The position numbers were made by a program, and so were the translations under genes. The notes under the pieces are model-generated. The model did not search any database. It was not told where the DNA came from and saw only the letters and a list, made by a program, of their open reading frames with translations. Below are positions 1-63,979 of a stretch of 63,979 nucleotides of DNA, piece by piece (positions within the stretch are counted from its first letter, which is position 1; every line of letters starts with the position of its first letter). The stretch covers positions 1 to 63,979 of the forward strand of contig JAJPXL010000079.1 of NCBI GenBank assembly GCA_021205455.1, read 5' to 3'. The stretch is from Clostridiales bacterium. GTDB lineage: Bacteria; Bacillota; Clostridia; Oscillospirales; Oscillospiraceae.

Positions 1-180
1 AACTTCTCTGCTTTTTTCTGGGCTTGGGGGGGTCATATCATTTTAGCACATACACCTTTTTATTTTTTCTTTTAAAAAGAGGGCCTATTTTTTCAAACCG
101 GGTTGCTCTCCGTGCATTTCGTATGTGCAGCGCTGATGAGCGCAGCCCAGGAGGAGCCTCGTTATAAGCAAGGCCCGCGA

Positions 181-210
181 AAAAGGCCGGACATCGCTGT
201 CCGGCCTTTT
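181..210 (-). terminator. Terminator of the fructan operon
   Basis: A 13-bp perfect stem (arms 181-193 and 198-210) with a 4-nt loop. On the minus strand it ends in a short T run, just past the stop of the secreted GH32 gene. Bases 1-180 hold no gene I can support. Confidence 0.85.
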
Positions 211-231
211 CCATGTGTCGCTCAGGCGGCG

Positions 232-2604
232 TTATTCGTAAATGGAGCCCATCTCGGCAACGTACAGCTCCGCCACCGTCACGCTTCCGCCCTGGGCGAT
301 GAGGGAGAGCCCGTCGGAGTCCTCCCCCTCCGGGTAGGCCCGCATGGAGATGGCCTTGGTGTCGTTGAAGAACCCTTCCACCAGGGAGCGGTCAAGGTAA
401 ATCTCCATGGTCAGGCTGCCGTCCTCCAGCGTCAGCGCGCCGGATACGGTACCGGTGGTGGAGCCAGCGCCCCGGTTGGTGGTCTCGCCGTGAATCAGGC
501 CGTCCGCAGTGGAGTAGTAGTAGCTGGTCACTTCGGAGCCGTCTCCGCTCTCCAGCAGGTTGACCCCGCACTGCTCCGCCTGAATGTCGGTGAAGGTCAC
601 GCGGATATAGAGCATATCGCCGCTGACCTCCTGGAGCAGGGCGTCCGCTGCCTCCGCCGTCAGGTCCGTCTCATCGATCAGCACCTCCGTCTCCAAATCG
701 TGAAGGTCGTCGGTGGGGGAAACCATCAGGTCGGAGCCGTCGTCGTTCAGCCAGATTTTGCGGGCAAGCCCCACGTTGTGGGCCCAGCCTGCCGCGCCCT
801 GCTCCGCCGCCGAGCGCTGATCCTGCATGATGCTGAACAGGTAGGTCTCGCCGGTCTCCTGATCCACATAGGCGCTGGGACCGGTAAAGACGTTGTCGCC
901 ATAGTCCAGAATGGCGGGGCCGTCCGTATAGGCTTCGTCTGGCGTGAAGGCGCCGGTCTCATAGTCAAAGGTGCCGATGAAATAATACACCTTGTTGTCC
1001 GCAATGGACGCCGGCGCAGGGGAGATAATGAACACATCCTTCGTCACGGTGCCGTCCTCGTTGGACAGGGTCAGCAGAATGGGCAGCTCCCAGCTGGTGC
1101 CGTAGGTCATGCTTTGGTTTTCCATCTCGTAAATCGGGCCGATATACTGCCAGTCCATGTCGATGGTGCCGTCATTCAGCAGCTCCAGCGTCTCCGTCCT
1201 GTAGAGCAGGGCGGTGCCGCCGGTGGTGGTGCTGCTGCCGGAGCAGACCAGCATGTACCAGGCCCCGTCATGCTCCCAGATGTAGGGGTCCCGGAACTCG
1301 CCTGCCCGGCCCTGGCCCTCCTGCTGCACCACGGCCAGCTCGTCATAGATGACCCACTCGGTCAGCTCAGGGTCGGTCAGGTCGGCGGGGTAGGCCACGC
1401 CGATGTTCTGGTTGGAGATCAGCCCGTCATCGGCGTAGGCGTCGTTGCCCGCCGTGAAGAACAGCAGGGGCACGCCGTTCACGTCATAGGCCGCGTTGCC
1501 GGACCAGACGCCGTCCGGTACCACGGAATCCTCCGTGGGGACGATGGCCTCCTTCACCGGCGTCCAGTTCACTAAATCGTCGCTGACCAGGCGGCCCCAG
1601 CAGATGTTGCGCCAGTAGGAGCCGCTCATATTCTCCTGGAAGAACAGGTGATATTTGCCGTTATAGTAGACCGGGGCGTGGGGCTCGTTCATCCAGTACT
1701 GATAGGGGCCGCCGTGGTACTGGGGCTTGTAGATGTCCTCCGTCAGAATGTTTTGCAGCCAGATGTCGTCAAAGTCGATTTCCGGCACGGTGGCCGCCGC
1801 GTAGGTCTCCTCCACCGTCTCGGCAGAGAGGGCGCTTCCGTACAGCTTCAGCTCGTCCATCAGGCCGCTGCACATATTGAGGTAGCCCACGCTCATCTGC
1901 TCCGCCTCGCAGGTGCGGCCCACCACCAGCTGCCGGTTGGCGGCGGCGATGACGCTGCCCTGTTCGATTTCCATGCTGCCGACGTTCTCGCCGTTGAGGT
2001 ACAGGCTCATCAGGCCGTTCTCACCGTCGAATACCGCTGTGACGTAGTTCCACTCGTACTTCTCCAGGTTGGCGTCGCCCCAGAGGGTCAGCCACTCCTC
2101 GCCGGTGCCCACCTCAAAGCAGAGCTTGCCGTACCGCTGGTAGCCCAGCTGGAAGCCGGTGCAGTTGTTCGTGGAGCACTGGGAGATGATGCCAGTGATC
2201 AGCTGGGTGCCGTTCTCCTGGGCATAGGGGTCGTCCCACTCAAAGGTGCGGGGGGCGAACCACACGCTGATGGAGAAGGTGGAGCCCTCCACCTGGAGGT
2301 CGCTCTTGCTGTAAGTGATGCTGGTGGAGCTGCCGTCAAACAGCAGCGCCCCGCCGTACACCGCAGAGGTGCGCCACTGGGGGTCCTGGCTGTCCATATA
2401 AAGGGCGTTGGTGTAGACATAGTTCAGCTCGCCGTCCGGCAGGTTGCCGCTGGCGTCGGTGATGGTGGTGCCGGAGCCCTCGTCAAACGACAGGTAGAGC
2501 AGCAGGTTCTCGTTGCTGTCCGCCGAGCCGCTCTCGCATCCGGACAGGGCTACCACAAGGGCAGCGCAGACCAGCAGCAGCACGCTTAGTAGTTTTCTTC
2601 TCAT
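232..2604 (-). CDS. Secreted LamG-GH32 fructan-degrading lipoprotein
   Basis: This is a 790-aa protein that should cleave fructose polymers (levan or inulin) outside the cell. The N-terminus is a lipoprotein signal with lipobox ALSGC (Cys23). Residues about 33-270 look like a LamG/concanavalin-like domain, and about 295-790 are a GH32 beta-propeller plus C-terminal beta-sandwich. The acidic GH32 motifs are visible: FRDPY near residue 436 (transition-state Asp) and WELP near 505 (acid/base Glu). The nucleophile motif, normally WMNDPNG, reads WMNEPHAP near residue 304, so the usual Asp is Glu. It is the last gene of the operon, 16 nt after fructokinase, with a ribosome site (GAGGTACC) in the gap. 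Exo- or endo-activity, and levan or inulin as substrate, cannot be read from sequence. A fructotransferase activity is also possible. Confidence 0.88.
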   Translation of the reverse strand: MRRKLLSVLLLVCAALVVALSGCESGSADSNENLLLYLSFDEGSGTTITDASGNLPDGELNYVYTNALYMDSQDPQWRTSAVYGGALLFDGSSTSITYSKSDLQVEGSTFSISVWFAPRTFEWDDPYAQENGTQLITGIISQCSTNNCTGFQLGYQRYGKLCFEVGTGEEWLTLWGDANLEKYEWNYVTAVFDGENGLMSLYLNGENVGSMEIEQGSVIAAANRQLVVGRTCEAEQMSVGYLNMCSGLMDELKLYGSALSAETVEETYAAATVPEIDFDDIWLQNILTEDIYKPQYHGGPYQYWMNEPHAPVYYNGKYHLFFQENMSGSYWRNICWGRLVSDDLVNWTPVKEAIVPTEDSVVPDGVWSGNAAYDVNGVPLLFFTAGNDAYADDGLISNQNIGVAYPADLTDPELTEWVIYDELAVVQQEGQGRAGEFRDPYIWEHDGAWYMLVCSGSSTTTGGTALLYRTETLELLNDGTIDMDWQYIGPIYEMENQSMTYGTSWELPILLTLSNEDGTVTKDVFIISPAPASIADNKVYYFIGTFDYETGAFTPDEAYTDGPAILDYGDNVFTGPSAYVDQETGETYLFSIMQDQRSAAEQGAAGWAHNVGLARKIWLNDDGSDLMVSPTDDLHDLETEVLIDETDLTAEAADALLQEVSGDMLYIRVTFTDIQAEQCGVNLLESGDGSEVTSYYYSTADGLIHGETTNRGAGSTTGTVSGALTLEDGSLTMEIYLDRSLVEGFFNDTKAISMRAYPEGEDSDGLSLIAQGGSVTVAELYVAEMGSIYE

Positions 2605-2620
2605 TTCTCAGGTACCTCCT

Positions 2621-3577
2621 CTACAGCCCGGCCTTTTCCAGGACAGCACTCATAGGCTGCACGCTGGAGATGCCGCCGTAGCTTTGGGTGGAGAGGCTTG
2701 CCGCGCAGCAGGCGAACCGGGTCACGGCCTCCAAATCTTCGCCGGCGAGTTCCTCCAGGGGCTTGCCCAAGGTCAGCAGGCGGCTCAGGGCGCTGCCGCC
2801 GAAGATGTCCCCGGCGCCGGTGGTGTCCACCACCTGGATGCCCTTGGGGCTGGCCACTCTGCCGGATACCGTCCCATTGGAGTAATAGCAGCCCTCCGGC
2901 CCCAGGGTGACGAAGGCCAGAGTCACGCCGTAGTCCCGGTGGAGCCGCTGGGCCCCCTCCTCCGGGGTGCAGCCCCACAGGAAGGCGACCTCTTCATCGC
3001 TGATTTTGACAATATCCGCCTGGGCGAGGCCCCACAGGATTTGCTTCTTCGCTTCCTCCAGATCCTTCCACAGAGGTTTGCGGAGGTTGGGGTCAAAGGA
3101 GATGATTTTGCCCTGCGCTTTCGCATAGGCCACCGCCTTTTGGGTGGCGGTACGCACCGGGTCGTCTGTCAGGCTGAGGGTGCCGAAGTGGAAGTCCCGG
3201 CAGTCGTCGATCAGCTCCAGGGCCAGCTCGTTCTCCCGGAGCTGGGTGTCCGCACCAGGCTTCCGGGCGAAGCTGAACGTCCGGTTGCCGGTGCTGTCCA
3301 GGGTGACGAAGGCCAGGGTGGTGAAATAGTCAGGGTCGGCGACGATGCCCTTCGTCTCAATGCCCGCCTGGGCCAGGGTGCCTGAGAGCAGGCTGCCGAA
3401 GACGTCCTCCCCCACCTTGCCCAGCAGGGCGGTCTTGCAGCCGTAGGCGGTCAGCGCCGCCAGCAGGTTGCCGGGCGCGCCGCCGGGATGAGCGGCCAGG
3501 GTGGGGTATCCATTGCTGTCCGTGCCGGTGCAGGCGAAGTCGATCAGCAGCTCTCCGATTGCGGTTACGTCATACAC
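2621..3577 (-). CDS. scrK: PfkB-family fructokinase
   Basis: A 318-aa ribokinase/PfkB-fold sugar kinase expected to phosphorylate intracellular fructose released by the two GH32 enzymes. The N-terminal substrate region has GGAPGNLL (about residues 32-39). The C-terminal signature DTTGAGDIFGG (about 250-260) contains the catalytic Asp and anion hole. The length is normal for the family. It starts 13 nt after the stop of the intracellular GH32 gene and is followed 16 nt later by the secreted GH32 gene, so translation is probably coupled. The fructose assignment rests on operon context and overall resemblance to ScrK. Other ketohexose kinases share these motifs. Confidence 0.9.
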   Translation of the reverse strand: MYDVTAIGELLIDFACTGTDSNGYPTLAAHPGGAPGNLLAALTAYGCKTALLGKVGEDVFGSLLSGTLAQAGIETKGIVADPDYFTTLAFVTLDSTGNRTFSFARKPGADTQLRENELALELIDDCRDFHFGTLSLTDDPVRTATQKAVAYAKAQGKIISFDPNLRKPLWKDLEEAKKQILWGLAQADIVKISDEEVAFLWGCTPEEGAQRLHRDYGVTLAFVTLGPEGCYYSNGTVSGRVASPKGIQVVDTTGAGDIFGGSALSRLLTLGKPLEELAGEDLEAVTRFACCAASLSTQSYGGISSVQPMSAVLEKAGL

Positions 3578-3590
3578 AGTGCATTGCCTC

Positions 3591-5078
3591 CTATCCGTCC
3601 AGGGTCAAATCGTATTTTTCCAGCTCCATCATCACCTGGCCGCCGATGGCCTCGAAGCTGATGCCGTCTGCGGAGGCCAGGGTGGTGATGACGGTGGAGA
3701 GGGCCTGCTCCCCGCCGTTGACGAACACCTCCACGCTGCACCGGTCCAGCAGGATACGGAGCTGAATGGCCCCGCCCTGGCTGCGCACCAGGCATTTTCG
3801 CTCGTGGATGAAGTCCCGGTTGAAGCCGGAGTGCCCTCTGTCCACCCGCAGCACCGAGGTGCGTGGCTTGTAGGTGATCATGGTATAGTGGGTGCTGTCA
3901 TAGGCCACCTTGATGCGGAACATCTGGTAGGCGTCCGGCTGTCCGGGCCGGAGGGTCACGGTCATATCCAGCACCCGCCCGGAGACGCCCGGCAGCATCA
4001 TTTCCTCGCCCACCAGGGCGGAGTGGTACACCCGCCGGCCCCGCAGGGTCTCCAGCTCCCGGATGGGGCGCTGCATCAGCCGCCCGTTCTGAACGGACAG
4101 CTCCCGGGGGGTGCAGATCTGGCCGAACCAGCACCGCTCAGGGTGCTGCACCACGCAGGTGTCCCAGTTCTGCATCCAGGCCACCATAATGCGCCGCCCG
4201 TCGGGGGAGCGGATGGTCTGGGTGGCGTAGAAGTCCAGCCCGTAGTCGATGGCCTGGAGGTGTTCCCGCTGAAACGCACCGGTGGCCGGGTCGCTCTCCC
4301 CGATGAGGCACAGCGTCCCGTTGCCGTTGTGGAACTCCAGCCCCACGGGGGCCATGTCCTGGGGGCTAACCAGCACCACCGTCTTCCCGTCCAGGGGGAA
4401 CACATCCGGGCACTCCCACATCTTGCCAAACTCGTTGTAGCACCGATCCAGCACCGTCTCCAGCTGCCAGTGAATGGCGTCCTCCGACCGATAGATGGGC
4501 AGGGAGCCGCTGCCGTCCGCGGCGCGGTTTCCCACCACGCACCGATAGGTGCCGTCCGCCTCCTGCCAGAGCTTGGGGTCCCGGAAGTCATACCGGCTGC
4601 CGCCCTCGGGCAGGTCCTTCTCGTCCAGCACCGGGTTGCAGTCCAGCTTTTCATAGTCCAGGCCGTCGCCGATGGCGATGCACTGGGTCTGCACATCCCG
4701 GGTGCCGCCGTTGGGCTGCGCCTCTCTGCGGACGCCGGTGTACATCAGCAGGTGCCGCCCGTCCGGCAGCTCGATGGCGGAGCCGGAGAAGCATCCTCCC
4801 GCATCATAGGGCTGGTCCGGGGCCAGGGCGCAGGGGAGATAGCTCCAGTGCAGCAGGTCCGGGCTGACCGCGTGGCCCCAGTGCATTGGCCCCCACTGGG
4901 TACTGTAGGGGTGGTACTGGTAAAACAGATGGTACTGCCCCTTGTAGTAGGAAAATCCGTTGGGGTCGTTCATCCAGCCAATGCGGGGCGTCAGGTGGTA
5001 GCACGGCCTGGGGGACGAGCCGTTCACGGGGTAAGGCCCCTCGTAGTCGCGGGCCTTTTGCAGCGTTTCGCTTGTCAT
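3591..5078 (-). CDS. Cytoplasmic GH32 beta-fructofuranosidase (sucrose/oligofructan hydrolase)
   Basis: A 495-aa GH32 enzyme without a signal peptide, so it should act on imported sucrose or fructo-oligosaccharides in the cytoplasm. All three canonical acidic motifs are intact: WMNDPNGF (nucleophile, about residue 35), FRDPKLW (about 175) and WECPDVF (acid/base, about 220). I chose the ATG at 5078 because GGAGG lies 10 nt upstream; the open frame extends further but has no ribosome site. Sucrose hydrolases of the SacA/ScrB type are this length. No PTS gene is nearby and uptake is by ABC transporter, so the substrate is probably unphosphorylated oligofructan or sucrose rather than sucrose-6-phosphate. 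Confidence 0.92.
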   Translation of the reverse strand: MTSETLQKARDYEGPYPVNGSSPRPCYHLTPRIGWMNDPNGFSYYKGQYHLFYQYHPYSTQWGPMHWGHAVSPDLLHWSYLPCALAPDQPYDAGGCFSGSAIELPDGRHLLMYTGVRREAQPNGGTRDVQTQCIAIGDGLDYEKLDCNPVLDEKDLPEGGSRYDFRDPKLWQEADGTYRCVVGNRAADGSGSLPIYRSEDAIHWQLETVLDRCYNEFGKMWECPDVFPLDGKTVVLVSPQDMAPVGLEFHNGNGTLCLIGESDPATGAFQREHLQAIDYGLDFYATQTIRSPDGRRIMVAWMQNWDTCVVQHPERCWFGQICTPRELSVQNGRLMQRPIRELETLRGRRVYHSALVGEEMMLPGVSGRVLDMTVTLRPGQPDAYQMFRIKVAYDSTHYTMITYKPRTSVLRVDRGHSGFNRDFIHERKCLVRSQGGAIQLRILLDRCSVEVFVNGGEQALSTVITTLASADGISFEAIGGQVMMELEKYDLTLDG

Positions 5079-5166
5079 AAAGAGAGAGCCTCCAAAGTCG
5101 AAGTGATACGATTGCTCAAGCAAAAAGCGTTTTTGTGTGAGAATCAGTAGGAATCGGGATATTCGC

Positions 5167-5197
5167 CGTCCGTGCAGGGCGGTGCCCTGCACGGACG
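5167..5197 (-). other. Intercistronic hairpin behind the binding-protein gene
   Basis: A 13-bp perfect inverted repeat (5168-5180 with 5184-5196, 3-nt loop) sits in the 154-nt gap between the solute-binding protein and hydrolase genes. It lacks a T run. Such hairpins after binding-protein genes commonly protect the upstream mRNA, which would raise binding-protein levels above the downstream enzymes. That role is inferred. Confidence 0.6.
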
Positions 5198-5232
5198 AGT
5201 GTGGTCGGTTTAAAATTTTCTATTCGGTCAGA

Positions 5233-6900
5233 TTATTCCGCCGCTTCCACGTAACGGTCATAGGCAGCCTGGTAAACTTCCAGCAGCTCATTGAGGCCGC
5301 AGCTGTTCTCCAGCTTATCCAGGTAAGCCTGCCACTCCTCATCGGTGGGGCCGCCGTCCTTCAGCCACAGAGCCTCCTGCTCCGCAACGGCATCCTGGAA
5401 GTCGGTCTTATAGAGGTCGATGGTCTCCAGCTCCTCGGCGGTGTACACGCAGTCCAGAGGATAGGTGGAGGTGTCGGTCACATAGGGCATCCAGTACTCA
5501 TACAGGTCGGTGAGGCGCTCGATGGCCCGGTCCTCCATGTAGAAGTACTCGCTGTAGTACTCGCTGAGGATCAGCTTGGGGCCATAGACCTCATAGTAGC
5601 TCTTCAGCTCGCCGGCGCTCTTGCCGTACTGCTCCTGGCTCTCCTCGTCGGTGATGGAGACCCACATACCGTCCTCGTCCTGCTCGGTGAAGTAGGTGCC
5701 GATGGGGCCATACTGGAGCTGCATGACGATCTCGCCGTCATACCACTGGTCGAAGTAGGCCAGCAGGGCCTCGGGGTTCTCGCAGGCGGAGGTGATGTTC
5801 AGGTTGCCGCTGTTGGTGGCGCCGCCGGTGCGGAGGGTGACGTTATAGGTGCCGTCTGGGCCTTCCAGGATGGGCAGGAACACATAGTCGTCCGCGTAGT
5901 CGCCCATCAGCTCCTCAATGTACCACCAGGTGGACACGCCCACATAGCCCTGCTGGCACTTGGCCATCAGCTGGGTGTCGCTCTGGCTGAACATTTCCAC
6001 GTCCATCAGGCCCTCGGCGTACCACTCATGGAAGTAGGTCAGGCACTCACGGTAGGCGTCGGTGACGCAGGCGAAGCTGACGGTGCCGGTGCTGTCCAGC
6101 TGCAGGTCGTTGCAGACATCGTTGGGCCAGTTGGTGAAGCCGAAGCCGGCGTAGAAGATGTTCTGACCCCAGCACCACTGGTCAAAGCCGGTGCTCATGG
6201 GGATGGTGGTGCCGGCGTCGTTGCCGTAATAGGTGGCGCTCATGTCGTTCTCAGCGAAGGCCACCAGGCAGTCGTGGAGCTCATCCAGGGTGGTGGGCAC
6301 TTCCAGGCCCAGGTAGTCCAGCCAAGCCTTGTTAATCATGCTGTACTGGGGGATGGAGTAGATGGAGTAGTCCTCATCCGCGCCAATACCGGCGGTGCCC
6401 ATCTGCTCGGCGGCGGGCAGGCCGTAGATGCAGCCGTCGCTCATGGTGATGGCGGAGCGAATCTCAGGATACTCCTCCAGGATGGCGGTCAGGTTGGGCA
6501 TGGTCTCCTCGTTGATGTAGGGGGTCAGGTCGATGAAGGTGCCGTCCGCGCCGTAGTTGCTCAGGTCGTAGTTGGAAAAGCCAACGCCCATGAAAGCGTC
6601 GGGCAGGGAGTCGCCGGCGATGCGGATGTTGACCTGCTCGCCCAGGGTGTCGGAGGTCATGGTCTCCCAGTTGATGGTGATGCCCACGTTCTCCTGAAGC
6701 TGGTTCAGCACCTCGTTGTCGTCATAGCCGGGGGACAGGGCGGACTGACCGCCTACGATGTCGAACTCCGTCTGCGTTGCAGCTTCGCCGTCACCGTCAC
6801 TGGTGCCGGAGTCGCTGCTGCCGCCGCAGCCGGTCAGCAGGGAGCAGGCCATGGCCGTCGCCAGCAGCAGAGCCAGCAGTTTTTTCGCGTGCTTCTTCAT
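5233..6900 (-). CDS. ABC transporter sugar-binding lipoprotein
   Basis: A 555-aa extracellular solute-binding lipoprotein (SBP family 1, LplA/YtcQ type) that should capture oligosaccharides for the two adjacent permeases. The signal peptide ends in lipobox LLTGC (Cys25) and is followed by a Gly/Ser/Asp-rich linker. The mature protein is rich in aromatic and acidic residues, as in large oligosaccharide-binding proteins of Firmicutes. It lies between the permease genes and the enzymes. The gap to the permease holds another GC hairpin (6943-6962). No ATPase gene is present in the window, so a shared MsmX-like ATPase encoded elsewhere is likely. The substrate is inferred from the GH32 neighbours. 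Confidence 0.9.
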   Translation of the reverse strand: MKKHAKKLLALLLATAMACSLLTGCGGSSDSGTSDGDGEAATQTEFDIVGGQSALSPGYDDNEVLNQLQENVGITINWETMTSDTLGEQVNIRIAGDSLPDAFMGVGFSNYDLSNYGADGTFIDLTPYINEETMPNLTAILEEYPEIRSAITMSDGCIYGLPAAEQMGTAGIGADEDYSIYSIPQYSMINKAWLDYLGLEVPTTLDELHDCLVAFAENDMSATYYGNDAGTTIPMSTGFDQWCWGQNIFYAGFGFTNWPNDVCNDLQLDSTGTVSFACVTDAYRECLTYFHEWYAEGLMDVEMFSQSDTQLMAKCQQGYVGVSTWWYIEELMGDYADDYVFLPILEGPDGTYNVTLRTGGATNSGNLNITSACENPEALLAYFDQWYDGEIVMQLQYGPIGTYFTEQDEDGMWVSITDEESQEQYGKSAGELKSYYEVYGPKLILSEYYSEYFYMEDRAIERLTDLYEYWMPYVTDTSTYPLDCVYTAEELETIDLYKTDFQDAVAEQEALWLKDGGPTDEEWQAYLDKLENSCGLNELLEVYQAAYDRYVEAAE

Positions 6901-6981
6901 AGTGGTTCATTCTCCTTTATAAAATGATGTATGATTTTTGCACCGGCGCAGGGGAGCGCCGGGTTTGCAAACGATGGGGGA

Positions 6982-7890
6982 TCAGCCCTTCACCGCGCCG
7001 GCCATGAAGCCGGACTCGAAATACTTCTGGACGAAGGGGTAGATAATCAGCATGGGGGCCGCTGCCACAACGATGGACCCGAATTTGATCATCTCTGTCA
7101 GCTTGTTCAGCTCGGCGTAGCCGCCGGAGATGGTGGACGCCTGGGCCGCGCTGGCGCTGGACTTGATGAGGATGGTGCGCAGCACCAGGGGCAGGGGCGC
7201 CTGATCGGAGCTCAGATAAATCATGGCGGTGAACCAGTCGTTCCAGTAGGCCACCATGCTGAACACCACCATGACCGCCAGGATGGGACGGGACAGGGGG
7301 ATGACGATGTTCCAAAATAGGCGCAGCTTGGAGGCTCCGTCGATTTCCGCCGCCTCCATCAGCTCCCTGGGGATGCTGTTTTCAATGTAATTCCGGGCGA
7401 TGATCATGTTGGCCACCGAAACGCCGCCAGGGAGGAACAGGGACCACATATTGCCCAGCAGGCCGGTGTCCTTGACCACCAGGTAGGTGGGGATCAGGCC
7501 GCCGCCGAAGTACATGGTGATGATGAAGAAGATACTGATGGCCGTTCTGCCGGGCATATCGTGCTGGCTCAGGGGGAACGCCACCAGGTAAATCATGGTC
7601 ACGGAGAAGAGGGTGCCGACCACGGTGTACTTGATGCTGTTCAGATAGCCGCTGACGATGCTGCTGTCGGCGAAAACCGCCTTGTAGCCGTCCAGGGTGA
7701 AGCCGCTGGGCAGAAGGAAGGTCTTGCCTGCATACACATCGTAGGGGTCAGACACCGACGCCACCAGGACATAGTACAGCGGATAGGCAATGATCAGCAT
7801 AATAATCAGGCAGAAAATCACCAGAATCACGTCGCTGGCCTTGTCGGACAGGCCCTTGGTGCGGCTGACCGTTTTTGTTGTTGATGCCAT
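6982..7890 (-). CDS. Carbohydrate ABC permease, LplC/YtcP type
   Basis: A 302-aa inner-membrane permease with about six hydrophobic segments. The MalG/YtcP-type EAA loop is visible as the stretch around MEAAEIDGASKLRLF (about residues 180-195), which contacts the ATPase. It pairs with the permease encoded 14 nt upstream to form the transmembrane channel. The length and the C-terminus (FVQKYFESGFMAGAVKG) are typical of the LplC/YtcP subfamily, which imports complex oligosaccharides in Firmicutes. Confidence 0.93.
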   Translation of the reverse strand: MASTTKTVSRTKGLSDKASDVILVIFCLIIMLIIAYPLYYVLVASVSDPYDVYAGKTFLLPSGFTLDGYKAVFADSSIVSGYLNSIKYTVVGTLFSVTMIYLVAFPLSQHDMPGRTAISIFFIITMYFGGGLIPTYLVVKDTGLLGNMWSLFLPGGVSVANMIIARNYIENSIPRELMEAAEIDGASKLRLFWNIVIPLSRPILAVMVVFSMVAYWNDWFTAMIYLSSDQAPLPLVLRTILIKSSASAAQASTISGGYAELNKLTEMIKFGSIVVAAAPMLIIYPFVQKYFESGFMAGAVKG

Positions 7891-7904
7891 AACTTCCGCC
7901 CCCT

Positions 7905-8864
7905 TTACACAAAGCTGACGTCCGAGGCTTTGGACGCGATTTTGTTGACGATAATCAGCAGGACGATGTTCACTAAGGTATTGAACAGGCCCACGGCTGT
8001 GGAATAACTGTACTTGGCGTTTTCAATGCCCTGTTCGTAGACGTACACCGCGATAACGTCGCTGGTGGCCTTGTTCAGGTCGGTCTGCAGCAGCCAGACC
8101 TTCTCGAAGCCGATGTTCATCAGGCCGCCTGCGCTCATGATCAGCTGCAACACCGCCATGGGAATCAGCGCGGGAACGTCGATGTTCAGGATACGCTGGA
8201 ACATGGATGCGCCGTCCACCTTGGCCGCCTCGTACAGGCTCTTGTCCACGCTGGAGAGGGTGGCCAGGTAGATGATGGTGCCCCAGCCTGCGTCCTGCCA
8301 GATGCCGGTGGAGATGTAGATGGTGCGGAAGGCTCCGCTCAGGGTCAGGAAGTCTGTCTGCGTCCCCAGAATCAGGTTAATGAGACCGCCGGACGGGCTG
8401 AGGAAGATGCGGATCATACCGCAGAGGACCATGGTGGAGATAAAGTGGGGGGCATACAGCACCGTCTGCACCACCCGCTTGAATTTGCTGAACCGAAGCT
8501 GGTTGATGGCCAGGGCCAGGATGATGGGAACCGGGAAACTCCACAGCAGGCTGTACAGGCTCAGCAGAACGGTGTTGCGAATCATACGCACACAGTTGGG
8601 GCTGCTGAAGAATCGCTGGAACCAGTAAAGCCCCACCCATTCGCTGCCCAGATAGCCCTTGCTGGCTTTGAAGTCACGGAAGGCGATCTGGATGCCGTAC
8701 ATGGGGATGTACTTGTAAATGATGGTGATGACCACTGGGATCAGCAGCAGCAGGTAAAGCTGCCAGTTGGCGGCCAGCCGGGTTTTCAGGGGCACCTTGT
8801 GGACAGCCTGCACCGCCCCGGCCTGCGCCTTTTTTGAAGTCTTTGCGCTCACTTGTTTGCTCAC
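7905..8864 (-). CDS. Carbohydrate ABC permease, LplB type
   Basis: A 319-aa permease and the first gene of the fructan operon. It has a charged cytoplasmic N-terminus followed by a hydrophobic segment near residues 35-55 and about six transmembrane segments. The EAA loop is around YEAAKVDGASMFQRI (about residues 205-220). The LplB family is recognisable from PMYGIQIAFRDFKASKG. The start at 8864 follows a good ribosome site (AAAGGAGTGAGC). Its transcript should begin near 9048, giving a 180-nt leader that carries two LacI-type operator candidates and a hairpin. Confidence 0.92.
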   Translation of the reverse strand: MSKQVSAKTSKKAQAGAVQAVHKVPLKTRLAANWQLYLLLLIPVVITIIYKYIPMYGIQIAFRDFKASKGYLGSEWVGLYWFQRFFSSPNCVRMIRNTVLLSLYSLLWSFPVPIILALAINQLRFSKFKRVVQTVLYAPHFISTMVLCGMIRIFLSPSGGLINLILGTQTDFLTLSGAFRTIYISTGIWQDAGWGTIIYLATLSSVDKSLYEAAKVDGASMFQRILNIDVPALIPMAVLQLIMSAGGLMNIGFEKVWLLQTDLNKATSDVIAVYVYEQGIENAKYSYSTAVGLFNTLVNIVLLIIVNKIASKASDVSFV

Positions 8865-8993
8865 TCCTTTTCTGTTCTTGCTGCTAAAACAGGTACTTGC
8901 TTCTGAATCGCTATCATCTCCTCCTCACGGGTTTGGTGCCGCTTCCAAGAATAAAAAACGTTTCATATTTGTGCTATAAGAAAAACGAATGGG

Positions 8994-9015
8994 ATGGCTG
9001 TGGAAAAACAGCCAT
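8994..9015 (-). other. Hairpin in the fructan operon leader
   Basis: An 8-bp inverted repeat (ATGGCTGT / ACAGCCAT, 6-nt loop) in the untranslated leader, between the two operator candidates. It has no T run. It may be an mRNA-stabilising hairpin. Confidence 0.4.
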
Positions 9016-9054
9016 TTGCACTCGTGTGAAACGTTTTTTCTTCCTGTTAGCAAT

Positions 9055-9083
9055 AGAATACACATTTCCGAAAGCTTTGTCAA
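9055..9083 (-). promoter_or_regulatory. Sigma-A promoter of the fructan operon
   Basis: On the minus strand, TTGACA (9083-9078), a 17-nt spacer and TATTCT (9060-9055). Transcription should start near 9048. An operator-like TGAAACGTTTTT at 9027-9038 lies just downstream of the start, and a second half-site, AAAACGTTTCAT, sits at 8955-8966. Both positions suit repression by the divergent LacI protein. Confidence 0.8.
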
Positions 9084-9168
9084 CGGTTTTTTTGAGGAAA
9101 AATACACTTTCGTCGATATTGCCAATTTTGGTGGCAAATTTTTGTGCAAAATTTTAGACGTTCCCGTG

Positions 9169-9181
9169 TGAAATCGTTTCA
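9169..9181. promoter_or_regulatory. LacI-type operator between divergent promoters
   Basis: TGAAATCGTTTCA is a perfect 5+5 palindrome around a central TCG, matching the TGAAA(C)G(N)TTTCA pattern of LacI/CcpA-family operators. Related sequences occur at 8955-8966, 9027-9038 and 9287-9298. It lies 20 nt upstream of the lacI -35 box. Confidence 0.7.
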
Positions 9182-9200
9182 TAAAATTTCGTGAAACCCC

Positions 9201-9229
9201 TTTACAAACTGAAGCAGAGGGTGTATAAT
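9201..9229 (+). promoter_or_regulatory. Sigma-A promoter of the lacI gene
   Basis: TTTACA (9201-9206), 17-nt spacer, TATAAT (9224-9229). The palindrome at 9169-9181 is upstream and TGAAACGTTATT (9287-9298) lies in the leader, which suggests autoregulation. Confidence 0.85.
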
Positions 9230-9363
9230 GGTTTCATCAACAAGGACGGAGATAGATGATTTCCGTCCGCTATCCGTCAAATTCTGTGAAACGTTATTCA
9301 GCTTAACAGCACGGAATTAGCCCGCGTTTGCCGGGCGGCGGGAGCAGAAATGAGGTGTGCCTT

Positions 9364-10350
9364 TTGACAAAATATGATTCCGCCCCCACCATGAAGGATG
9401 TGGCGAAGGACGCCGGCGTATCCCTGGGCACCGTGTCCAAGGTGGTCAACGGCCTCCCGGTGGGCAAGGTCTACCAGCGGAAGGTGGAGGCGTCCATCCA
9501 GAAGCTGAACTATCAGGTCAACAGCTACGCCAAGGGGTTAAAGACCAACAAGACCTATACGGTGGCCTTCCTGGTGCCGGATACCTTTAACCCCTTCTTC
9601 GGCTGGATGACCTACTACATCAACCGGGAGCTGGAGAAGCGGGGCTATCGGATGCTGCTGTGCGCCACCAATGCTGACACCAGGATGGAGCAGAGCTATA
9701 TCACCATGGCCCAGCAGAACAAGGTGGACGGCATCATCTGCCTGTCCTACAACGAAGGGCTTCAGGTGCAGGAGGGGCTCCCCTTGGTGACCATTGACCG
9801 GCACTTCAGCGGTTCCGTCCCCTGCGTGTCCAGCGACAATTTCAGCGGCGGCCAGATGGCCGCCCAGCGGCTGGACGAACTGGGCTGCCGTCATGTGGCC
9901 TTCCTCAGCATCGGCTCCCCGCTGACCAACGAGACAACAAAGCGGGGGGACGGTTTCCTGAGCTACTGCGCCAGCCACGGCCTGGCCTATGAGCTACTGC
10001 GGCTGTATGACGGCGCACCCTTCTCCTCGTTTACCGATTTCCTGCAACAGCATCTGGCGGAGGCGGTCCCCATCGACGGCATCTTCTGCGTCAACGATTC
10101 CCTGGCCGTCAAAATCATCCTCTACCTGCGGGAGCAGGGGGTTCGGGTGCCGGAGGATGTCCAGGTCATCGGCTACGACGGCGTGAAGGACTACATCACG
10201 GAGGATTACCACTGCTCCACCATCATTCAGCCGCTGGACAAGATGGCGGAGGTCAGCGTGGATATGCTGCTGTCCCAGGACTGGTCCAACACGCCTTCCC
10301 TGGTGTGCCTGCCGGTCACCTATGCCCCCGGCGGCACCACGAAGGAGTGA
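9364..10350 (+). CDS. LacI-family repressor of the fructan operon
   Basis: A 328-aa transcription factor with an N-terminal LacI helix-turn-helix (TMKDVAKDAGVSLGTVSKVVNG, residues about 9-30) and a periplasmic-binding-protein-like sensor domain starting near residue 60. I chose TTG at 9364 because GAGGTG lies about 10 nt upstream; the longer ATG frame from 9328 has no ribosome site. Divergence from the fructan operon and the operator candidates between them argue that it controls that operon in response to fructose, sucrose or a derivative. The four membrane or lipoprotein genes downstream begin 5 nt after its stop and may be cotranscribed. Confidence 0.92.
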   Translation: MTKYDSAPTMKDVAKDAGVSLGTVSKVVNGLPVGKVYQRKVEASIQKLNYQVNSYAKGLKTNKTYTVAFLVPDTFNPFFGWMTYYINRELEKRGYRMLLCATNADTRMEQSYITMAQQNKVDGIICLSYNEGLQVQEGLPLVTIDRHFSGSVPCVSSDNFSGGQMAAQRLDELGCRHVAFLSIGSPLTNETTKRGDGFLSYCASHGLAYELLRLYDGAPFSSFTDFLQQHLAEAVPIDGIFCVNDSLAVKIILYLREQGVRVPEDVQVIGYDGVKDYITEDYHCSTIIQPLDKMAEVSVDMLLSQDWSNTPSLVCLPVTYAPGGTTKE

Positions 10351-10355
10351 ACGCA

Positions 10356-11093
10356 ATGCCAAGCGATTATGCCAAATGGTTACAGCGGAACGTTGCCCCG
10401 GAGGAACAGGGTCCGGAGCCGGGCAGGTGGGCCAGATTCTGCACCTGGATGCGGTACAACTGGGGCGTTGTCCTGTGCATCGGCATCGTGGCCGGCGCAG
10501 GCACCTCCATTGCGTGCAGCGCATTGGGGGTGGGCCAGGTCAGGCCGGACTATCAGGTGGCCTATGTGGGCACGGACGAGCTGCCGGAGGACACGGTCAA
10601 TGCTCTGCAGGGCGCCCTGGAAGCCCTCGGCTCCGACCTGAATGGGGACGGCCAGGTGGTGGTGCAGGTGAACCAGTATTACACCACCTCCGATACCGAG
10701 GACGAGACCGGCGCCATGACCGCCTACGCCTCCGAGGTGTCCCTGATTGCCGACATCAACGACTGCGAGAGCTACTTCTTCCTGGTGGAGGACCCGGACG
10801 ACTTCCAGACGAAGTACCAGCTCCTGGCCACCGGGGACGGCGGCTGCCCGGAGGACACGGACACCGACGGGCTGAGCAAGGTCTATCAGTGGTCTGACTG
10901 CCCGGTGCTGGCCTCCATTGACCTGGGGGAGTACACCGTCTCCCTGCTGGGGGAGACGGCCACCGGCGACAGCAACGAGCTGGTGCAGACGCTGTATCTG
11001 GGCCGTCGGTGCTTCTACCTGGAGGACACGGTGGAGAATGTGGAGGGCTGCGAAGCCCTTTGGGATGTTTTGACAGAGGGGGCTGTGCGATGA
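10356..11093 (+). CDS. Single-pass membrane protein of unknown function
   Basis: A 245-aa protein I do not recognise. It has a short cytoplasmic N-terminus, one transmembrane helix at about residues 32-55, and an acidic extracellular part containing a calcium-loop-like DLNGDGQ motif near residue 95. The start at 10356 is supported by GAAGGAG 8 nt upstream, overlapping the end of lacI. It overlaps the next gene by 4 nt (ATGA), so this group is translated as a unit. The topology suggests a surface sensor or assembly factor. No function is proposed. Confidence 0.75.
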   Translation: MPSDYAKWLQRNVAPEEQGPEPGRWARFCTWMRYNWGVVLCIGIVAGAGTSIACSALGVGQVRPDYQVAYVGTDELPEDTVNALQGALEALGSDLNGDGQVVVQVNQYYTTSDTEDETGAMTAYASEVSLIADINDCESYFFLVEDPDDFQTKYQLLATGDGGCPEDTDTDGLSKVYQWSDCPVLASIDLGEYTVSLLGETATGDSNELVQTLYLGRRCFYLEDTVENVEGCEALWDVLTEGAVR

Positions 11094-11683
11094 AACGGAA
11101 AATCTGCCTGGGGATGGCCGCTGCGCTGGTGTTCTGCCTGACCGGCTGCGTACAGCGGGCCCCCACCACCACCAGCGAGGGCGCGGACTGGGATGCGGAC
11201 TGGACGCTGGTGGGCACCACCATCGGCATTGAGGAGCCGGGCAACGGCCTGACCCTGCTGGACAACAAGGACGCCCTGACCGCCTCCGGCCTGTACTACG
11301 CCGCCTGGGTCATCGGCGAGGCGGAGGAATACGTCAACGCGGACGGGGACACCGTCGACCTCTATGACGCCCAGCTCTATGTGCTGCTCCAGGACTGCGA
11401 CGACGAGACCGCCGCCCAGGCCAGCGTGGACGGCTGGCAGGCCCAGGAGGAGGAAGCCTACAACGTCCTCAGCGTGGAGACGGCGGACTGCGCCGGACAG
11501 GCCTTCACCATTCTGATTTACGAGACGGCGGACGAGGAGAACCCCTACGCCTCCGGCGTGTCCGCCTTCACCGCCTATCAGGACCACGCCATCAACGTGG
11601 AGCTGGCCTGTCAGGACGGCTTTGACGGCGACGCATACGCCATTTTGACGGAATTTTTAGAGGGCTTCCACTACGCGGAGTAA
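11090..11683 (+). CDS. Lipoprotein of unknown function
   Basis: A 197-aa predicted lipoprotein with lipobox CLTGC (Cys20), starting at ATG 11090 in an ATGA overlap with the preceding gene. The mature domain is acidic and ends in a repeated Asp/Phe-rich beta-type pattern. No family is recognised. The conserved coupling with the preceding membrane protein suggests the two act together at the cell surface. Confidence 0.75.
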   Translation: MKRKICLGMAAALVFCLTGCVQRAPTTTSEGADWDADWTLVGTTIGIEEPGNGLTLLDNKDALTASGLYYAAWVIGEAEEYVNADGDTVDLYDAQLYVLLQDCDDETAAQASVDGWQAQEEEAYNVLSVETADCAGQAFTILIYETADEENPYASGVSAFTAYQDHAINVELACQDGFDGDAYAILTEFLEGFHYAE

Positions 11684-11704
11684 AGGGAAAGGAGCGCTTG
11701 CATC

Positions 11705-12511
11705 ATGGCACTGTTTTTTGCGGAGGACGATTATTCCTCCAGCGGCCGAAAGACCGGCTTCAACCGGTACCGGGAGGTGCTGGAGCAGAACTTCGGGGCT
11801 TATATCCTGGCGGGGCTGCTGACGCTGGCGGGCTTCCTGCCCTTCGCCCTGGGCATGATTTACGCCGTCCTGTCCACCAGCGCACTGGTGATGCTGATTG
11901 CCGCCCTGGTGGGCGGGCTGCTGGCCGGCCCGGCACTGTACGGCCTCTATGACCTGATTTTCCGCACCCTGCGGGACGCCCCCGGCAAGTGGTGGGGCAA
12001 CTACAAGAAGGCGCTGAAAGAGAACTGGAAGGCCGCCCTGCTGCCCGGCGTGGCGCTCTGCCTGTTCCTGGGGGTGGTGATTTTTGCCGGACTGCTGATG
12101 TTCTGGTGGGCGGAGGTGTTCCCCGGCTGGGGCACCGTCCTGATTTTCCTCCTCAGCGTGCTGCTGGGCACCATGCTGCTCACCACCTACTGGCCCCAGC
12201 TGGTGCTGTTCCGGCAGTCCGGGCTGCTGCGCCTCAAGAACTGCGCGCTGTTCTGCATCAAATACTTCTGGCACACCCTGGGGGTCGCCGCCCTTCAGGT
12301 GGCCTTCTGGCTGCTGATGGCGCTGCTGCTGCCCTGGTCAGTGCTGGCGCTGCCGATCATTGGGATGTGGTTCATCCTGTACCTGAGCAACTTCCTGCTC
12401 TACCGCGATTTGGACACCGCCTTCCAGCTGGAGAAGACCCTGCGGGAGCAGATGCCGGAGCAGGCTCCCCTTTATGAAGAAGAGGAACCGGAGGAGGGCG
12501 AGGACGTATGA
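11705..12511 (+). CDS. Multi-pass membrane protein, DUF624/YesL-like
   Basis: A 268-aa integral membrane protein with about six hydrophobic segments and a very acidic C-terminal tail. The arrangement RTLRDAPGKWWGNYKKALKE, then alternating helices, resembles DUF624 (YesL), whose genes often sit beside LplB/YtcP-type sugar transporters. The ribosome site AAAGGAGC lies upstream of 11705. It overlaps the next gene by 4 nt. Function is unknown. A link to the divergent fructan transporter is inferred from context only. Confidence 0.75.
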   Translation: MALFFAEDDYSSSGRKTGFNRYREVLEQNFGAYILAGLLTLAGFLPFALGMIYAVLSTSALVMLIAALVGGLLAGPALYGLYDLIFRTLRDAPGKWWGNYKKALKENWKAALLPGVALCLFLGVVIFAGLLMFWWAEVFPGWGTVLIFLLSVLLGTMLLTTYWPQLVLFRQSGLLRLKNCALFCIKYFWHTLGVAALQVAFWLLMALLLPWSVLALPIIGMWFILYLSNFLLYRDLDTAFQLEKTLREQMPEQAPLYEEEEPEEGEDV

Positions 12512-13041
12512 CGGAGCCGCTGGTACGCAATCACACGGAGATCACCCTCCGCCTCTTCCGGGAGGGCGCCCGCCTCCAGCTGCGGCAAAAGTACAACCGC
12601 ATGACGGCGAAGGTGGCGCTGGCCCTGTTGGCCGCGCTGGCGGTGCTGGCCCTGCTGATGTGGTTCCTGTCCGGCAGCTTTTCCGCCCTGGGGATGGAGG
12701 CGGTGCTCTATGTGCTGATTTTGGGCTGGATACGCATCGCCCTGCCCCGGACGGAGTGCAAGCGGGCCTATCAGGCCATGGTCAGCCGCTGCGGGGGCGG
12801 CGCGCCCTGCCGGGAGCTGCTCTTTTATGAGGATCATCTGCTGGTGCAGCCGGAGACGGAGGAGGCAATTTCCATCCCCTATGAGGCAATCACCGCCGTC
12901 CGGGAGACGAAGCGCACCCTGACGCTGTCCTACACAGAGGGGGCAACGGTGCTGCTGGATAAGGCCGGCTTCCTCCAAGGCGGCGTGGAGGACGTGCGGG
13001 CGCTGCTGACGGGCGCAGGAAAAGGCAAAGCCTCTCTGTAA
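12508..13041 (+). CDS. YcxB-like membrane protein
   Basis: A 177-aa protein with two adjacent transmembrane helices (about residues 35-57 and 62-80) and a C-terminal PH-like beta domain (ELLFYEDHLLVQ through AITAVRETKRTLTLS). This is the layout of the YcxB family. It is translationally coupled to the YesL-like gene (ATGA overlap) and ends the group, just before a strong terminator. Function is unknown. Confidence 0.75.
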   Translation: MTEPLVRNHTEITLRLFREGARLQLRQKYNRMTAKVALALLAALAVLALLMWFLSGSFSALGMEAVLYVLILGWIRIALPRTECKRAYQAMVSRCGGGAPCRELLFYEDHLLVQPETEEAISIPYEAITAVRETKRTLTLSYTEGATVLLDKAGFLQGGVEDVRALLTGAGKGKASL

Positions 13042-13053
13042 GGGGATTTAAGG

Positions 13054-13093
13054 TCAGGAGATTGGAACTGTTCCAATCTCCTGATTCATTTTT
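13054..13093 (+). terminator. Terminator after the lacI-linked gene group
   Basis: A 14-bp perfect stem (13054-13067 with 13071-13084, 3-nt loop) followed by TTCATTTTTCT. Confidence 0.9.
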
Positions 13094-13096
13094 CTC

Positions 13097-13125
13097 TTGC
13101 ATCCTGACCGCCTATCGGTTATAAT
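13097..13125 (+). promoter_or_regulatory. Sigma-A promoter of the cobalamin operon
   Basis: TTGCAT (13097-13102), 17-nt spacer, TATAAT (13120-13125). The transcript should begin near 13132, right at the riboswitch. Confidence 0.85.
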
Positions 13126-13132
13126 GCCGTTG

Positions 13133-13228
13133 TATGCCCGAACCAGCGCGGAATGGGGTCAGAAGCCCCGCGAGTCGGTCACTGTGAGGCGTCCTCCGCG
13201 GCGCTAAGTCAGATACGCGCCGGGCATC
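13133..13228 (+). ncRNA. Cobalamin riboswitch (compact form)
   Basis: The conserved cobalamin-aptamer core is readable: GGAA, a GGGG...CCCC hairpin, then GTCACTGTGA (13178-13192 region) and CTAAGTCAGATAC (13203-13215 region). The outer stem P1 is TGCCCG (13135-13140) with CGGGCA (13221-13226). At about 95 nt it lacks the long peripheral arms of the classical AdoCbl type, so it belongs to a short variant class. Downstream, GTTCC (13334-13338) can pair with GGAAC (13356-13360) at the ribosome site of the next gene, which suggests translational control. Confidence 0.9.
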
Positions 13229-13365
13229 TCCGTCCTGCCGGAACCGGGATGGAGGACATGGCAGAGGGGTTTTGCGCCCTTTTCCCAATTTCCAGCTACG
13301 GAATCGGTGCCATCTCCCTGTGCCGCAAGCATGGTTCCGCAATTTATGGAAAGAAGGAACTACCC

Positions 13366-13872
13366 ATGAAAACTCACAACTACCGTATCCTGTCCCTGCT
13401 CACTGCGCTGATGCTGTCGCTGGCGCTGCTCACCGGCTGCGGCAGCAGCACCGCCGACGCGGACGCCTCCCAGTCGTCCGGCAGCGCCGCCTCCAGCGTG
13501 ACCACAGAGGACACCTCCGCCTCCGATGCCTCCGCAGAGGAATCCGCCGCTGAGGCGGAAGGCAGCGCCACCGAAGCCGAGACGAAGCACATCACCCTCA
13601 CCGTCACCTATGAAGACGGCAGCAGCGACAGCTACGAAATTGACACCGAGGCCGACTACCTGAAGGACGCCATCGACACCACCGTGGAACTGGGCGGCGA
13701 GGAGAGCGACTACGGCTTCTACATCACCTCCGTCAACGGCGTGGAGGCCGACTATGACGCCGACGGCGCTTACTGGGCCATCTATGTGAACGACGAGTAC
13801 GGCTCCTACGGCGTGGACAGCCAGCCCGTCACCGACGGCGACAGCTTCGCCCTGGTGTATGAGGTCTATTAA
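13366..13872 (+). CDS. DUF4430 (transcobalamin-like) lipoprotein
   Basis: A 168-aa lipoprotein with signal peptide and lipobox LLTGC (Cys24), a Ser/Ala/Glu-rich linker (about 25-65) and a C-terminal DUF4430 domain (about 68-168). In the domain, ...ITSVNGVEADYDADGAYWAIYVND is recognisable. DUF4430 is related to the C-terminal domain of vertebrate transcobalamin and intrinsic factor. Position directly behind a cobalamin riboswitch and overlap with an S component indicate surface capture of B12 or another corrinoid. The ATG at 13366 is preceded by AAGGA. Ligand binding is inferred and cannot be read from residues here. Confidence 0.88.
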   Translation: MKTHNYRILSLLTALMLSLALLTGCGSSTADADASQSSGSAASSVTTEDTSASDASAEESAAEAEGSATEAETKHITLTVTYEDGSSDSYEIDTEADYLKDAIDTTVELGGEESDYGFYITSVNGVEADYDADGAYWAIYVNDEYGSYGVDSQPVTDGDSFALVYEVY

Positions 13873-14383
13873 GCCTGGCCTCGCCGTCCGGGACATCACC
13901 TTCCTGGCCCTGGCCACGGCGCTGATGTTTGCCCTGCAAATCGCCCTGGCCAGCTTACCCAATATCGAAGTGGTGTCCCTGCTGGTCCTGCTGTACACCC
14001 TCCACTTTCGGGCCAAAGCCCTGTTCATCATCTACGCATTCGCCTTGCTGGAAGGGGTGTGGTACGGCTTCCATATCTGGTGGGTCATGTACCTGTATGT
14101 GTGGACGATCCTCTGGGCGGTGGTGATGCTGCTGTCCCGGAAGGGGCGCAGGCACGGCGCCTTCCTCTGGGCAACGGTCAACGGGCTGTACGGCCTGGCC
14201 TTCGGCTTCTTCTGCTCCTTCCCCTATGTGGCGATGGGGGGCGTGAAGATGGCCTATAGCTGGTGGCTGGCGGGGCTACCCTTCGACGCGGCCCACGGGG
14301 TCGGGAACTTCGTGACCGCCCTGGTGCTGTTCGTGCCCCTGGACCGGGCGCTGGGGTTTGTCCTGAAGCCGAGAACGGAATAA
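13859..14383 (+). CDS. ECF transporter S component, probable cobalamin
   Basis: A 174-aa membrane protein with about six hydrophobic helices and the S-component look of ECF transporters: an N-terminal FLALATALMFALQIAL helix and a PNIEVVSLLVLLY segment. It overlaps the lipoprotein gene by 14 nt, so the two are coupled. S components bind one vitamin and share ATPase/T subunits encoded elsewhere; none of those subunits lies in this window. Cobalamin is the likely substrate because of the riboswitch and the DUF4430 partner. A cobamide precursor is an alternative. Confidence 0.85.
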   Translation: MRSIKPGLAVRDITFLALATALMFALQIALASLPNIEVVSLLVLLYTLHFRAKALFIIYAFALLEGVWYGFHIWWVMYLYVWTILWAVVMLLSRKGRRHGAFLWATVNGLYGLAFGFFCSFPYVAMGGVKMAYSWWLAGLPFDAAHGVGNFVTALVLFVPLDRALGFVLKPRTE

Positions 14384-14386
14384 CAG

Positions 14387-14422
14387 AAGCTGCGGCACAG
14401 GAATCTGTGCCGCAGCTTTTTC
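14387..14422 (+). terminator. Terminator of the cobalamin operon
   Basis: A 14-bp perfect stem (14387-14400 with 14405-14418, loop GAAT) followed by TTTTTC. Confidence 0.92.
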
Positions 14423-14429
14423 GTTCCGC

Positions 14430-14458
14430 TTGTCCCAGGCGGGAAAGTGTGGTATAAT
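14430..14458 (+). promoter_or_regulatory. Sigma-A promoter of the yigZ gene
   Basis: TTGTCC (14430-14435), 17-nt spacer, TATAAT (14453-14458). Confidence 0.75.
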
Positions 14459-14508
14459 CACCCTACCGGGGCAGCGCCCCCACCCCTTCTATCCAACAGG
14501 AGGACACC

Positions 14509-15174
14509 ATGACCGAATACTATATCCCCACCGGCCCCGGCGACGCGGAGTATGTAGAGAAGCGCTCCCGCTTCCTGGGCAAGGTGCGCCCCGCCGCTTC
14601 CGAGGCCGAGGCCCGCGCCTTCATCGACGCCATGAAAAAGCAATACTACGACGCCCGGCACAACTGCTGGTGCTACCTGCTCCGCGGCGGCGTCATGCGG
14701 TACAGCGACGACGGGGAGCCCCAGGGCACCGCCGGTCAGCCCATGCTGGAGGTGTTCTTCCGGGCGGGGGTGACGGATGCGGTGTGCGTGGTGACCCGCT
14801 ACTTCGGCGGCGTGCTGCTGGGGGCGGGGCATCTGCTCCGGGCCTATCAGGGGACGGCCAAACTGGCGCTGGATGCGGCGGGCATCTCCGTAGTGCGGCG
14901 CTGGGTGAAGGTGGAGCTGGCCTGCGGCTATAATCTGTTCCAGAAGCTGACCCTGGAGGTCAGCGCCGCCGGCGGCGTGGTGACGGATACGGACTATGGG
15001 GCGGACGTGGTGCTCCACGCCCTGCTGCCGGAGGAGCAGGAGGCAGCTTTCGCCACCCACATTCTGGACGTGACGGCGGGTACCGTCCGCGCCGTCACCG
15101 TGGGGGAAACGGAGCAGGCGGCAGCACTGGGGACCTCTGAATCAGGAAAGGCAAGGCAAACAGAATGGAACTGA
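14509..15174 (+). CDS. YigZ/IMPACT family protein
   Basis: A 221-aa member of the UPF0029/IMPACT family. The conserved N-terminal core is clear: KRSRFLGKV, DDGEPQGTAGQPML (about residues 65-78) and VTRYFGGVLLGAGHLLRAY (about 97-115). A C-terminal DUF1949-type domain follows. Bacterial members are proposed to bind ribosomes or nucleic acid, but the role is poorly defined. The start has AGGAGGACACC upstream. It overlaps the thioesterase gene by 10 nt. Confidence 0.93.
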   Translation: MTEYYIPTGPGDAEYVEKRSRFLGKVRPAASEAEARAFIDAMKKQYYDARHNCWCYLLRGGVMRYSDDGEPQGTAGQPMLEVFFRAGVTDAVCVVTRYFGGVLLGAGHLLRAYQGTAKLALDAAGISVVRRWVKVELACGYNLFQKLTLEVSAAGGVVTDTDYGADVVLHALLPEEQEAAFATHILDVTAGTVRAVTVGETEQAAALGTSESGKARQTEWN

Positions 15175-15593
15175 AACCCTATCTTCACAACGTAAAATAC
15201 TATGAGACGGACCAGATGGCCGTCGTCCACCACTCCAACTATATCCGCTGGTTCGAGGAGGCCCGCATCGACTATATGGCCCAGGCGGGCATTGACTACG
15301 CCGCCATGGAGGCGCGGGACTTCATCATCCCGGTGGTGGGGGTCAGCGCGGAGTACAAGACCATGACCCACTTTGGGGACACGGTGGCCATCACCCTGCG
15401 CATCACCCGGTACAACGGCATCCGCTTCCTGTGCAGCTATGAGGTGCGGGACGCGGCCACCGGCGCGCTGCGGACCACCGGCACCAGCGAGCACTGCTTC
15501 ATTGACCGGGAGGGCCGCATCGTCAACCTGAAACGGAAGGCCCCCGACCTCCACGAGAAGTTCCAGGCGGTGCTGGAGGCCAGCGCCCAATAA
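15165..15593 (+). CDS. Acyl-CoA thioesterase, hotdog fold (YbgC/FadM type)
   Basis: A 142-aa single-domain 4-hydroxybenzoyl-CoA-thioesterase-like protein. The signature YYETDQMAVVHHSNYIRWFEEAR (residues about 12-34) carries the catalytic Asp16 of this family. It should hydrolyse acyl-CoA thioesters in the cytoplasm; chain length cannot be inferred. It is translationally coupled to YigZ. Confidence 0.92.
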   Translation: MELKPYLHNVKYYETDQMAVVHHSNYIRWFEEARIDYMAQAGIDYAAMEARDFIIPVVGVSAEYKTMTHFGDTVAITLRITRYNGIRFLCSYEVRDAATGALRTTGTSEHCFIDREGRIVNLKRKAPDLHEKFQAVLEASAQ

Positions 15594-15615
15594 AGGCATT
15601 CCGCCTCAAAAAAAG

Positions 15616-15647
15616 ATTCCCTCCCGGATGTCCGGGAGGGAATTTCT
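15616..15647. terminator. Bidirectional terminator
   Basis: A 13-bp perfect stem (15616-15628 with 15631-15643), flanked by an A run on the left and TTTCTTC on the right. It serves the convergent thioesterase and acetyltransferase genes. Confidence 0.88.
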
Positions 15648-15659
15648 TCGCGCTTTGCG

Positions 15660-16157
15660 TTACAGCACCTTTTCCATCAGGTAGAATTGCCCCATCAGCC
15701 AGTCAACCTCACCCACCTGGGTGTATCCGGCCCTCCAGTACATCCGGACGGCGGAGAAGTTCCCGCTGAACACGTCCAGCCGGATGGCCCGAATGGGCGT
15801 CGGCTTCAGCGTATCCTCAATGTGGCGCAGCGTCTCCTTCCCGATGCCCTGGTGCTGGAACTCCGGGTGGACACACAGCCGGTGGAGGACGGCAAAGGGC
15901 CCCGACACCTGCCAGTAGCCGTTTTGGTAATCCTCATCACAGCTCTGGTCCAGCGCGTAGTGGACGACGATGCGGCCCTCTGCCCGCCCTACAATGAGCT
16001 GGTTCTTTGCGATGTCCGCCTGGAAGTCCTCCCGTGTGGGGTAACGGTTGTTCCACTGCTCAACGCCCGCCGCCCGCAAGGCGGCGGTGGCGCCCCGCGC
16101 CACCGCACAGACCTCATCCAAATCCTGCGCGGTCGCCCTTTCATAGCTCAGCTGCAT
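15660..16157 (-). CDS. GNAT-family N-acetyltransferase
   Basis: A 165-aa GNAT enzyme. The acetyl-CoA loop reads HQGIGKETL (about residues 102-110), preceded by the beta4 strand VLHRLCVHPEF and followed by LDVFSGNFSAVRMYWRAGY, the usual C-terminal signature. The acceptor (amine, peptide or antibiotic) cannot be inferred. It is a single gene between terminators. Confidence 0.9.
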   Translation of the reverse strand: MQLSYERATAQDLDEVCAVARGATAALRAAGVEQWNNRYPTREDFQADIAKNQLIVGRAEGRIVVHYALDQSCDEDYQNGYWQVSGPFAVLHRLCVHPEFQHQGIGKETLRHIEDTLKPTPIRAIRLDVFSGNFSAVRMYWRAGYTQVGEVDWLMGQFYLMEKVL

Positions 16158-16244
16158 TTTGCCGCCTCCCAGAGATGTGCCGTTCTTTGGCTGTTTCTTT
16201 CAGTATACCTGAACTTGCAGCAAAAAGCAATCTTTCCCCGCAAA

Positions 16245-16272
16245 AAGGACCCCCGCCTTCTGGCGGGGGTCC
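16245..16272 (-). terminator. Terminator of the NlpC/P60 gene
   Basis: An 11-bp GC-rich perfect stem (16247-16257 with 16262-16272) with a T run on the minus strand. Confidence 0.88.
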
Positions 16273-16290
16273 CGTGGCATATCGCTTCGA

Positions 16291-18285
16291 TCAGAAGATT
16301 CGGCGGACTGCCAGAATCGTCTTATAGTTCACGGAGCAATATGTAATGCCGTACTTGGAACCCAGGGCGCTAAGCAGCTTGCCGTTGCCGGCGTAGATGC
16401 CCACATGGCCGCTGTAGCACACGATGTCACCCACCTGCATATCGGACACGCTGACCGCCTTGCCCACGCTGCGCATACTGGAGGAGCTGTGGGGGAGGGA
16501 GACGCCGAAGTGGGCATACACGCTCTTGACAAAGCCGGAGCAGTCGCAGCCGCTGGTCAGGCTCGTCCCGCCCCACTTGTAGGGGTTGCCCACAAACTGC
16601 TGGGCATAGGCCAGCACCGCCGCGCCAGTCTTGGAAGAACTGGAGGAAGAGCTGCTGGAGCTGGAGGAGCTGCTGGAACTGGAGCTGCTGGAGGACGATT
16701 TGCTGGAGCTGGAAGAGCTGGAAGACGAGCTGGAACTGCTGGAGGACGAGCTGGATGTGGTGGTATGCGTGACCACAGTGACGCTGTCAGTGGTTTCCTC
16801 CGTATAAGTGGCGTCGATGTAACCGGTGACGCCGTCATAGGTGACCTTGTACCAGCCGTTCACCATGTCGGAGACGGCCACCACAGCGCCCTGAGGAATG
16901 CTGCCCAGCTTGGAGCTGCTGGTGCTGGTGTCAGAGCGGATAGACAGGCTGGAGGCGGTAATCTTCGCCCGGTCCGGATAGGCCTGGTAGCCGCTGGACG
17001 TGGTGGCGGAGACGTAAGCGCCGTTGGCGTAGCCGGTGAAGCCGTTGTAGGTCACCAGGTACCAGTCGCCCACGGTGCCCTCTACCTCCAGAAGCTCACC
17101 GCAAGGAATCATGGTCAGCTTGGCAAAGTCGGTGCCCGCGCCGGCGCGCAGGGTCAGCTGGGTGGCCGTGACCTGGATGTAACCGGAATCAATGCTGTCC
17201 GTTACGCTCACATAGTCCGCGGAGACGTAGCCGCTGTAGCCGTTGAAGATGGCGCTGTACCAGCCGTCCTCTTCCTCACTGGTGATCTGGAAGGTGACCC
17301 CCGCCGGGATGGTGGTCAGCTTTTCCCCCTCCAGGCTGGGCGTCTTCCGCAGGTTCAGGTAGTCCGCCGTCACCGTGCCATAGCCCACGCAGGTGGAGGT
17401 CTCGTCTGTATCGATGCAGCTGCTGTCCACATAGCCGCTGTACTCGCCGCACTCCACCTTATACCAGCCGTCCAGGGAGGCGTAAATCTCTACGGTGTCC
17501 CCTTCCTCGGCCAGGCCGACGATGTCGGACTCCTCATCCGCAGAGGCGCGGATAATCAGGGAGCGCACATTGACGGTGCCGCTGCCGATGGCGTTGACAT
17601 CCAGATAGTCGCACAGCATATAGCCTTCCAGCGTCTCCCCGTCGGAACCGGTGTAGGAGACCTTCATCCAGCCGTTGCTGTCCGCCTCCTCCAGAACGGT
17701 GACAATGATGCCCTCGCTGAGGGTGATCTTTGTCTCGGAATCCTTGGTGGCAGACGCTCTCAGCCGGACGCCGGAGGCGTTGACGGTGGCCGTGCTGGTC
17801 ACCTTGGTGGAGATGGTGCTGCCCGTCTCCGCCTCGCCTTCTTCGCTGTCAGAGGAATCGCCCTCCTCAGCGTCGGCGTCAGAATCCGCCTCCTCTTCGG
17901 AAGCGGCCTCCTGGGTATCGTCCTCTTCCGCCTCGGCATCGCCCGCGCTTTCCTCGGCGTCATCGGTTGAAGACTCAGAAGCCTCCTCCGCAGAGGACGT
18001 GAGATTCAAATACTGGCTCAGGATATAGCCTGTGCCGCTGCTTCCGCTGCTGTCGGTATAGGAGACCTCAATCCATCCGTTGCCGTCCGCATCAGAGAGC
18101 AGGGTCACCACCTCACCGCTGGAGAGCATGGTCAGGGCATCGGATTCGGTGCTGGCGCTCCGCCGGACGCGGACGCAGTCTGTATTCACAGTCGCGGTAT
18201 CCACCGCCACAGCGGAGACTGCCAAACATACAGCCAATGCGATTGCCAGCATGAGGGAATAGAGTGATTTCGTCAATCGTTTCAT
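16291..18285 (-). CDS. SH3b-repeat NlpC/P60 peptidoglycan hydrolase
   Basis: A 664-aa secreted cell-wall enzyme. A signal peptide ends near residue 28. Then come about six bacterial SH3 domains spaced through residues 30-500, interrupted near 95-155 by an acidic Ser/Glu/Ala linker. A nearly pure poly-serine spacer of roughly 45 residues follows (about 505-555), then a C-terminal NlpC/P60 domain. Its catalytic Cys lies in CDCSGFVK and its His in GHVGIY. It should cleave gamma-D-Glu-diamino-acid bonds in stem peptides, with the SH3b array binding wall. It is monocistronic. The serine spacer is probably a flexible, possibly glycosylated, linker. Confidence 0.92.
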   Translation of the reverse strand: MKRLTKSLYSLMLAIALAVCLAVSAVAVDTATVNTDCVRVRRSASTESDALTMLSSGEVVTLLSDADGNGWIEVSYTDSSGSSGTGYILSQYLNLTSSAEEASESSTDDAEESAGDAEAEEDDTQEAASEEEADSDADAEEGDSSDSEEGEAETGSTISTKVTSTATVNASGVRLRASATKDSETKITLSEGIIVTVLEEADSNGWMKVSYTGSDGETLEGYMLCDYLDVNAIGSGTVNVRSLIIRASADEESDIVGLAEEGDTVEIYASLDGWYKVECGEYSGYVDSSCIDTDETSTCVGYGTVTADYLNLRKTPSLEGEKLTTIPAGVTFQITSEEEDGWYSAIFNGYSGYVSADYVSVTDSIDSGYIQVTATQLTLRAGAGTDFAKLTMIPCGELLEVEGTVGDWYLVTYNGFTGYANGAYVSATTSSGYQAYPDRAKITASSLSIRSDTSTSSSKLGSIPQGAVVAVSDMVNGWYKVTYDGVTGYIDATYTEETTDSVTVVTHTTTSSSSSSSSSSSSSSSSSSKSSSSSSSSSSSSSSSSSSSSSSKTGAAVLAYAQQFVGNPYKWGGTSLTSGCDCSGFVKSVYAHFGVSLPHSSSSMRSVGKAVSVSDMQVGDIVCYSGHVGIYAGNGKLLSALGSKYGITYCSVNYKTILAVRRIF

Positions 18286-18346
18286 AGCATGGGTACCTCC
18301 GTCTTTCTATATTCCGGAAGGCCCTTCTACGGCAAAAGCGGGTTGC

Positions 18347-18640
18347 TCAGCCTCGGGCCAGTTGCCGTTCCAGCCAGACGCTGCCGAGATCCATCGCGGC
18401 GTAAAGGTTCCCCCGTTCGCCCTTCTTCACAATGCGGTCGCGGCCCTTTAGCTCCGCCGCCGTCAACTGTAGCTGGATCCCAACCCTTGTCGCAACATCC
18501 AAATCGCCAACCTTCTTTGTGGCGAGCACCTGGAACATGATGATATACTTATCGGACATACTTCCGTAGTAAATCAAATTACCTTTTCTGCGCAGTGGAC
18601 GGCCTTTGTAGCTCAGAGCCATTGTCTTTGCATCCGCCAT
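18347..18640 (-). CDS. Small conserved-looking protein, unknown function
   Basis: A 97-aa cytoplasmic protein I cannot assign. The ATG at 18640 has AAGGAGGTACTTGAA upstream. The sequence is basic, with beta-rich segments (GNLIYYGSMSDKYIIMFQVL). It has its own consensus promoter (18671-18699). It lies downstream of ireB but is separated from it by a terminator. Confidence 0.8.
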   Translation of the reverse strand: MADAKTMALSYKGRPLRRKGNLIYYGSMSDKYIIMFQVLATKKVGDLDVATRVGIQLQLTAAELKGRDRIVKKGERGNLYAAMDLGSVWLERQLARG

Positions 18641-18670
18641 TTCAAGTACCTCCTTCAAACTTGTAACCAA

Positions 18671-18699
18671 ATTGTAACACATTGTTTCCACGTTGTCAA
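18671..18699 (-). promoter_or_regulatory. Sigma-A promoter of the 97-aa protein gene
   Basis: On the minus strand, TTGACA (18699-18694), 17-nt spacer, TACAAT (18676-18671). TTGTAAC occurs at about 18661, 18673 and 18704 around it, a motif also seen in the ireB promoter. Confidence 0.8.
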
Positions 18700-18782
18700 T
18701 CTTTTGTAACCGCCAATTTCTGCCAATTCCCGCCTTTTTCTCCAAAAAATTGCACAAAAAAGCACTTCCAATGGCAAATAAA

Positions 18783-18812
18783 ATAGGAGTCCTCCAAAAG
18801 GAAGGCTCCTAT
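18783..18812 (-). terminator. Terminator of ireB
   Basis: ATAGGAG (18783-18789) pairs with CTCCTAT (18806-18812), with an inner CCTCC/GGAAGG-type stem. A T-rich stretch follows on the minus strand. Confidence 0.7.
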
Positions 18813-18839
18813 CAATCTGTCAAGACCGCATTACAACAC

Positions 18840-19091
18840 TCAGACCCCGAGATAATAGCGCACCAGCTCCTGTAACAGCTCATCCCTGTCCAACTGACGA
18901 ATCAATGTGCGGGCGTTGTTAAAGTTGGTGATATAGGTCGGGTCTTCCGACAGGATGTAACCCACGATTTGATTGATGGGATTATATCCTTTCTCCTGTA
19001 ATGAAGTGTATACCTCTGAAAGCACCTTGCGCGTCTTATTCTCTTCCATGTTGGAAAGGCTAAAGCGGCGCGTGTAATCAAGATCAGACAT
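18840..19091 (-). CDS. ireB: IreB-family regulatory phosphoprotein (UPF0297)
   Basis: An 83-aa protein matching the IreB/YrzL family over its whole length (DYTRRFSLSNMEENKTRKVL, then a helical core ending VRYYLGV). In enterococci IreB is a substrate of the Ser/Thr kinase IreK and influences cephalosporin tolerance. The ATG at 19091 has GGAGGT upstream. The family often sits before ruvX and yrzB; neither is adjacent here, so the usual operon is broken up. Confidence 0.9.
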   Translation of the reverse strand: MSDLDYTRRFSLSNMEENKTRKVLSEVYTSLQEKGYNPINQIVGYILSEDPTYITNFNNARTLIRQLDRDELLQELVRYYLGV

Positions 19092-19148
19092 AAGAATCGG
19101 ACCTCCATCGGCTAAGCCTGGCAGCGGACGATACGCTGCGATGAGTAC

Positions 19149-19177
19149 ATTGTAACCCAAAGTTACAAAAAAGTAAA
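19149..19177 (-). promoter_or_regulatory. ireB promoter with TGTAAC palindrome
   Basis: On the minus strand, TTTACT (19177-19172), 17-nt spacer, TACAAT (19154-19149). The spacer holds a perfect inverted repeat, TGTAAC-N5-GTTACA (19151-19166), a plausible operator. Confidence 0.65.
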
Positions 19178-19260
19178 GAGCAGACTTGAAATTTTCTCCG
19201 GTTCTTTTCCAATCTCCCCGTTTTCCGTCCTTTTGCGTTCTCTCTTCGCCTCTCTTCACC

Positions 19261-19289
19261 TTGCCGGAAGCGCCCGGTTGTGGTACAAT
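19261..19289 (+). promoter_or_regulatory. Promoter of the phosphoesterase gene
   Basis: TTGCCG (19261-19266), 17-nt spacer, TACAAT (19284-19289). Confidence 0.65.
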
Positions 19290-19320
19290 ACAGCTATTCC
19301 AGCGTTCAGGAGGCAGTTCT

Positions 19321-20148
19321 ATGGGCGGCCCGGTACTGACCCGATACACGATACCCAACACCAAAGGCATACGGCTGCACGTCGCGGTGGCGGCCGACCT
19401 CCACGAGGAGGCGGGGGAGGCGGCGCTGGCCCTGCTGCGGCAGGCGGAGCCTGAGCTGATTTTGCTGCCGGGGGATATCCTGGAGCGCATCGTCCCCCCG
19501 GCGGACCTCTCCTGGGCGGACATCCAGCAGCGCTACCGGCAGGCCCGTTTTCCGGCTGCGGAGCAGCGTCTGCGGCCCCGGATGGATGTGCTGCGGCGCA
19601 GACGCCGCCCCAAACCCCAGGAGAGGCACGGGCTGGACTTCCTGCGGCAGGCGGCGCAAATCGCCCCAACCTACCTCTCCCTGGGCAACCATGAGTTCTA
19701 TCTCCAGCCCCAGGACCTTCTGGACCTGTCCGATGCAGGCGGTATCCTGCTGGACAACCGCGCCGTGACGGTGTACACCCGGGACGGCGCAGCGGTGCGC
19801 CTGGGCGGGCTGTCCACCTGCCCGGACGGGGATTGGCTTGTCGGCTTTGCCGCCGCGCCGGAGTTTAAGCTCTTGCTGTGCCATCACCCGGAGTATTATG
19901 AGCCGCTGGTGCGGCCCACCGGCATCGAGCTGACCGTCAGCGGCCACGCCCACGGCGGGCAGATTCGGCTGCTGGGCCACGGGGTCTACGCCCCCGGTCA
20001 GGGGTCGCTGCCGAAATACACCAAAGGCGTATATGACGGAGGGCGGCTGGTGGTCTCCGCTGGTCTGCACAGCACCGCCGGGCTGCCCCGTTGGGGAAAC
20101 CCCACAGAGGTGGTGCTGGTGGACCTGGTGCCGGACGGCGCAGTGTGA
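19321..20148 (+). CDS. Calcineurin-like metallophosphoesterase
   Basis: A 275-aa phosphoesterase with the full set of metal-binding motifs: ADLHE (about residue 26), LLPGDIL (about 51), LGNHEFY (about 121), LCHHPEY (about 190) and SGHAHGGQI (about 212). The YkuE/YaeI-like branch is the closest I recognise, but the usual N-terminal membrane helix is absent. The start at 19321 follows AGGAGGCAG. A basic insertion (RRRRRPK) near residue 98 is unusual. The substrate is unknown. Confidence 0.88.
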   Translation: MGGPVLTRYTIPNTKGIRLHVAVAADLHEEAGEAALALLRQAEPELILLPGDILERIVPPADLSWADIQQRYRQARFPAAEQRLRPRMDVLRRRRRPKPQERHGLDFLRQAAQIAPTYLSLGNHEFYLQPQDLLDLSDAGGILLDNRAVTVYTRDGAAVRLGGLSTCPDGDWLVGFAAAPEFKLLLCHHPEYYEPLVRPTGIELTVSGHAHGGQIRLLGHGVYAPGQGSLPKYTKGVYDGGRLVVSAGLHSTAGLPRWGNPTEVVLVDLVPDGAV

Positions 20149-20209
20149 CGGCAGGGAGCGCCGCCTGTTCAACAGGCGCAATCTGTCGGAAGCGGCATAG
20201 GATACTGTA

Positions 20210-20232
20210 GCCCGCTCCGGCCCGGAGCGGGC
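20210..20232 (+). other. Intercistronic hairpin
   Basis: An 11-bp perfect GC stem with a single-base loop, without a T run, between the phosphoesterase and ZIP genes. A second inverted repeat (CGCCTGTT/AACAGGCG) lies at 20162-20179. These may be weak terminators or processing sites. Confidence 0.5.
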
Positions 20233-20259
20233 CAGCGAATCAATTCGGAGGTAGCGACA

Positions 20260-21042
20260 ATGAATTTACAAGTGGCAGCCGGCATCCTGATCCCCCTTCT
20301 GGGCACCACCCTGGGCGCCGCCTGCGTCCTCTTCCTGCAGGGGTCGATCCCTCCCCTGCTCCAGCGGGCGCTGTCCGGCTTTGCGGCGGGGGTGATGGTG
20401 GCGGCCTCCATCTGGAGCCTGCTGATTCCGGCACTGGAGCAGTCGGAGGGCATGGGGGCGCTGGCCTTTGTGCCCGCCGTGGTGGGGTTCTGGCTGGGCA
20501 TCCTGTTCCTGCTCTTTTTGGACCACGCGATTCCCCATCTACATAGGAACAGCAGCGAGGCGGAGGGCCCCAAAAGCCACCTGGCCCGCACCACCATGCT
20601 GGTGCTGGCGGTGGCCATCCACAACGTCCCGGAGGGGATGGCGGTGGGTGTGGTCTACGCCGGCTGGCTGTCGGGCAGCAGCACCATCACCATGACCGGG
20701 GCGCTGGCCCTGTCCATCGGCATCGCCATTCAGAACTTCCCGGAGGGGGCCATCATCTCCATGCCGCTGTACGGCGAAGGGGTGAGCAAACGGAGGGCCT
20801 TCCTCTACGGCGTGCTGTCCGGCGTGGTGGAGCCGGTGGGGGCCGTTCTCACCATTCTGGCGGCCAGGTGGATGATCTCCGTCCTGCCCTACCTGCTGAG
20901 CTTTGCAGCGGGGGCCATGCTCTATGTGGTGGTGGAGGAGCTGATTCCCGAGCAGTCGGATGGGGAACATTCTGACATCGGCACCATCCTGTTTGCGGTG
21001 GGATTCTCCCTGATGATGGTGCTGGACGTGGCGCTGGGATAA
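20260..21042 (+). CDS. ZIP-family divalent metal transporter
   Basis: A 260-aa membrane transporter with eight likely helices. The two metal-site signatures are intact: AIHNVPEGMAVG (about residues 124-135, TM4) and IAIQNFPEGAIIS (about 150-162, TM5). The TM3-TM4 loop contains HLHRNSS, a short His-containing loop typical of ZupT-like importers. It probably takes up zinc or iron, possibly manganese. The start has GGAGGTAGCGACA upstream. Confidence 0.93.
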   Translation: MNLQVAAGILIPLLGTTLGAACVLFLQGSIPPLLQRALSGFAAGVMVAASIWSLLIPALEQSEGMGALAFVPAVVGFWLGILFLLFLDHAIPHLHRNSSEAEGPKSHLARTTMLVLAVAIHNVPEGMAVGVVYAGWLSGSSTITMTGALALSIGIAIQNFPEGAIISMPLYGEGVSKRRAFLYGVLSGVVEPVGAVLTILAARWMISVLPYLLSFAAGAMLYVVVEELIPEQSDGEHSDIGTILFAVGFSLMMVLDVALG

Positions 21043-21057
21043 CCTGGCCAAATCGAC

Positions 21058-21098
21058 AAAGGCGCGCCGAAGCGAGTCGCTTCGGCGCGCCTTTTGGC
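21058..21098. terminator. Bidirectional terminator
   Basis: An 18-bp perfect stem (21058-21075 with 21077-21094) between A and T runs. It serves the ZIP gene and the convergent exporter operon. Confidence 0.93.
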
Positions 21099-21117
21099 TG
21101 CTTATCGCCTGCCTCTG

Positions 21118-23961
21118 TCAGCTCCAAAAGCCGCTGATACCGGAGACAAAGGTGTAGCTCAGGCTGTCGGCGTAGCTGTAGTAGAAGCTGTCGCCGGAGG
21201 TCAGGCCGGAGCAAATCTCCACATTGGTGCCGTCGGAGACGCCGGTCTCCACCTCCACCAAGTCGCCCAGGGTGTCGCTTTTCTCGTCATAGCTGGTGTA
21301 GACATAGGTGGTGCTGCCCTCCTCCACCAGGGCGGCCTCCGGAATGACCAGCACATCCCCGGTGGTGTCCAGGGTGATCAGGACGGAGGCGTTCATCCCG
21401 GCCAGCATCGCATCGGTGCGCTCTATGGTGATCTCAGCGGTGAACTTGGTGTTGCCGCCGCTGTTGGTGCCGCTGGTGTCAATGTCGGTGACGGTGCCGG
21501 TGAAGGACTGGCCGGTCAGAGCGTCCAGGGTGATGACCGCCTCCTGGCCCTCGGTCAGGGACAGAATGTCCAGCTCATCCACGCTGATGGAGATGGTCAT
21601 GCAGTCCTGAGGGGTAATGGAGAGGATGGTCTGCTCCCCTACGGTGTAGGTGCCGACGGTATCCTCTTCCTCCTCTGTGGTGGTGCTGTCAGCGAGGCTG
21701 GACATGGCCTCCTGGAGGGCGCTTTCGTACAGGGCGGACTCATCGATGGTGGTCGTGCCGCTCATGTCGCCGTACAGGCTGCTCATATCGCCATAGATGC
21801 TGCTCATGTCGCCATAGGCGCTGCTCATATCGCCATAGATGCTGCTCATGTCCCCATAGGCGCTACTGGCCGCATCGGGTGTTACAATGGAGCTGCCGCT
21901 GTTGTCATCCTCCTCAGAAGTAGTGTCGGAACTTTCGTCACTGTCCTCCTCAGGCGTTGTAGAGGAACTATCATCATCCTCCTCAGGCGTTGTAGAGGAA
22001 CTATCATCCTCCTCAGGCGTTGTAGAGGAATCTTCACCATCGTCATCACTCTTTTCAGACGAGGTGTCGGAGCTGCTGCTCAGCAGGTTCAGCACGAAGG
22101 ATACCGTAGCCGCGGCGGTCTCCGAAGCGGCGCTGTCAGTGCTGTCGGCTGCGGTTTCCCCGGTAGTGCTGTCGGTGGAATCGGTGCTGTCTGTACTGTC
22201 GGCGCTGTCCTCGCTGTCGTCAGAATCCGCGCTGTCGGTGCCGTCCTCGCTGTCCTCGGAATCAGCGCTGTCTGTGGAAGCGGTGGCAGCGCTGTCGCTG
22301 ATGCCGGAGATGACGCCGGCGGACTCGGCATACACGTTGTTGTCCATATAGAGCCGGTACAACTCCTGCATCTGCTCCTCCAGGTCCGCCCGCTGGGACA
22401 GCAGGCTGGCGTAGGTGTCGGAGCTGCCGGTATCCGTCAGGGTCAGCAGGTCGTCCCCGGCGTCCACCTCATCGTCCACGTCCACCTCGACATCCTCCAC
22501 GGTGCCGTAATAGCCGGTGACCTTCAGCTCGCTGTGGATGTACAGGTCGCCGCTGCCCAGCGTGTTGCCGTCCTCATCTGTGACGGTGACGGTGTCGCCA
22601 TAGTCGGTGCCCTCATCAGTGACGGTGACGGTGGCCACGCCGTCCAGCACCTGGGCCACCCGTCCGTCTTCCTCTGTGCCATCGGACAGGATGACGGTGA
22701 CGCTGTCGCCCACAGAAAGGCTGTCCGTGGCGTCGATGTCCACCGCCATCAGCCCGTCCAGGCTGACCAGCATCAGCGCGCCGTACTCATACATGGTGTC
22801 GATGACGCTGACATTCTCCTCCGCGTAAATCACCTTTACCCGGCCGCTGGCTGCGGCCTCCACGGTGTCGCTGGGGGAATCCTCGGCGGCCTCGGCCAGC
22901 TCCTCGTCCAGCGCGTCCAGGTCGGCCTGGAGGTTCACGATGGCCGCCGCCACAGAGACGCTGTCTACGGTGGCGATCAGGTCGCCCTCCTCCACCGTGT
23001 CGCCGTTGGAGACGTAATAGGTTTCAATGGTGACGGTGTCCGGCAGCGTCATATCCACCGCATCCTCCTCTGTCAGGGTGCCGGTGCCGGACAGGACGGT
23101 GTCCAGGGTGCCGGTCTCCACTGTGCCGGAGAGGATCTCCGTGTCCACGGTGACGGAACTGCTGGCGGAGGTGCTAAAGGTGGGCATCAGCCCCAGCACC
23201 AGGGCCACCACCAGCAGCAGGGCCACGGGAATCATCCAGAGGCGGCGCTTTCTGCGGCGGGGAGACATCTCCTCCTCGTCCTCGTTTTCCGCTTCAGGCT
23301 CCGCCTCAGCCGCTGCCAGCAGCTGCCGGTTGTATCGCCGGGCGCGCAGCAGCAGGACGATGCACACGATGTCTCCCACAAGGCAGACCAGAAGGATCGG
23401 GAGCCACGCCGTCCGCAGCGCGCTGCGAACGGAGTAGAACACCCCGACGTTCTGGGTGGCGGCGCTGTCCGACCATCCATCGGGCAGGGTCATCTCCTCG
23501 CCGGTGGTGTCAGAGGTGTCCCCGGCGGCTGTGTCGCCGTCCGTCTGCTCCATGCCGCCGGCGCCCTGGGGCATCTCCCCGTCAGAGGGCATCTCTGCGG
23601 TGACGCCGCTCTGGTCGGCCCTGTCGCCCATGCCGCCCCGCTGGCCGCCGGAGAAGCCTCCGGCTTCGCCGCTGAACTCTGCCTCCGTGCCGCTGGTGTC
23701 GGCATCCCCGCCGGGGAAGCCGCTGGTCATGCCGCCGAACTCGGCTTCCGTGCCGCTGGTATCGGCGTCCGCGCCGTCCATGTCCATGGTGAACTGGCCG
23801 GTCATGCCGCCCATAGCTGCGGAGGCGGCGGGGAAGGTGACGAGGTTCGCCACGTCCACGCACAGCGCCGCCGTGAACAGGACGAGGAGCAGGATATAAA
23901 CGACTGTGCGCTTGGGCTTGGGAGCGGCAGGCTCCTGTATGGTTTTCTTTGTCGCTAGCAT
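21118..23961 (-). CDS. Enlarged HlyD/MacA-type adaptor with low-complexity insertions
   Basis: A 947-aa adaptor of the ABC exporter encoded upstream. It has an N-terminal transmembrane helix (about 21-43), a Gly/Met/Asp-rich segment with a DADTSGTEAEF repeat (about 60-100), a second helix (about 190-210) and a third (about 245-265). A split biotinyl-lipoyl/barrel region similar to the 569-aa adaptor follows. The hairpin domain is replaced by Ser/Asp/Thr/Glu low complexity: three TTPEEDD-type repeats (DNA about 21945-22040) and five YGDMSSx repeats (DNA about 21765-21870). I chose ATG 23961 because GGGAGGTG lies just upstream, rather than the in-frame GTG inside it. It is last in the operon and should bridge the exporter to the wall. 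Confidence 0.82.
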   Translation of the reverse strand: MLATKKTIQEPAAPKPKRTVVYILLLVLFTAALCVDVANLVTFPAASAAMGGMTGQFTMDMDGADADTSGTEAEFGGMTSGFPGGDADTSGTEAEFSGEAGGFSGGQRGGMGDRADQSGVTAEMPSDGEMPQGAGGMEQTDGDTAAGDTSDTTGEEMTLPDGWSDSAATQNVGVFYSVRSALRTAWLPILLVCLVGDIVCIVLLLRARRYNRQLLAAAEAEPEAENEDEEEMSPRRRKRRLWMIPVALLLVVALVLGLMPTFSTSASSSVTVDTEILSGTVETGTLDTVLSGTGTLTEEDAVDMTLPDTVTIETYYVSNGDTVEEGDLIATVDSVSVAAAIVNLQADLDALDEELAEAAEDSPSDTVEAAASGRVKVIYAEENVSVIDTMYEYGALMLVSLDGLMAVDIDATDSLSVGDSVTVILSDGTEEDGRVAQVLDGVATVTVTDEGTDYGDTVTVTDEDGNTLGSGDLYIHSELKVTGYYGTVEDVEVDVDDEVDAGDDLLTLTDTGSSDTYASLLSQRADLEEQMQELYRLYMDNNVYAESAGVISGISDSAATASTDSADSEDSEDGTDSADSDDSEDSADSTDSTDSTDSTTGETAADSTDSAASETAAATVSFVLNLLSSSSDTSSEKSDDDGEDSSTTPEEDDSSSTTPEEDDDSSSTTPEEDSDESSDTTSEEDDNSGSSIVTPDAASSAYGDMSSIYGDMSSAYGDMSSIYGDMSSLYGDMSGTTTIDESALYESALQEAMSSLADSTTTEEEEDTVGTYTVGEQTILSITPQDCMTISISVDELDILSLTEGQEAVITLDALTGQSFTGTVTDIDTSGTNSGGNTKFTAEITIERTDAMLAGMNASVLITLDTTGDVLVIPEAALVEEGSTTYVYTSYDEKSDTLGDLVEVETGVSDGTNVEICSGLTSGDSFYYSYADSLSYTFVSGISGFWS

Positions 23962-23976
23962 AGTACGCACCTCCCG

Positions 23977-25167
23977 TCAGCCGCCATAGTGCAGCGCCTC
24001 GATGGGCGGCAGCTTTGCGGCCTTGTTGGCCGGATACAGGCCGAAAATGACCCCGATGGCAAAGCAGAACGCCACGGCGATCAGCACCACGTTCATCTCC
24101 ATGCTGAAGGTCATGCTCAGGCTGGACACCACCACGGAGATGATTTGCAGAATCCCCCAGGAGAGGAAGATGCCGATGGCGCAGCCCAGCATACACAGCA
24201 CCACCGATTCCAGCAGGAACTGCTGCAAAATCACGCCCCGACTGGCCCCGATGGCCTTCCGGATGCCGATTTCGCGGGTGCGCTCGGTCACTGTCACCAG
24301 CATGATGTTCATAATGCCGATGCCGCCCACGATCAGGGAGATGGCCGCGATGCCGCCCAGCAGCACCGCCAGGATGGAGGTGACGCTGCTCATGGCGTCC
24401 TCCAGCACGTCGCTGGTGGTGATGGTGAAGGCGTCCTCATCCTCGTCAAACCGCTCCAGCAGCAGCGCCGTGATGGCCTCCTCGGCGGTATCCATATCGG
24501 AGCCGTCCTCCGCGCTGACATAGAAGCTGGTGATGCTGGAGGAGACGGTGGAGGACAGCCGCATCAGGGTGGTGTAGGGAATATAGGCGGTCAGGGAGTC
24601 CCCCATCAGGGAGGAGGTCAGGGAGGATTCATCGTCCTCCAGCACCCCCACCACAGTGAATTTCAGGCCGTCCAGGGAGAGCTCCTCCCCCACGCAGTCG
24701 GTGTAGCCGATGAGGGTGGTGGCGGTAGTCTCCGTGATGACGCAGACGTAATTGTGATTATCCACATCGGTGGATTTCAGGAACCGGCCCAGTAGGACGG
24801 ACAGCCCTTCAATATCGGCGTAGGCCGGGGTGGTGCCGTAGACCGTCACGGTGTCGCTGGCGGAGCCGTACTTGCCGGTGGCGCTGGTGGTGCCGTAAGG
24901 CGCAATCAGGCCGATGCCCTCCTCGTCCATCCACTCGTCCAGGGTGTCCAGGGTGACGGGGGAGCCCTTGTCGTCAGAGATGGTGACGCTGACCATATCG
25001 CTGCCCAGGCTGGAGATGGTGTCGGTGACGGTGCTGGTGGCCCCGTTCACCAGGCTGACCAGAATCACCAGGGCCATGACGCCGATGATGATGCCCAGCA
25101 TGGTCAGGAAAGCCCGGAACTTGTTGCCGGAGATAGACTTGAGCGCCATTTTAAGAGACTGTGTCAT
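23977..25167 (-). CDS. MacB-like ABC exporter permease
   Basis: A 396-aa FtsX/MacB-type permease. An N-terminal helix (about 15-40) is followed by a large extracellular MacB periplasmic core domain (about 45-270) and three C-terminal helices. The FtsX-domain hallmark TERTREIGIRKAIGASRG is at about residues 290-307. It overlaps the ATPase gene by 4 nt, so the two are cotranslated. With the adaptors it forms a tripartite-like exporter adapted to a Gram-positive envelope. Substrate candidates are peptides or toxic amphiphiles; none can be inferred. Confidence 0.93.
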   Translation of the reverse strand: MTQSLKMALKSISGNKFRAFLTMLGIIIGVMALVILVSLVNGATSTVTDTISSLGSDMVSVTISDDKGSPVTLDTLDEWMDEEGIGLIAPYGTTSATGKYGSASDTVTVYGTTPAYADIEGLSVLLGRFLKSTDVDNHNYVCVITETTATTLIGYTDCVGEELSLDGLKFTVVGVLEDDESSLTSSLMGDSLTAYIPYTTLMRLSSTVSSSITSFYVSAEDGSDMDTAEEAITALLLERFDEDEDAFTITTSDVLEDAMSSVTSILAVLLGGIAAISLIVGGIGIMNIMLVTVTERTREIGIRKAIGASRGVILQQFLLESVVLCMLGCAIGIFLSWGILQIISVVVSSLSMTFSMEMNVVLIAVAFCFAIGVIFGLYPANKAAKLPPIEALHYGG

Positions 25168-25835
25168 AGCTGCACCTCCGAAAGGTGTCCGTCCAGGATG
25201 TGAACGACCCGGGACGCCTGCCGCGCAATTTCATCGTTGTGGGTGATGAGGACGATGGTGTTCCCCTGCTCATGGAGCTCGTGGAAGAGCTGCATGATTT
25301 CCACGCTGGTCTTGGAGTCCAGGTTGCCGGTGGGTTCGTCCGCCAGAATCAGGGAGGGCCGGGTGACGATGGCCCGGGCCACGGCCACCCGCTGCTGCTG
25401 GCCGCCGGACAGCTCGGTGGGCAGGTGCTTGGCCCGCTTGGTCAGCCCCACCCGCTCCAGGGCGTCCGCCACCCGCACCCGGCGCTCCGTGGCCTTCACC
25501 CCCTGGTAAATCAGGGGCAGCTCCACATTCTCCTCGCTGGTCAGCTTGGAAATCAGGTTGAAGCTCTGGAACACGAAGCCGATTTTCCGGTTGCGTACCT
25601 GAGCCAGCTCGTTCTCCGTATAGTCCTCGATGGGGGTGCCATCCAGCAGGTACTCGCCGGAGTCGGCAATGTCCAGGCAGCCGATGATGTTCATCAGGGT
25701 GGACTTGCCGCTGCCGGAGGGGCCGATGATGCTGACGAACTCCCCGTCGTCAATGTGGAGGCTGGCCTTGTCCAGGGCGTAGACCTTTTCGCCTCCGACC
25801 CGGTACACCCGGGAGACCTCTTTTAAATCGATCAT
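25164..25835 (-). CDS. MacB/LolD-type ABC transporter ATPase
   Basis: A 223-aa ATP-binding protein with Walker [10 protein letters not shown] (about residues 39-47), Q-loop FVFQSFNL, signature [14 protein letters not shown] (about 141-154), Walker [13 protein letters not shown] (about 161-172) and H-loop LITHN. The N-loop and length are those of the MacB/LolD/FtsE family, which drives mechanotransmission rather than import. It sits between the first adaptor and the permease. Confidence 0.96.
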
Positions 25836-25849
25836 GGTGAAGCGCCCCC

Positions 25850-27559
25850 TCAGTTCGGCATACCGCCGCCGACATTACCGCCGCCGCTGAAGCCGCCGGC
25901 GTCCCCGCCGCCGAAGCTGCTGAAGTCCATGTCGCCGCCCATGCTGCTGAAGTCCATATCACTGCCGCCCATATTGCCGAACATGGAGCTGAAGTCAGAG
26001 CTGTCGCTGCTGGACGGGCTATAGTAGACGGTGTCGCCCTCGCTGAGGCCGTCGGTGATTTCGATATAGCTGCCGTTGGAGAGGCCCACGGTGACCTCCA
26101 CCATGTCGCCCAGCTCGCCGGTGGTCTCGTCATAGCTGGTGTAGACGTAGGCGGTGGAGCTGGTCTGGGTCACCGCGTCCTCCGGCAGCAGCAGGGCGTC
26201 GTCCACGCCCTCGATGGTGATGGTGACGGAGGCGCTCATGCCGGAGAGCATATCGTCCGTCTTGTCCAGCGTGACTGTGACGGTGTACTGGGTGACGCCG
26301 CCGGAGCTGGTGGCGGTGGTGTCGATCTCGGTCACGGTGCCGGTGTAGGTGTCGGTGCCGATGGAGTCAATGGTGATCTCCGCCTCCTGGCCCTCCTCCA
26401 GGGAGAGAATGTCCGTCTCGTCCACACTGAGGGAGACGGTCATGGTCTCATCCGGGGAGATGGAGAGAAGCGTCGTCTCATCCCCGTCCGTGGAGGCGGC
26501 GGTAGACGTGGTTGTTGCACTAAAGGCGCTGGCAGCGGTGGTGGCGGTGGTGCTGTCCGTGGAATAGGAAATGCTCTCCACCACGCCGGACAGGGTGGCG
26601 TACACCGCACCCTGCTTGTAGATGGCAATCAGCTCCTGGAGTGTCTCCTCCACCTCGGCCCGCTCCTTCAGGATGGCGTCATAGTTGGCGGAGTAGGAGG
26701 TGTCCGTCAGGGTCAGCAGGGTGTCCCCGGCGTCCACTTCGTCGTCCACATCCACGTCCACGCTCTCCACGGTGCCGGCATAGCCGGTGACCTTCAGCTC
26801 CTCATGGATGTACAGGGCGCCGGAGCCCACGGTGCTGCCGTTTTCATCGGTGACGGTGACGGTGTCGCCGTAGACCGGGCCGTCGTCGTCGATGAGGATG
26901 GTGGCGGTGGAGGCCACGGCGTCCACGGTGCCGTCGTACTCGTTGCCGTCGGAGTCGGTGACGGTGACGCTGTCGCCTGCGGCCAGGCTGCCCGCGTCCA
27001 CGTCCACGGCCATATAGCCGTCCAGGCTCAGCAGCAGCAGCGCGCCGTTTTCATACATGACGGTGGCCACGTCATCGTCCTCTTCGGCGTAGATGTGCTT
27101 CACCCGGCCGTCCAGAGCGGTGGTGACCTCCTCGTCCACCTCGTCCTCAGCGGCCTCCTCGATTTCCTCATCCAGGGCGTCCAGCTGGGCCTGGGCCGCC
27201 GCCAGGGCGGAGAGGACGGAGGCGGAGTCCACAGAGGCCAGCAGGTCGCCCTCGCTGACGGTGTCCCCTTCCTCCACATAGATGGTGTCCAGCGTCACCG
27301 CGCTGGGGAAGGTCACATCCTCCACCCCCTCACTGGCCAGGGTGCCGGAGCCGGAGACGGTGGTGCTGATGCTGCCCACCGTCACCTGGGCGCTTTCGAT
27401 GGAGTCCTCGCTGGAGGCAAAATTCTCCGCCACCATCCGCTGGGCGTACAGCACCAGGCCGGTGAGGATTGCCGCGATAATCACCACCACAATGATAACG
27501 GTACGGATACGCCGGGAACGCCGGGCCGTCTTTCCTTTTTGCTTACTTTTTGTATTCAT
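25850..27559 (-). CDS. HlyD/MacA-type efflux adaptor
   Basis: A 569-aa membrane-anchored adaptor and first gene of the exporter operon. Basic N-terminus, transmembrane helix at about residues 20-42, then a biotinyl-lipoyl-like half (YVEEGDTVSEGDLLASVDS), a short helical hairpin (ALAAAQAQLDALDEEIEEA), an inserted beta domain, and the C-terminal barrel. It ends in a Gly/Met/Asp-rich tail with DMDFSSMGG repeats. It is clearly paralogous to the 947-aa adaptor at the other end of the operon. The ATG at 27559 is preceded by AGGGGGAATCATT. Confidence 0.88.
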   Translation of the reverse strand: MNTKSKQKGKTARRSRRIRTVIIVVVIIAAILTGLVLYAQRMVAENFASSEDSIESAQVTVGSISTTVSGSGTLASEGVEDVTFPSAVTLDTIYVEEGDTVSEGDLLASVDSASVLSALAAAQAQLDALDEEIEEAAEDEVDEEVTTALDGRVKHIYAEEDDDVATVMYENGALLLLSLDGYMAVDVDAGSLAAGDSVTVTDSDGNEYDGTVDAVASTATILIDDDGPVYGDTVTVTDENGSTVGSGALYIHEELKVTGYAGTVESVDVDVDDEVDAGDTLLTLTDTSYSANYDAILKERAEVEETLQELIAIYKQGAVYATLSGVVESISYSTDSTTATTAASAFSATTTSTAASTDGDETTLLSISPDETMTVSLSVDETDILSLEEGQEAEITIDSIGTDTYTGTVTEIDTTATSSGGVTQYTVTVTLDKTDDMLSGMSASVTITIEGVDDALLLPEDAVTQTSSTAYVYTSYDETTGELGDMVEVTVGLSNGSYIEITDGLSEGDTVYYSPSSSDSSDFSSMFGNMGGSDMDFSSMGGDMDFSSFGGGDAGGFSGGGNVGGGMPN

Positions 27560-27745
27560 AATGATTCCCCCTGTGTGGAAATTCCAATTCTTTTTATAGC
27601 ACGGGAACTTTAAAACCACCTTAAAATTCCGTTCCGATTTTTCAGTTGGAAGGTTTTTCTCCTGCACCAATGCCAGGAGCGGTCGCCCATTGGGGCGCGG
27701 CGACAGCCAGTGGCCGATTCGAGCATTTCACTGTTCCATCTCCTT

Positions 27746-27793
27746 ATTGTATTAGGATAATAGTACAATAGCACATACATCATACTTTGTCAA
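27746..27793 (-). promoter_or_regulatory. Promoter and operator of the ABC exporter operon
   Basis: On the minus strand, TTGACA (27793-27788), 17-nt spacer, TATTGT (27770-27765). The -10 and start region overlap an inverted repeat, ATTGTATTA-N6-TAGTACAAT (27746-27769, one mismatch), the size of a MarR- or TetR-type operator. No matching regulator gene is adjacent; the divergent Lrp gene is the nearest candidate. The remaining sequence from 27560 to 28016 shows nothing else. Confidence 0.7.
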
Positions 27794-27880
27794 CCGCAAT
27801 TTGAAGAAATACGGCCAACCAAGGCGGGCCGGTGTGCTCTCTATGCGGCGCATGGCAGGCGGAATCTCTGAAAATTAGGG

Positions 27881-27909
27881 TTGTATTCGCACCGAAAACA
27901 AGCTATAAT
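27881..27909 (+). promoter_or_regulatory. Promoter of the Lrp-family operon
   Basis: TTGTAT (27881-27886), 17-nt spacer, TATAAT (27904-27909). Confidence 0.75.
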
Positions 27910-28016
27910 AAAATTGGTGTGATATGGGAGTTTTGCAAGCCATCCCCGTATCACTGATGTTTGTTTTTTTCGCGGCAGGGGAAGCCCTGCCGTGCGTTTG
28001 AAGGAGGAACTGTGAA

Positions 28017-28496
28017 ATGGATCAACTGTTACAGCTTTTGGAGGGGGACTGTACCCTGTCCCATAAACAGCTCGCCGCCATGGTGGGCACCTCGGAGGAG
28101 AAGATCGGGGAATCAATCCGCCACTATGAGGAGGAGAACATTATTCTTGGCTACAAGGCCATCATCGACTGGGACGCGGTGAAGCGTGAGGATGTCACCG
28201 CCCTCATCGAGGTCAAGGTGGAACCCCAGCGGGGAGACGGCTTTGACCGGGTGGCCGAGCGCATCTACCAGTATGAGGAGGTAGAGGCCTGCTACCTGAT
28301 GAGCGGCGACTTTGACATGACCGTTATCATCTCCGGCAAGACCTTGCAGGAGGTGGCGATGTTCGTCTCCCAGAAGCTGTCCGCCATCGACGCGGTGAAG
28401 GCCACCGCCACCCACTTCATCCTGAAAAAGTATAAGGAGAATCACCTGATTTTCAAGACCCCGGAAAAGCAGGAGGAAGGATTTTACTTCGTATGA
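28017..28496 (+). CDS. Lrp/AsnC-family regulator
   Basis: A 159-aa amino-acid-responsive regulator with an N-terminal winged HTH (LSHKQLAAMVGTSEEKIGESIRHYEEENIILGY, about 14-46) and a C-terminal RAM domain (about 60-140). AAGGAGG precedes the start. It overlaps the aminotransferase gene by 4 nt, so it probably controls amino-acid metabolism through that operon. Single-domain Lrp proteins typically bind one amino acid; which one is unknown. Confidence 0.9.
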   Translation: MDQLLQLLEGDCTLSHKQLAAMVGTSEEKIGESIRHYEEENIILGYKAIIDWDAVKREDVTALIEVKVEPQRGDGFDRVAERIYQYEEVEACYLMSGDFDMTVIISGKTLQEVAMFVSQKLSAIDAVKATATHFILKKYKENHLIFKTPEKQEEGFYFV

Positions 28497-29659
28497 ACTA
28501 CAGCGCTATCATGAACCGGCGCATCCAGGCTGTGCCCCCCTCCGCCATCCGGAAGTACTTTGACCTGCTGGAGGATATGCCCGACGCCATCTCCCTGGGC
28601 ATTGGGGAGCCGGACTTTCCCACCCCCTGGCACATCCGGGACGCCGGTATTTACTCCCTGGAGAAGGGGCTGACGAAGTACTCCCCCAACCGGGGCTTCT
28701 CCGAGCTGCTGCGGCAAATCTCCGCCTACATGAAGCGGCGGTTCGACCTCAGTTATGAGCCCATGAGCCAGATCCTCGTCACCGTAGGCGGCAGCGAGGG
28801 CATCGACCTGGCCCTCCGCTGCCTCATCGAGCCGGGGGATGAAATCATCGTCCCCACCCCCTCCTTCGTGTGCTACAGCCCACTGGTGAGTATGTCCTGC
28901 GGCACCCCCGTCTTTGTGGAGACGAAGGCGGAGCACGAGTTCCGCCTGACGGCGGAGGAGCTGCAAGCCGCCATCACCCCCAAGACCAAGGCCCTGGTGC
29001 TGCCCTACCCCTGCAACCCCACCGGCGGCATCATGGAGCGGGAGGATTTGGAGGCCATCGCCCAGGTGCTGGAGGGCACCGACATTATGATCGTCTCCGA
29101 TGAGATTTACGCGGAGCTGACCTACGGCGGCCACCATGTCTCCCCCGCCAACCTGCCGGAGCTGTATGACCGCACCATCGTGGTCAACGGCTTCTCCAAG
29201 GCGTACTCCATGACGGGCTGGCGGCTGGGCTTCCTGTGCGCCCCTCAGGAGATTTGTAGCCAGATGGTGAAGCTGCATCAGTACGGCATCATGTCCGCCC
29301 CCACCGTCAGCCAGTACGCCGCCATCGAGGCCCTGGAATTTGGCGATAACGACATCGAGGCCATGCGGACGGAGTACAACGGGCGGCGGCGGTTCCTGCT
29401 GGATGGGTTCCACACCCTGGGGATAGAGTGCTTCGAGCCCAGGGGCGCCTTCTATATGTTCCCCAACGTCACCAAAATTTCCGGCCTGACCAGCGACGAG
29501 TTCTGCACCCAATTTTTGCAGACGGAACAGGTGGCCATCATCCCCGGCTCCGCCTTCGGCCCCGGCGGAGAGGGCTTCGCCCGCTGCTGCTACGCCGCCA
29601 GCATGAAGGAGCTGGCCACCGCCCTGGAGCGGCTGGAGCATTTCCTGAAACACCGGTAA
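28493..29659 (+). CDS. Class I/II PLP-dependent aminotransferase
   Basis: A 388-aa fold-type I aminotransferase. The PLP lysine lies in NGFSKAYSMTGWRLG (Lys near residue 236). SLGIGEPDFPTPWHI near 35-49, the PCNPTGG motif near 172 and SDEIYAEL near 202 fit the AspC/PatA group. It is translationally coupled to the Lrp regulator, and ThrH follows 42 nt later. It may act on aspartate, aromatic amino acids or, given ThrH, phosphohydroxypyruvate. The specificity is not readable from the sequence. Confidence 0.92.
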   Translation: MNYSAIMNRRIQAVPPSAIRKYFDLLEDMPDAISLGIGEPDFPTPWHIRDAGIYSLEKGLTKYSPNRGFSELLRQISAYMKRRFDLSYEPMSQILVTVGGSEGIDLALRCLIEPGDEIIVPTPSFVCYSPLVSMSCGTPVFVETKAEHEFRLTAEELQAAITPKTKALVLPYPCNPTGGIMEREDLEAIAQVLEGTDIMIVSDEIYAELTYGGHHVSPANLPELYDRTIVVNGFSKAYSMTGWRLGFLCAPQEICSQMVKLHQYGIMSAPTVSQYAAIEALEFGDNDIEAMRTEYNGRRRFLLDGFHTLGIECFEPRGAFYMFPNVTKISGLTSDEFCTQFLQTEQVAIIPGSAFGPGGEGFARCCYAASMKELATALERLEHFLKHR

Positions 29660-29701
29660 TGCCCGAAAGAACAACTATGAAGTGAAGGAGAACAAACTAT
29701 T

Positions 29702-30307
29702 ATGATGTACATCACCTGCCTGGATATGGAGGGCGTGCTGGTCCCTGAGATTTGGATTGCCTTTGCCGAGGCCACCGGCATCCCGGAGCTGCGGCGCACC
29801 ACCCGGGACGAACCGGATTACGACAAGCTGATGCGCTACCGCCTGGACATTTTAAAGGAGCATCACCTGGGCCTGAAGGAAATTCAGGCCGTCATCTCCA
29901 CCATCGACCCGCTGCCCGGCGCGAAGGAGTTCCTGGACGAGCTGCGCAGCTTCACCCAGGTGGTGGTGCTCAGCGACACCTTTGAGCAGTTCGCCATGCC
30001 CCTGGTGAAGAAGCTGGGCTACCCCACCCTGATGTGCAACCAGCTGGAGGTGGCCCCGGACGGGGAGATCACCGGCTACCATATGCGGGTGGCCAAGTCC
30101 AAGCTGTCCACCGTGAAGGCCCTCCAATCCATCGGCTACGAGACCATCGCCAGCGGCGACAGCTACAACGACCTGGCCATGATTCAGGCCAGCAAGGCGG
30201 GCTTCCTGTTCCGCAGCACGCCTCAGATTCAGGCCGACCACCCGGAGCTGGCCGCCTATGAGTCCTTTGACGACCTGCTGGCTGCCATCCGGGGGGCCAT
30301 GGACTGA
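29702..30307 (+). CDS. thrH: ThrH-type phosphoserine phosphatase / homoserine phosphotransferase
   Basis: A 201-aa HAD-family phosphatase. The N-terminal motif reads CLDMEGVLVPEIWI, and DxE (Asp8, Glu10) rather than DxD is characteristic of ThrH. HAD motif II is VVVLSDTFEQF, motif III involves the Lys in RVAKSKLSTV, and motif IV is ASGDSYNDLAM. Characterised ThrH dephosphorylates phosphoserine and can transfer the phosphate to homoserine. GAAGGAGAAC lies upstream of tandem ATGs at 29702 and 29705. It follows the aminotransferase and precedes a DUF1015 gene, suggesting serine (or threonine) synthesis. Confidence 0.92.
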   Translation: MMYITCLDMEGVLVPEIWIAFAEATGIPELRRTTRDEPDYDKLMRYRLDILKEHHLGLKEIQAVISTIDPLPGAKEFLDELRSFTQVVVLSDTFEQFAMPLVKKLGYPTLMCNQLEVAPDGEITGYHMRVAKSKLSTVKALQSIGYETIASGDSYNDLAMIQASKAGFLFRSTPQIQADHPELAAYESFDDLLAAIRGAMD

Positions 30308-30381
30308 CGACTGACCTTTCGGCCGCGCCCACGGAGAGAGGCGGCGCGGCCGATGCTGACGATATGAGAAGGAGAACGATT

Positions 30382-31659
30382 ATGAGCCATCTGCCTGAAT
30401 CCCCCTGCTTTGTGCCGGCGGACATCCTGCTGCCCAAGGACTGCGACCTTACCAAGTGGAGCGTCGTGGCCTGCGACCAGTACACCTCCCAGCCGGAGTA
30501 CTGGAAGCAGATTCACCGCAGCCTGGGGGACGCCCCCTCCACCCTGCGGCTGATGCTGCCGGAGGCCTTCCTCAGCGACGGGAAAACCAGCCTCCACAAT
30601 GTGGAGATCGCCCAGGCCATGCAGCGCTATCTGGACGACGGCGTGTTCCAGACATTCCCCCACGCCCTGATTTATGTGGAGCGCTGGCTGTCCAACGGCA
30701 AGCTGCGCCGGGGGCTGGTGGGGGCCGTGGATTTGGAGCAGTACGACTACACCCCCGGCTCCCAGACCCTGATTCGCGCCACCGAGGGCACCGTCCTCAG
30801 CCGCATCCCCCCCAGGGTGGCGGTGCGCCGCCACGCCCCCATCGAGCTGCCCCACATCCTCATGCTGATGGACGACCCGGAGCGGCAGATCATCGAGCAT
30901 CTCACCGCCGAGACAGATACGATGGAGCAGCTCTATGACTTTGACCTGGTGGCGAACGGCGGCCACATCACCGGCTATCTGCTGACCCCTGCCCAGCAGG
31001 AGGAGGTGCTGGCCATGATTGAGGGGCTGCGGGACGAGGACGCCTTCGCCCGGCGCTATGACGCGGCGGGGAAGCCCCAGCTGCTCTTCGCCGTGGGCGA
31101 CGGCAACCACTCCCTGGCCTCCGCCAAGGCTCTGTATGAGGAGGAGAAGCTGGCCGCCCCGGAGGGGACGGCGCTGCTCTCCCGCTACGCCCTGGTGGAG
31201 CTGGAGAACCTCCACGAGGACGCGCTGGAGTTTGAGGCCATCCATCGGGTGGTGTTCCACATCGACCCGCAGCAGCTGCTGGTGGATTTGATGGCCTTCT
31301 ACCCCCAGGCCCACTACGGCGAGGGGGAGGGCCACAGCTTCCAATACGTCACCGCCCAGGAGCGGGGCGTCATCACCGTCCCCAACCCCAAGGCCCAGCT
31401 GGAGGTGGGCACTTTGCAGGCCTTCCTGGACGGCTGGCTCCGCACCCATCTGGGCAGCAGCATTGACTATGTCCACGGCGCGGACGTGGCAAAGCGCCTG
31501 GGGGCAGAGCCGGGGAACATCGCCTTCCTCCTCCCCGCCATGGGGAAAGACCAGCTCTTTAAGACCGTCATCCACGACGGGGCGCTGCCCCGCAAGACCT
31601 TCTCCATGGGGGAGGCCCAGGACAAGCGCTTCTACCTGGAAGCGAGGAAAATCAAGTGA
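30382..31659 (+). CDS. DUF1015 family protein
   Basis: A 425-aa protein of the DUF1015 family, recognisable from VACDQYTSQPEYW (about 23-35), a central PRVAVRRHAP region and FAVGDGNHSLASAKALYE (about 236-253). I started it at ATG 30382 because GAAGGAGA precedes it. DUF1015 genes often lie with serA/serC in Firmicutes, which fits the ThrH neighbour. The biochemical function is unknown. Its stop overlaps the ispE start (GTGA). Confidence 0.88.
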   Translation: MSHLPESPCFVPADILLPKDCDLTKWSVVACDQYTSQPEYWKQIHRSLGDAPSTLRLMLPEAFLSDGKTSLHNVEIAQAMQRYLDDGVFQTFPHALIYVERWLSNGKLRRGLVGAVDLEQYDYTPGSQTLIRATEGTVLSRIPPRVAVRRHAPIELPHILMLMDDPERQIIEHLTAETDTMEQLYDFDLVANGGHITGYLLTPAQQEEVLAMIEGLRDEDAFARRYDAAGKPQLLFAVGDGNHSLASAKALYEEEKLAAPEGTALLSRYALVELENLHEDALEFEAIHRVVFHIDPQQLLVDLMAFYPQAHYGEGEGHSFQYVTAQERGVITVPNPKAQLEVGTLQAFLDGWLRTHLGSSIDYVHGADVAKRLGAEPGNIAFLLPAMGKDQLFKTVIHDGALPRKTFSMGEAQDKRFYLEARKIK

Positions 31660-32519
31660 CCGCTCCGCTGACTGAGCCCGCCTACGCCAAGCTGAACCTG
31701 ACGCTGGACGTGCTGGGCAAACGGGAGGACGGCTTTCACGACCTGCGGATGGTGATGCAGAGCGTCTCCCTCCATGACGACATCGTGCTGACCCCGACGG
31801 AGGAGCCGGGGATTCGCCTCACCACCAACTTCTCCTTCCTGCCCACAGACGGGAAGAACCTGGCCATAATCGCCGCGAACGCCTTTCAGCAGGCCACCGG
31901 CGTGGAGATGGGCGGTCTGCGCATCCGGGTGGACAAGCACATCCCCGTCTGCGCCGGCACCGCCGGGGGCAGCAGCGACGCCGCCGCCGTGCTGCGGGGG
32001 CTGAACCGGCTGTATCAAACCGGCCTGACCCCAGAGCAGCTGGCCAAAATCGGGGAGAGCGTCGGCTCCGATGTGCCCTACTGCGTGCTGGGGGGCACCG
32101 CCCTGGCCGAAGGCCGGGGGGAGCGGCTGAAGCGCCTCCCCGCCCTGCCGGACTGCGCCATCGTCCTGTGCAAGCCCTCCTTTTCCGTCTCCACGCCGGA
32201 GCTGTTCCACCGCATTGACAGCTTCAAGCTGCGCTGCCACCCGGACACCGCCGGAATGCTGAAGGCCCTGGAGGCCGGCAGTTTGCAGGGGGTGGCCCAC
32301 CGGCTGTACAACGTCTTTGAGGACGTGCTTCCCCCTCAGCAGGGGAACGCCATACGAGAGATACGCCAGAGCCTGATCGAATCCGGCGCGCTGGGGGCCT
32401 GCCTGTCCGGCACCGGACCCACCGTGTTCGGCATCTTTGAGGGGGAGGAGGAGGCCAAAAAGGCCGCCGCCCAGCTGTCCCCCGCCTACCGGGAGACCCA
32501 TGTGGTTCGGCCGGTATAA
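31656..32519 (+). CDS. ispE: 4-diphosphocytidyl-2-C-methyl-D-erythritol kinase
   Basis: A 287-aa GHMP kinase of the non-mevalonate (MEP) isoprenoid pathway. It phosphorylates CDP-ME at the 2-hydroxyl. The N-terminal AYAKLNLTLDVLGKREDGFHDL (Lys for substrate) is diagnostic, the GHMP ATP loop is PVCAGTAGGSSDAAA (about 96-110), and the C-terminal GACLSGTGPTVFGIF is present. It uses a GTG start at 31656 overlapping the DUF1015 stop by 4 nt. Confidence 0.95.
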   Translation: MTAPLTEPAYAKLNLTLDVLGKREDGFHDLRMVMQSVSLHDDIVLTPTEEPGIRLTTNFSFLPTDGKNLAIIAANAFQQATGVEMGGLRIRVDKHIPVCAGTAGGSSDAAAVLRGLNRLYQTGLTPEQLAKIGESVGSDVPYCVLGGTALAEGRGERLKRLPALPDCAIVLCKPSFSVSTPELFHRIDSFKLRCHPDTAGMLKALEAGSLQGVAHRLYNVFEDVLPPQQGNAIREIRQSLIESGALGACLSGTGPTVFGIFEGEEEAKKAAAQLSPAYRETHVVRPV

Positions 32520-32578
32520 CGCCGCCGCTTGGAACGGCACTGGCCGCAGCGGCTTCCCCCGCCTTTTCCGAAGCACCT

Positions 32579-32608
32579 GTATAAAATCACGCAGCACCGT
32601 CTAAACTG
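32579..32608 (+). promoter_or_regulatory. Possible sigma-F promoter of spoIIR
   Basis: GTATA at 32579-32583, a 15-nt spacer and GTCTAAACTG at 32599-32608 partly match the sigma-F/G pattern (GYATA, GGnnAnAmT). No sigma-A promoter is obvious here. In Bacillus spoIIR is sigma-F dependent. The match is weak and mostly contextual. Confidence 0.35.
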
Positions 32609-32637
32609 GGAGAAATCCCATGTTAGGCGGTGTTTTC

Positions 32638-33264
32638 ATGTCAAAGCAATGTACAATCCGGCGTCTGCCGGGGAAGCGGTTCCGGGCCGCCCCGCTCTGG
32701 GGGGCGGCGCTGCTGCTGTCCGGGCTGCTGGTCACGGCCAGTTGGGCCGGCTATCGCCAGGCGGCGCTGGCGGAGGGGCTGGTGCGGCTCCATGTGGTGG
32801 CCGCCTCCGACAGCGAGGAGGACCAGCGGCAAAAGCTGCTGGTCCGGGACGCGGTGCTGGAGGCCGCCCGGCCCCTGCTCGCCGGGGCGGACTCCGCCCA
32901 GGACACCCGCGCCATCCTCTCCGCCCACCTGGAGGAGCTGGCCCAGGCGGGGGCCGACGCCCTGCGGGAGGCCGACGGCTCCGGCAGCGTCACCGCAGCC
33001 CTGAACCGCAAATATTACGCCACCCGCTATGGGGAGAACGCCGCCCTCCCCGCCGGGGAGTATGTCAGCCTGCAAATCATCATCGGGGAGGGGGAGGGCC
33101 ACAACTGGTGGTGCATCCTCTTCCCCGACCTCTCCACCGGGGAGGACGCCGCCGCCGTCATGGCAGAAGAGGACGCCGGGCTGGTCACCCAGGCGGACGA
33201 GGGCTATGAGCTGCGCTTCCGCTGCCTGGAGCTGTGGGGTGCGCTGAAGGAATGGCTGTCCTGA
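32638..33264 (+). CDS. spoIIR: Stage II sporulation protein R
   Basis: A 208-aa secreted sporulation signalling protein. It is made in the forespore and triggers processing of pro-sigma-E in the mother cell through SpoIIGA. An N-terminal membrane/signal segment (about 18-38) precedes the SpoIIR domain: VRLHVVAASDSEEDQRQKL, then YATRYGEN and IIIGEGEGHNWWCILFP, all typical. AGGCGGTG precedes the ATG at 32638. Its last 61 nt overlap the end of the convergent flippase gene. Confidence 0.93.
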   Translation: MSKQCTIRRLPGKRFRAAPLWGAALLLSGLLVTASWAGYRQAALAEGLVRLHVVAASDSEEDQRQKLLVRDAVLEAARPLLAGADSAQDTRAILSAHLEELAQAGADALREADGSGSVTAALNRKYYATRYGENAALPAGEYVSLQIIIGEGEGHNWWCILFPDLSTGEDAAAVMAEEDAGLVTQADEGYELRFRCLELWGALKEWLS

Positions 33265-34778
33265 GCGCGCCGGAACGGGTTCACCCCCTGGGCCAGCAGC
33301 GTGGCCAGGTAGAGGGCGCAGCCCACCAGCGCCGCCAGCAGGGACGCCGCCCACAGCCCTGCCCCGCTCCCCCGCAGGCTGCGGTAGAGCAGGTTCACCG
33401 TCAGCCCCATCAGGAGGGCGGACAGGGCCGGGGCCGTCAACACCGGGAACCATCGGATCTGCGCCCCGCCTTGCCGGACGATCACCCGAATCCGCAGCCA
33501 GAAGCCCAGGAGGGAGCGGACCGCCGTCCCCAGGGCGTAGGCGTAAAACCCCAGACTGCCGGGCAGCAGGAGGGTGCAGCCCAGCTGCAGCGCGCCGCAG
33601 AGCAGGGAGGTGGCCGCCAACTGCCTCTGACGCCCGATGCCGTTGAGGTCGGTGTTCAGAACAGCCTCATAGGCGGACAGGGCCGCGCCGAAGCTCAGGG
33701 GGAGCAGCAGCTCCCCCACCCGCTCCTCATGGAACATCAGCGCCCCGATGCCGCCCCCCAGCGTCACCAGGAGGGCCATCAGCGGCAGCACCAACAGGGA
33801 GATGGAGAAGAGCGCCGTCTCAATATACCGGTTCAGCTCCGCCTTCCGCCCCAGGGTGCAGCACTCCGTCAGCCGGGGCAGGATGGAAAGGGACAGGGCG
33901 TTCACAAAGGCAAAGGGCAGATTTAAAAGGGGCAGCGTCATCCCAAACACCACGCCGAAGGCCTCCATGGCCTCCGAGGCGGTGTAGCCCGCCAGCACCA
34001 GCAGCTGGGGCACCAGAATGGCGTTGACGGACCCCATCAGGTTGCCCAGCAGGGCGGTGAACCCCACCGGCAGGGCGATTTGGAGCAGGGAGCGGCGGGC
34101 GGCCCTCGCCTCCCCCGTTTGCGCCGGTCGGGCGTCCGGTCGGCGCTGCCGCGCCCATCGGGTCAGGGTCAGCACCAGGGAGGAGAACACCTCGCTGACC
34201 CCCATCCCCAGCACAATGACCGCCACCGTATGGGCCCCGTCCAGGGGCATCAGCATCCATAGCAGCCCCAGCACCGCCGCCGCCCGGATGACCTGCTCCG
34301 CCAGCTCCACCGCGGCGGGGATGCGGGTCTCCCCAAAGCCGTAGAAGTAATTTTTCGTCAGGTTCTCCACTCCGGTCAGCAGCAGACAGGGCAGCAGGCA
34401 GGGCAGGGCCAGCGCCGTTCGCCCGTCCCCCAGCACCCATTTGGCCAGAGGCTGCGCCAGCAGCACCACCGCCGCCGCCAGCATCGCCCACACGGCAAAG
34501 AGCAGCCACAGCGCCGTCCGCAGGAGCCGGGCCGCCCCCTGGCTGTTCTGCCGGGCCGCCTCCGCCGCCGTGCGGTTGCAGACCGCCACCGCCAGCCCGG
34601 AGACGGCCACTGATTGCAGCACGCCGTACACCGGCATCACCAGCTGATACAGCCCCATATACTCCGCCCCGACGGTGCGGGACAGCATCATCCGATAGAA
34701 GAAGCCCACCACCTGAGTGACGACCCCCACCACCGTCAGCAGGAAGGCAGACTGCACGAAGCTCTCCCGTTCTTTCAT
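33204..34778 (-). CDS. SpoVB-like MATE/MOP-superfamily flippase
   Basis: A 524-aa integral membrane protein with about 14 helices. The N-terminus ([31 protein letters not shown]) and [20 protein letters not shown] are characteristic of stage V sporulation protein B and related lipid-linked oligosaccharide flippases. It may flip lipid II or a polysaccharide precursor for spore cortex or capsule. Its 3' end overlaps that of spoIIR on the opposite strand by 61 nt. The C-terminal tail is basic and Ser-rich. Confidence 0.88.
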
Positions 34779-34849
34779 CCTCTCACCTCAGGGCAGTCTA
34801 TGCGCGCCTTGTCCCAAACAGAAGGACAAAGCGCGCTTGTTTTCCGCCC

Positions 34850-34878
34850 TTGTAACAGGCCGCCATCTGTGCTATAAT
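34850..34878 (+). promoter_or_regulatory. Promoter of exonuclease III
   Basis: TTGTAA (34850-34855), 17-nt spacer, TATAAT (34873-34878). Confidence 0.8.
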
Positions 34879-34911
34879 ACAAAAAACTCTCGGGAGAAGG
34901 AGTGCGTTCCT

Positions 34912-35670
34912 ATGCTGAAGCTGGTTTCATGGAATGTGAACGGCCTGCGGGCCTGCCTGAAGAAAGGCTTCCAGGAGGCGTTCGACGGCCTGGACGCCGA
35001 CATTTTCTGCTTGCAGGAGACAAAGCTGCAGCCGGGGCAGGTGACGCTGGACCTGCCCGGCTATGAGCAGTACTGGAACTCAGCCGAGAAGAAGGGCTAC
35101 TCCGGTACGGCGGTGTTCACCCGTCTCCACCCCCTGTCCGTCCGTTACGGCATGGGCATCGACGCCCACGACCACGAGGGGCGGCTGATCACGCTGGAGT
35201 TCGAGGGGTTCTACTTCGTCTGCTGCTACACCCCCAACAGCCAGGACGGGCTGCGGCGCATCGACTACCGGATGGAATGGGAGGACGATCTGCGGGCCTA
35301 CCTGATGGGGCTGGACCGGGTGAAGCCGGTGGTGTACTGCGGCGACCTGAACGTGGCCCATGAGGAGATCGACCTGAAAAATCCCAAAACCAACCGGGGC
35401 AACGCGGGCTTCTCCGACCAGGAGCGGGAGAAGATGACCCAGCTCCTGTCCAGCGGCTTTACCGACACCTTCCGCTACCTGTACCCGGAGCTGACCGGGG
35501 CCTACTCCTGGTGGAGCTACCGCTTCCACGCCAGGGAGAACAACGCAGGCTGGCGTATCGACTACTTCATCGTATCCGACCGGCTGATGCCGGAGGTGGG
35601 GGATTCCAAAATCCACGCCGAGCTGCTGGGCAGTGACCACTGCCCGGTGGAGCTGGAGCTGAACCTGTAA
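34912..35670 (+). CDS. xth: Exodeoxyribonuclease III
   Basis: A 252-aa AP endonuclease / 3'-5' exonuclease of base-excision repair. Catalytic motifs are present: [11 protein letters not shown] (Asn metal site), FCLQETKLQ (Glu), [15 protein letters not shown] (Asp/Asn) and the C-terminal [11 protein letters not shown] (Asp-His pair). I placed the start at ATG 34912, after GGGAGAAGGAG, downstream of its own promoter. Confidence 0.95.
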
Positions 35671-35943
35671 ACGGGCCGCCCTCCCTCCGCGAACCGGCGG
35701 CGTAAGCCGAACACTACGCGCGCTACCGCGGGCCTGCCGTTCCAAACAGCAAAGCGCCGGAGCCTGACGCATCGGCAGGCTCCCGCGCCGCGCTGTGGGC
35801 GTCCCTGCATGCGGTCGGCCCGCAGCTCCCCCCCGGGGGGGGGTTCCCCACCCCACCCGCCCCCCCCCGGGGGCCGGGCCCAACAACCCCCCACCCCCGG
35901 GCCGCTTCCCCCTGCCGCGGGCGCGGGCGCAGCTCTGTCTCAT
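35671..35943. other. Gene-free stretch with extreme C/G homopolymers
   Basis: This 273-nt gap between convergent genes contains almost pure C and G runs from 35828 to about 35902, including C7 followed by G9 and a C9 run. No terminator of normal form can be read. The composition is unlike anything else in the window. Confidence 0.6.
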
Positions 35944-36318
35944 TCACTCCTTGCTGTCGTCCAGCAGCTCCACACGGACGACCCCGTTCAGCCCCGCCGG
36001 GTCTGTCTCCTCAATATCGCCGGTGAAGGTGATGGAAACGGTCTGCCCCTGCCGCAGCTCGTCCAGGGTCAGCTCTGTGCCCCGCCACTCCAGCGCCGCG
36101 TCCTCCACATTGAAGCAGAAGCTGCCCCGGAAGTTGATACTGTTGACCTCCAGCCCGGTGACGGTCAGACTGCCATACTCCCGGTTCACCTCGTCAATGG
36201 CAGCGTAGAAGGTAACGCCGGTCATCGGCTGGGCGGTGTTCCGGCCGATCATCAGACCCAAAACCAGCCCCACCAGCAGCGTCATGGCGGCGGTGAAGAT
36301 TGCGATGGACTTTCTCAT
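35944..36318 (-). CDS. Membrane-anchored small protein, unknown function
   Basis: A 124-aa protein with an N-terminal transmembrane helix (about 7-27) and an extracytoplasmic beta-rich domain of about 95 residues that ends LLDDSKE. The pattern of alternating hydrophobics (VTFYAAIDEVNREYGSLTVTGLE) recalls an OB-fold. No family is recognised. It lies behind DUF1294 but is separated from it by a terminator-like hairpin. Confidence 0.7.
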   Translation of the reverse strand: MRKSIAIFTAAMTLLVGLVLGLMIGRNTAQPMTGVTFYAAIDEVNREYGSLTVTGLEVNSINFRGSFCFNVEDAALEWRGTELTLDELRQGQTVSITFTGDIEETDPAGLNGVVRVELLDDSKE

Positions 36319-36373
36319 GGTTCGATTCCTCCGGTTCTCCCTGTGAAGGGGGGTCTTACTCTGACAGACGCAA

Positions 36374-36402
36374 AACAGCGGCAGCCGTTGCGGCGCCGCT
36401 GT
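36374..36402 (-). terminator. Terminator of the thyX-ArsC-DUF1294 operon
   Basis: ACAGCGGC (36394-36401) pairs with GCCGCTGT (36375-36382), read on the minus strand and followed by TTTGC. Confidence 0.55.
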
Positions 36403-36429
36403 CTGTTTCAGGAAAATTTTACGTCTGTG

Positions 36430-36702
36430 CTACCAAAGCAGCACCAGAATCACGACCCAGAGGACGCAGGACAGAGGCACCAGGATTTGAAAGCTCCTGT
36501 GCCGCGTCTTGTGGTGGAACACCCGCATCCCCAGCAGCGCGCCCACGCAGCCGCCGACGAAGGCCGCCGTCAAAAGCGTCCGCTCCGAGATGCGCCAGGC
36601 GCCCCGCCTGGCCTTGGACTTGTCCAGGCCGTAGAGGAAAAAGGTCACCACGTTCGCCGCCGCCAGGTAAAGGGGCAGCACCCTGCCTAACAATCCGCCC
36701 AT
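36430..36702 (-). CDS. DUF1294 membrane protein
   Basis: A 90-aa membrane protein of the DUF1294 family. The family core is readable: YGLDKSKARRGAWRISERTLL, GGCVGALLGMRVFHHKTRHRSF, then a C-terminal helix. There are three likely helices. I prefer the ATG at 36702, overlapping the ArsC-like stop by one base (TGATG), because GGGAGG lies 7 nt upstream. An ATG at 36717 falls at the start of that ribosome site. Function is unknown. Confidence 0.85.
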   Translation of the reverse strand: MGGLLGRVLPLYLAAANVVTFFLYGLDKSKARRGAWRISERTLLTAAFVGGCVGALLGMRVFHHKTRHRSFQILVPLSCVLWVVILVLLW

Positions 36703-37040
36703 CACGCTTCCTCCCACTGCTTCCAGACCTCCGGGCAGTAGCCCACGGTGGCTTGTCTGCCGTTGCGGACGATGGGGGTGCGGAGCAGGCTGGGGTCCTC
36801 CAGCAGATGCTCCAGCTTCTGCTCGTCATAGGCCAGGTAAGACAGCCCTTTCGCGTCCGGGTGTTTGGGGTCAATGACGGCGTCAAAGCCCACCGCCCGA
36901 ATCACGCTGGTCAGCTCCCCACGGCTCATGGGGTATTTCAAAATGTCCACATTCTGAAAGCGGATGCGCCGCTCCTTAAAATAGCGCTGGGCCTTCTTGG
37001 TGTCAAAGCATTTGGACTTGCCAAAAATCTGTATGTTCAT
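36702..37040 (-). CDS. ArsC/Spx-family protein
   Basis: A 112-aa thioredoxin-fold protein of the ArsC/Spx/YffB group. A single N-terminal Cys (IFGKSKCFDTKKA, Cys11) replaces the CxxC of Spx. The C-terminal cis-Pro segment LRTPIVRNGR is conserved. It could be a glutathione- or thioredoxin-linked reductase or a stress regulator. Second-gene position behind thyX does not settle this. The gap to thyX is 15 nt, so they are cotranscribed. Confidence 0.88.
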   Translation of the reverse strand: MNIQIFGKSKCFDTKKAQRYFKERRIRFQNVDILKYPMSRGELTSVIRAVGFDAVIDPKHPDAKGLSYLAYDEQKLEHLLEDPSLLRTPIVRNGRQATVGYCPEVWKQWEEA

Positions 37041-37055
37041 CTCCGGTTCCGCCTT

Positions 37056-37847
37056 TCAGGGCTGGGGAATGACTGCGGCTTCCTTGATGGCGCGGTACTT
37101 CTCCTGCACCTCTTTCGTCTTGCCGCAGGACATCTTCCCCTCGGTGCAGTGGCCGCAGGCCACGCAGCTGGGCCCGGCGGCGGCGAACAGGCCGGGGGCC
37201 ACGGAATAGACCAGCTTGAACATCTCCTCCGCCAGGGTGCGAATCTCCCACTGGGCACGGTTGCAGCAGCGCAGGGCAAAGAAGTTCTTCAGGCTCCGGG
37301 CGTTCATGGTCATGACCATCTTCGTCTCGCAGGCGTTGGGCAGCACGAAGCGGGCGTCCTCATTGGCCATTTTCTCCGCCTTCTTCTCCGCTTCCTTCCG
37401 GGAAAGACCCTGGGCCATCAGCTCGGCGGTGTGCCGCTCCTGTAGGGAGGCGCACAGGGACAGGTACTCCTCCCCCTGCTTGCGCATAGCCTCCAGGAAC
37501 AGCGCTTTGGAGGCGGGGTCGGCCTCCACCTCCGGCGGGATGACGAATTGGAAGTCGTCCAGCCGCACATAGCGCTGGCTCTGGACGGAGAAGGACGCGA
37601 TGCGGTGGCGGGTGATCTGGGCCAGCAGGGAACGGCTGACCCCCTCGATGGCAAAGGTGAAGGAGGCGTGCTCGATGGGGCTTTCATGGCCCATGGACGC
37701 CAGCATTTTGACGAATTTGGCGGTTTTCTCCGGCGTCAGGTCTTCCAGCAGCTCATCCACCCCCACAGGGCTGTAGCACAGCTTGGCGGCGGCGGCCACC
37801 ACCCGCTCCGGCTCCGGCGTATGGGCAATCAATTTCACAGTCATCAT
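37056..37847 (-). CDS. thyX: FAD-dependent thymidylate synthase
   Basis: A 263-aa flavin-dependent enzyme that methylates dUMP to dTMP using methylenetetrahydrofolate and NADPH. The ThyX signature [14 protein letters not shown] is at about residues 80-93, and [13 protein letters not shown] precedes it. The C-terminus adds a cysteine cluster ([14 protein letters not shown], about 229-242) that is not part of the minimal ThyX fold and could bind a metal. The start is one of two tandem ATGs (37847 or 37844). It has its own promoter. Confidence 0.94.
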
Positions 37848-37883
37848 ATGCAGTTCCCTCTCTTTTCTGTATCACACAGCTTC

Positions 37884-37912
37884 ATTATACCATATCCTGT
37901 TTCGGGGCGCAA
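37884..37912 (-). promoter_or_regulatory. Promoter of the thyX operon
   Basis: On the minus strand, TTGCGC (37912-37907), 17-nt spacer, TATAAT (37889-37884). Confidence 0.7.
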
Positions 37913-37919
37913 GGATGCC

Positions 37920-38648
37920 TTACATTCCGAATCCCCCGTTGACCCCCAGCACCTGACCGGTGATGAAGGAGGCGTCAGCGCTGCACAGGAAGCAGATGGC
38001 CGCAGCCACGTCCTCCGGGGCGCCCAGCCGACCCAGCGGGGTCTCCTCCGCCAGGGCCTGACGGGTTTCCCCGTCGGCGAAGGCCATCATGTCGGTGTCG
38101 ATGACGCCGGGGGCCACCACGTTGACGGTGATGCCGGAGGGCCCCACCTCCTTGGCCAGCGCCCTGGAGAAGCTGAGCACCGCTCCCTTGGCTGCGGAAT
38201 AGGCCACCTCACAGCTGCCCCCCACCTGCCCCCAGATGGAGGAAACGGTGACGATGCTGCCCCGGTGTTGCCGGAGCAGATAGGGCAGGGCAGCCCGGCA
38301 GGCGTGGTACACGCCGTTCACATCCACCGCCATCAGCCGCTCCCACTGCTCGCCGGTCACGTCCTGGAGTAGCGTATTGGGCAGGGCGATGCCTGCGTTG
38401 CAGACCAGGGCGTCCAGGCCGCCGAACCGCTCCGCCACAGCGTCCGTCATGGCCTGCACCTGCCGCCAGTCGGCCACGTCGGCCTGCACCGGAAGGGCGT
38501 TGGGCCCCAGAGCCTGGCACAGGGCCTCCGCCTGCGCCCGGGAGCGGCAATAGTTCACCGCCACGTTCCAGCCCTCCGCGCGAAAGCGCCGGGCGGCGGC
38601 CGCGCCGATGCCCCGGCTGGCCCCGGTGATCAAAACTGTCTTCGCCAT
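37920..38648 (-). CDS. SDR-family oxidoreductase (FabG-like)
   Basis: A 242-aa short-chain dehydrogenase/reductase. The NAD(P) motif TGASRGIG (about residues 8-15), the NAG motif (CNAGIAL), catalytic Ser in VSSIWG, and YSAAKG with Tyr/Lys (about 151-155) are all intact. The C-terminus VLGVNGGFGM resembles FabG-type 3-oxoacyl reductases. I used ATG 38648. No fatty-acid gene is nearby, so the substrate is open. Confidence 0.9.
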   Translation of the reverse strand: MAKTVLITGASRGIGAAAARRFRAEGWNVAVNYCRSRAQAEALCQALGPNALPVQADVADWRQVQAMTDAVAERFGGLDALVCNAGIALPNTLLQDVTGEQWERLMAVDVNGVYHACRAALPYLLRQHRGSIVTVSSIWGQVGGSCEVAYSAAKGAVLSFSRALAKEVGPSGITVNVVAPGVIDTDMMAFADGETRQALAEETPLGRLGAPEDVAAAICFLCSADASFITGQVLGVNGGFGM

Positions 38649-38842
38649 GAGATGCGCTTCCTCCCTCCGCAATACCTGTATTCCGTAGTTTATCACAAAA
38701 TTTTCCGCCCTACAAGGGCGGATATGCACTTTTCCGCGCCGTTTGCATTCCGCCGCACCCCCCTGAAAAAACATCGTTTTTTAGAAAAAATCAGTATCAA
38801 AAAAGCTTTCAAAGAAATGCTGTAAAAATCACAAATCAATAG

Positions 38843-38871
38843 TTGCGTTTTGTACGCAGTTCGTGTATAAT
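38843..38871 (+). promoter_or_regulatory. Promoter of the EF-G paralogue
   Basis: TTGCGT (38843-38848), 17-nt spacer, TATAAT (38866-38871). Confidence 0.8.
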
Positions 38872-38947
38872 GACCAATAGGGTATTATACTGACGGAGCA
38901 GGCGCTCCGAGTGAAAATCCACCACAATGATAAGGAGCGTAAACGAC

Positions 38948-41014
38948 ATGAGCTATTCTGCAAAACAAATCCGTAACATCTGCCTGCTGGGCCATTCCGG
39001 TTCCGGAAAGACCATGCTGGTGGAAAGTATGCTGAACGTCACCGGCGTCACCCAGCGGCTGGGCAAGACCCAGGACGGCACTACGGTTTCTGACTATGAC
39101 CCGGAGGAAATCAAGCGTCAGATCTCCATCTCCGCTTCCATTATCCCCGTTGAATACAAGGGCCATCTGTTCAACGTTATTGACTGTCCGGGGCACTTCG
39201 GCTTCTATGGTGAGGTCGCGGAGGCTTTGCAGGTAGCGGACCTGGCGGTGATCGTCCTGCCCGCCAAGGGCAGCGTCCCCGTGGGCGCAGAGCGGGCCTA
39301 CCGCATGGTGCGGGAGCGCAACCTGCCCTGTATGTTCTACATCTCCAAGTGCGATGAGGAGAACGGCGACTACAACGCCGTGGTGGACGAGCTGAAGGAG
39401 AAGTTCGGCAACCAGGTCACTCCCATCGTCTCCCCCATCCTGGACGCAAAGAAGAACGCCATCGGCGTGCTGGACGTGCTGGAGCGCTGCGCCTACGGCA
39501 TCCATGACGACGGCAAGAGCCATCATATCGACATCCCTGAGGACAAGAAGAGCTTCGTCATCGAGTCCTACTCTACCCTGATGGAGTCCGTGGCTGAGTA
39601 CTCCGAGGAGTTTATGGACAAGTTCTTCGCCGGGGAGGAGTTCACCACCGAGGAGGTGGCCGAGGGCCTGCTGGCCGGCATCAAGGACGCCACCATCGTC
39701 CCCGTCTACTGCGGCAGCGCCTTCACCGGCATGGGCACCGAGGCCCTGATGCACGGCCTCATCACCATGGGCCCCTATCCCATGAACACCAACCCCATGT
39801 CCGGCGTGGACGCCGACGGCGAGCCGGTCGAGGTGGCCGTCAGCGCCGAAGGGGACACCGTGGTCTACGTCTTTAAGACCGTCTCCGACCAGTACGGCAA
39901 GTACTCCTATGTCAAGGTGCTGCAGGGCTCCCTGACTCCGGATATGTCCCTCATCAATGGCCGCACCGGCTCCGCGGAGAAGATTGGCCGCCTCTACGCC
40001 ATGTGCGGCAAGAAGGCCTCCGAGCTGAAGCAGCTGAACGCCGGCGACATCGGCGCCATCTCCAAGATGGACAAGGTCAAGACCGGCGACACCCTCTCCG
40101 TGGCCGGTTACAAGCTGGACCCCATCCCCTTCGCCGAGCCGGTCTACTCCAAGGCCATCTCCCCCAAGGTCAAGGGTCAGGACGACAAGGTTGGCGTGGG
40201 CCTGAACCGCCTGAACGAGGAGGACCCCTCCTTCTCCATCAACAACAACGCCGAGACCCATCAGCTGGTGGTCTCCGCCGCGGGTGACATCGCCATCGAC
40301 GTCCTCGTGTCCAAGCTCAAGAGCCGCTTCAATGTGGAAGTGGTGCTGGAGACCCCCCGCGTACCCTATCGCGAGAAGATCCGCAAGGTGGTGTCCAAGC
40401 AGGGCAAGTACAAGAAGCAGACCGGCGGCAGCGGCCAGTACGGCGACGTGTGGATTCGCTTCGAGCCCACGGACGAGTCGGAGGAAATGGTCTTTGCCGA
40501 GGAAGTGTTCGGCGGCAGCGTGCCGAGAAACTACTTCCCCGCGGTGGAAAAGGGCCTGCGGGACGCCTGCCTCCACGGCGTGCTGGCCGGGTATCCGGTG
40601 GTGAACCTGAAGGCCGTGCTGTACGACGGCTCCTACCATCCGGTGGACTCCTCCGAAATCGCCTTCAAGACCGCCGCTCAGCTGGCCTATAAGGCCGCCC
40701 TGCCGGAGGCCTCCCCCGTGTTGCTGGAGCCGGTGGGCGATTTGAAGGTCACTGTGCCTGACAGCTACATGGGCGACATCATGGGCGACCTGAACAAGCG
40801 CCGCGGCCGCGTCATGGGCATGGAGCCCACCAAGGACGGCAACCAGGTCATCTCCGCTGAGGTGCCCATGGCCGAGATGAGCGAGTACGCCATCGACCTG
40901 CGGGCCATGACCCAGTCCAGAGGCTCTTTCACCTTCCACTTCCTGCGCTACGAGCAGTGTCCCCCCGCCGCCCAGGAGAAAGCCATCGCCGAGGCCAAGG
41001 CCCTGAACGGCTGA
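38948..41014 (+). CDS. EF-G paralogue (translational GTPase)
   Basis: A 688-aa five-domain EF-G-like GTPase. G1 is GHSGSGKT, G3 is DCPGHFGF (EF-G proper has DTPGHVDF), and G4 is SKCD in place of NKxD. Domains II-V align with EF-G (YREKIRKVVSKQGKYKKQTGGSGQYGDVW in domain IV). Such second EF-Gs in Clostridia are of unclear role, possibly ribosome recycling or stress. The bona fide EF-G is at the window end next to tuf. ATG 38948 follows AAGGAG. It is monocistronic. Confidence 0.9.
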   Translation: MSYSAKQIRNICLLGHSGSGKTMLVESMLNVTGVTQRLGKTQDGTTVSDYDPEEIKRQISISASIIPVEYKGHLFNVIDCPGHFGFYGEVAEALQVADLAVIVLPAKGSVPVGAERAYRMVRERNLPCMFYISKCDEENGDYNAVVDELKEKFGNQVTPIVSPILDAKKNAIGVLDVLERCAYGIHDDGKSHHIDIPEDKKSFVIESYSTLMESVAEYSEEFMDKFFAGEEFTTEEVAEGLLAGIKDATIVPVYCGSAFTGMGTEALMHGLITMGPYPMNTNPMSGVDADGEPVEVAVSAEGDTVVYVFKTVSDQYGKYSYVKVLQGSLTPDMSLINGRTGSAEKIGRLYAMCGKKASELKQLNAGDIGAISKMDKVKTGDTLSVAGYKLDPIPFAEPVYSKAISPKVKGQDDKVGVGLNRLNEEDPSFSINNNAETHQLVVSAAGDIAIDVLVSKLKSRFNVEVVLETPRVPYREKIRKVVSKQGKYKKQTGGSGQYGDVWIRFEPTDESEEMVFAEEVFGGSVPRNYFPAVEKGLRDACLHGVLAGYPVVNLKAVLYDGSYHPVDSSEIAFKTAAQLAYKAALPEASPVLLEPVGDLKVTVPDSYMGDIMGDLNKRRGRVMGMEPTKDGNQVISAEVPMAEMSEYAIDLRAMTQSRGSFTFHFLRYEQCPPAAQEKAIAEAKALNG

Positions 41015-41038
41015 TTCCCCCAACGCAATATCGCAATA

Positions 41039-41077
41039 CAGCGCCCTCGGAGCAGTCCGGGGGCGCTGCTTTTCTGT
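41039..41077 (+). terminator. Terminator of the EF-G paralogue
   Basis: CAGCGCCC with GGGCGCTG, plus an inner TCGGA/TCCGG stem, followed by CTTTTCTG. Confidence 0.75.
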
Positions 41078-41110
41078 CCGCCGGTATCCCCCTGACGGTG
41101 CGGCGGAAAA

Positions 41111-41176
41111 TCTTCAGGAAATCTTCAGAAAGCCTTAAGATTCGGCGGTTGTTTTCCGTAGGGGTTCTGCTATAAT
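41111..41176 (+). promoter_or_regulatory. Promoter and direct repeats before the VanZ-like gene
   Basis: TTGTTT (41149-41154), 16-nt spacer, TATAAT (41171-41176). Upstream are tandem 11-bp repeats, TCTTCAGGAAA TCTTCAGAAAG, starting near 41111. Direct repeats with 11-bp period are the usual binding pattern of OmpR/PhoB-type response regulators. Confidence 0.6.
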
Positions 41177-41215
41177 GCAGATAGTTTGAAACGGATTATC
41201 AAAGGAGCTGTTTTC

Positions 41216-41905
41216 ATGTCTATCATTGAAATGTATCTGTCCGATATGCTGCATTACGCATGGATTGGGTTGCTGGTGTACACAGTCGCCAGGGTCATCT
41301 ATATCCGCGTAAAGCACAGGCAGGTGAACTGGAAACGGGAACTGATGCTCTGTCTGTTTGTGTCCTACCTGGTGGGATTGGCCTCCCAGACAATTTTCCC
41401 CACCTGGCTCATCGCCAACTATGAGGGAGAACCTTATTTCTATTTTTACCTCCGAGGCGTTGGCGTCCATTTGATTCGTTCTTCGTCTGGAGGCATTCGA
41501 GTGGAATGCGCTTTCAACGGATGCGGCCCGCTGGATAATGTCAACTTGATTCCCCTGAAAACCATTCTATCCCAGCTTTCCGGCCAAATTCCTGTCAACG
41601 GGAATGAGGTCGTAGAAACCTCCATTCTCAACCTGCTGGGCAATGTGCTGCTGTTCAGCCCCATCGGTTTCTTCCTCCCAATGCTCTGGGCGAAATACAA
41701 AAGACCCAAGCAAGTGCTGTGGACGGGCCTGCGCATCACTCTGGCGGTGGAGATTTTGCAATACATCATCGGACGCAGCACCGATATAGACGATGTGATT
41801 CTCAATACCCTGGGTGTGATGTTGGGTTATCTGTTTTACCGGTTGCTTCGCCGCCTGTGGGCGGCACAGAGGGGGCACTTTCCATGCACGAATCCCAGGG
41901 GATGA
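41216..41905 (+). CDS. VanZ-like membrane protein
   Basis: A 229-aa membrane protein with about five helices. The VanZ-family core is visible near the C-terminus: NLLGNVLLFSPIGFFLPML and STDIDDVILNTLGVMLGYLF. VanZ of Tn1546 raises teicoplanin resistance, but most chromosomal homologues have no proven role. AAAGGAGC precedes ATG 41216. The next gene overlaps its end by 22 nt. Confidence 0.88.
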   Translation: MSIIEMYLSDMLHYAWIGLLVYTVARVIYIRVKHRQVNWKRELMLCLFVSYLVGLASQTIFPTWLIANYEGEPYFYFYLRGVGVHLIRSSSGGIRVECAFNGCGPLDNVNLIPLKTILSQLSGQIPVNGNEVVETSILNLLGNVLLFSPIGFFLPMLWAKYKRPKQVLWTGLRITLAVEILQYIIGRSTDIDDVILNTLGVMLGYLFYRLLRRLWAAQRGHFPCTNPRG

Positions 41906-42453
41906 CCCGGCAAACCGTCCTTGGCCTGATGGCGGTGCTTCTGGCGGCTTTGGTGCTTGCCTTCGGCTGCTGCCAGTATCAGGCCCGAAACCAGCGGGTC
42001 CGGGAGGCCAGAGCTCTGGCGCAGAGCGCCCTGGACAGCTTCGCAGACTTTCAGGACACCCGGGAGGAGGCGTCCTTCCGGCAGGGGACCGCCGCCTTCC
42101 ACGAGTTCTACCGCGCCTCCCGGGACCTGCCAGAAATGCCGCCGCCAATGTCCCAGACCTGCAACCGGGTCCATGCCTACCTGCTCTATCAGCCGGAGCG
42201 GGCCAAGCAGCACATGGAGCCGCTGATGGACGGGCTGGCAGCCCTGGCAACGAACCCCTCCTCCATGGACGCCTATGAGGATTTGAACACCTTCCTCCAG
42301 GAGGTACGGCACGGAAGGGTAGCGGCGGGGAAAGGAGCAGACAGCTATGCCGGAGCTGTCCGTTCAGGAAAACGTATTTATGTGCATCAACCCGTCCTCT
42401 GTGGCGGACGGAGTCAGGGCAATCGTGAAAAAAATAAAGGGGGCACAGCATGA
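41884..42453 (+). CDS. Small membrane-anchored protein, unknown function
   Basis: A 189-aa protein with an N-terminal transmembrane helix (about 9-30) followed by a helical Ala/Glu/Arg-rich extracytoplasmic part and a basic Gly-rich tail. No family is recognised. I used ATG 41884 (GAGGGGG upstream); an ATG at 41902 would overlap the VanZ stop. It overlaps the next gene by 4 nt. Confidence 0.65.
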   Translation: MHESQGMTRQTVLGLMAVLLAALVLAFGCCQYQARNQRVREARALAQSALDSFADFQDTREEASFRQGTAAFHEFYRASRDLPEMPPPMSQTCNRVHAYLLYQPERAKQHMEPLMDGLAALATNPSSMDAYEDLNTFLQEVRHGRVAAGKGADSYAGAVRSGKRIYVHQPVLCGGRSQGNREKNKGGTA

Positions 42454-42887
42454 AGACACGCAAAAAATTCGGCAGAGCTTTCGCCGCCGCCCTTGTCCTC
42501 CTCGCGCTGTTTTCCGCCGTCCGGTGGTGGCTGGCCCCAGGGCAGATTTACCGGCGGAACCGGGAGGCGCTGAACGCCGCCGTGACGGACATCCTGGAGG
42601 CAGGGAGCGCAGATGTGCGGGCGGGCAGCCGCATCGGCGGGGCGCAGCTGGTGGATTACCTGTCCGCCCGCGAGGACCCGTTCATTGACTTCTCCACCCC
42701 CGCCCTGAGCACGCTGACCCCCTACGCCGGCCTCTACTATTCCGTCAACGGCGTGCCGGTGGCGGACGAATCCGGGGCCGACCTGGTGGAGACGGAGAAC
42801 GGCTGGTCCTGGACCGGAACGGGAGACAATCGGGGCAAGGCCTGGCAAATCGAGGGGAACTGGTACGGCTACACTGCCTGGTACTGA
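42450..42887 (+). CDS. Small membrane-anchored protein, unknown function
   Basis: A 145-aa protein with an N-terminal helix (about 9-27) and a soluble domain ending in WQIEGNWYGYTAWY. It is coupled to the preceding gene by an ATGA overlap. The C-terminal half has the look of a small beta domain. No family is assigned. Confidence 0.7.
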   Translation: MKTRKKFGRAFAAALVLLALFSAVRWWLAPGQIYRRNREALNAAVTDILEAGSADVRAGSRIGGAQLVDYLSAREDPFIDFSTPALSTLTPYAGLYYSVNGVPVADESGADLVETENGWSWTGTGDNRGKAWQIEGNWYGYTAWY

Positions 42888-42907
42888 CGGTTCCTGCGTC
42901 AAATGAG

Positions 42908-42942
42908 AAACCGCCTGCCGCAAAGCGGCAGGCGGTTTTTCT
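42908..42942. terminator. Bidirectional terminator
   Basis: A perfect stem, AAACCGCCTGCCGC with GCGGCAGGCGGTTT, and T5. It separates the membrane-protein genes from convergent ktrA. Confidence 0.92.
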
Positions 42943-42950
42943 GTGCGATT

Positions 42951-43610
42951 TTACTTTCCCAGCTTGCGGATCAGCTTCTCCATGGTGGATTCATGGGCCA
43001 GCACCATCAGGTGGTCCTCCGCCTGAATGACGGCCTGGGGGGAGGGCATGATATTGTCGCCGGTGGTCTTGTTCAGGATGCCGATGACGTAGACATCGTA
43101 CTTGGCGCGGATGTTGGAGGTCAGGATGCTCTTGCCCACCCACTCCCGCAGCGGGGTGATTTCATAGACGGAGTAGCCGTCCCGCAGGTCGATATAGTCA
43201 AAGACGTGGTCATTGTTGTACTTTACCGCCGCCCGCAGGGCCGCATCCTTGTTGGGGTGGATGATCTCATCCGCGCCGTTGCGAAGCAGGAACTTGGCGT
43301 GTACCTCGTTATTGGCCTGGCTGACCACATACTTTGCCCCCAGGTCCTTCAGCAGGCTGGTGATTTCCAGGTTGCTCTGGAAGCTGCCGCCGATGCAGAC
43401 AAAGCACAGGTCGAAGTTGGCCACGCCGATGCGCTGGAGGACGCTCTCCCGGGTGCAGTCGGCAATCAGGCTACTGGTGGCCACATCCAGCAGATCCTCC
43501 AGGGCCGTCTCCTCCTTGTCCACAATCATGATTTCGTTCCGCAGCTCCGCCAGGTCCCGGCACAGATAGTGGCCAAAGTCGCCCAGCCCAATCATCAGAA
43601 TGGATTTCAT
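42951..43610 (-). CDS. ktrA: Potassium uptake regulatory subunit KtrA/TrkA
   Basis: A 219-aa peripheral RCK protein. N-terminal Rossmann motif IGLGDFGHYLCRDL (about residues 7-20) with an acidic beta2 end (VDKEE) for ATP/NAD binding, and a C-terminal RCK_C domain (about 135-219). It gates the membrane subunit KtrB encoded 37 nt upstream. The ATG at 43610 was chosen over a longer GC-rich extension. KtrA proteins of Firmicutes often bind c-di-AMP in RCK_C, which would link potassium to that messenger. Confidence 0.93.
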   Translation of the reverse strand: MKSILMIGLGDFGHYLCRDLAELRNEIMIVDKEETALEDLLDVATSSLIADCTRESVLQRIGVANFDLCFVCIGGSFQSNLEITSLLKDLGAKYVVSQANNEVHAKFLLRNGADEIIHPNKDAALRAAVKYNNDHVFDYIDLRDGYSVYEITPLREWVGKSILTSNIRAKYDVYVIGILNKTTGDNIMPSPQAVIQAEDHLMVLAHESTMEKLIRKLGK

Positions 43611-43647
43611 AGTCTGTTCCCTCCTTGGTAGTCCTGTTGCGGGCGCG

Positions 43648-44997
43648 TCAGCCCACGGTGATTCGTTCCTCCGGGTACCGCAGCTTGCCGGTGCGCCGCC
43701 GCTCGGTGAAGGACATGGCAAAACTCAGGCTGCCCACCCTGCCGCAGAACATCAGCAGGATGATGACCAGCCGGGACAGGGTATTCAGCTCCCTGGTCAC
43801 GCCGGTGGACATCCCCACCGTGCCGATGGCGGAGAACGCCTCAAACAACACGTCGGCCAGGGGCAGGTCCTGCCCAATCAGTAGCACCAGAACGGCGAAG
43901 ATCGCCAGGGAGAAGTTGATAAACACCACCACGCTGGCCCGCTTGATGGCGTCCTTGTCCAGCCGCCGGTGGAACACGGTGCAGTCCTCACTGCTAAAGA
44001 GGTAGGAGCGGATATAGAGCAGGATCACCACCATCGTGGTGGTCTTGGCGCCGCCTGCCGTAGAACCTGGGCTGCCGCCGATGAACATCAAAATCATGGT
44101 CAGCACCTTGCTGCCGCTGGTCAGGGCGGCGGTGTCCACCGTGTTGAAGCCCGCCGTCCGGGGGGTCACGGCGCAGAACAGCGCCGCCCAAATCCGCTCC
44201 CCCCAGCTCATGTCGGCAAAGAGGTTGTTCCATTCGGACAGCAGGAACAGCAGCGTACCTCCCACAATCAGCGCCGCCGTGGCGCTCAGCACCACCTTGG
44301 TCTGGAGTCGGTAGCGCCGCCAGTGCCAGCGGTGGGTCAGAAGGTCATCCCACACCAGGAAACCGATGCCGCCCACGATAATCAGCCCCATCAGCACCAG
44401 GTTCACAATGGGGTCATCGGCGTAATTGCAGAAGGAGGAGTACTCCCCCTGGAAGCCCATCAGGTCAAATCCGGCATTGCAGAAGGCGGATACGGCGTGA
44501 AAGACGCCGTAGTAGCACCCCCGCACAAGGCCCAGCTCCGGCACGAACCGGACGGCCAGCAGCACCGCCCCTGTCCCCTCAAAGAGCAGCGTCCCCCGGA
44601 CAATGCGGCGCACCAGCCTGACGCTGCCCCGAATCTGCTGGGTACTCAGGCTGTCCCGAATCAGCTCCCGGCCCCCCAGGCCGATTTTCCTGCCCAGCAG
44701 GGACAGGGCGAAGGTGCCGATGGTGATGAAGCCCAGGCCGCCGATTTGAATCAGCGTCAGCAGCACCAGCTGCCCGAACAGCGTCCAATGGGTCCAGGTG
44801 TCGTAGACCACCAGCCCGGTGACGCAGGTGGCGGAGGTGGCGGTGAACAGCGCCCCCAGGAAGCCGGTCTCCTCCCCGCTTCGGGTGGCTGCGGGCAGCA
44901 TCAGCAGCAGCGTGCCCACCAGAATCAGCAGCACAAAGCCCAGCATGATCAGCTTTGCGCGGGAAAGCTGCACCTTCCAACGGCGTATCCGGCCCAT
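43648..44997 (-). CDS. ktrB: Potassium transporter membrane subunit KtrB/TrkH
   Basis: A 449-aa SKT-family potassium channel-like transporter with four M1-P-M2 repeats. Filter-loop sequences are readable: TATSATCVTGL (first), VSAFCNAGFDL (second), TPRTAGFNTVD (third) and FSAIGTVGMSTG (fourth), each with the selectivity Gly. The last M2 is followed by PEERITVG. It forms a dimer gated by KtrA. The two genes form an operon with ktrB first. Confidence 0.95.
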   Translation of the reverse strand: MGRIRRWKVQLSRAKLIMLGFVLLILVGTLLLMLPAATRSGEETGFLGALFTATSATCVTGLVVYDTWTHWTLFGQLVLLTLIQIGGLGFITIGTFALSLLGRKIGLGGRELIRDSLSTQQIRGSVRLVRRIVRGTLLFEGTGAVLLAVRFVPELGLVRGCYYGVFHAVSAFCNAGFDLMGFQGEYSSFCNYADDPIVNLVLMGLIIVGGIGFLVWDDLLTHRWHWRRYRLQTKVVLSATAALIVGGTLLFLLSEWNNLFADMSWGERIWAALFCAVTPRTAGFNTVDTAALTSGSKVLTMILMFIGGSPGSTAGGAKTTTMVVILLYIRSYLFSSEDCTVFHRRLDKDAIKRASVVVFINFSLAIFAVLVLLIGQDLPLADVLFEAFSAIGTVGMSTGVTRELNTLSRLVIILLMFCGRVGSLSFAMSFTERRRTGKLRYPEERITVG

Positions 44998-45116
44998 GGA
45001 GCCGCCCCCTTCCTGGAAATACTGCCTTTATCATAACACAGATTGGAGAAAAGCACCACGTTTTTTTAAGTTTGTTGATGGAAATCTGCGCCGATTTCCA
45101 CGCCGGCAGAAATCCG

Positions 45117-45145
45117 TTGCTTTTTCCGGCCGCCGCCTTTATAAT
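45117..45145 (+). promoter_or_regulatory. Promoter of nnrD
   Basis: TTGCTT (45117-45122), 17-nt spacer, TATAAT (45140-45145). Confidence 0.8.
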
Positions 45146-45176
45146 ATCCACAAAGAACCGGATTGGAGGAGCGGAT

Positions 45177-46040
45177 ATGAAACAGAACGCCGTCTGTGAT
45201 GTAACGGAGGCCCTGGTGCGGGGCTGGCTCCCGGCCCGTCCTGCCGACGGACACAAGGGCACCTTCGGCAAGGTGAACCTGCTTTCTGGCAGCGTGGGCT
45301 ACACCGGCGCGCCGCTGCTGGCCAGCCGGGCTGCGGTGCGGGGCGGCTGCGGGCTGGTCTTTCTGGGTGTCCCCGCCTTTGCGGAGGACACCGCCTACCG
45401 CATTGTGGCGGGCAGCTGCGTGGAGGCCATGCCCTACCCCGTCCGAAGCGCGGCGGACTTTCTGGGCAAAACTGCGCCCGACGCGGCGCTGGTCGGCCCG
45501 GGGCTGGGGCAGTCCCCGGAGACGGAGGCGCTGGTGCTGGAGGTGCTGCCCCGGCTCAACTGCCCGGTGGTGGTGGATGCGGATGGCATAAATATCCTGT
45601 CCCGGCATATATCTGTATTGGACGGGCGGGACGCGCCCACCGTGCTGACCCCCCACGACGGGGAGTTCCAGCGGCTGACGGGCCGCCTCCCCGGCCCGGA
45701 CCGGGCGGCGGAGGCCGCCGCCTTCGCCCAGGCCCACGGCTGCGTGCTGGTGCTGAAGGGGCACCGCACCCTGACCGCCGCCCCGGACGGCCGCCTGTAC
45801 CGGAACACCACCGGCAACGACGGCATGGCCAAGGGGGGCAGCGGCGACGTGCTGGCCGGGCTTTTGACCTCCCTGCTGGCCCAGGGCATGGAGCCGACTG
45901 AGGCCGCTGCCGCCGCCGTCTGGGTACACGGTCGGGCGGGCGACCTGGCGGCGGAGCGGTACGGCCACCGGGGGATGACCCCCTCCGACCTGATCGCGGC
46001 GCTGCCCATGGTCTGGCGGACGCTGGAGGCGCACGCCTGA
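45177..46040 (+). CDS. nnrD: ADP/ATP-dependent NAD(P)H-hydrate dehydratase
   Basis: A 287-aa ribokinase-fold repair enzyme that restores damaged NAD(P)H hydrates. Motifs: GHKGTFGKVNLLSGS (residues about 25-39), VGPGLGQ (about 105), VDADGIN, LTPHDGEFQRL, and the C-terminal KGGSGDVLAGLL (about 223-234). The YjeF N-terminal epimerase domain is missing; this is the stand-alone form. ATG 45177 follows TTGGAGGAGCGGAT. Confidence 0.93.
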   Translation: MKQNAVCDVTEALVRGWLPARPADGHKGTFGKVNLLSGSVGYTGAPLLASRAAVRGGCGLVFLGVPAFAEDTAYRIVAGSCVEAMPYPVRSAADFLGKTAPDAALVGPGLGQSPETEALVLEVLPRLNCPVVVDADGINILSRHISVLDGRDAPTVLTPHDGEFQRLTGRLPGPDRAAEAAAFAQAHGCVLVLKGHRTLTAAPDGRLYRNTTGNDGMAKGGSGDVLAGLLTSLLAQGMEPTEAAAAAVWVHGRAGDLAAERYGHRGMTPSDLIAALPMVWRTLEAHA

Positions 46041-46070
46041 CCGCCTATATCCATCAGAAGGAGGAACCTC

Positions 46071-46676
46071 ATGCACCTTGCAAAAGGTGTACCAAAGAAG
46101 CTGCTGACTCTGACCCTGGCCTGCGCCCTGCTCTCCGGCTGCGGCAGCCGGGGGGCCTCGGCCACCGACCAGGTGGACGAGGTGCGGGTCAGCTACGACT
46201 GCATGACCGCCTATACCGCCTCCGCCGCCATCACAGCCAACTGCAGCGGCCGCGTCTACAGCTACGAGGCAGACTTCTCCGGCGACCTGACCAGCGGGGT
46301 GATGACCGTCACCGCGCCGGACAATATCGCGGGCTGCTCCGTCAGCTGGGACGAGGGCGGCACCGTCCTGGACTGGGAGCAGGTGGAGCTGGAAACCGGC
46401 GCCCTGAACGGGGACGGGCTTTCTCCGGTAGACGCCATGCCTACCATCCTGACCTGCTGCACCACGGGGCTGCTGCTGGAATGCTCCCTGGAGGCGGACG
46501 GCTCGGAGCTGTACGCCGAGTTTGAAAACCCGGAGAACCCCGCCTGCACCGCCCTGTGCTGGTTCGACCTGGCAGACCACGGCCTGCTCCGGGCGGAGCT
46601 GACCAGCGAGGGGCAGACCCTGGTCACACTGGTCTTTGACAGCTTCCGGCTGGAGAGCGCCCCCTCCTCAGGATAA
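46071..46676 (+). CDS. Lipoprotein, possibly LolA-like fold
   Basis: A 201-aa predicted lipoprotein with lipobox LLSGC (Cys24). The mature part has regular beta strands (VYSYEADFSGDLTSGVMTV, LLLECSLEADGSELYAEF), somewhat like LolA-type lipid-binding domains. The family assignment is tentative. It starts 30 nt after nnrD with AGGAGGAACCTC upstream and probably shares its transcript. It has several extra cysteines in the mature part. Confidence 0.7.
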   Translation: MHLAKGVPKKLLTLTLACALLSGCGSRGASATDQVDEVRVSYDCMTAYTASAAITANCSGRVYSYEADFSGDLTSGVMTVTAPDNIAGCSVSWDEGGTVLDWEQVELETGALNGDGLSPVDAMPTILTCCTTGLLLECSLEADGSELYAEFENPENPACTALCWFDLADHGLLRAELTSEGQTLVTLVFDSFRLESAPSSG

Positions 46677-46680
46677 CCAG

Positions 46681-46716
46681 AAAACCGGCAGCCCACAGTG
46701 GGCTGCCGGTTTTCCG
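46681..46716. terminator. Terminator after the lipoprotein gene
   Basis: A 15-bp perfect stem (46681-46695 with 46699-46713) ending in a T run. Confidence 0.92.
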
Positions 46717-46737
46717 TTGGGGCAGCGCCGGACGGGG

Positions 46738-46766
46738 TTGCAAATCCTCCGGCCTGCGGCTATAAT
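46738..46766 (+). promoter_or_regulatory. Promoter of the second VanZ-like gene
   Basis: TTGCAA (46738-46743), 17-nt spacer, TATAAT (46761-46766). Confidence 0.8.
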
Positions 46767-46804
46767 ATGCGGTGAAATCCACTGTACCGGGAGGACGACC
46801 CCTT

Positions 46805-47248
46805 ATGCACCCAAAACGAACGAACCGCCTGCTGGCCCTCCTGTTTATCCTCTATCTCGCCTGGCTGCTGCGCATCACCGTATTCCGCCCCGGCTTCTCC
46901 CTGGCCGAGCTGGGGCAGCACGGCGTCCTCTCCGCCACCCCCTTTCGGGAATATTACTACTGGCTTCGGGCGGGGGTCTACGGCACCGCCTGCTACCTGT
47001 TCTTCGGCAACATCGGCGTCTTTCTCCCCTTCGGGGCATACCTGGCCTGGCGGCGGCCCAACCTGCGGCTGTGGCAGGTCACCCTGGCAGGGTTCGGGCT
47101 GAGCCTTGCCATCGAGGCGGGGCAATTCCTCTTCGGCACAGGGGTCTCCGACCTGGCCGACCTGATTCTGAACACCCTCGGCGTTTTTCTGGGGGCGGCG
47201 CTGCTGCGATGGAGCCTGGGGTTCTGGCGGCGGCACGTCGTCTCCTGA
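46805..47248 (+). CDS. Second VanZ-like membrane protein
   Basis: A 147-aa compact VanZ-family protein with four helices. Conserved elements are ATPFREYYYW, GNIGVFLPFGAYL, IEAGQFLFGTGVSDLADLILNTLGVFLGAAL. It is shorter than the VanZ-like protein at 41.2 kb. ATG 46805 follows CGGGAGGAC. Its physiological role is unknown. Confidence 0.88.
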   Translation: MHPKRTNRLLALLFILYLAWLLRITVFRPGFSLAELGQHGVLSATPFREYYYWLRAGVYGTACYLFFGNIGVFLPFGAYLAWRRPNLRLWQVTLAGFGLSLAIEAGQFLFGTGVSDLADLILNTLGVFLGAALLRWSLGFWRRHVVS

Positions 47249-47291
47249 TGTACCTGGAGGCTGTTATTTATCAGATTTTAATATTTCTTAA

Positions 47292-47320
47292 TAGACAAGA
47301 AACGCCGCGTCTGGTATAAT
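47292..47320 (+). promoter_or_regulatory. Promoter of the DUF2500 gene
   Basis: TAGACA (47292-47297), 17-nt spacer, TATAAT (47315-47320). Confidence 0.7.
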
Positions 47321-47350
47321 AGGGGCAAGACATAAAAGGAGGTATCCTCT

Positions 47351-47704
47351 ATGGCCCTGTTTGGTGTGGCGTTCTTTTTCCTGTTTTTTATTGTTCTGAT
47401 TATCATTCTTGTGAGTGTGGTGCGCAGCTTGAAGGAGTGGCAGGGGAACAACCGATCCCCGGTGCTGGATGTGGAGGCCGTTGTGGTATCCAAGCGGCAG
47501 GACTTCTCCACCCATATGCACAACGCCGGGGACGGCGTCATGCACCACACTACCCACTGCTCCTACTATATCACCTTCCAGTTCCACTCCAATGACCGGC
47601 TGGAGCTGTCCGTCTCCGGGCAGCAGTACGGAATGCTCTCCGAAGGGGATCTGGGGACGCTGACCTTCCAGGGCACCCGCTTTCTGGGGTTCCAGCGGAT
47701 TTGA
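47351..47704 (+). CDS. DUF2500 family protein
   Basis: A 117-aa protein with an N-terminal transmembrane helix (about 5-24) and a cytoplasmic-type beta domain (VLDVEAVVVSKRQDF through GDLGTLTFQGTRFLGF) typical of DUF2500. Ribosome site AAAGGAGGTATCC. It is monocistronic, between its own promoter and terminator. Function is unknown. Confidence 0.88.
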   Translation: MALFGVAFFFLFFIVLIIILVSVVRSLKEWQGNNRSPVLDVEAVVVSKRQDFSTHMHNAGDGVMHHTTHCSYYITFQFHSNDRLELSVSGQQYGMLSEGDLGTLTFQGTRFLGFQRI

Positions 47705-47770
47705 ACGCTGCCCCGGAGCGAACGACACCCCCTTTAGTAACCGCCCACCTGACCGTCAAAAGCAGCTAAA

Positions 47771-47817
47771 GCGCTGCCTCCGGATGCAAAAGCATCCTGC
47801 GGAGGCAGCGCCTTTTT
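47771..47817 (+). terminator. Terminator of the DUF2500 gene
   Basis: A 14-bp stem, GCGCTGCCTCCGGA/TCC(t)GCGGAGGCAGCGC, topped by a TGC-AAAA-GCA loop and followed by CTTTTTG. Confidence 0.9.
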
Positions 47818-47923
47818 GCGCCCCATCCGGCAGCGTGGCCGGGCAAACGAAAAGCGACGGAACGCCGTCCTGCCGGGACGACGGAAAATTCAGAAATCGC
47901 CGTTTCGTAATATTTACAAACCG

Positions 47924-47978
47924 TTCACATAAGTTGTGAAAAATGGCACTTGTAAAGTGCAGCAGGATACGTTAAAAT
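47924..47978 (+). promoter_or_regulatory. Promoter and inverted repeat before the activase gene
   Basis: TTGTAA (47950-47955), 17-nt spacer, TAAAAT (47973-47978). A perfect inverted repeat, TTCACA-N5-TGTGAA (47924-47940), ends 9 nt before the -35 box and could bind a regulator. The rest of the 398-nt gap shows nothing else. Confidence 0.65.
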
Positions 47979-48102
47979 AAGCTTCGGACACATGGCGGCA
48001 TCCCGCCGCCCCATTTGCCACCCGCTTGCCCGGCAGATAACCTGCCGGCGCGTCCGGCGGCACGCTGTCCTTCTATTTTTCAAAGTGTCAAGGTGAAAAA
48101 AG

Positions 48103-51075
48103 ATGAGCCTTAGAATCGGTATCGACATCGGCTCCACCACCGTTAAGGTCGTGGTGCTGGATGAAGCGAACAAGCTTTTATTCCGCTCCTATGAGCGGCA
48201 CTATTCCAAAGTGCGGGAAAAGACCTGCGAAATATTGGAGCGGCCGGAGGTCCATTCCCTCCTGACCGGACAGCAGGTCCATATGGTCATCACCGGCTCC
48301 GCCGGTCTGGGCGTCTCCAAGGCCAGCGGGGTGGACTTCGTCCAGGAGGTCTACGCCACCGCCGCCGCTGTGGACACGTTTATCCCCGGCACCGACGCCG
48401 TCATTGAGCTGGGCGGCGAGGACGCCAAAATCATCTTTTTCGGCGGGGCGCTGGAGGAGCGGATGAACGGCTCCTGCGCGGGGGGCACCGGCGCGTTTAT
48501 CGACCAGATGGCCACCCTGATGAACGTCTCGGCGGACGAGCTGGACCGCCTCTCCCTGAAGCATGAGAAGATTTACCCCATCGCCTCCCGCTGCGGCGTC
48601 TTTGCCAAGAGCGACATCCAGCCCATCCTGAACCAGGGCGGGCGGAAGGAGGACGTGGCCGCCTCCATCTTCCAGGCCGTGGTGGACCAGACCATCGCCG
48701 GACTAACCCAGGGCCGGGAGCTGAAGGGCAAAATCGTCTTTCTCGGCGGCCCCCTTCACTTCCTGATGGGGCTGCGGGAGCGGTTCGTGGAGACCCTCCA
48801 GCTGGACGAGGCGCACGCCATCTTCCCGGAGGACGGCGACTGCTTCGCCGCCATCGGCGCGGCCCTCTGCGCCACCGACTATGAAGCCCACCTGTTTGAC
48901 GACCAGCTGAAAAAGCTGGAGGAGTCTCAGAACTCCGTTTCCAGCGTGGACACCGCCCCCGCCCTCTTTGAGAGCCAGGAGGAGTATGACGCCTTCTGCC
49001 AGCGGCACAACAGCCAGCATCCCCCGGTGTACGACATTGCCACCTACTCCGGCGACGCCTACCTGGGCATCGATGCAGGCTCCACCACCACCAAGCTGGC
49101 CCTCATCGCCCCGGACGGCGGACTGCTGTACACCTACTACCACTCCAACATGGGCAACCCGGTGTCCATCGTCCGGCAGGAGCTGACCAAGCTCTATGAG
49201 CTGATGGGCGACCGCATCACCATCAAGGGCAGCGCCGTCACCGGCTACGGCGAGGACTTAATCAAGAGCGCCTTCCGCTGCGACCTGGGGCTGGTGGAGA
49301 CCATGGCCCACTACAACGCCGCCGCCCACTTCAACCCGGAGGTGGACTTCATCATTGACATCGGCGGCCAGGACATGAAGTGCTTTAAGATCCGCAACGG
49401 CGCGGTGGACTCCATCATGCTGAACGAGGCCTGTTCCTCCGGCTGCGGCTCCTTCATTGAGACCTTCGCCCGGGCCCTGGGCTATGACATTGCCGACTTC
49501 GCCAAGCTGGGCCTGTTCACCAAGAAGCCGGTGAACCTGGGCTCCCGCTGCACGGTGTTTATGAACTCCTCCGTGAAGCAGGCCCAGAAGGACGGGGCCA
49601 GCGTGGAGGACATCTCCGCGGGCCTCTCCATCTCCATCGTGAAGAACGCCATTTATAAGGTGCTGCGGATGTCCTCCGCTGACGACCTGGGGCAGCATAT
49701 CGTTGTCCAGGGCGGCACCTTCTATAACGACGCCGTCCTCCGCGCCTTTGAGCAGGAGCTGGGGCGGGAGGTCGTCCGCCCCACCATCGCCGGCATCATG
49801 GGCGCCTTCGGCGCGGCCCTGGCGGCGAAGAAGCTGGCCCTGGAGAAGAGCAGCATCCTCTCCGCCGAGGAATTGCAGCACTTCCAGCACACCGCCAGGC
49901 CCGTCACCTGCAACGGCTGCACCAACCACTGCGCCCTGACCATCAACACCTTTGACGGCGGCCGCCGCTTCATCTCCGGCAACCGCTGCTCCAAGCCCCT
50001 GGGGGGCAAGAAGGTGCAGAACCCCGACCTGATGAAGTGGAAGTATGAAAAGCTCCGCACCATGCAGGGCAAGGGGGAGGGTACCGGCGTCCGGGGCCGC
50101 ATCGGCATCCCCTTCGGGCTGAATATGTATGAGAATCTGCCTTTCTGGTACGCCCTGCTGACCAGCCTGAACTTTGAGGTGGTGCTGTCCCCGGAGTCCA
50201 GCCGGAAGCTGTACATCAAGGGCCAGCGCACCATTCCCTCCGACACGGTGTGCTACCCCGCCAAGCTGCTCCACGGCCATGTGCTGGCCCTGCTGGAGGA
50301 GAATGTGGACGCCATCTTCTACCCCTGCATGAGCTACAACTTTGACGAGGGCACCAGCGACAATAACTATAACTGCCCCGTGGTGGCCTACTACCCCGAC
50401 CTGCTGGCGGCCAACATCCCCCAGCTGAAGGACACCCGGTTCTATCACCCCTACTTCGGCCTGCACCGGCCCAAGGACTTTGAAAAGCACGCCTCGGAGT
50501 TCTTCCTCCAGGAGTTCGACGTGCCCAAGAAGGAGACGGTGGCCGCCGTGCGGAAGGCGTATCAGGCCTATGACGACTATAAGAACGAGGTGCGGGGCAC
50601 CGGCCGGGAGTACATCGCCTATGCCCGGAAGCACGATATGCCCATCATGGTGGTGGCCGGCCGGCCCTATCATATGGACCCAGAGATCAATCACGGCATC
50701 AACGACCTGATTACCGGCTTCAACTTCGTCCTCATCACCGAGGATTCGGTGGCCTGGATGATGGATAAGCAGCCCCGCACCGTGCTGAACCAGTGGACCT
50801 ACCACTCCAGAATGTACAACGCCGCCCGCTACGTCTGCACCCAGGACGATATGCAGCTCATTCAGCTGGTCAGCTTCGGCTGCGGCGTGGACGCCATCAC
50901 CACGGACGAGATGCGCTCCATCCTGGAGGACGGTGGCAAGCTGTACACCCAGCTGAAAATTGACGACATCTCCAACCTGGGCGCTGTGAAAATCCGCGTC
51001 CGCTCCCTGATTGCGGCCATGGAGGCCAGAGACAGTGAGCAGGCGGAGGCCCAGGGGACGAAAAAAGCCGTCTGA
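48103..51075 (+). CDS. 2-hydroxyacyl-CoA dehydratase activase-related protein (large part)
   Basis: A 990-aa protein with two BadF/BcrA-type ASKHA ATPase domains, beginning IGIDIGSTTVKVVV (residue 4) and LGIDAGSTTTKLAL (about 324). Each has a cysteine for a bridging [4Fe-4S] cluster (NGSCAGGTGAF and ACSSGCGSF). A DUF2229 domain (about 660-950; IPSDTVCYPAKLLHGHV) follows. Such proteins are ATP-driven low-potential electron donors to 2-hydroxyacyl-CoA dehydratase-like enzymes. In many Clostridia this and the next gene form one polypeptide of about 1400 aa. Here they are two genes 62 nt apart. Confidence 0.9.
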   Translation: MSLRIGIDIGSTTVKVVVLDEANKLLFRSYERHYSKVREKTCEILERPEVHSLLTGQQVHMVITGSAGLGVSKASGVDFVQEVYATAAAVDTFIPGTDAVIELGGEDAKIIFFGGALEERMNGSCAGGTGAFIDQMATLMNVSADELDRLSLKHEKIYPIASRCGVFAKSDIQPILNQGGRKEDVAASIFQAVVDQTIAGLTQGRELKGKIVFLGGPLHFLMGLRERFVETLQLDEAHAIFPEDGDCFAAIGAALCATDYEAHLFDDQLKKLEESQNSVSSVDTAPALFESQEEYDAFCQRHNSQHPPVYDIATYSGDAYLGIDAGSTTTKLALIAPDGGLLYTYYHSNMGNPVSIVRQELTKLYELMGDRITIKGSAVTGYGEDLIKSAFRCDLGLVETMAHYNAAAHFNPEVDFIIDIGGQDMKCFKIRNGAVDSIMLNEACSSGCGSFIETFARALGYDIADFAKLGLFTKKPVNLGSRCTVFMNSSVKQAQKDGASVEDISAGLSISIVKNAIYKVLRMSSADDLGQHIVVQGGTFYNDAVLRAFEQELGREVVRPTIAGIMGAFGAALAAKKLALEKSSILSAEELQHFQHTARPVTCNGCTNHCALTINTFDGGRRFISGNRCSKPLGGKKVQNPDLMKWKYEKLRTMQGKGEGTGVRGRIGIPFGLNMYENLPFWYALLTSLNFEVVLSPESSRKLYIKGQRTIPSDTVCYPAKLLHGHVLALLEENVDAIFYPCMSYNFDEGTSDNNYNCPVVAYYPDLLAANIPQLKDTRFYHPYFGLHRPKDFEKHASEFFLQEFDVPKKETVAAVRKAYQAYDDYKNEVRGTGREYIAYARKHDMPIMVVAGRPYHMDPEINHGINDLITGFNFVLITEDSVAWMMDKQPRTVLNQWTYHSRMYNAARYVCTQDDMQLIQLVSFGCGVDAITTDEMRSILEDGGKLYTQLKIDDISNLGAVKIRVRSLIAAMEARDSEQAEAQGTKKAV

Positions 51076-51137
51076 CGGAACCGCTGCGCCGCCGGGCACG
51101 CCCCGGCTGGCGCACCCCAGGAAAGGATTTACCTACT

Positions 51138-52424
51138 ATGGCAGAACTTGTATATAACGAACAGGGCCGCCTCCTCTTCACTAAGGAGATGAAGGAGGAG
51201 TACACCATTCTGATGCCCCAGATGCTGCCCATTCACTTCAGTATGTTCCGCAAGCTGCTGGAGCTGGAGGGCTACCATGTGGACCAACTGAACAATGACA
51301 GCCGGAACGTGGTGGACGAGGGGCTGAAATACGTCCACAACGACACCTGCTACCCCGCCCTGCTGGTCATCGGCCAGTTTATGGACGCCATCAAGAACGG
51401 CGGCTACGACCCCCATAAGGTGGCGCTGTTCATCACCCAGACCGGCGGCGGCTGCCGGGCCTCCAACTACATCCACCTGCTCCGCAAGGCACTGAAAAAG
51501 GCGGGGATGGACTATATCCCCGTCATCTCCGTCAGCTTCGGCATGGAGTCCAACCCCGGCTTCTCCCTGACCATCCCGCTGATTCAGAAGCTGATTTACG
51601 GCATGATGTATGGCGACATCATCATGAACGTGGCCAACCAGGTGCGGCCCTATGAGCTGCAAAAGGGGGACACCGACAAGATGGTCACCACCTGGGTGGA
51701 CCGCCTGGTGGACCGCTTCACCCGCGGCCAGGGCATGAGCCGGAAGGCCATGCGCCAGGGCTTTGACGAGATCATCGCCGACTTCGCCGCCATTCCGGTG
51801 GATTTGAGCCAGGAGAAGATCCGCGTCGGTGTGGTGGGGGAGATTTATGTGAAATTCTCCGCCCTGGGCAACAACCACCTGGAGGACTTCCTCCTGTCCG
51901 AGGGGACGGAGCCGGTGGTGCCCGGCCTGACCGATTTTATGATTTTCAAAATCTTCAACCGGGTCAGCGACTACAATATCTACGGCGGCTCCCTCGCCAC
52001 GAAGGAGGTCTGCGCCTTCTTCATGGGCTACATTGAGAAGTGCCAGCACGACATGATCGACGCCCTGGAGAAGTCCGGTCGGTTCCGCGCCCCCGGCGAC
52101 TTCGCCCAGCTGCGGGAACTTGCCAAGGACTATCTGGGCGAGGGCTGCAAAATGGGCGAGGGCTGGCTGCTCACCGCCGAAATGCTGGAACTGATTCACT
52201 CCGGCACCAACAACATCGTCTGCACGCAGCCCTTCGGCTGCCTGCCCAACCACATCGTGGGCAAGGGCATGATTCGCGCTTTGAAGGACAACTATCCGGA
52301 GTCCAACATCGTCGCCATCGACTACGACCCCTCCGCCACCAAAATCAATCAGGAGAACCGCATCAAGCTGATGCTGGCCAACGGCAAGGCCATGGCCAAG
52401 AAACGGCAGGCCCAGGCCGTCTGA
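51138..52424 (+). CDS. 2-hydroxyacyl-CoA dehydratase-like protein (small part)
   Basis: A 428-aa protein corresponding to the C-terminal part of the fused activase/dehydratase proteins. Cys-containing motifs DTCYPALLVIGQF (about residue 73), GGGCRASNYI (about 107) and CTQPFGCLPNHIVGKG (about 362) could ligate an iron-sulfur cluster. It starts 62 nt after the activase, with a GGAAAGGATTTACCTACT leader. Its last 24 codons are duplicated downstream (52351-52718). Physiological substrate unknown. Confidence 0.9.
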   Translation: MAELVYNEQGRLLFTKEMKEEYTILMPQMLPIHFSMFRKLLELEGYHVDQLNNDSRNVVDEGLKYVHNDTCYPALLVIGQFMDAIKNGGYDPHKVALFITQTGGGCRASNYIHLLRKALKKAGMDYIPVISVSFGMESNPGFSLTIPLIQKLIYGMMYGDIIMNVANQVRPYELQKGDTDKMVTTWVDRLVDRFTRGQGMSRKAMRQGFDEIIADFAAIPVDLSQEKIRVGVVGEIYVKFSALGNNHLEDFLLSEGTEPVVPGLTDFMIFKIFNRVSDYNIYGGSLATKEVCAFFMGYIEKCQHDMIDALEKSGRFRAPGDFAQLRELAKDYLGEGCKMGEGWLLTAEMLELIHSGTNNIVCTQPFGCLPNHIVGKGMIRALKDNYPESNIVAIDYDPSATKINQENRIKLMLANGKAMAKKRQAQAV

Positions 52425-52428
52425 GGAA

Positions 52429-52506
52429 GGTTCTCCTGCAAGGAGGCACCTGCCCCCGGCAGGTGCGGAGACCGCAGGCGAACCCTGCGGGTTCTACAGG
52501 AGAACC
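52429..52506 (+). repeat. Cloverleaf-like inverted-repeat element, copy 1
   Basis: An outer 10-bp stem GGTTCTCCTG/CAGGAGAACC encloses two perfect hairpins: GCACCTGCC-CCC-GGCAGGTGC (52446-52466) and CCGCAGG-N5-CCTGCGG (52472-52490). The same element recurs at 52576-52653. No T run follows, so it is not a standard terminator. Confidence 0.8.
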
Positions 52507-52575
52507 GCATTAAGCTGATGCTGGCCAACGGCAAGGCCATGGCCAAGAAGCGGCAGGCCCAGGCCGTCTGAGGAA

Positions 52576-52653
52576 GGTTCTCCTGCAAGGAGGCACCTGC
52601 CCCCGGCAGGTGCGGAGACCGCAGGCGAACCCTGCGGGTTCTACAGGAGAACC
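52576..52653 (+). repeat. Cloverleaf-like inverted-repeat element, copy 2
   Basis: Identical to the element at 52429-52506, 147 nt downstream. Confidence 0.8.
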
Positions 52654-52736
52654 GCATTAAGCTGATGCTGGCCAACGGCAAGGCCATGGCCAAGAAGCGG
52701 CAGGCCCAGGCCGTCTGAGTTGTCATTTACCGTCTG

Positions 52737-52769
52737 AAAAGGCGTCCCGCATGGTGGGACGCCTTTTTG
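52737..52769 (+). terminator. Terminator after the repeat array
   Basis: AAAAGGCGTCCC (52737-52748) pairs with GGGACGCCTTTT (52756-52767), followed by T. Confidence 0.92.
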
Positions 52770-52885
52770 CAAGTATCTATCCCTCTTCTTGCATTTTGGA
52801 CAGTGGGGCTGCCGCCAGCGCCCAGGTGAGGCGGGCCGGACGGCCCAAAAGGGAACGGCGCAGGGAGTTCCTGCGCCGCACAAAA

Positions 52886-52919
52886 AAAGCGCCTGCCACC
52901 CAATCGGGTGACAGGCGTT
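52886..52919 (-). terminator. Terminator of the small-protein operon
   Basis: On the minus strand, ACGCCTGTCACCCG-ATT-GGGTGGCAGGCGC followed by T7. A second GC hairpin (GGCGCAGG/CCTGCGCC) lies just beyond at 52856-52878. These close transcription from the cluster at 53-54 kb. Confidence 0.9.
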
Positions 52920-53041
52920 GTTCCTTCTGTCAGCGTCCCCGCCCCGTTCTGACCGGAGCGGCCAGAGCGGCGGGGGCATCCTGCGCTATGCCGTGGGGCG
53001 TCCTGGTGCGGAATGCCTCCGCTCTGTAGGGCAGAGCCGGA

Positions 53042-53173
53042 TCAATAACGGTGATAGTTGCGTTCGTTGCTGTAGGCCAGGGCGTCAAAGGCGTCCTGAT
53101 GCCGTCCGGCGAATTCATTGAAGCGCTCCGTCAGGCTCTTCTTCCGCTTGGTTTCCATATTGTTATTGTTCAT
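53042..53173 (-). CDS. Small basic protein A, unknown family
   Basis: A 43-aa protein, last of a four-gene operon. ATG 53173 follows AAGGAGTGAACTGACA. The N-terminus MNNNNMETKRKKS is polar and basic; the rest (LTERFNEFAGRH... and ...LAYSNERNYHRY) resembles the neighbours in having an R-F core, an Asp/Ala-Leu helix and an aromatic, Arg/Tyr-ending tail. No signal peptide or membrane segment. Function unknown. Confidence 0.75.
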   Translation of the reverse strand: MNNNNMETKRKKSLTERFNEFAGRHQDAFDALAYSNERNYHRY

Positions 53174-53203
53174 TGTCAGTTCACTCCTTATTGTGGGGTC
53201 GGC

Positions 53204-53320
53204 TCAGCGGAAGCTGCGGTTGTAGGCTTCACACGCCTGGCCAATTTCAGGGTGCTTTTCCAGATAGTCGCAAAAGCGGTCCATCAGGTTCTTCTTTTCC
53301 TTATATTCACGGTTTTTCAT
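53204..53320 (-). CDS. Small basic protein B, unknown family
   Basis: A 38-aa protein beginning MKNREYKEKKNLMDRF and ending EIGQACEAYNRSFR. ATG 53320 follows ATAAGGAGTAAATTATC. It is closest to protein D: both have RF-xx-Y-x-EKH, PEIG and YN at matching positions. It contains two cysteines. The gap to the next gene is 30 nt. Confidence 0.78.
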   Translation of the reverse strand: MKNREYKEKKNLMDRFCDYLEKHPEIGQACEAYNRSFR

Positions 53321-53376
53321 GATAATTTACTCCTTATATGAGATAGATTTGGTATTGATTGGGGGAACGCTGCCGC

Positions 53377-53493
53377 TCAGTGCTGGCAGTAGTTCCACTC
53401 GTCAAAGTAGCGCAGAGCCTCGAAGAAGTTGGGATAGCGCTCTACAAAGCTGCCCTTCTTCTCGGTTTCCTGCTTCAGTTCACGATTCTTCAT
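53377..53493 (-). CDS. Small protein C, unknown family
   Basis: A 38-aa protein beginning MKNRELKQETEKKGSF and ending EALRYFDEWNYCQH. ATG 53493 follows ATAAGGAGTGAATTGTG, nearly the same leader as protein B. It shares MKNRE and the aromatic tail with the family but is less basic at the C-terminus. Confidence 0.78.
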   Translation of the reverse strand: MKNRELKQETEKKGSFVERYPNFFEALRYFDEWNYCQH

Positions 53494-53671
53494 CACAATT
53501 CACTCCTTATATGATGCTGTCGATCGGTTTCCTTCGCGGGGGCGGCTGCACCTCGCCTCAAGCCGTCTATAGGGTACCGACGGTTCCGGCTGATATGGTG
53601 CCGGGCCAGGCTGTTCCCCGCTGCACGGTAGTCGATGTCGAAGCGCTACAGTTCTATATGGGATGGCGGGT

Positions 53672-53800
53672 TCAATACCTCTGAAAGGTCCGCCAGTTAT
53701 AGAGGGCAAGCGCATCACCGATTTCCGGCAAATGCTTCTCCATGTAGCTGGAAAAGCGGCCTGCAAAGCCTTGCTGCTGTTTCTTGTCTCGAATCTCCAT
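53672..53800 (-). CDS. Small protein D, unknown family
   Basis: A 42-aa protein, first of the four-gene operon. It begins MEIRDKKQQQGFAGRF and ends YNWRTFQRY, with MEKHLPEIGDALALY in the middle, matching protein B. ATG 53800 follows AAAGGAGTGACGCATTG. Its promoter lies about 93 nt upstream. The 178-nt gap to protein C holds no further frame with a ribosome site. Confidence 0.78.
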   Translation of the reverse strand: MEIRDKKQQQGFAGRFSSYMEKHLPEIGDALALYNWRTFQRY

Positions 53801-53872
53801 CAATGCGTCACTCCTTTAATTTGATTTCAGATCCGGCCATCTGCGATTGCTATATGGCCGTTGGTTTTTGCT

Positions 53873-53963
53873 GTTACCGTGTACCCTTACGGTGACTATA
53901 GTATAGCACGTCTGCCCCGCTGGGAAAAGGTACCTGGTTATCCTCTTTTAGGTCAATATTGAC
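53873..53963 (-). promoter_or_regulatory. Promoter region of the four-gene small-protein operon
   Basis: On the minus strand, -10 TATACT (53905-53900) with no good -35 hexamer. A perfect palindrome, GTCAATATTGAC (53952-53963), lies exactly 46 nt upstream of the -10. Downstream of the start is an inverted repeat, GTTACCGT-N8-ACGGTGAC (53873-53896, one mismatch). The poor -35 suggests activator dependence. Confidence 0.65.
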
Positions 53964-54114
53964 TTTTCTTGCAGGATTTGTACATAGAATATTCATTTTT
54001 GGCGCTGTGCGCAGGCAGCTCTCCGGACGTTCCGCCCCTTGCTTGAACGAAAACCTGTTCTCCGTTGCAGCTGTTTCTATGCTCTGTGCCGCCATTGCCG
54101 GAAAACGGGAAAAC

Positions 54115-54141
54115 CAGGACCGCGCAAAGCGCGATCCTGGT
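54115..54141 (-). terminator. Possible terminator of small gene E
   Basis: CCAGGA(c)CGCGC-AAA-GCGCG(a)TCCTGG, followed on the minus strand by TTTTCCCGTTTTCC. It lies 270 nt past the gene. Between them are two exact 21-bp direct repeats (54162-54182 and 54281-54301) and a GCCGCC/GGCGGC hairpin. Nothing else is recognised in 53801-54407. Confidence 0.5.
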
Positions 54142-54407
54142 TCCCGAAGAAAAAGGAAAAAGAAAAAAGGGAAAACGCAAATCTATATGGAAACGGGCGG
54201 TGAACAGGGGCGTTCCCGCCCTGGTGGGTCCCCTCCCTCAGCGGAGCCGCCCTCAGGCGGCCCCGCCTACGAAAAGAGGAGAAAAAAGGGAAAACGCAAA
54301 TTCAATAGGCCAGCCCAGCCCACTTGGGCAGGTCGCTGCGGTGTCCACCCCGCCGCACCCGAAGGGCGCTGCCGGAGGTGCAAAGGCTGCGATATCCAGG
54401 GAAGCGT

Positions 54408-54533
54408 TTAGCGCACATAGCGGTATTCCTTGGTGCGGGGGGTCGTATCGCAGTAGATGTCGTCCATCAAACGGTCAGTCAAAGCTACTTTCTTACCAAA
54501 GATGGACAGCTTCTGGTTGTGATTCTTTTTCAT
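54408..54533 (-). CDS. Small basic protein E
   Basis: A 41-aa protein beginning MKKNHNQKLSIFGKK and ending TPRTKEYRYVR. ATG 54533 lies 11 nt after AAAGGAG. An in-frame ATG at 54683 (AAAGGA upstream, 91 aa) is possible, but the added segment looks non-coding. It is like the four proteins downstream in size, charge and aromatic/Arg tail, but without clear sequence identity. It has its own promoter with the same palindrome as the four-gene operon. Confidence 0.68.
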   Translation of the reverse strand: MKKNHNQKLSIFGKKVALTDRLMDDIYCDTTPRTKEYRYVR

Positions 54534-54704
54534 AATACTCATAACTCCTTTATACTGAATTCTGTTGGCGCGCTGCCTGAGCGGGAGCGGATGCTCTCCC
54601 TCATCGCCCCTGCCCACCGGAGAACCGGCTGGCATCGCGCACGTTAGCAGTTGCTGTCCGGGACCGTGGTTTCCTTGTCTCATCCGGTTCCTTTCAGCAT
54701 CCTA

Positions 54705-54768
54705 ATGATACCACGGCCGTTGTTCCCTGCCAAGGCGGGTTTTTAGCCTTTTTATGGTCGATATTGAC
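54705..54768 (-). promoter_or_regulatory. Promoter of small gene E
   Basis: On the minus strand, TTGGCA (54733-54728), 17-nt spacer, TATCAT (54710-54705). GTCGATATTGAC (54757-54768) lies exactly 46 nt upstream of the -10, as at the other small-protein promoter, and is likewise followed by an A-rich stretch. Confidence 0.7.
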
Positions 54769-54893
54769 TTTTGAAAGGTTTGCGGGATTTTTCTCGTTTT
54801 TCCGAGTGATTTTCTATAAGTTATCAGAGATGCAGGTTCTTTGCCCTTGCAGCGCCTGAGACGTCCCCCGGGCTGGAAGAAACTGGAAGTCTG

Positions 54894-54922
54894 TTGACAT
54901 TTTCTGTAAGCTATGGTACTAT
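54894..54922 (+). promoter_or_regulatory. Promoter of the AraC regulator gene
   Basis: TTGACA (54894-54899), 17-nt spacer, TACTAT (54917-54922). Confidence 0.82.
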
Positions 54923-54948
54923 CGTTTTAAGGAAAGGAGGCTGTCCTG

Positions 54949-55800
54949 ATGGATCATTATTTCCACGAAAACCTGAAAGAAGCGGGAGAAAAGGGATTCA
55001 AAATCGATTTTTTGGAAGGGACCCCTTTCTATTACCCCGCCCATTGGCACTACGCGCTGGAGCTTCTGTTCTGCACGAAAGGGTTTATTTTCGTGAAGGT
55101 AGGCGACGGCGAACCCATGACGGCCCACACCCAGCAGCTGTTCCTGCTGAACACCATGACCATTCACGAGTCCTGGAGCCATGAGGAATATGAGGGCTTC
55201 TGCATCCACCTCTTCCCCGATGACATGAAGCAATACGTCCCCACCTTTGACAAGCTGCGCTTTTCCCTGTCCTTTTCCTCCAACGACCTGGAGCGGGCCA
55301 AGGCCATGAGCCGCATCAACGCCAACATGATGCAGATCGCCCTGCTGCACCAGGAGCAGCCGGAGGGCTATCTGCCGGAGTGCGCCGCCCTGGTCTACAG
55401 CACCACCCAGGTGCTGGTGCAGCACTTCTCTCACCCCCTGGTGGAGGAGGAGGCAAAGACCGTTCAGACCGGCATCGCCCGCCTGAAGCCGCTGCTGGAT
55501 TACATCGACCTCCATCACGCAGAGGAGCTGACCCTGGACGGGGCGGCGGACTATATGGGGGTCACCAAGGAATACTTCTGCCGACTGTTCAAGAAGAACA
55601 TGGGGGTCTCCCTGACCCGATATGTGAACAGCGTGCGCATCGCCCATATCTGTGAGGAGATGAAATACTCCGACCTGACCATCTCCGAGCTGGCGGAGAA
55701 GCACGGCTTCGCCAACACGAAGCTGATGAACCAGATGTTCCGGGAGATCTACGGCTGCACCCCCTCCCAAAAGCGCAAGGAACTGGCCTCCTCCGGATAA
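54949..55800 (+). CDS. AraC-family regulator with cupin sensor
   Basis: A 283-aa transcription factor. The N-terminal cupin-like domain (about 20-100) contains PAHWHYALELLFCTKG, typical of AraC sensors. The C-terminal double HTH (about 180-280) includes DGAADYMGVTKEYFCRLFKKNMG and ISELAEKHGFANTKLMNQMFREIYGCTPSQKR. AAAGGAGG precedes ATG 54949. It stands alone, divergent from the small-protein cluster, and is the closest candidate to act at the palindromes there, although AraC sites are usually direct repeats. Confidence 0.93.
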   Translation: MDHYFHENLKEAGEKGFKIDFLEGTPFYYPAHWHYALELLFCTKGFIFVKVGDGEPMTAHTQQLFLLNTMTIHESWSHEEYEGFCIHLFPDDMKQYVPTFDKLRFSLSFSSNDLERAKAMSRINANMMQIALLHQEQPEGYLPECAALVYSTTQVLVQHFSHPLVEEEAKTVQTGIARLKPLLDYIDLHHAEELTLDGAADYMGVTKEYFCRLFKKNMGVSLTRYVNSVRIAHICEEMKYSDLTISELAEKHGFANTKLMNQMFREIYGCTPSQKRKELASSG

Positions 55801-55819
55801 GCGCCCTCAGACGCACAAT

Positions 55820-55854
55820 GCCCCCTCCGGCGAACCGCCGGAGGGGGCTAAAAC
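55820..55854 (+). terminator. Terminator of the AraC regulator gene
   Basis: GCCCCCTCCGGCG pairs with CGCCGGAGGGGGC across a 3-nt loop. The T run is poor (TAAAAC), so strength is uncertain. Another hairpin, CTGCC(a)CCAGC/GCTGG(t)GGGCAG, lies at 55879-55917 and is followed by TATTTTG. Confidence 0.7.
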
Positions 55855-56115
55855 ACGCTGCTGCGTGGAATTTTTGGTCTGCCACCAGCTCCGGCCGCTG
55901 CCGGGCTGGTGGGCAGTATTTTGTAGATGAGTCAGCTCTACACTGTGAAGCGCAATGGAAGCGGTTCTCTTACCGTCTTTATCTTACCAGACATTGGAGG
56001 GCGAATGTTGAAGAATCTGCAACCGGAGTGTGAAGAAACTTTAAACTGTTTTGCGAAGCATCTTGCAAAATGATCCTTCCCCCCGTTTGTTCACAAATTA
56101 TTAAAGAAAAAGTAG

Positions 56116-56144
56116 TTGACAAAATGGGCCGTCGGTGCTATGAT
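56116..56144 (+). promoter_or_regulatory. Orphan sigma-A promoter (forward)
   Basis: TTGACA (56116-56121), 17-nt spacer, TATGAT (56139-56144). No protein gene with a ribosome site follows before the terminator at 56268-56300. Confidence 0.75.
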
Positions 56145-56150
56145 GAAGTC

Positions 56151-56300
56151 GCTTCAAAGGACACCGCCTGGGAGGCGTTCAGCCGCTTCACTCTCAGCCA
56201 GCTTCCGCCAACGGACGGGGGTTGGACCGGTTGATGTGCATCCGTTTCCCGGCTTTTTCCTTGAAAAAAAATCCCTCACCGCAGCTTGCCGCAGTGAGGG
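56151..56300 (+). ncRNA. Candidate small RNA (forward)
   Basis: Predicted transcript of about 150 nt from the orphan promoter to a terminator. It can fold CGCCT-GGG-AGGCG (56165-56177) and CCAAC...GGTTGG hairpins. Short frames inside it lack ribosome sites. I could not match it to 6S, SRP, tmRNA or RNase P RNA. Confidence 0.5.
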
Positions 56301-56361
56301 GTTTCTCTTTGTCTGAAAACAGCGCTGTGCGGCTGCTTCGCCAGTAGGAAACAGCCACACA
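56262..56361 (-). ncRNA. Candidate small RNA (reverse)
   Basis: Predicted transcript of about 100 nt from the promoter at 56397-56369, ending in a hairpin with T8. The 5' part folds GTGTGGCTG...CAGCCGCAC. The only frame starting near the 5' end has no ribosome site. It overlaps the end of the forward candidate. Confidence 0.55.
56268..56300. terminator. Shared bidirectional terminator of the candidate RNAs
   Basis: CCCTCAC/GTGAGGG stem with an inner GCAGC/GCTGC-type loop. On the minus strand T8 follows; on the plus strand TTTCTCTTT. Confidence 0.8.
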
Positions 56362-56368
56362 TAATAAT

Positions 56369-56397
56369 AGTATAATGCCGGAAATGGAAGCTGTCAA
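56369..56397 (-). promoter_or_regulatory. Orphan sigma-A promoter (reverse)
   Basis: On the minus strand, TTGACA (56397-56392), 17-nt spacer, TATACT (56374-56369), a near-perfect promoter with no gene behind it. Confidence 0.82.
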
Positions 56398-56562
56398 CGG
56401 GAAAAAAGCACAAAATCGTGAAAATCCCAAATTTTTCAGGGAATTTTCCTCTCCTTTGTACAGAACCGACATGGACGGGAAGATTCTCCCCGTGTTATAG
56501 TAAATAATAAGGTTCGGACGCCGTCCGCGCCAAAAATTTCATAGAAAGATTGAGGGAGTACA

Positions 56563-57927
56563 ATGAGCAACAATTCCGTTCCCGAAGAGGGCATTCGCCA
56601 CGCTTTCCAGGAGCTTGGCACCCCCAAAACCCTGGTTTTGGGCCTTCAGCATATGTTCGCCATGTTTGGCGCAACCATTGTGGTACCCATTCTGGTGGCA
56701 GGCTACTTTGGCCTGGACTCCGCCGACCTGATTCAGCTGACGCTGTTCTGCGCCGGATTTGGCACCCTGTTTTTCCACCTGTGTACGAAGTTTAAGGTGC
56801 CCGCCTTTCTGGGCTCCTCCTTCGCCTTCCTGGGGGGCTTCGCCTCTGTGGCAGCACTGGACACCGGCATCTATGCCGACATGGAAGCGGCGGACAAGCT
56901 GAGCTACGCCTGCGGCGGCATTGTGGTGGCTGGTCTGCTGTACCTGGTGCTGGCAGCCATCATTCAGCTGGTGGGCGTCAAGCGGGTCATGCGGTTCCTG
57001 CCCCCGGTGGTCACCGGCCCCATCATCATCCTGATTGGCCTGTCCCTGGCCAGCTCCGCGGTCAGCAGCGCCTCCTCCAACTGGTTCCTGGCCATTGTCG
57101 CCCTGCTGATCATCGTCGTCGCCAACATCTGGGGCAAGGGTATGGTGAAGATCATTCCCATCCTGCTGGGCGTGGTAGGCGCCTATGTGGTGGCCCTGGT
57201 GATGATGGCGCTGGGCTTCACCAATCCGGACGGCTCCGCCATCATTGACTTCTCCGGCGTCGCCGCGGCGGTGTCCTCCGGCATCTCCGGCTTTATCGGC
57301 CTGCCCAAGTTCCGCCTGGCCAAGTTCGACCTGACCTCCATCCTGGTCATGGCCCCCATCGCCGTTGCCACCATGATGGAGCATATCGGCGACATCTCCT
57401 CCATCTCCGCCACCACCGGCGAGAACTATGTGGAGGACCCCGGCCTCCAGCGCACCCTGCTGGGCGACGGCATCGCCACCGCTCTGGCTGGCCTGATTGG
57501 CGGCCCCGCCAACACCACCTACGGTGAGAACACCGGCGTGCTGGCCCTGTCCAAGGTGTACGACCCCATGGTCATCCGCCTGGCAGCCATCTACGCGGTG
57601 GTCCTGTCCCTGCTGCCGGTGGCGGCTCAGTTCATCGGCTCCATCCCCAGCGCCATCATCGGCGGCGTCTCCTTCGTGCTGTACGGCATGATTTCCGCCA
57701 TCGGCGTGCGCAACATGGTGGAGAACCACGTCGACCTGACCAACAGCCGCAACCTGATCATCGCGGCCCTGATTCTGGTCTCCGGCCTGGGCTTCTCTGA
57801 CGGCATCACCTTCCAGGTGGCCGGCACCTCCATCACCCTGACCGCTCTGGCCGTCGCCGCTCTGGTGGGCATTATCACCAACGCCATCCTGCCCGGCAAG
57901 GACTACGAGTTCGAGAGCCAACAGTAA
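56563..57927 (+). CDS. NCS2-family uracil permease (UraA-like)
   Basis: A 454-aa membrane permease with 14 expected helices. The substrate helix motifs match UraA: GLQHMFAMFGATIVVP (about 27-42), MMEHIGDISSIS with the key Glu (about 270), and GGPANTTYGENTGVLA (about 309-324). The latter distinguishes uracil from xanthine carriers. It imports uracil with protons. The ribosome site is GAGGGAG. No purine riboswitch was seen in the leader. A possible -10 TATAGT sits near 56499. It is monocistronic. Confidence 0.92.
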   Translation: MSNNSVPEEGIRHAFQELGTPKTLVLGLQHMFAMFGATIVVPILVAGYFGLDSADLIQLTLFCAGFGTLFFHLCTKFKVPAFLGSSFAFLGGFASVAALDTGIYADMEAADKLSYACGGIVVAGLLYLVLAAIIQLVGVKRVMRFLPPVVTGPIIILIGLSLASSAVSSASSNWFLAIVALLIIVVANIWGKGMVKIIPILLGVVGAYVVALVMMALGFTNPDGSAIIDFSGVAAAVSSGISGFIGLPKFRLAKFDLTSILVMAPIAVATMMEHIGDISSISATTGENYVEDPGLQRTLLGDGIATALAGLIGGPANTTYGENTGVLALSKVYDPMVIRLAAIYAVVLSLLPVAAQFIGSIPSAIIGGVSFVLYGMISAIGVRNMVENHVDLTNSRNLIIAALILVSGLGFSDGITFQVAGTSITLTALAVAALVGIITNAILPGKDYEFESQQ

Positions 57928-57944
57928 ACCTCATCTGACACAGC

Positions 57945-57985
57945 GCGCCCCCTTCCGCCAAAGGTGGAAGGGGGCGTTTCTTTTG
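57945..57985 (+). terminator. Terminator of the uracil permease gene
   Basis: CGCCCCCTTCC(g)CC pairs with GG(t)GGAAGGGGGCG across AAA, followed by TTTCTTTTG. Confidence 0.9.
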
Positions 57986-58083
57986 TCGGCTGCGTTCGCT
58001 TTTGCCGCCAGCGGAAGGGGACGCTTCAGGCGTGGGCGCGCACTTTTCTCTGCCCTCGGCCCTCTTTTTGTCGAAAAAGAGTC

Positions 58084-58112
58084 TTGACGAAAAAGCGTTC
58101 CAAGCGTATACT
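58084..58112 (+). promoter_or_regulatory. Promoter of the XRE-cupin regulator
   Basis: TTGACG (58084-58089), 17-nt spacer, TATACT (58107-58112). Confidence 0.8.
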
Positions 58113-58162
58113 ATAACAGTTGTTTCGTGCAAGATTTTGGGAGAAAAAGAGAGGCAATCCCC

Positions 58163-58735
58163 ATGACTATCAATGAAGCCGTCGCCGTCAATGTCCGACG
58201 GGAACGCAAGGCAAAGGGCCTGAGCCTGGACAGGGCCGCCAAGCTGACCGGCGTCAGCAAAAGTATGCTGGGCCAAATCGAACGGGGCGAGGTGAACCCC
58301 ACCGTCTCCGTCCTCTATAAAATTGCCACCGGGCTGGAGCTGGATTGCAGCTCCCTGCTGGAGATTCCGGTGCCGGCGGTGGAGTTCGTCTCTTCCACCA
58401 ACGGCGCAAGCCGCAAAGAGGACGGCGGCAAGGTGACAATTTTCCCCCTCTTCCCTTCGGACGCCGCCCAGACCTTCAGCATTTACCGGCTGCGGCTGCT
58501 GACCAGCGGGCGCTATGAGGCCCCCGCCCGCCAGCCCGGCACGACAATTTTCATCACCGTTTACTACGGCACCCTGCTGCTGACCGTGGACGGCGAGCAG
58601 TACCGCCTGACCCGAGGGGACTCCCTCCGCTTCCAGGCCGACCAGCCCTACGAGCTGTACAACCGTGACATTCAGGTGTGTGAGTGCCAGGTGACCGTCA
58701 ACGCCCCCAAGGGGGGCAGCGCCGCCAGCTTTTGA
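58163..58735 (+). CDS. XRE-cupin transcriptional regulator
   Basis: A 190-aa regulator. The N-terminal XRE helix-turn-helix is at about residues 8-62 (RRERKAKGLSLDRAAKLTGVSKSMLGQIERGEVNP). A C-terminal cupin_2 domain (about 110-180) senses a small ligand. Proteins of this type control amine, sugar or amino-acid metabolism, and often neighbouring genes. Start chosen at ATG 58163 with GAGAGG 10 nt upstream. The convergent esterase is the nearest candidate target. Ligand unknown. Confidence 0.92.
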   Translation: MTINEAVAVNVRRERKAKGLSLDRAAKLTGVSKSMLGQIERGEVNPTVSVLYKIATGLELDCSSLLEIPVPAVEFVSSTNGASRKEDGGKVTIFPLFPSDAAQTFSIYRLRLLTSGRYEAPARQPGTTIFITVYYGTLLLTVDGEQYRLTRGDSLRFQADQPYELYNRDIQVCECQVTVNAPKGGSAASF

Positions 58736-58773
58736 ACGGGTTCCTTCCTGCGGCCTGCTGACCTAAAGTCCTC

Positions 58774-59661
58774 TCACAGCAGGCCCCGGAAGAAGGCGCA
58801 CTCCTCATCGTTGCACTGTTTCGCGTCCTCCGTCTTGATGTTGCAGTGGAACACATGGCCCAGCGGCTCCCGGGCCGCGTCCCCGTAGAAGCGGAACACA
58901 CAGGGGATGCTGTTGGCTATCAGCGCCGCTTGCAGCAACGGGGTCTGGTTCTGCAAAAAGTCCCCGGTGGCGGTCATAAAGAAGGTGGGGGGATACTGCG
59001 GGGTGATATACTTGATTACGTTGATGCCCTCCAGCTCCTCCGGCGTCCCATGCTCCGGCAGGAGGTCCGCCATCAGCAGCCGGTTCAAGTCATCGCCCTC
59101 CCCATCCGTGGAGATTTGATACACACCGCAGTTCAGGGCGACGGCAGTGGGGGCGAAGCCCTCCGGCGGCTGGAAGGGGAACCAGGCCGCAAAGTCGGGG
59201 TTGGTGCAAAGGTCGGCGTACAGCCCCAGGAGATGGCCTCCAGCGGAGTCGCCAACGCCAAAGACGTGCGCCGTGTCAAACCCGTACTCCTCCCCGTGGG
59301 TCAACACCCAAGTGAACACCAGATTGGTGTCCTCCAGCGGGCTGGGGAACTGGAACTCCGGCGCCAGGCGATAGGTGAAGTTCACCACCGCGAAGCCCCG
59401 CTGGGCCAGGTTCATGCAGTAGTACTGATACCGCTCCTTATCGCCGTAGACCCAGCCGCCGCCGTGGACGCTGACGATGACGGGAAGCCGCTGCCCCTGG
59501 GCGGCCCTGGGCCGGTACACATCCAGCACCTGCCACTGGGGGTCAGCGCCGTACTGGATGTCGTCGCACCGCTGAATGTCCTCCGGTGTGGTGAGTCCGG
59601 CGTCCCGGATGTTGTCCCCCTCGGTGAATCTGGCGCGGACGAGATCGCTTGTCTGTGACAT
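58774..59661 (-). CDS. Alpha/beta-hydrolase esterase (HSL family)
   Basis: A 295-aa cytoplasmic carboxylesterase. The oxyanion motif HGGGWVYG (about residue 63-70), nucleophile elbow GVGDSAGGHL (Ser about 142), an acid in TATGDF and a His in LGHVFH make a full triad. This is the hormone-sensitive-lipase family. ATG 59661 follows AAGGAGGAAGTATT; the longer frame has no ribosome site. Natural substrates are unknown, often acetylated sugars or short-chain esters. Confidence 0.92.
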   Translation of the reverse strand: MSQTSDLVRARFTEGDNIRDAGLTTPEDIQRCDDIQYGADPQWQVLDVYRPRAAQGQRLPVIVSVHGGGWVYGDKERYQYYCMNLAQRGFAVVNFTYRLAPEFQFPSPLEDTNLVFTWVLTHGEEYGFDTAHVFGVGDSAGGHLLGLYADLCTNPDFAAWFPFQPPEGFAPTAVALNCGVYQISTDGEGDDLNRLLMADLLPEHGTPEELEGINVIKYITPQYPPTFFMTATGDFLQNQTPLLQAALIANSIPCVFRFYGDAAREPLGHVFHCNIKTEDAKQCNDEECAFFRGLL

Positions 59662-59855
59662 AATACTTCCTCCTTGCAGTTGGGAGCCGCTCATCCTGCG
59701 GCAGCGCCGGATGGGGCGGTTCCCTGATTTTTTGCACCCCGCAGACGGGGGTGTCATGTTTGGCCTGTCCCGCCCATACAGTGGATATAGGCCCCCGCAG
59801 AAGGCACTCAGCGCCCTTTCCGGAGGGGCGGTATCGCATTATGGGAGGATACGAT

Positions 59856-60314
59856 ATGGTTTTTTCCGTCAGGCAGGCGGGCCGCAGGGTGATTGCCTGC
59901 GCCGCAGTGATTCTGGCCCTGCTGCTCTGCTGGTGGGCCGGGACCATTGCCCCCACTGAAGCCGCCGCGCAGCCCACCCTGCCCTCTCTGGCAGAGATCG
60001 AGGCGCAGCGCGCGTTTCTGGAGGGCTATGGCTGGGAGGTGGGGCAGCAGCCCACCTGCGACTACGTCTCCCTGCCCGCTGCGTTCACCGACGAGTATGA
60101 CGACTACCTGGCCCTACAGGAGCGCTGCGGCTTCTCCCTGGCTGACTACGCCGGTATGACAATACTGCGCTGCACCTATGAGGTTTTGAACTACCCAGGG
60201 GCAGCGCAGTATGTTTACGCGGATCTGCTGACCTATGACGGCGCCATCATTGGCGGCGACATCCGCTCCAGCGCACTGGACGGCTTCATGCACAGCCTGT
60301 ACTATCCGACCTGA
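59856..60314 (+). CDS. DUF4830 membrane-anchored protein
   Basis: A 152-aa protein with an N-terminal transmembrane or signal helix (about 8-28) and a DUF4830 domain: FLEGYGWEVG, VSLPAAFTDEYDDYLALQERCGF and DLLTYDGAIIGGDIRS are typical. I chose ATG 59856 because GGGAGGATACG lies upstream. Function unknown. Its stop lies 9 nt from the convergent MscS gene. Confidence 0.85.
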   Translation: MVFSVRQAGRRVIACAAVILALLLCWWAGTIAPTEAAAQPTLPSLAEIEAQRAFLEGYGWEVGQQPTCDYVSLPAAFTDEYDDYLALQERCGFSLADYAGMTILRCTYEVLNYPGAAQYVYADLLTYDGAIIGGDIRSSALDGFMHSLYYPT

Positions 60315-60322
60315 ACGGCAGA

Positions 60323-61117
60323 TCACTTGCCCTGATGGACCACGATATGGTTGTAGGTCATGGTCACGTCATTGCGGTCGAAGTAGACCTTGACGTTTTC
60401 CAGCAGGTCAAAGTAAACCTGCCAGTAGTTGGCGTTCTCCGTCCACACGCGAACCACATAAGTAATGGAGTTCTCCCCATAGCTCAGCACCCGAACGAAG
60501 GGCGGCATCGGCTCATCCTTGGTGTTTTCGGTGGCATAGATGGCCTCCAGCAGGGCCCCCTTCACGCTCTCCACAGGGGACTCATAGGCGGCGGTGATCT
60601 CCAGGTCCACCCGGCGCTTCCCTTCCACGGAGCAGTTGGTGATGGAGGTGGAGGAAATGGTGTCGTTGGGGATGGTCACCCGTTTATTGTCGATGGTGTT
60701 CAGCACGGTGTTGAACAGGCCGATTTCCAGCACGGTACCCTCGATTTCCCCGGCAATCACATAGTCCCCCACCAGAAAAGGCTTCGTCCACAGCATCAGG
60801 ATGCCGCCGAACAGGTTGGAAAGGGCGTTCTGGGCGGCCAGCGCGAAGGCTGCGGACACCACGGATGCAAAGGCCACAATGGAGCTCGTATTAAAGCCCA
60901 TGGAATTGGCAATAATCAGGATAGCGCAGAAGTAAATCAGCACCTTCAGCACCGGCTTGATAAACTTGATCAGCGTTGCCTCCAGGTGGGACTTCTCCAG
61001 CAACTTGGTCGTCAGCTGCAGCAGGTACTTCGCCACCAGCAGGCAAATCAGGGCGGTAAAAATCACCGGCAGGGCGGTAGCGGTCAGAAAGGTCATTACG
61101 GTTTCCAGTTCAAGCAT
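60323..61117 (-). CDS. MscS-family mechanosensitive channel
   Basis: A 264-aa small-conductance mechanosensitive channel. Three N-terminal helices (about 10-30, 52-72, 78-105) are followed by the pore-lining TM3 region with the NALSNLFGGILMLWTKPFLVGD motif and by the beta domain (IEGTVLEIGLFNTVL, TIPNDTIS). It should release solutes on hypo-osmotic shock. AAAGGAGAGAGAAATC precedes the start. Monocistronic. Confidence 0.94.
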   Translation of the reverse strand: MLELETVMTFLTATALPVIFTALICLLVAKYLLQLTTKLLEKSHLEATLIKFIKPVLKVLIYFCAILIIANSMGFNTSSIVAFASVVSAAFALAAQNALSNLFGGILMLWTKPFLVGDYVIAGEIEGTVLEIGLFNTVLNTIDNKRVTIPNDTISSTSITNCSVEGKRRVDLEITAAYESPVESVKGALLEAIYATENTKDEPMPPFVRVLSYGENSITYVVRVWTENANYWQVYFDLLENVKVYFDRNDVTMTYNHIVVHQGK

Positions 61118-61247
61118 GATTTCTCTCTCCTTTATTTTTCTTCAGCGGTGGAATTGAGGAACCTCGCAGTTCGCTCTTATGCGTTTGTTCAGAGATCCCC
61201 TGATTCAACAAGAACAGTATACCGCCTTTCCCCATGGAACGCAAGCG

Positions 61248-61283
61248 AAAAAACAGCCAGACCTGCCGAAACAGATCTGGCTG
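61248..61283 (-). terminator. Terminator of tuf
   Basis: CAGCCAGA (61276-61283) with TCTGGCTG (61254-61261) on the minus strand, followed by T6. Confidence 0.85.
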
Positions 61284-61312
61284 CAAAACGGTTGTTTTGT
61301 CAGGGGTATATC

Positions 61313-62515
61313 TTAGTCGTTGATGCCGATCACGACGCCGGAACCGACGGTACGGCCGCCCTCACGGATAGCGAACCGCAGGCCGTTCTCAATGGCGATG
61401 GGGGTGATCAGCTCCACGTCCATGTCGACGTTATCGCCGGGCATGCACATCTCGGTGCCCTCGGGCAGGGTGATGACGCCGGTCACGTCGGTGGTACGGA
61501 AGTAGAACTGAGGACGATAGTTGTTGAAGAACGGGGTATGACGGCCGCCCTCTTCCTTCTTCAGGACGTAAACCTGGCCCTTGAACTTGGTGTGAGGATG
61601 GATGGAGCCGGGCTTGCACAGAACCTGGCCGCGCTCGATGTCAGTACGGGCGATACCACGCAGCAGGACGCCGACGTTGTCGCCAGCCTGAGCGAAGTCC
61701 AGGGTCTTGCGGAACATTTCCAGACCGGTGACGACGGAGGACTTCTTCTCCTCCTCCAGGCCGACGATGTCGACCGGCTCACCCATCTTGACCACACCGC
61801 GCTCCACACGGCCGGTAGCCACGGTGCCGCGGCCGGAGATGGTGAACACATCCTCGATGGGCATCAGGAAGGGCAGGTCGGCCAGACGGTCGGGAGTGGG
61901 GATATACTCATCGACGGCATCCATCAGCTCCTTGATGCACTCATACTCGGGGGCATCAGGATCGGTGGAGTCAGAAATCAGAGCGTTCAGAGCGGAGCCC
62001 TTGATGATGGGGGTGTCGTCGCCGGGGAACTCATAGAAGTCCAGCGTCTCACGGACTTCCATTTCCACCAGCTCCAGCAGCTCCTCATCGTCAACCTGAT
62101 CGCACTTGTTCAGGAACACGACAATATAGGGCACGCCCACCTGACGGGCCAGCAGCAGATGCTCCTTGGTCTGAGCCATAACGCCGTCGGTAGCGGCGAT
62201 GACCAGGATAGCGCCGTCCATCTGAGCAGCACCGGTAATCATGTTCTTAATATAGTCAGCATGGCCCGGGCAGTCAACGTGGGCATAGTGACGCTTCTCC
62301 GTCTCATACTCCACGTGGGCGGTGTTGATGGTGATGCCGCGCTCCTTTTCCTCAGGAGCCTTGTCGATAGAAGCGTAGTCAGTATAGCTAGCCTTACCAG
62401 AGAAGGAGAGGTACTTGGTGATAGCGGCGGTCAGGGTGGTCTTGCCATGGTCAACGTGGCCGATAGTGCCAATGTTTACATGGGGCTTGGAACGGTCAAA
62501 CTTCTGTTTAGCCAT
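61313..62515 (-). CDS. tuf: Elongation factor Tu
   Basis: A 400-aa EF-Tu that delivers aminoacyl-tRNA to the ribosome. G1 GHVDHGKT (about 19-26), G3 DCPGHADY (about 81-88), G4 NKCD (about 136-139), G5 GSAL (about 174-177), switch I with RGITI. Domains II and III are complete, ending [11 protein letters not shown]. It lies downstream of fusA and has its own promoter as well. No rps12/rps7 is visible because the window ends inside fusA. Confidence 0.99.
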
Positions 62516-62572
62516 TGGAATTTCCTCCTTACAATTATGAATAGCAGAATCATAGTTTTTGGCTATACGCCT

Positions 62573-62601
62573 ATTGTATCCTATTGTGCCAAAAAATGCA
62601 A
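62573..62601 (-). promoter_or_regulatory. Promoter of tuf
   Basis: On the minus strand, TTGCAT (62601-62596), 17-nt spacer, TACAAT (62578-62573). A GC hairpin without a T run at about 62643-62668 separates fusA from it. Confidence 0.75.
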
Positions 62602-62679
62602 TAGGATTTTCACGATAGAATACAGGATTTCCGCCTGATCCGGTGCCGGCGGACCCGCCGCCGCACCGTTTTGCGGGGG

Positions 62680-63979
62680 TTAATCCCGCTTGTCACGACC
62701 GGAGATGATGTCAGCGGCGATGGACTTGGGTACCTCCTCATAATGGGAGGGCTCCATCGTGTACTGGCCGCGGCCCTGGGTACGGGAACGCAGGTCGGTA
62801 GCATAGCCGAACATATTGCTCAGCGGCACGAAGGCGTCCACCTGGGTGGCGCCGTTGCGGGGCTCCATGCCCTGAATCATGCCGCGGCGGCTGTTCATGT
62901 CGCCAATGACATCGCCGATATACTCATCGGGGGCGGTGACGCAAACCTTCATAATGGGCTCCTGCAGGACGGGGTCCGCCTTGCGCATGGCCTCCTTGAA
63001 GGCCATGGAACCGGCAATCTTGAAGGCCATATCAGAGGAGTCGACCTCGTGATAGGAGCCGTCGTACAGCGTGACCTTCACATCCACCACCGGGTAACCG
63101 GCCAGCACGCCGGCCTGCAGCGCGCCCTGGATACCGGCGTCCACCGCCGGGATGAACTCCTTGGGGATGGAACCGCCCACGACGGCGTTGACAAACTCGT
63201 AACCCTTGCCGGACTCGTTGGGCTCGACAATGATCTTGACGTGGCCGTACTGGCCGCTGCCGCCGCTCTGACGCTTGTACTTGGTTTCCTGGTCGACCTT
63301 CTTGCGGATGGTCTCCTTATAGGCCACCTGGGGTGCGCCCACGTTGGCCTCCACCTTAAACTCGCGGAGCAGGCGGTCCACAATGATTTGCAGATGCAGC
63401 TCACCCATACCGGCGATGATGGTCTGGCCGGTCTCCTCATCGGTGTAGGTCTTGAAGGTGGGGTCCTCCTCCGCCAGCTTCATCAGGGCCACCGTCATCT
63501 TCTCCTGACCGGCTTTGGTCTTGGGCTCGATGGCGACGCGAATCACCGGCTCCGGGAACTCCATAGACTCCAGGATGATGGGATGGTTCTCATCACACAG
63601 GGTGTCGCCTGTGGTGGTGTTCTTCAGGCCCACAGCGGCGGCAATGTCGCCGGAGTACACCTTCTCGATATCCTCACGGTGGTTGGCGTGCATCTGGAGG
63701 ATACGGCCAATGCGCTCCCGCTTGCCCTTGGTAGAGTTCAGCACGGAGGAGCCGGTATCCAGCTGGCCGGAGTACACACGGAAGAAGGTCAGGCGGCCCA
63801 CATAGGGGTCGGTCATAATCTTGAAGGCCAGGGCGCTGAAGGGCGCATTGTCATCAGACTCCCGCTCCTCTTCCTCGTCCGTCTCGGGGTTGACGCCCTT
63901 GATGGCGGGGATGTCGGTGGGGGCGGGCATATAGTCCACGATGGCATCCAGCAGCTTCTGAACGCCCTTGTTCCGGTAG
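62680..63979 (-). CDS. fusA: Elongation factor G, 3' part (gene runs off the window)
   Basis: The C-terminal about 433 residues of EF-G, which drives translocation. Visible parts are the end of the G domain ([13 protein letters not shown]), domain II ([17 protein letters not shown]), domain III ([18 protein letters not shown]), domain IV ([11 protein letters not shown]) and domain V ([17 protein letters not shown]). The N-terminus with the GTPase motifs lies beyond base 63979. Gene order fusA-tuf is the usual one. Confidence 0.98.

Follow-up and report, generated by a model that had tools for sequence, protein, structure and literature searches.

The five short genes P1 to P5 in the window (the whole 63,979-nucleotide stretch of DNA analysed here) are read from sequence as an array of cytoplasmic, helical microproteins forming the output of a signal-responsive AraC-family activator, a reading given roughly an even chance of being correct. 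The promoter layout points strongly to an AraC protein that binds two half-sites and activates both the P1 unit and the P2–P5 unit; it points weakly to the microproteins as the output of the switch and not its accessories, and they are taken as the output because the searchable regulon consists of the peptides themselves. The original prediction had proposed selection for several related peptides, serving as regulators, toxins or binding microproteins; real microproteins kept as several related peptides are upheld, what it had overlooked are the AraC regulator and the shared operator-promoter, and these are more informative about the system than the peptides by themselves.

Five short genes and their transcription units

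The genes are numbered in transcription order; A to D of the original prediction apparently correspond to P5, P4, P3 and P2, and its E to P1. The locus comprises the following features.

54949..55800, plus strand: AraC-family regulator, 283 aa, with AraC_binding and HTH_18 domains, divergent from P1
54408..54533, minus strand: P1, 41-aa microprotein, probably its own transcription unit
54112..54142, minus strand: hairpin followed by a T-rich stretch between P1 and P2, seen in the species alignment and absent from the terminator-scan list
53672..53800, minus strand: P2, 42-aa microprotein, opening a four-gene unit
53377..53493, minus strand: P3, 38-aa microprotein, with an in-frame GTG at 53496
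53204..53320, minus strand: P4, 38-aa microprotein
53042..53173, minus strand: P5, 43-aa microprotein, with the strongest codon-level constraint among P1–P5
52917-52890, minus strand: terminator after P5 from the terminator scan, a 12-pair hairpin with a T run, closing the P2–P5 unit
48103-52424, convergent: CoA-dehydratase activase gene and a related gene (Pfam/NCBIfam)

The five minus-strand frames of 38–43 aa lie where they had been placed, each with an AAGGAGT-type ribosome site ahead of it, and the strong terminator claimed to close a four-gene unit was recovered as well. An in-frame ATG lies 9 bases upstream of P1 (54542) and is kept in 7/7 of the genomes that carry the locus. P1 is probably a transcription unit separate from P2–P5, since it has its own promoter and is followed by the hairpin and T-rich stretch before P2; one stem pair of this hairpin is swapped from G-C to C-G between species.

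Judged by comparison among genomes, P1–P5 are real, conserved genes. All five are intact and in unchanged order in seven of the 32 genus genomes. A P2–P5 profile search recovered all four genes in 7/32 and none in the remaining 25, two of which gave lone weak matches (E ~0.06–0.08) within long frames; P1, whose profile search covered 350 family genomes and not all 32 of the genus, was seen in the same seven carriers. Every carrier locus has the order activase-like gene, P5–P1, AraC gene, and the lengths are narrowly held at 41 aa for P1, 41–42 for P2, 38 for P3, 38 for P4 and 41–43 for P5.

The proposed check for homologues under codon-level constraint thus had a divided outcome: frame-conserved homologues exist in 7/32 genomes, whereas constraint on P2–P4 taken individually is weak or absent. 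Mean dN/dS values for P1 to P5 are 0.23, 0.50, 0.37, 0.25 and 0.13, respectively (NG86, 21 pairs each). Under a stricter codon test, in which every change is relocated at random to provide the null for synonymous excess, the excess is clear for P5 (21/37 changes against 8.5 at random, p 0.0002), weak for P1 (10/21, p 0.03), weak to marginal for P4 (12/30, p 0.07, more exactly 0.066) and absent for P2 (9/30, p 0.31) and P3 (7/26, p 0.49); the case for P2 and P3 therefore leans on frame conservation, start site and paralogy. On the opposite strand, none of five antisense ORFs tested is stop-free in all six other carriers: the one at 53051-53341 is stop-free in 5/6, the one at 53635-53895 in 4/6 and the other three in 1/6 each, and their lengths mostly shift by non-multiples of three between carriers.

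Sequence family and physical character

By profile comparison P2–P5 are one paralogous family, so that the claim of at least two clear paralogues can be widened to four: leave-one-out HMMs built from three of them rank the fourth above every other of the 1058 window ORFs (E 8e-9 for P2, 1e-3 for P3, 2e-10 for P4 and 4e-7 for P5), and the resemblance claimed between A and C (P5 and P3) is found at E 2e-4. The P2–P5 HMM does not recover P1 among these 1058 ORFs, and P1 is no detectable relative of the four. The view that the peptides belong to no recognised family holds. Pfam gives no match for P1–P5; NCBIfam, which presumably includes an ANR model, gives none at E up to 1 except a stray MobP3 match to P4 (E 0.078); and a PADLOC and defence-gene search gives no match that explains them. 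A phage origin finds no support: viral-contig scans with alignments of each of P1–P5, and with the peptides of the second array described below, returned no relatives, and the PHROGs matches of P1–P5 reach only E 0.027 or weaker.

All five peptides are strongly hydrophilic, with GRAVY values from -0.95 to -1.63, and contain amphipathic stretches (moment 0.41–0.52); four of them are basic. They were said to lack membrane segments and any adjoining modification enzyme or exporter, and this is borne out: the highest 19-residue hydropathy is 0.27, and the neighbours identified by Pfam/NCBIfam, which besides the activase genes are the AraC regulator, an NCS2 permease, an XRE-cupin regulator and an esterase, include no peptide exporter, immunity gene or modification enzyme. 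The structure model of P2 is a single helix spanning residues 3–41 (pLDDT 77); that of P1 is also one helix, at low confidence (pLDDT 56).

These properties bear on the alternative that the peptides are exported signals or antimicrobials under AraC control, be they leaderless, PSM-like or multi-peptide bacteriocins. Short paralogues (38–43 aa) encoded in tandem, with amphipathic stretches and no leader, would fit such a role, and known leaderless bacteriocins occur in such sets; however, the strong hydrophilicity, a search of the neighbours that turned up no gene for export, immunity or modification, and a copy number fixed in 7/7 carriers make export quite unlikely.

A shared operator-promoter layout

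The regulator divergent from P1 belongs to the AraC family by its two-HTH DNA-binding domain (HTH_18 at 67 bits vs a cut-off of 33.6, AraC_binding at 26.7 vs 21.1). It is present in the same seven carriers at 94–100% identity, although in G160 the contig breaks off after the first 125 residues; among the 25 non-carriers only G153 has a match at E up to 1e-60, with 48% identity. Searches of 350 family and 316 class genomes returned only G000, two congeners and G952, at thresholds of 1e-55 and 1e-50 that would miss the third AraC group described below (best 6e-49) and with at most seven candidates scored per genome. G952, a member of another family of the class found in the class-wide search, has a homologue at E 3e-54 that is 30% identical.

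Upstream of the two peptide units, the following elements were assigned.

54734..54768, minus strand: predicted P1 operator, GTCAATATCGACC and a degenerate second half-site 21 bp on
54705..54733, minus strand: P1 promoter TTGGCA-17-TATCAT, from the consensus promoter scan and the layout
53929..53963, minus strand: predicted P2–P5 operator, GTCAATATTGACC and a degenerate second half-site
53900..53928, minus strand: P2–P5 promoter TTTTCC-17-TATACT with a poor -35 box, from the shared layout and missed by the consensus scan

Both peptide promoters contain GTCAATAT, starting 35 bp before the -35 box and 58 bp before the -10 box, and the P1, P2, G153 and G952 promoters align at this element without gaps, with -35 at +35 and -10 at +58. 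A second GTCAAT half-site follows 21 bp downstream; G153 and G952 have it in clear form, and the window has a degenerate version. In G153 the same site lies between its AraC homologue and a divergent 27-aa ORF that has a strong ribosome site and a terminator; in G952 it precedes a divergent 70-aa ORF beside the AraC gene, and each of these two ORFs is represented by one genome. The motif scores 29.5 bits in G153 and 21.1 bits in G952 vs maxima of 1.4 and 3.6 over 200 shuffles, and it stays at noise level upstream of nine AraC genes used as controls, drawn from 12 that were inspected. No consistent pattern of short ORFs emerged ahead of the 12 other AraC homologues from the genus; at four of these 12 loci (L130, L133, L134 and L135), the operator is found downstream instead. 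Beside the site, the -35 boxes TTTTCC, TTTTTG and TTCGCC are poor and TTGGCA of P1 is better; poor -35 boxes in this position would suit an activator.

When up to two mismatches are allowed, the 15-bp core has nine hits at eight places in the genome that holds the window. Six of these places lie outside the peptide promoters, one close to the end of a contig and five within frames of at least 100 aa. None of the six exceeds 8.6 bits when scored by the full operator-promoter profile, vs more than 51 for the peptide promoters; the peptides therefore look like the regulon, in a pattern search that would overlook weak sites. As an aside, among the five in-frame places one is read here as the final part of a DUF362-like gene and one as an apparent CRISPR array. 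A CRISPR-like repeat, GTCGCTCCCCGC...GTGGATTGAAAT, gives a chance match to the operator pattern around position 1500 of locus L011 (contig C156 of the same genome).

Across the family, the 21-bp operator pattern with up to two mismatches yields 28 sites in 25 of 350 genomes, compared with 11 for the reversed control, and for the 22 sites that fall beyond the genus, the surrounding ~3 kb or less contains no homologue of the window AraC. The operator as a general family site was consequently not adopted: most extra-genus sites are treated as chance, and some could be real.

RNA features of the transcripts

Two hairpins of the P2 unit have loops that are invariant in seven species.

53876..53893, minus strand: hairpin in the 5' UTR of the P2 unit, loop AAGGGTAC
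53562..53584, minus strand: hairpin-like sequence between P2 and P3, loop GGTACCCTATA, speculative

Seven nucleotides of one loop are complementary to the other (AGGGUAC/GUACCCU); a kissing interaction within the P2 transcript was nevertheless set aside, as the stem at 53562..53584 is absent from the minimum-energy fold and the loops offer no variation to test. The P1 3' region (54112-54407, minus strand) is conserved over ~300 nt, contains several hairpins as well as a GCGTTTTCCC-T-rich sequence that recurs, and could yield a small RNA.

It might be argued that the transcripts matter as RNA, through structured UTRs or small RNAs, and that the ORFs are secondary. The conserved hairpins downstream of P1, the complementary invariant loops and the lack of synonymous excess in P2 and P3 would agree with this, but the transcript regions have no Rfam match at E up to 1, one of the two loops has no stem in the best fold, and the frames are intact in 7/7 species and paralogous at the protein level, which leaves an RNA role in this sense very improbable.

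Distribution and neighbourhood

No convincing peptide homologue outside the genus was found in 150 family and 345 order genomes or, for P1, in 350 family genomes. The family search matched three genomes at E up to 0.01, and its sole extra-genus match, G132 (E 0.003), was discarded for an in-frame stop; the order search matched two, and the extra-genus match in G418 was discarded for falling inside a 333-aa frame. The P1 model gave three matches, all within the genus. When genomes are ranked by the 428-aa activase-like neighbour, the seven carriers come out closest (96–100% identity, the next being 91%); in G167, G162, G154 and G046 another gene comes after it, and in G152 the contig stops where the following gene begins. 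This distribution suits a single gain of the locus in an ancestor of the seven carriers.

Separately, the end of this 428-aa CoA-activase-like gene is followed by two tandem units (52348-52718, plus strand), each combining a short structured element with a repeated copy of the final part of the gene. The element has the ends GGTTCTCCTG...CAGGAGAACC, two internal hairpins and no Rfam match; a similar element with different hairpin bases follows the same gene in G151 and G153, and none of this type is present in the stretch read from G134.

A second array near a third AraC group

A profile of the site plus the -10 box was scanned over 683 kb of loci biased to these neighbourhoods. It returned 20 distinct sites of at least 32 bits, 16 of which are the training set and four new; the maximum of a single mononucleotide shuffle, which served as the null, was 10, and the next-best real site scored 16.8. 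The four new sites (33–39 bits) come from four more species, G154, G162, G164 and G166, and precede convergent operons of up to five 40–43-aa ORFs near a third AraC group, which is 64% identical to the G952 protein and ~28% identical to the window AraC. In the three measurable cases the site is ~1–1.2 kb beyond the end of the AraC gene.

The array comprises four 43-aa paralogues and one 40-aa ORF in G164, and three 43-aa paralogues, two of them encoding identical proteins, and one 40-aa ORF in G162. The arrays of G154 and G166 are partly masked by N runs, G167 has the end of such an array with the promoter off the contig, and G152 has the third-group AraC only, at a contig end. Copy number thus differs between species, a point in favour of export; on the other side, ORFs judged by eye show no exporter, immunity or modification gene adjoining the G164 array. 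Three of the second-array ORFs were searched in Pfam and NCBIfam with no match, and codon-level support is modest (p 0.02 for the first gene and 0.09–0.28 for the others, one of these tests being between two paralogues). In one locus (L148, 3678-7300), the third-group AraC directly follows a gene read as ribonuclease Y, with the microprotein operon convergent.

The second-array peptides have no significant similarity to P2–P5, with HMM cross-hits at noise, and homology between the two sets is not claimed on an hhalign probability of 6% (E 0.006). An F-x-x-[YF] stretch in that alignment is suggestive.

The main rival to the microproteins as output is an ANR-like feedback, in which AraC switches the microproteins on and they in turn bind and restrain AraC. 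AraC and short ORFs are linked in several lineages, as this would have it, and ANR proteins are described as 39–80 aa long, with orf60 transcription impaired in an aggR mutant (PMC4038620). However, pure feedback would leave no output if the regulon is these peptides only, P1–P5 have no ANR-type match, and four or five different peptides exceed the need for one partner. Nor do the peptides follow the sensor, since the sensor regions of the G952 and G164 AraC proteins are 60% identical and yet their peptides are unrelated by HMM, the second-array model failing to rank the G952 peptide above decoys; the idea that microproteins track the AraC sensor domain was dropped accordingly. Feedback of this kind is regarded as rather doubtful.

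Proposed mechanism and significance

The switch would probably work as follows. The AraC protein has an N-terminal, cupin-like AraC_binding domain and so should sense a small ligand; once bound to it, the protein would occupy the two half-sites (a GTCAATAT repeat with 21-bp spacing) that adjoin a weak -35 box, and from there raise transcription of P1 and P2–P5. The microproteins would be short amphipathic helices that remain cytoplasmic and act by binding at least one partner protein, with the work shared out among the paralogues. The co-occurrence of P2–P5 and the window AraC in 7/32 genus genomes counts for this reading; the degenerate second half-site in the window, the poor P1 model, the lack of synonymous excess in P2 and P3, and the lack of detectable homology among microproteins beside different AraC groups count against it.

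A broader proposal, made tentatively and with rather less than an even chance, is that these loci form a class of module in which an AraC sensor and a conserved direct-repeat promoter have fast-diverging cytoplasmic microproteins, often in arrays, as their sole output, the switch persisting as its effectors are replaced. Its members would include at least four sets of microproteins, namely P1–P5, the 27-aa ORF of G153, the 70-aa ORF of G952 and the 40–43-aa arrays of G154, G162, G164, G166 and probably G167.

Bacterial microproteins mostly enter catalogues with no context attached. In this case, the promoter layout links several sets that have no detectable likeness to one another to one sensor class, and GTCAATAT-N13-GTCAAT ending just before the -35 box provides a handle for finding more. 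If the effectors do turn over while the switch stays, the modules would be a natural system for studying the origin and replacement of tiny proteins.

Comparison with known systems

An AraC switch with arrays of cytoplasmic microproteins was not found described in the literature searched, which is thin on subscription journals. Its components are known separately: tandem leaderless peptides are familiar, as are AraC regulators, and small proteins tied to an AraC activator are described in PMC4038620. The latter are the ANR proteins (AraC negative regulators, Aar/orf60 in enteroaggregative E. coli), which act on AggR and Rns. They come from Gram-negative bacteria, are predicted to form three helices and contain a conserved Cys (PMC4038620). 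The likeness lies in small proteins tied to an AraC-family activator. The operator and promoter layout, predicted from sequence, would be compatible with AraC-dependent transcription of the ANR type. The present peptides differ in showing no sequence match, in having up to five tandem genes, and in a one-helix model for P2 and, at low confidence, for P1 in place of three helices.

Multi-peptide leaderless bacteriocins and phenol-soluble modulins are tandem paralogous peptides of ~20–50 aa with no leader and one regulator. The present peptides share the tandem, paralogous and leaderless arrangement under what is probably one regulator, but they are hydrophilic, and their searched neighbours include no exporter or immunity gene. 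A role as RiPP precursors likewise finds no support, no modification enzyme being among these neighbours.

AraC-family regulators with direct-repeat sites beside the -35 box, as in araI1-I2 with its 21-bp spacing, offer the remaining comparison. HTH_18 and AraC_binding domains and half-sites 21 bp apart beside -35 are common to both; the targets there are enzymes and transporters, whereas here they would be microproteins.
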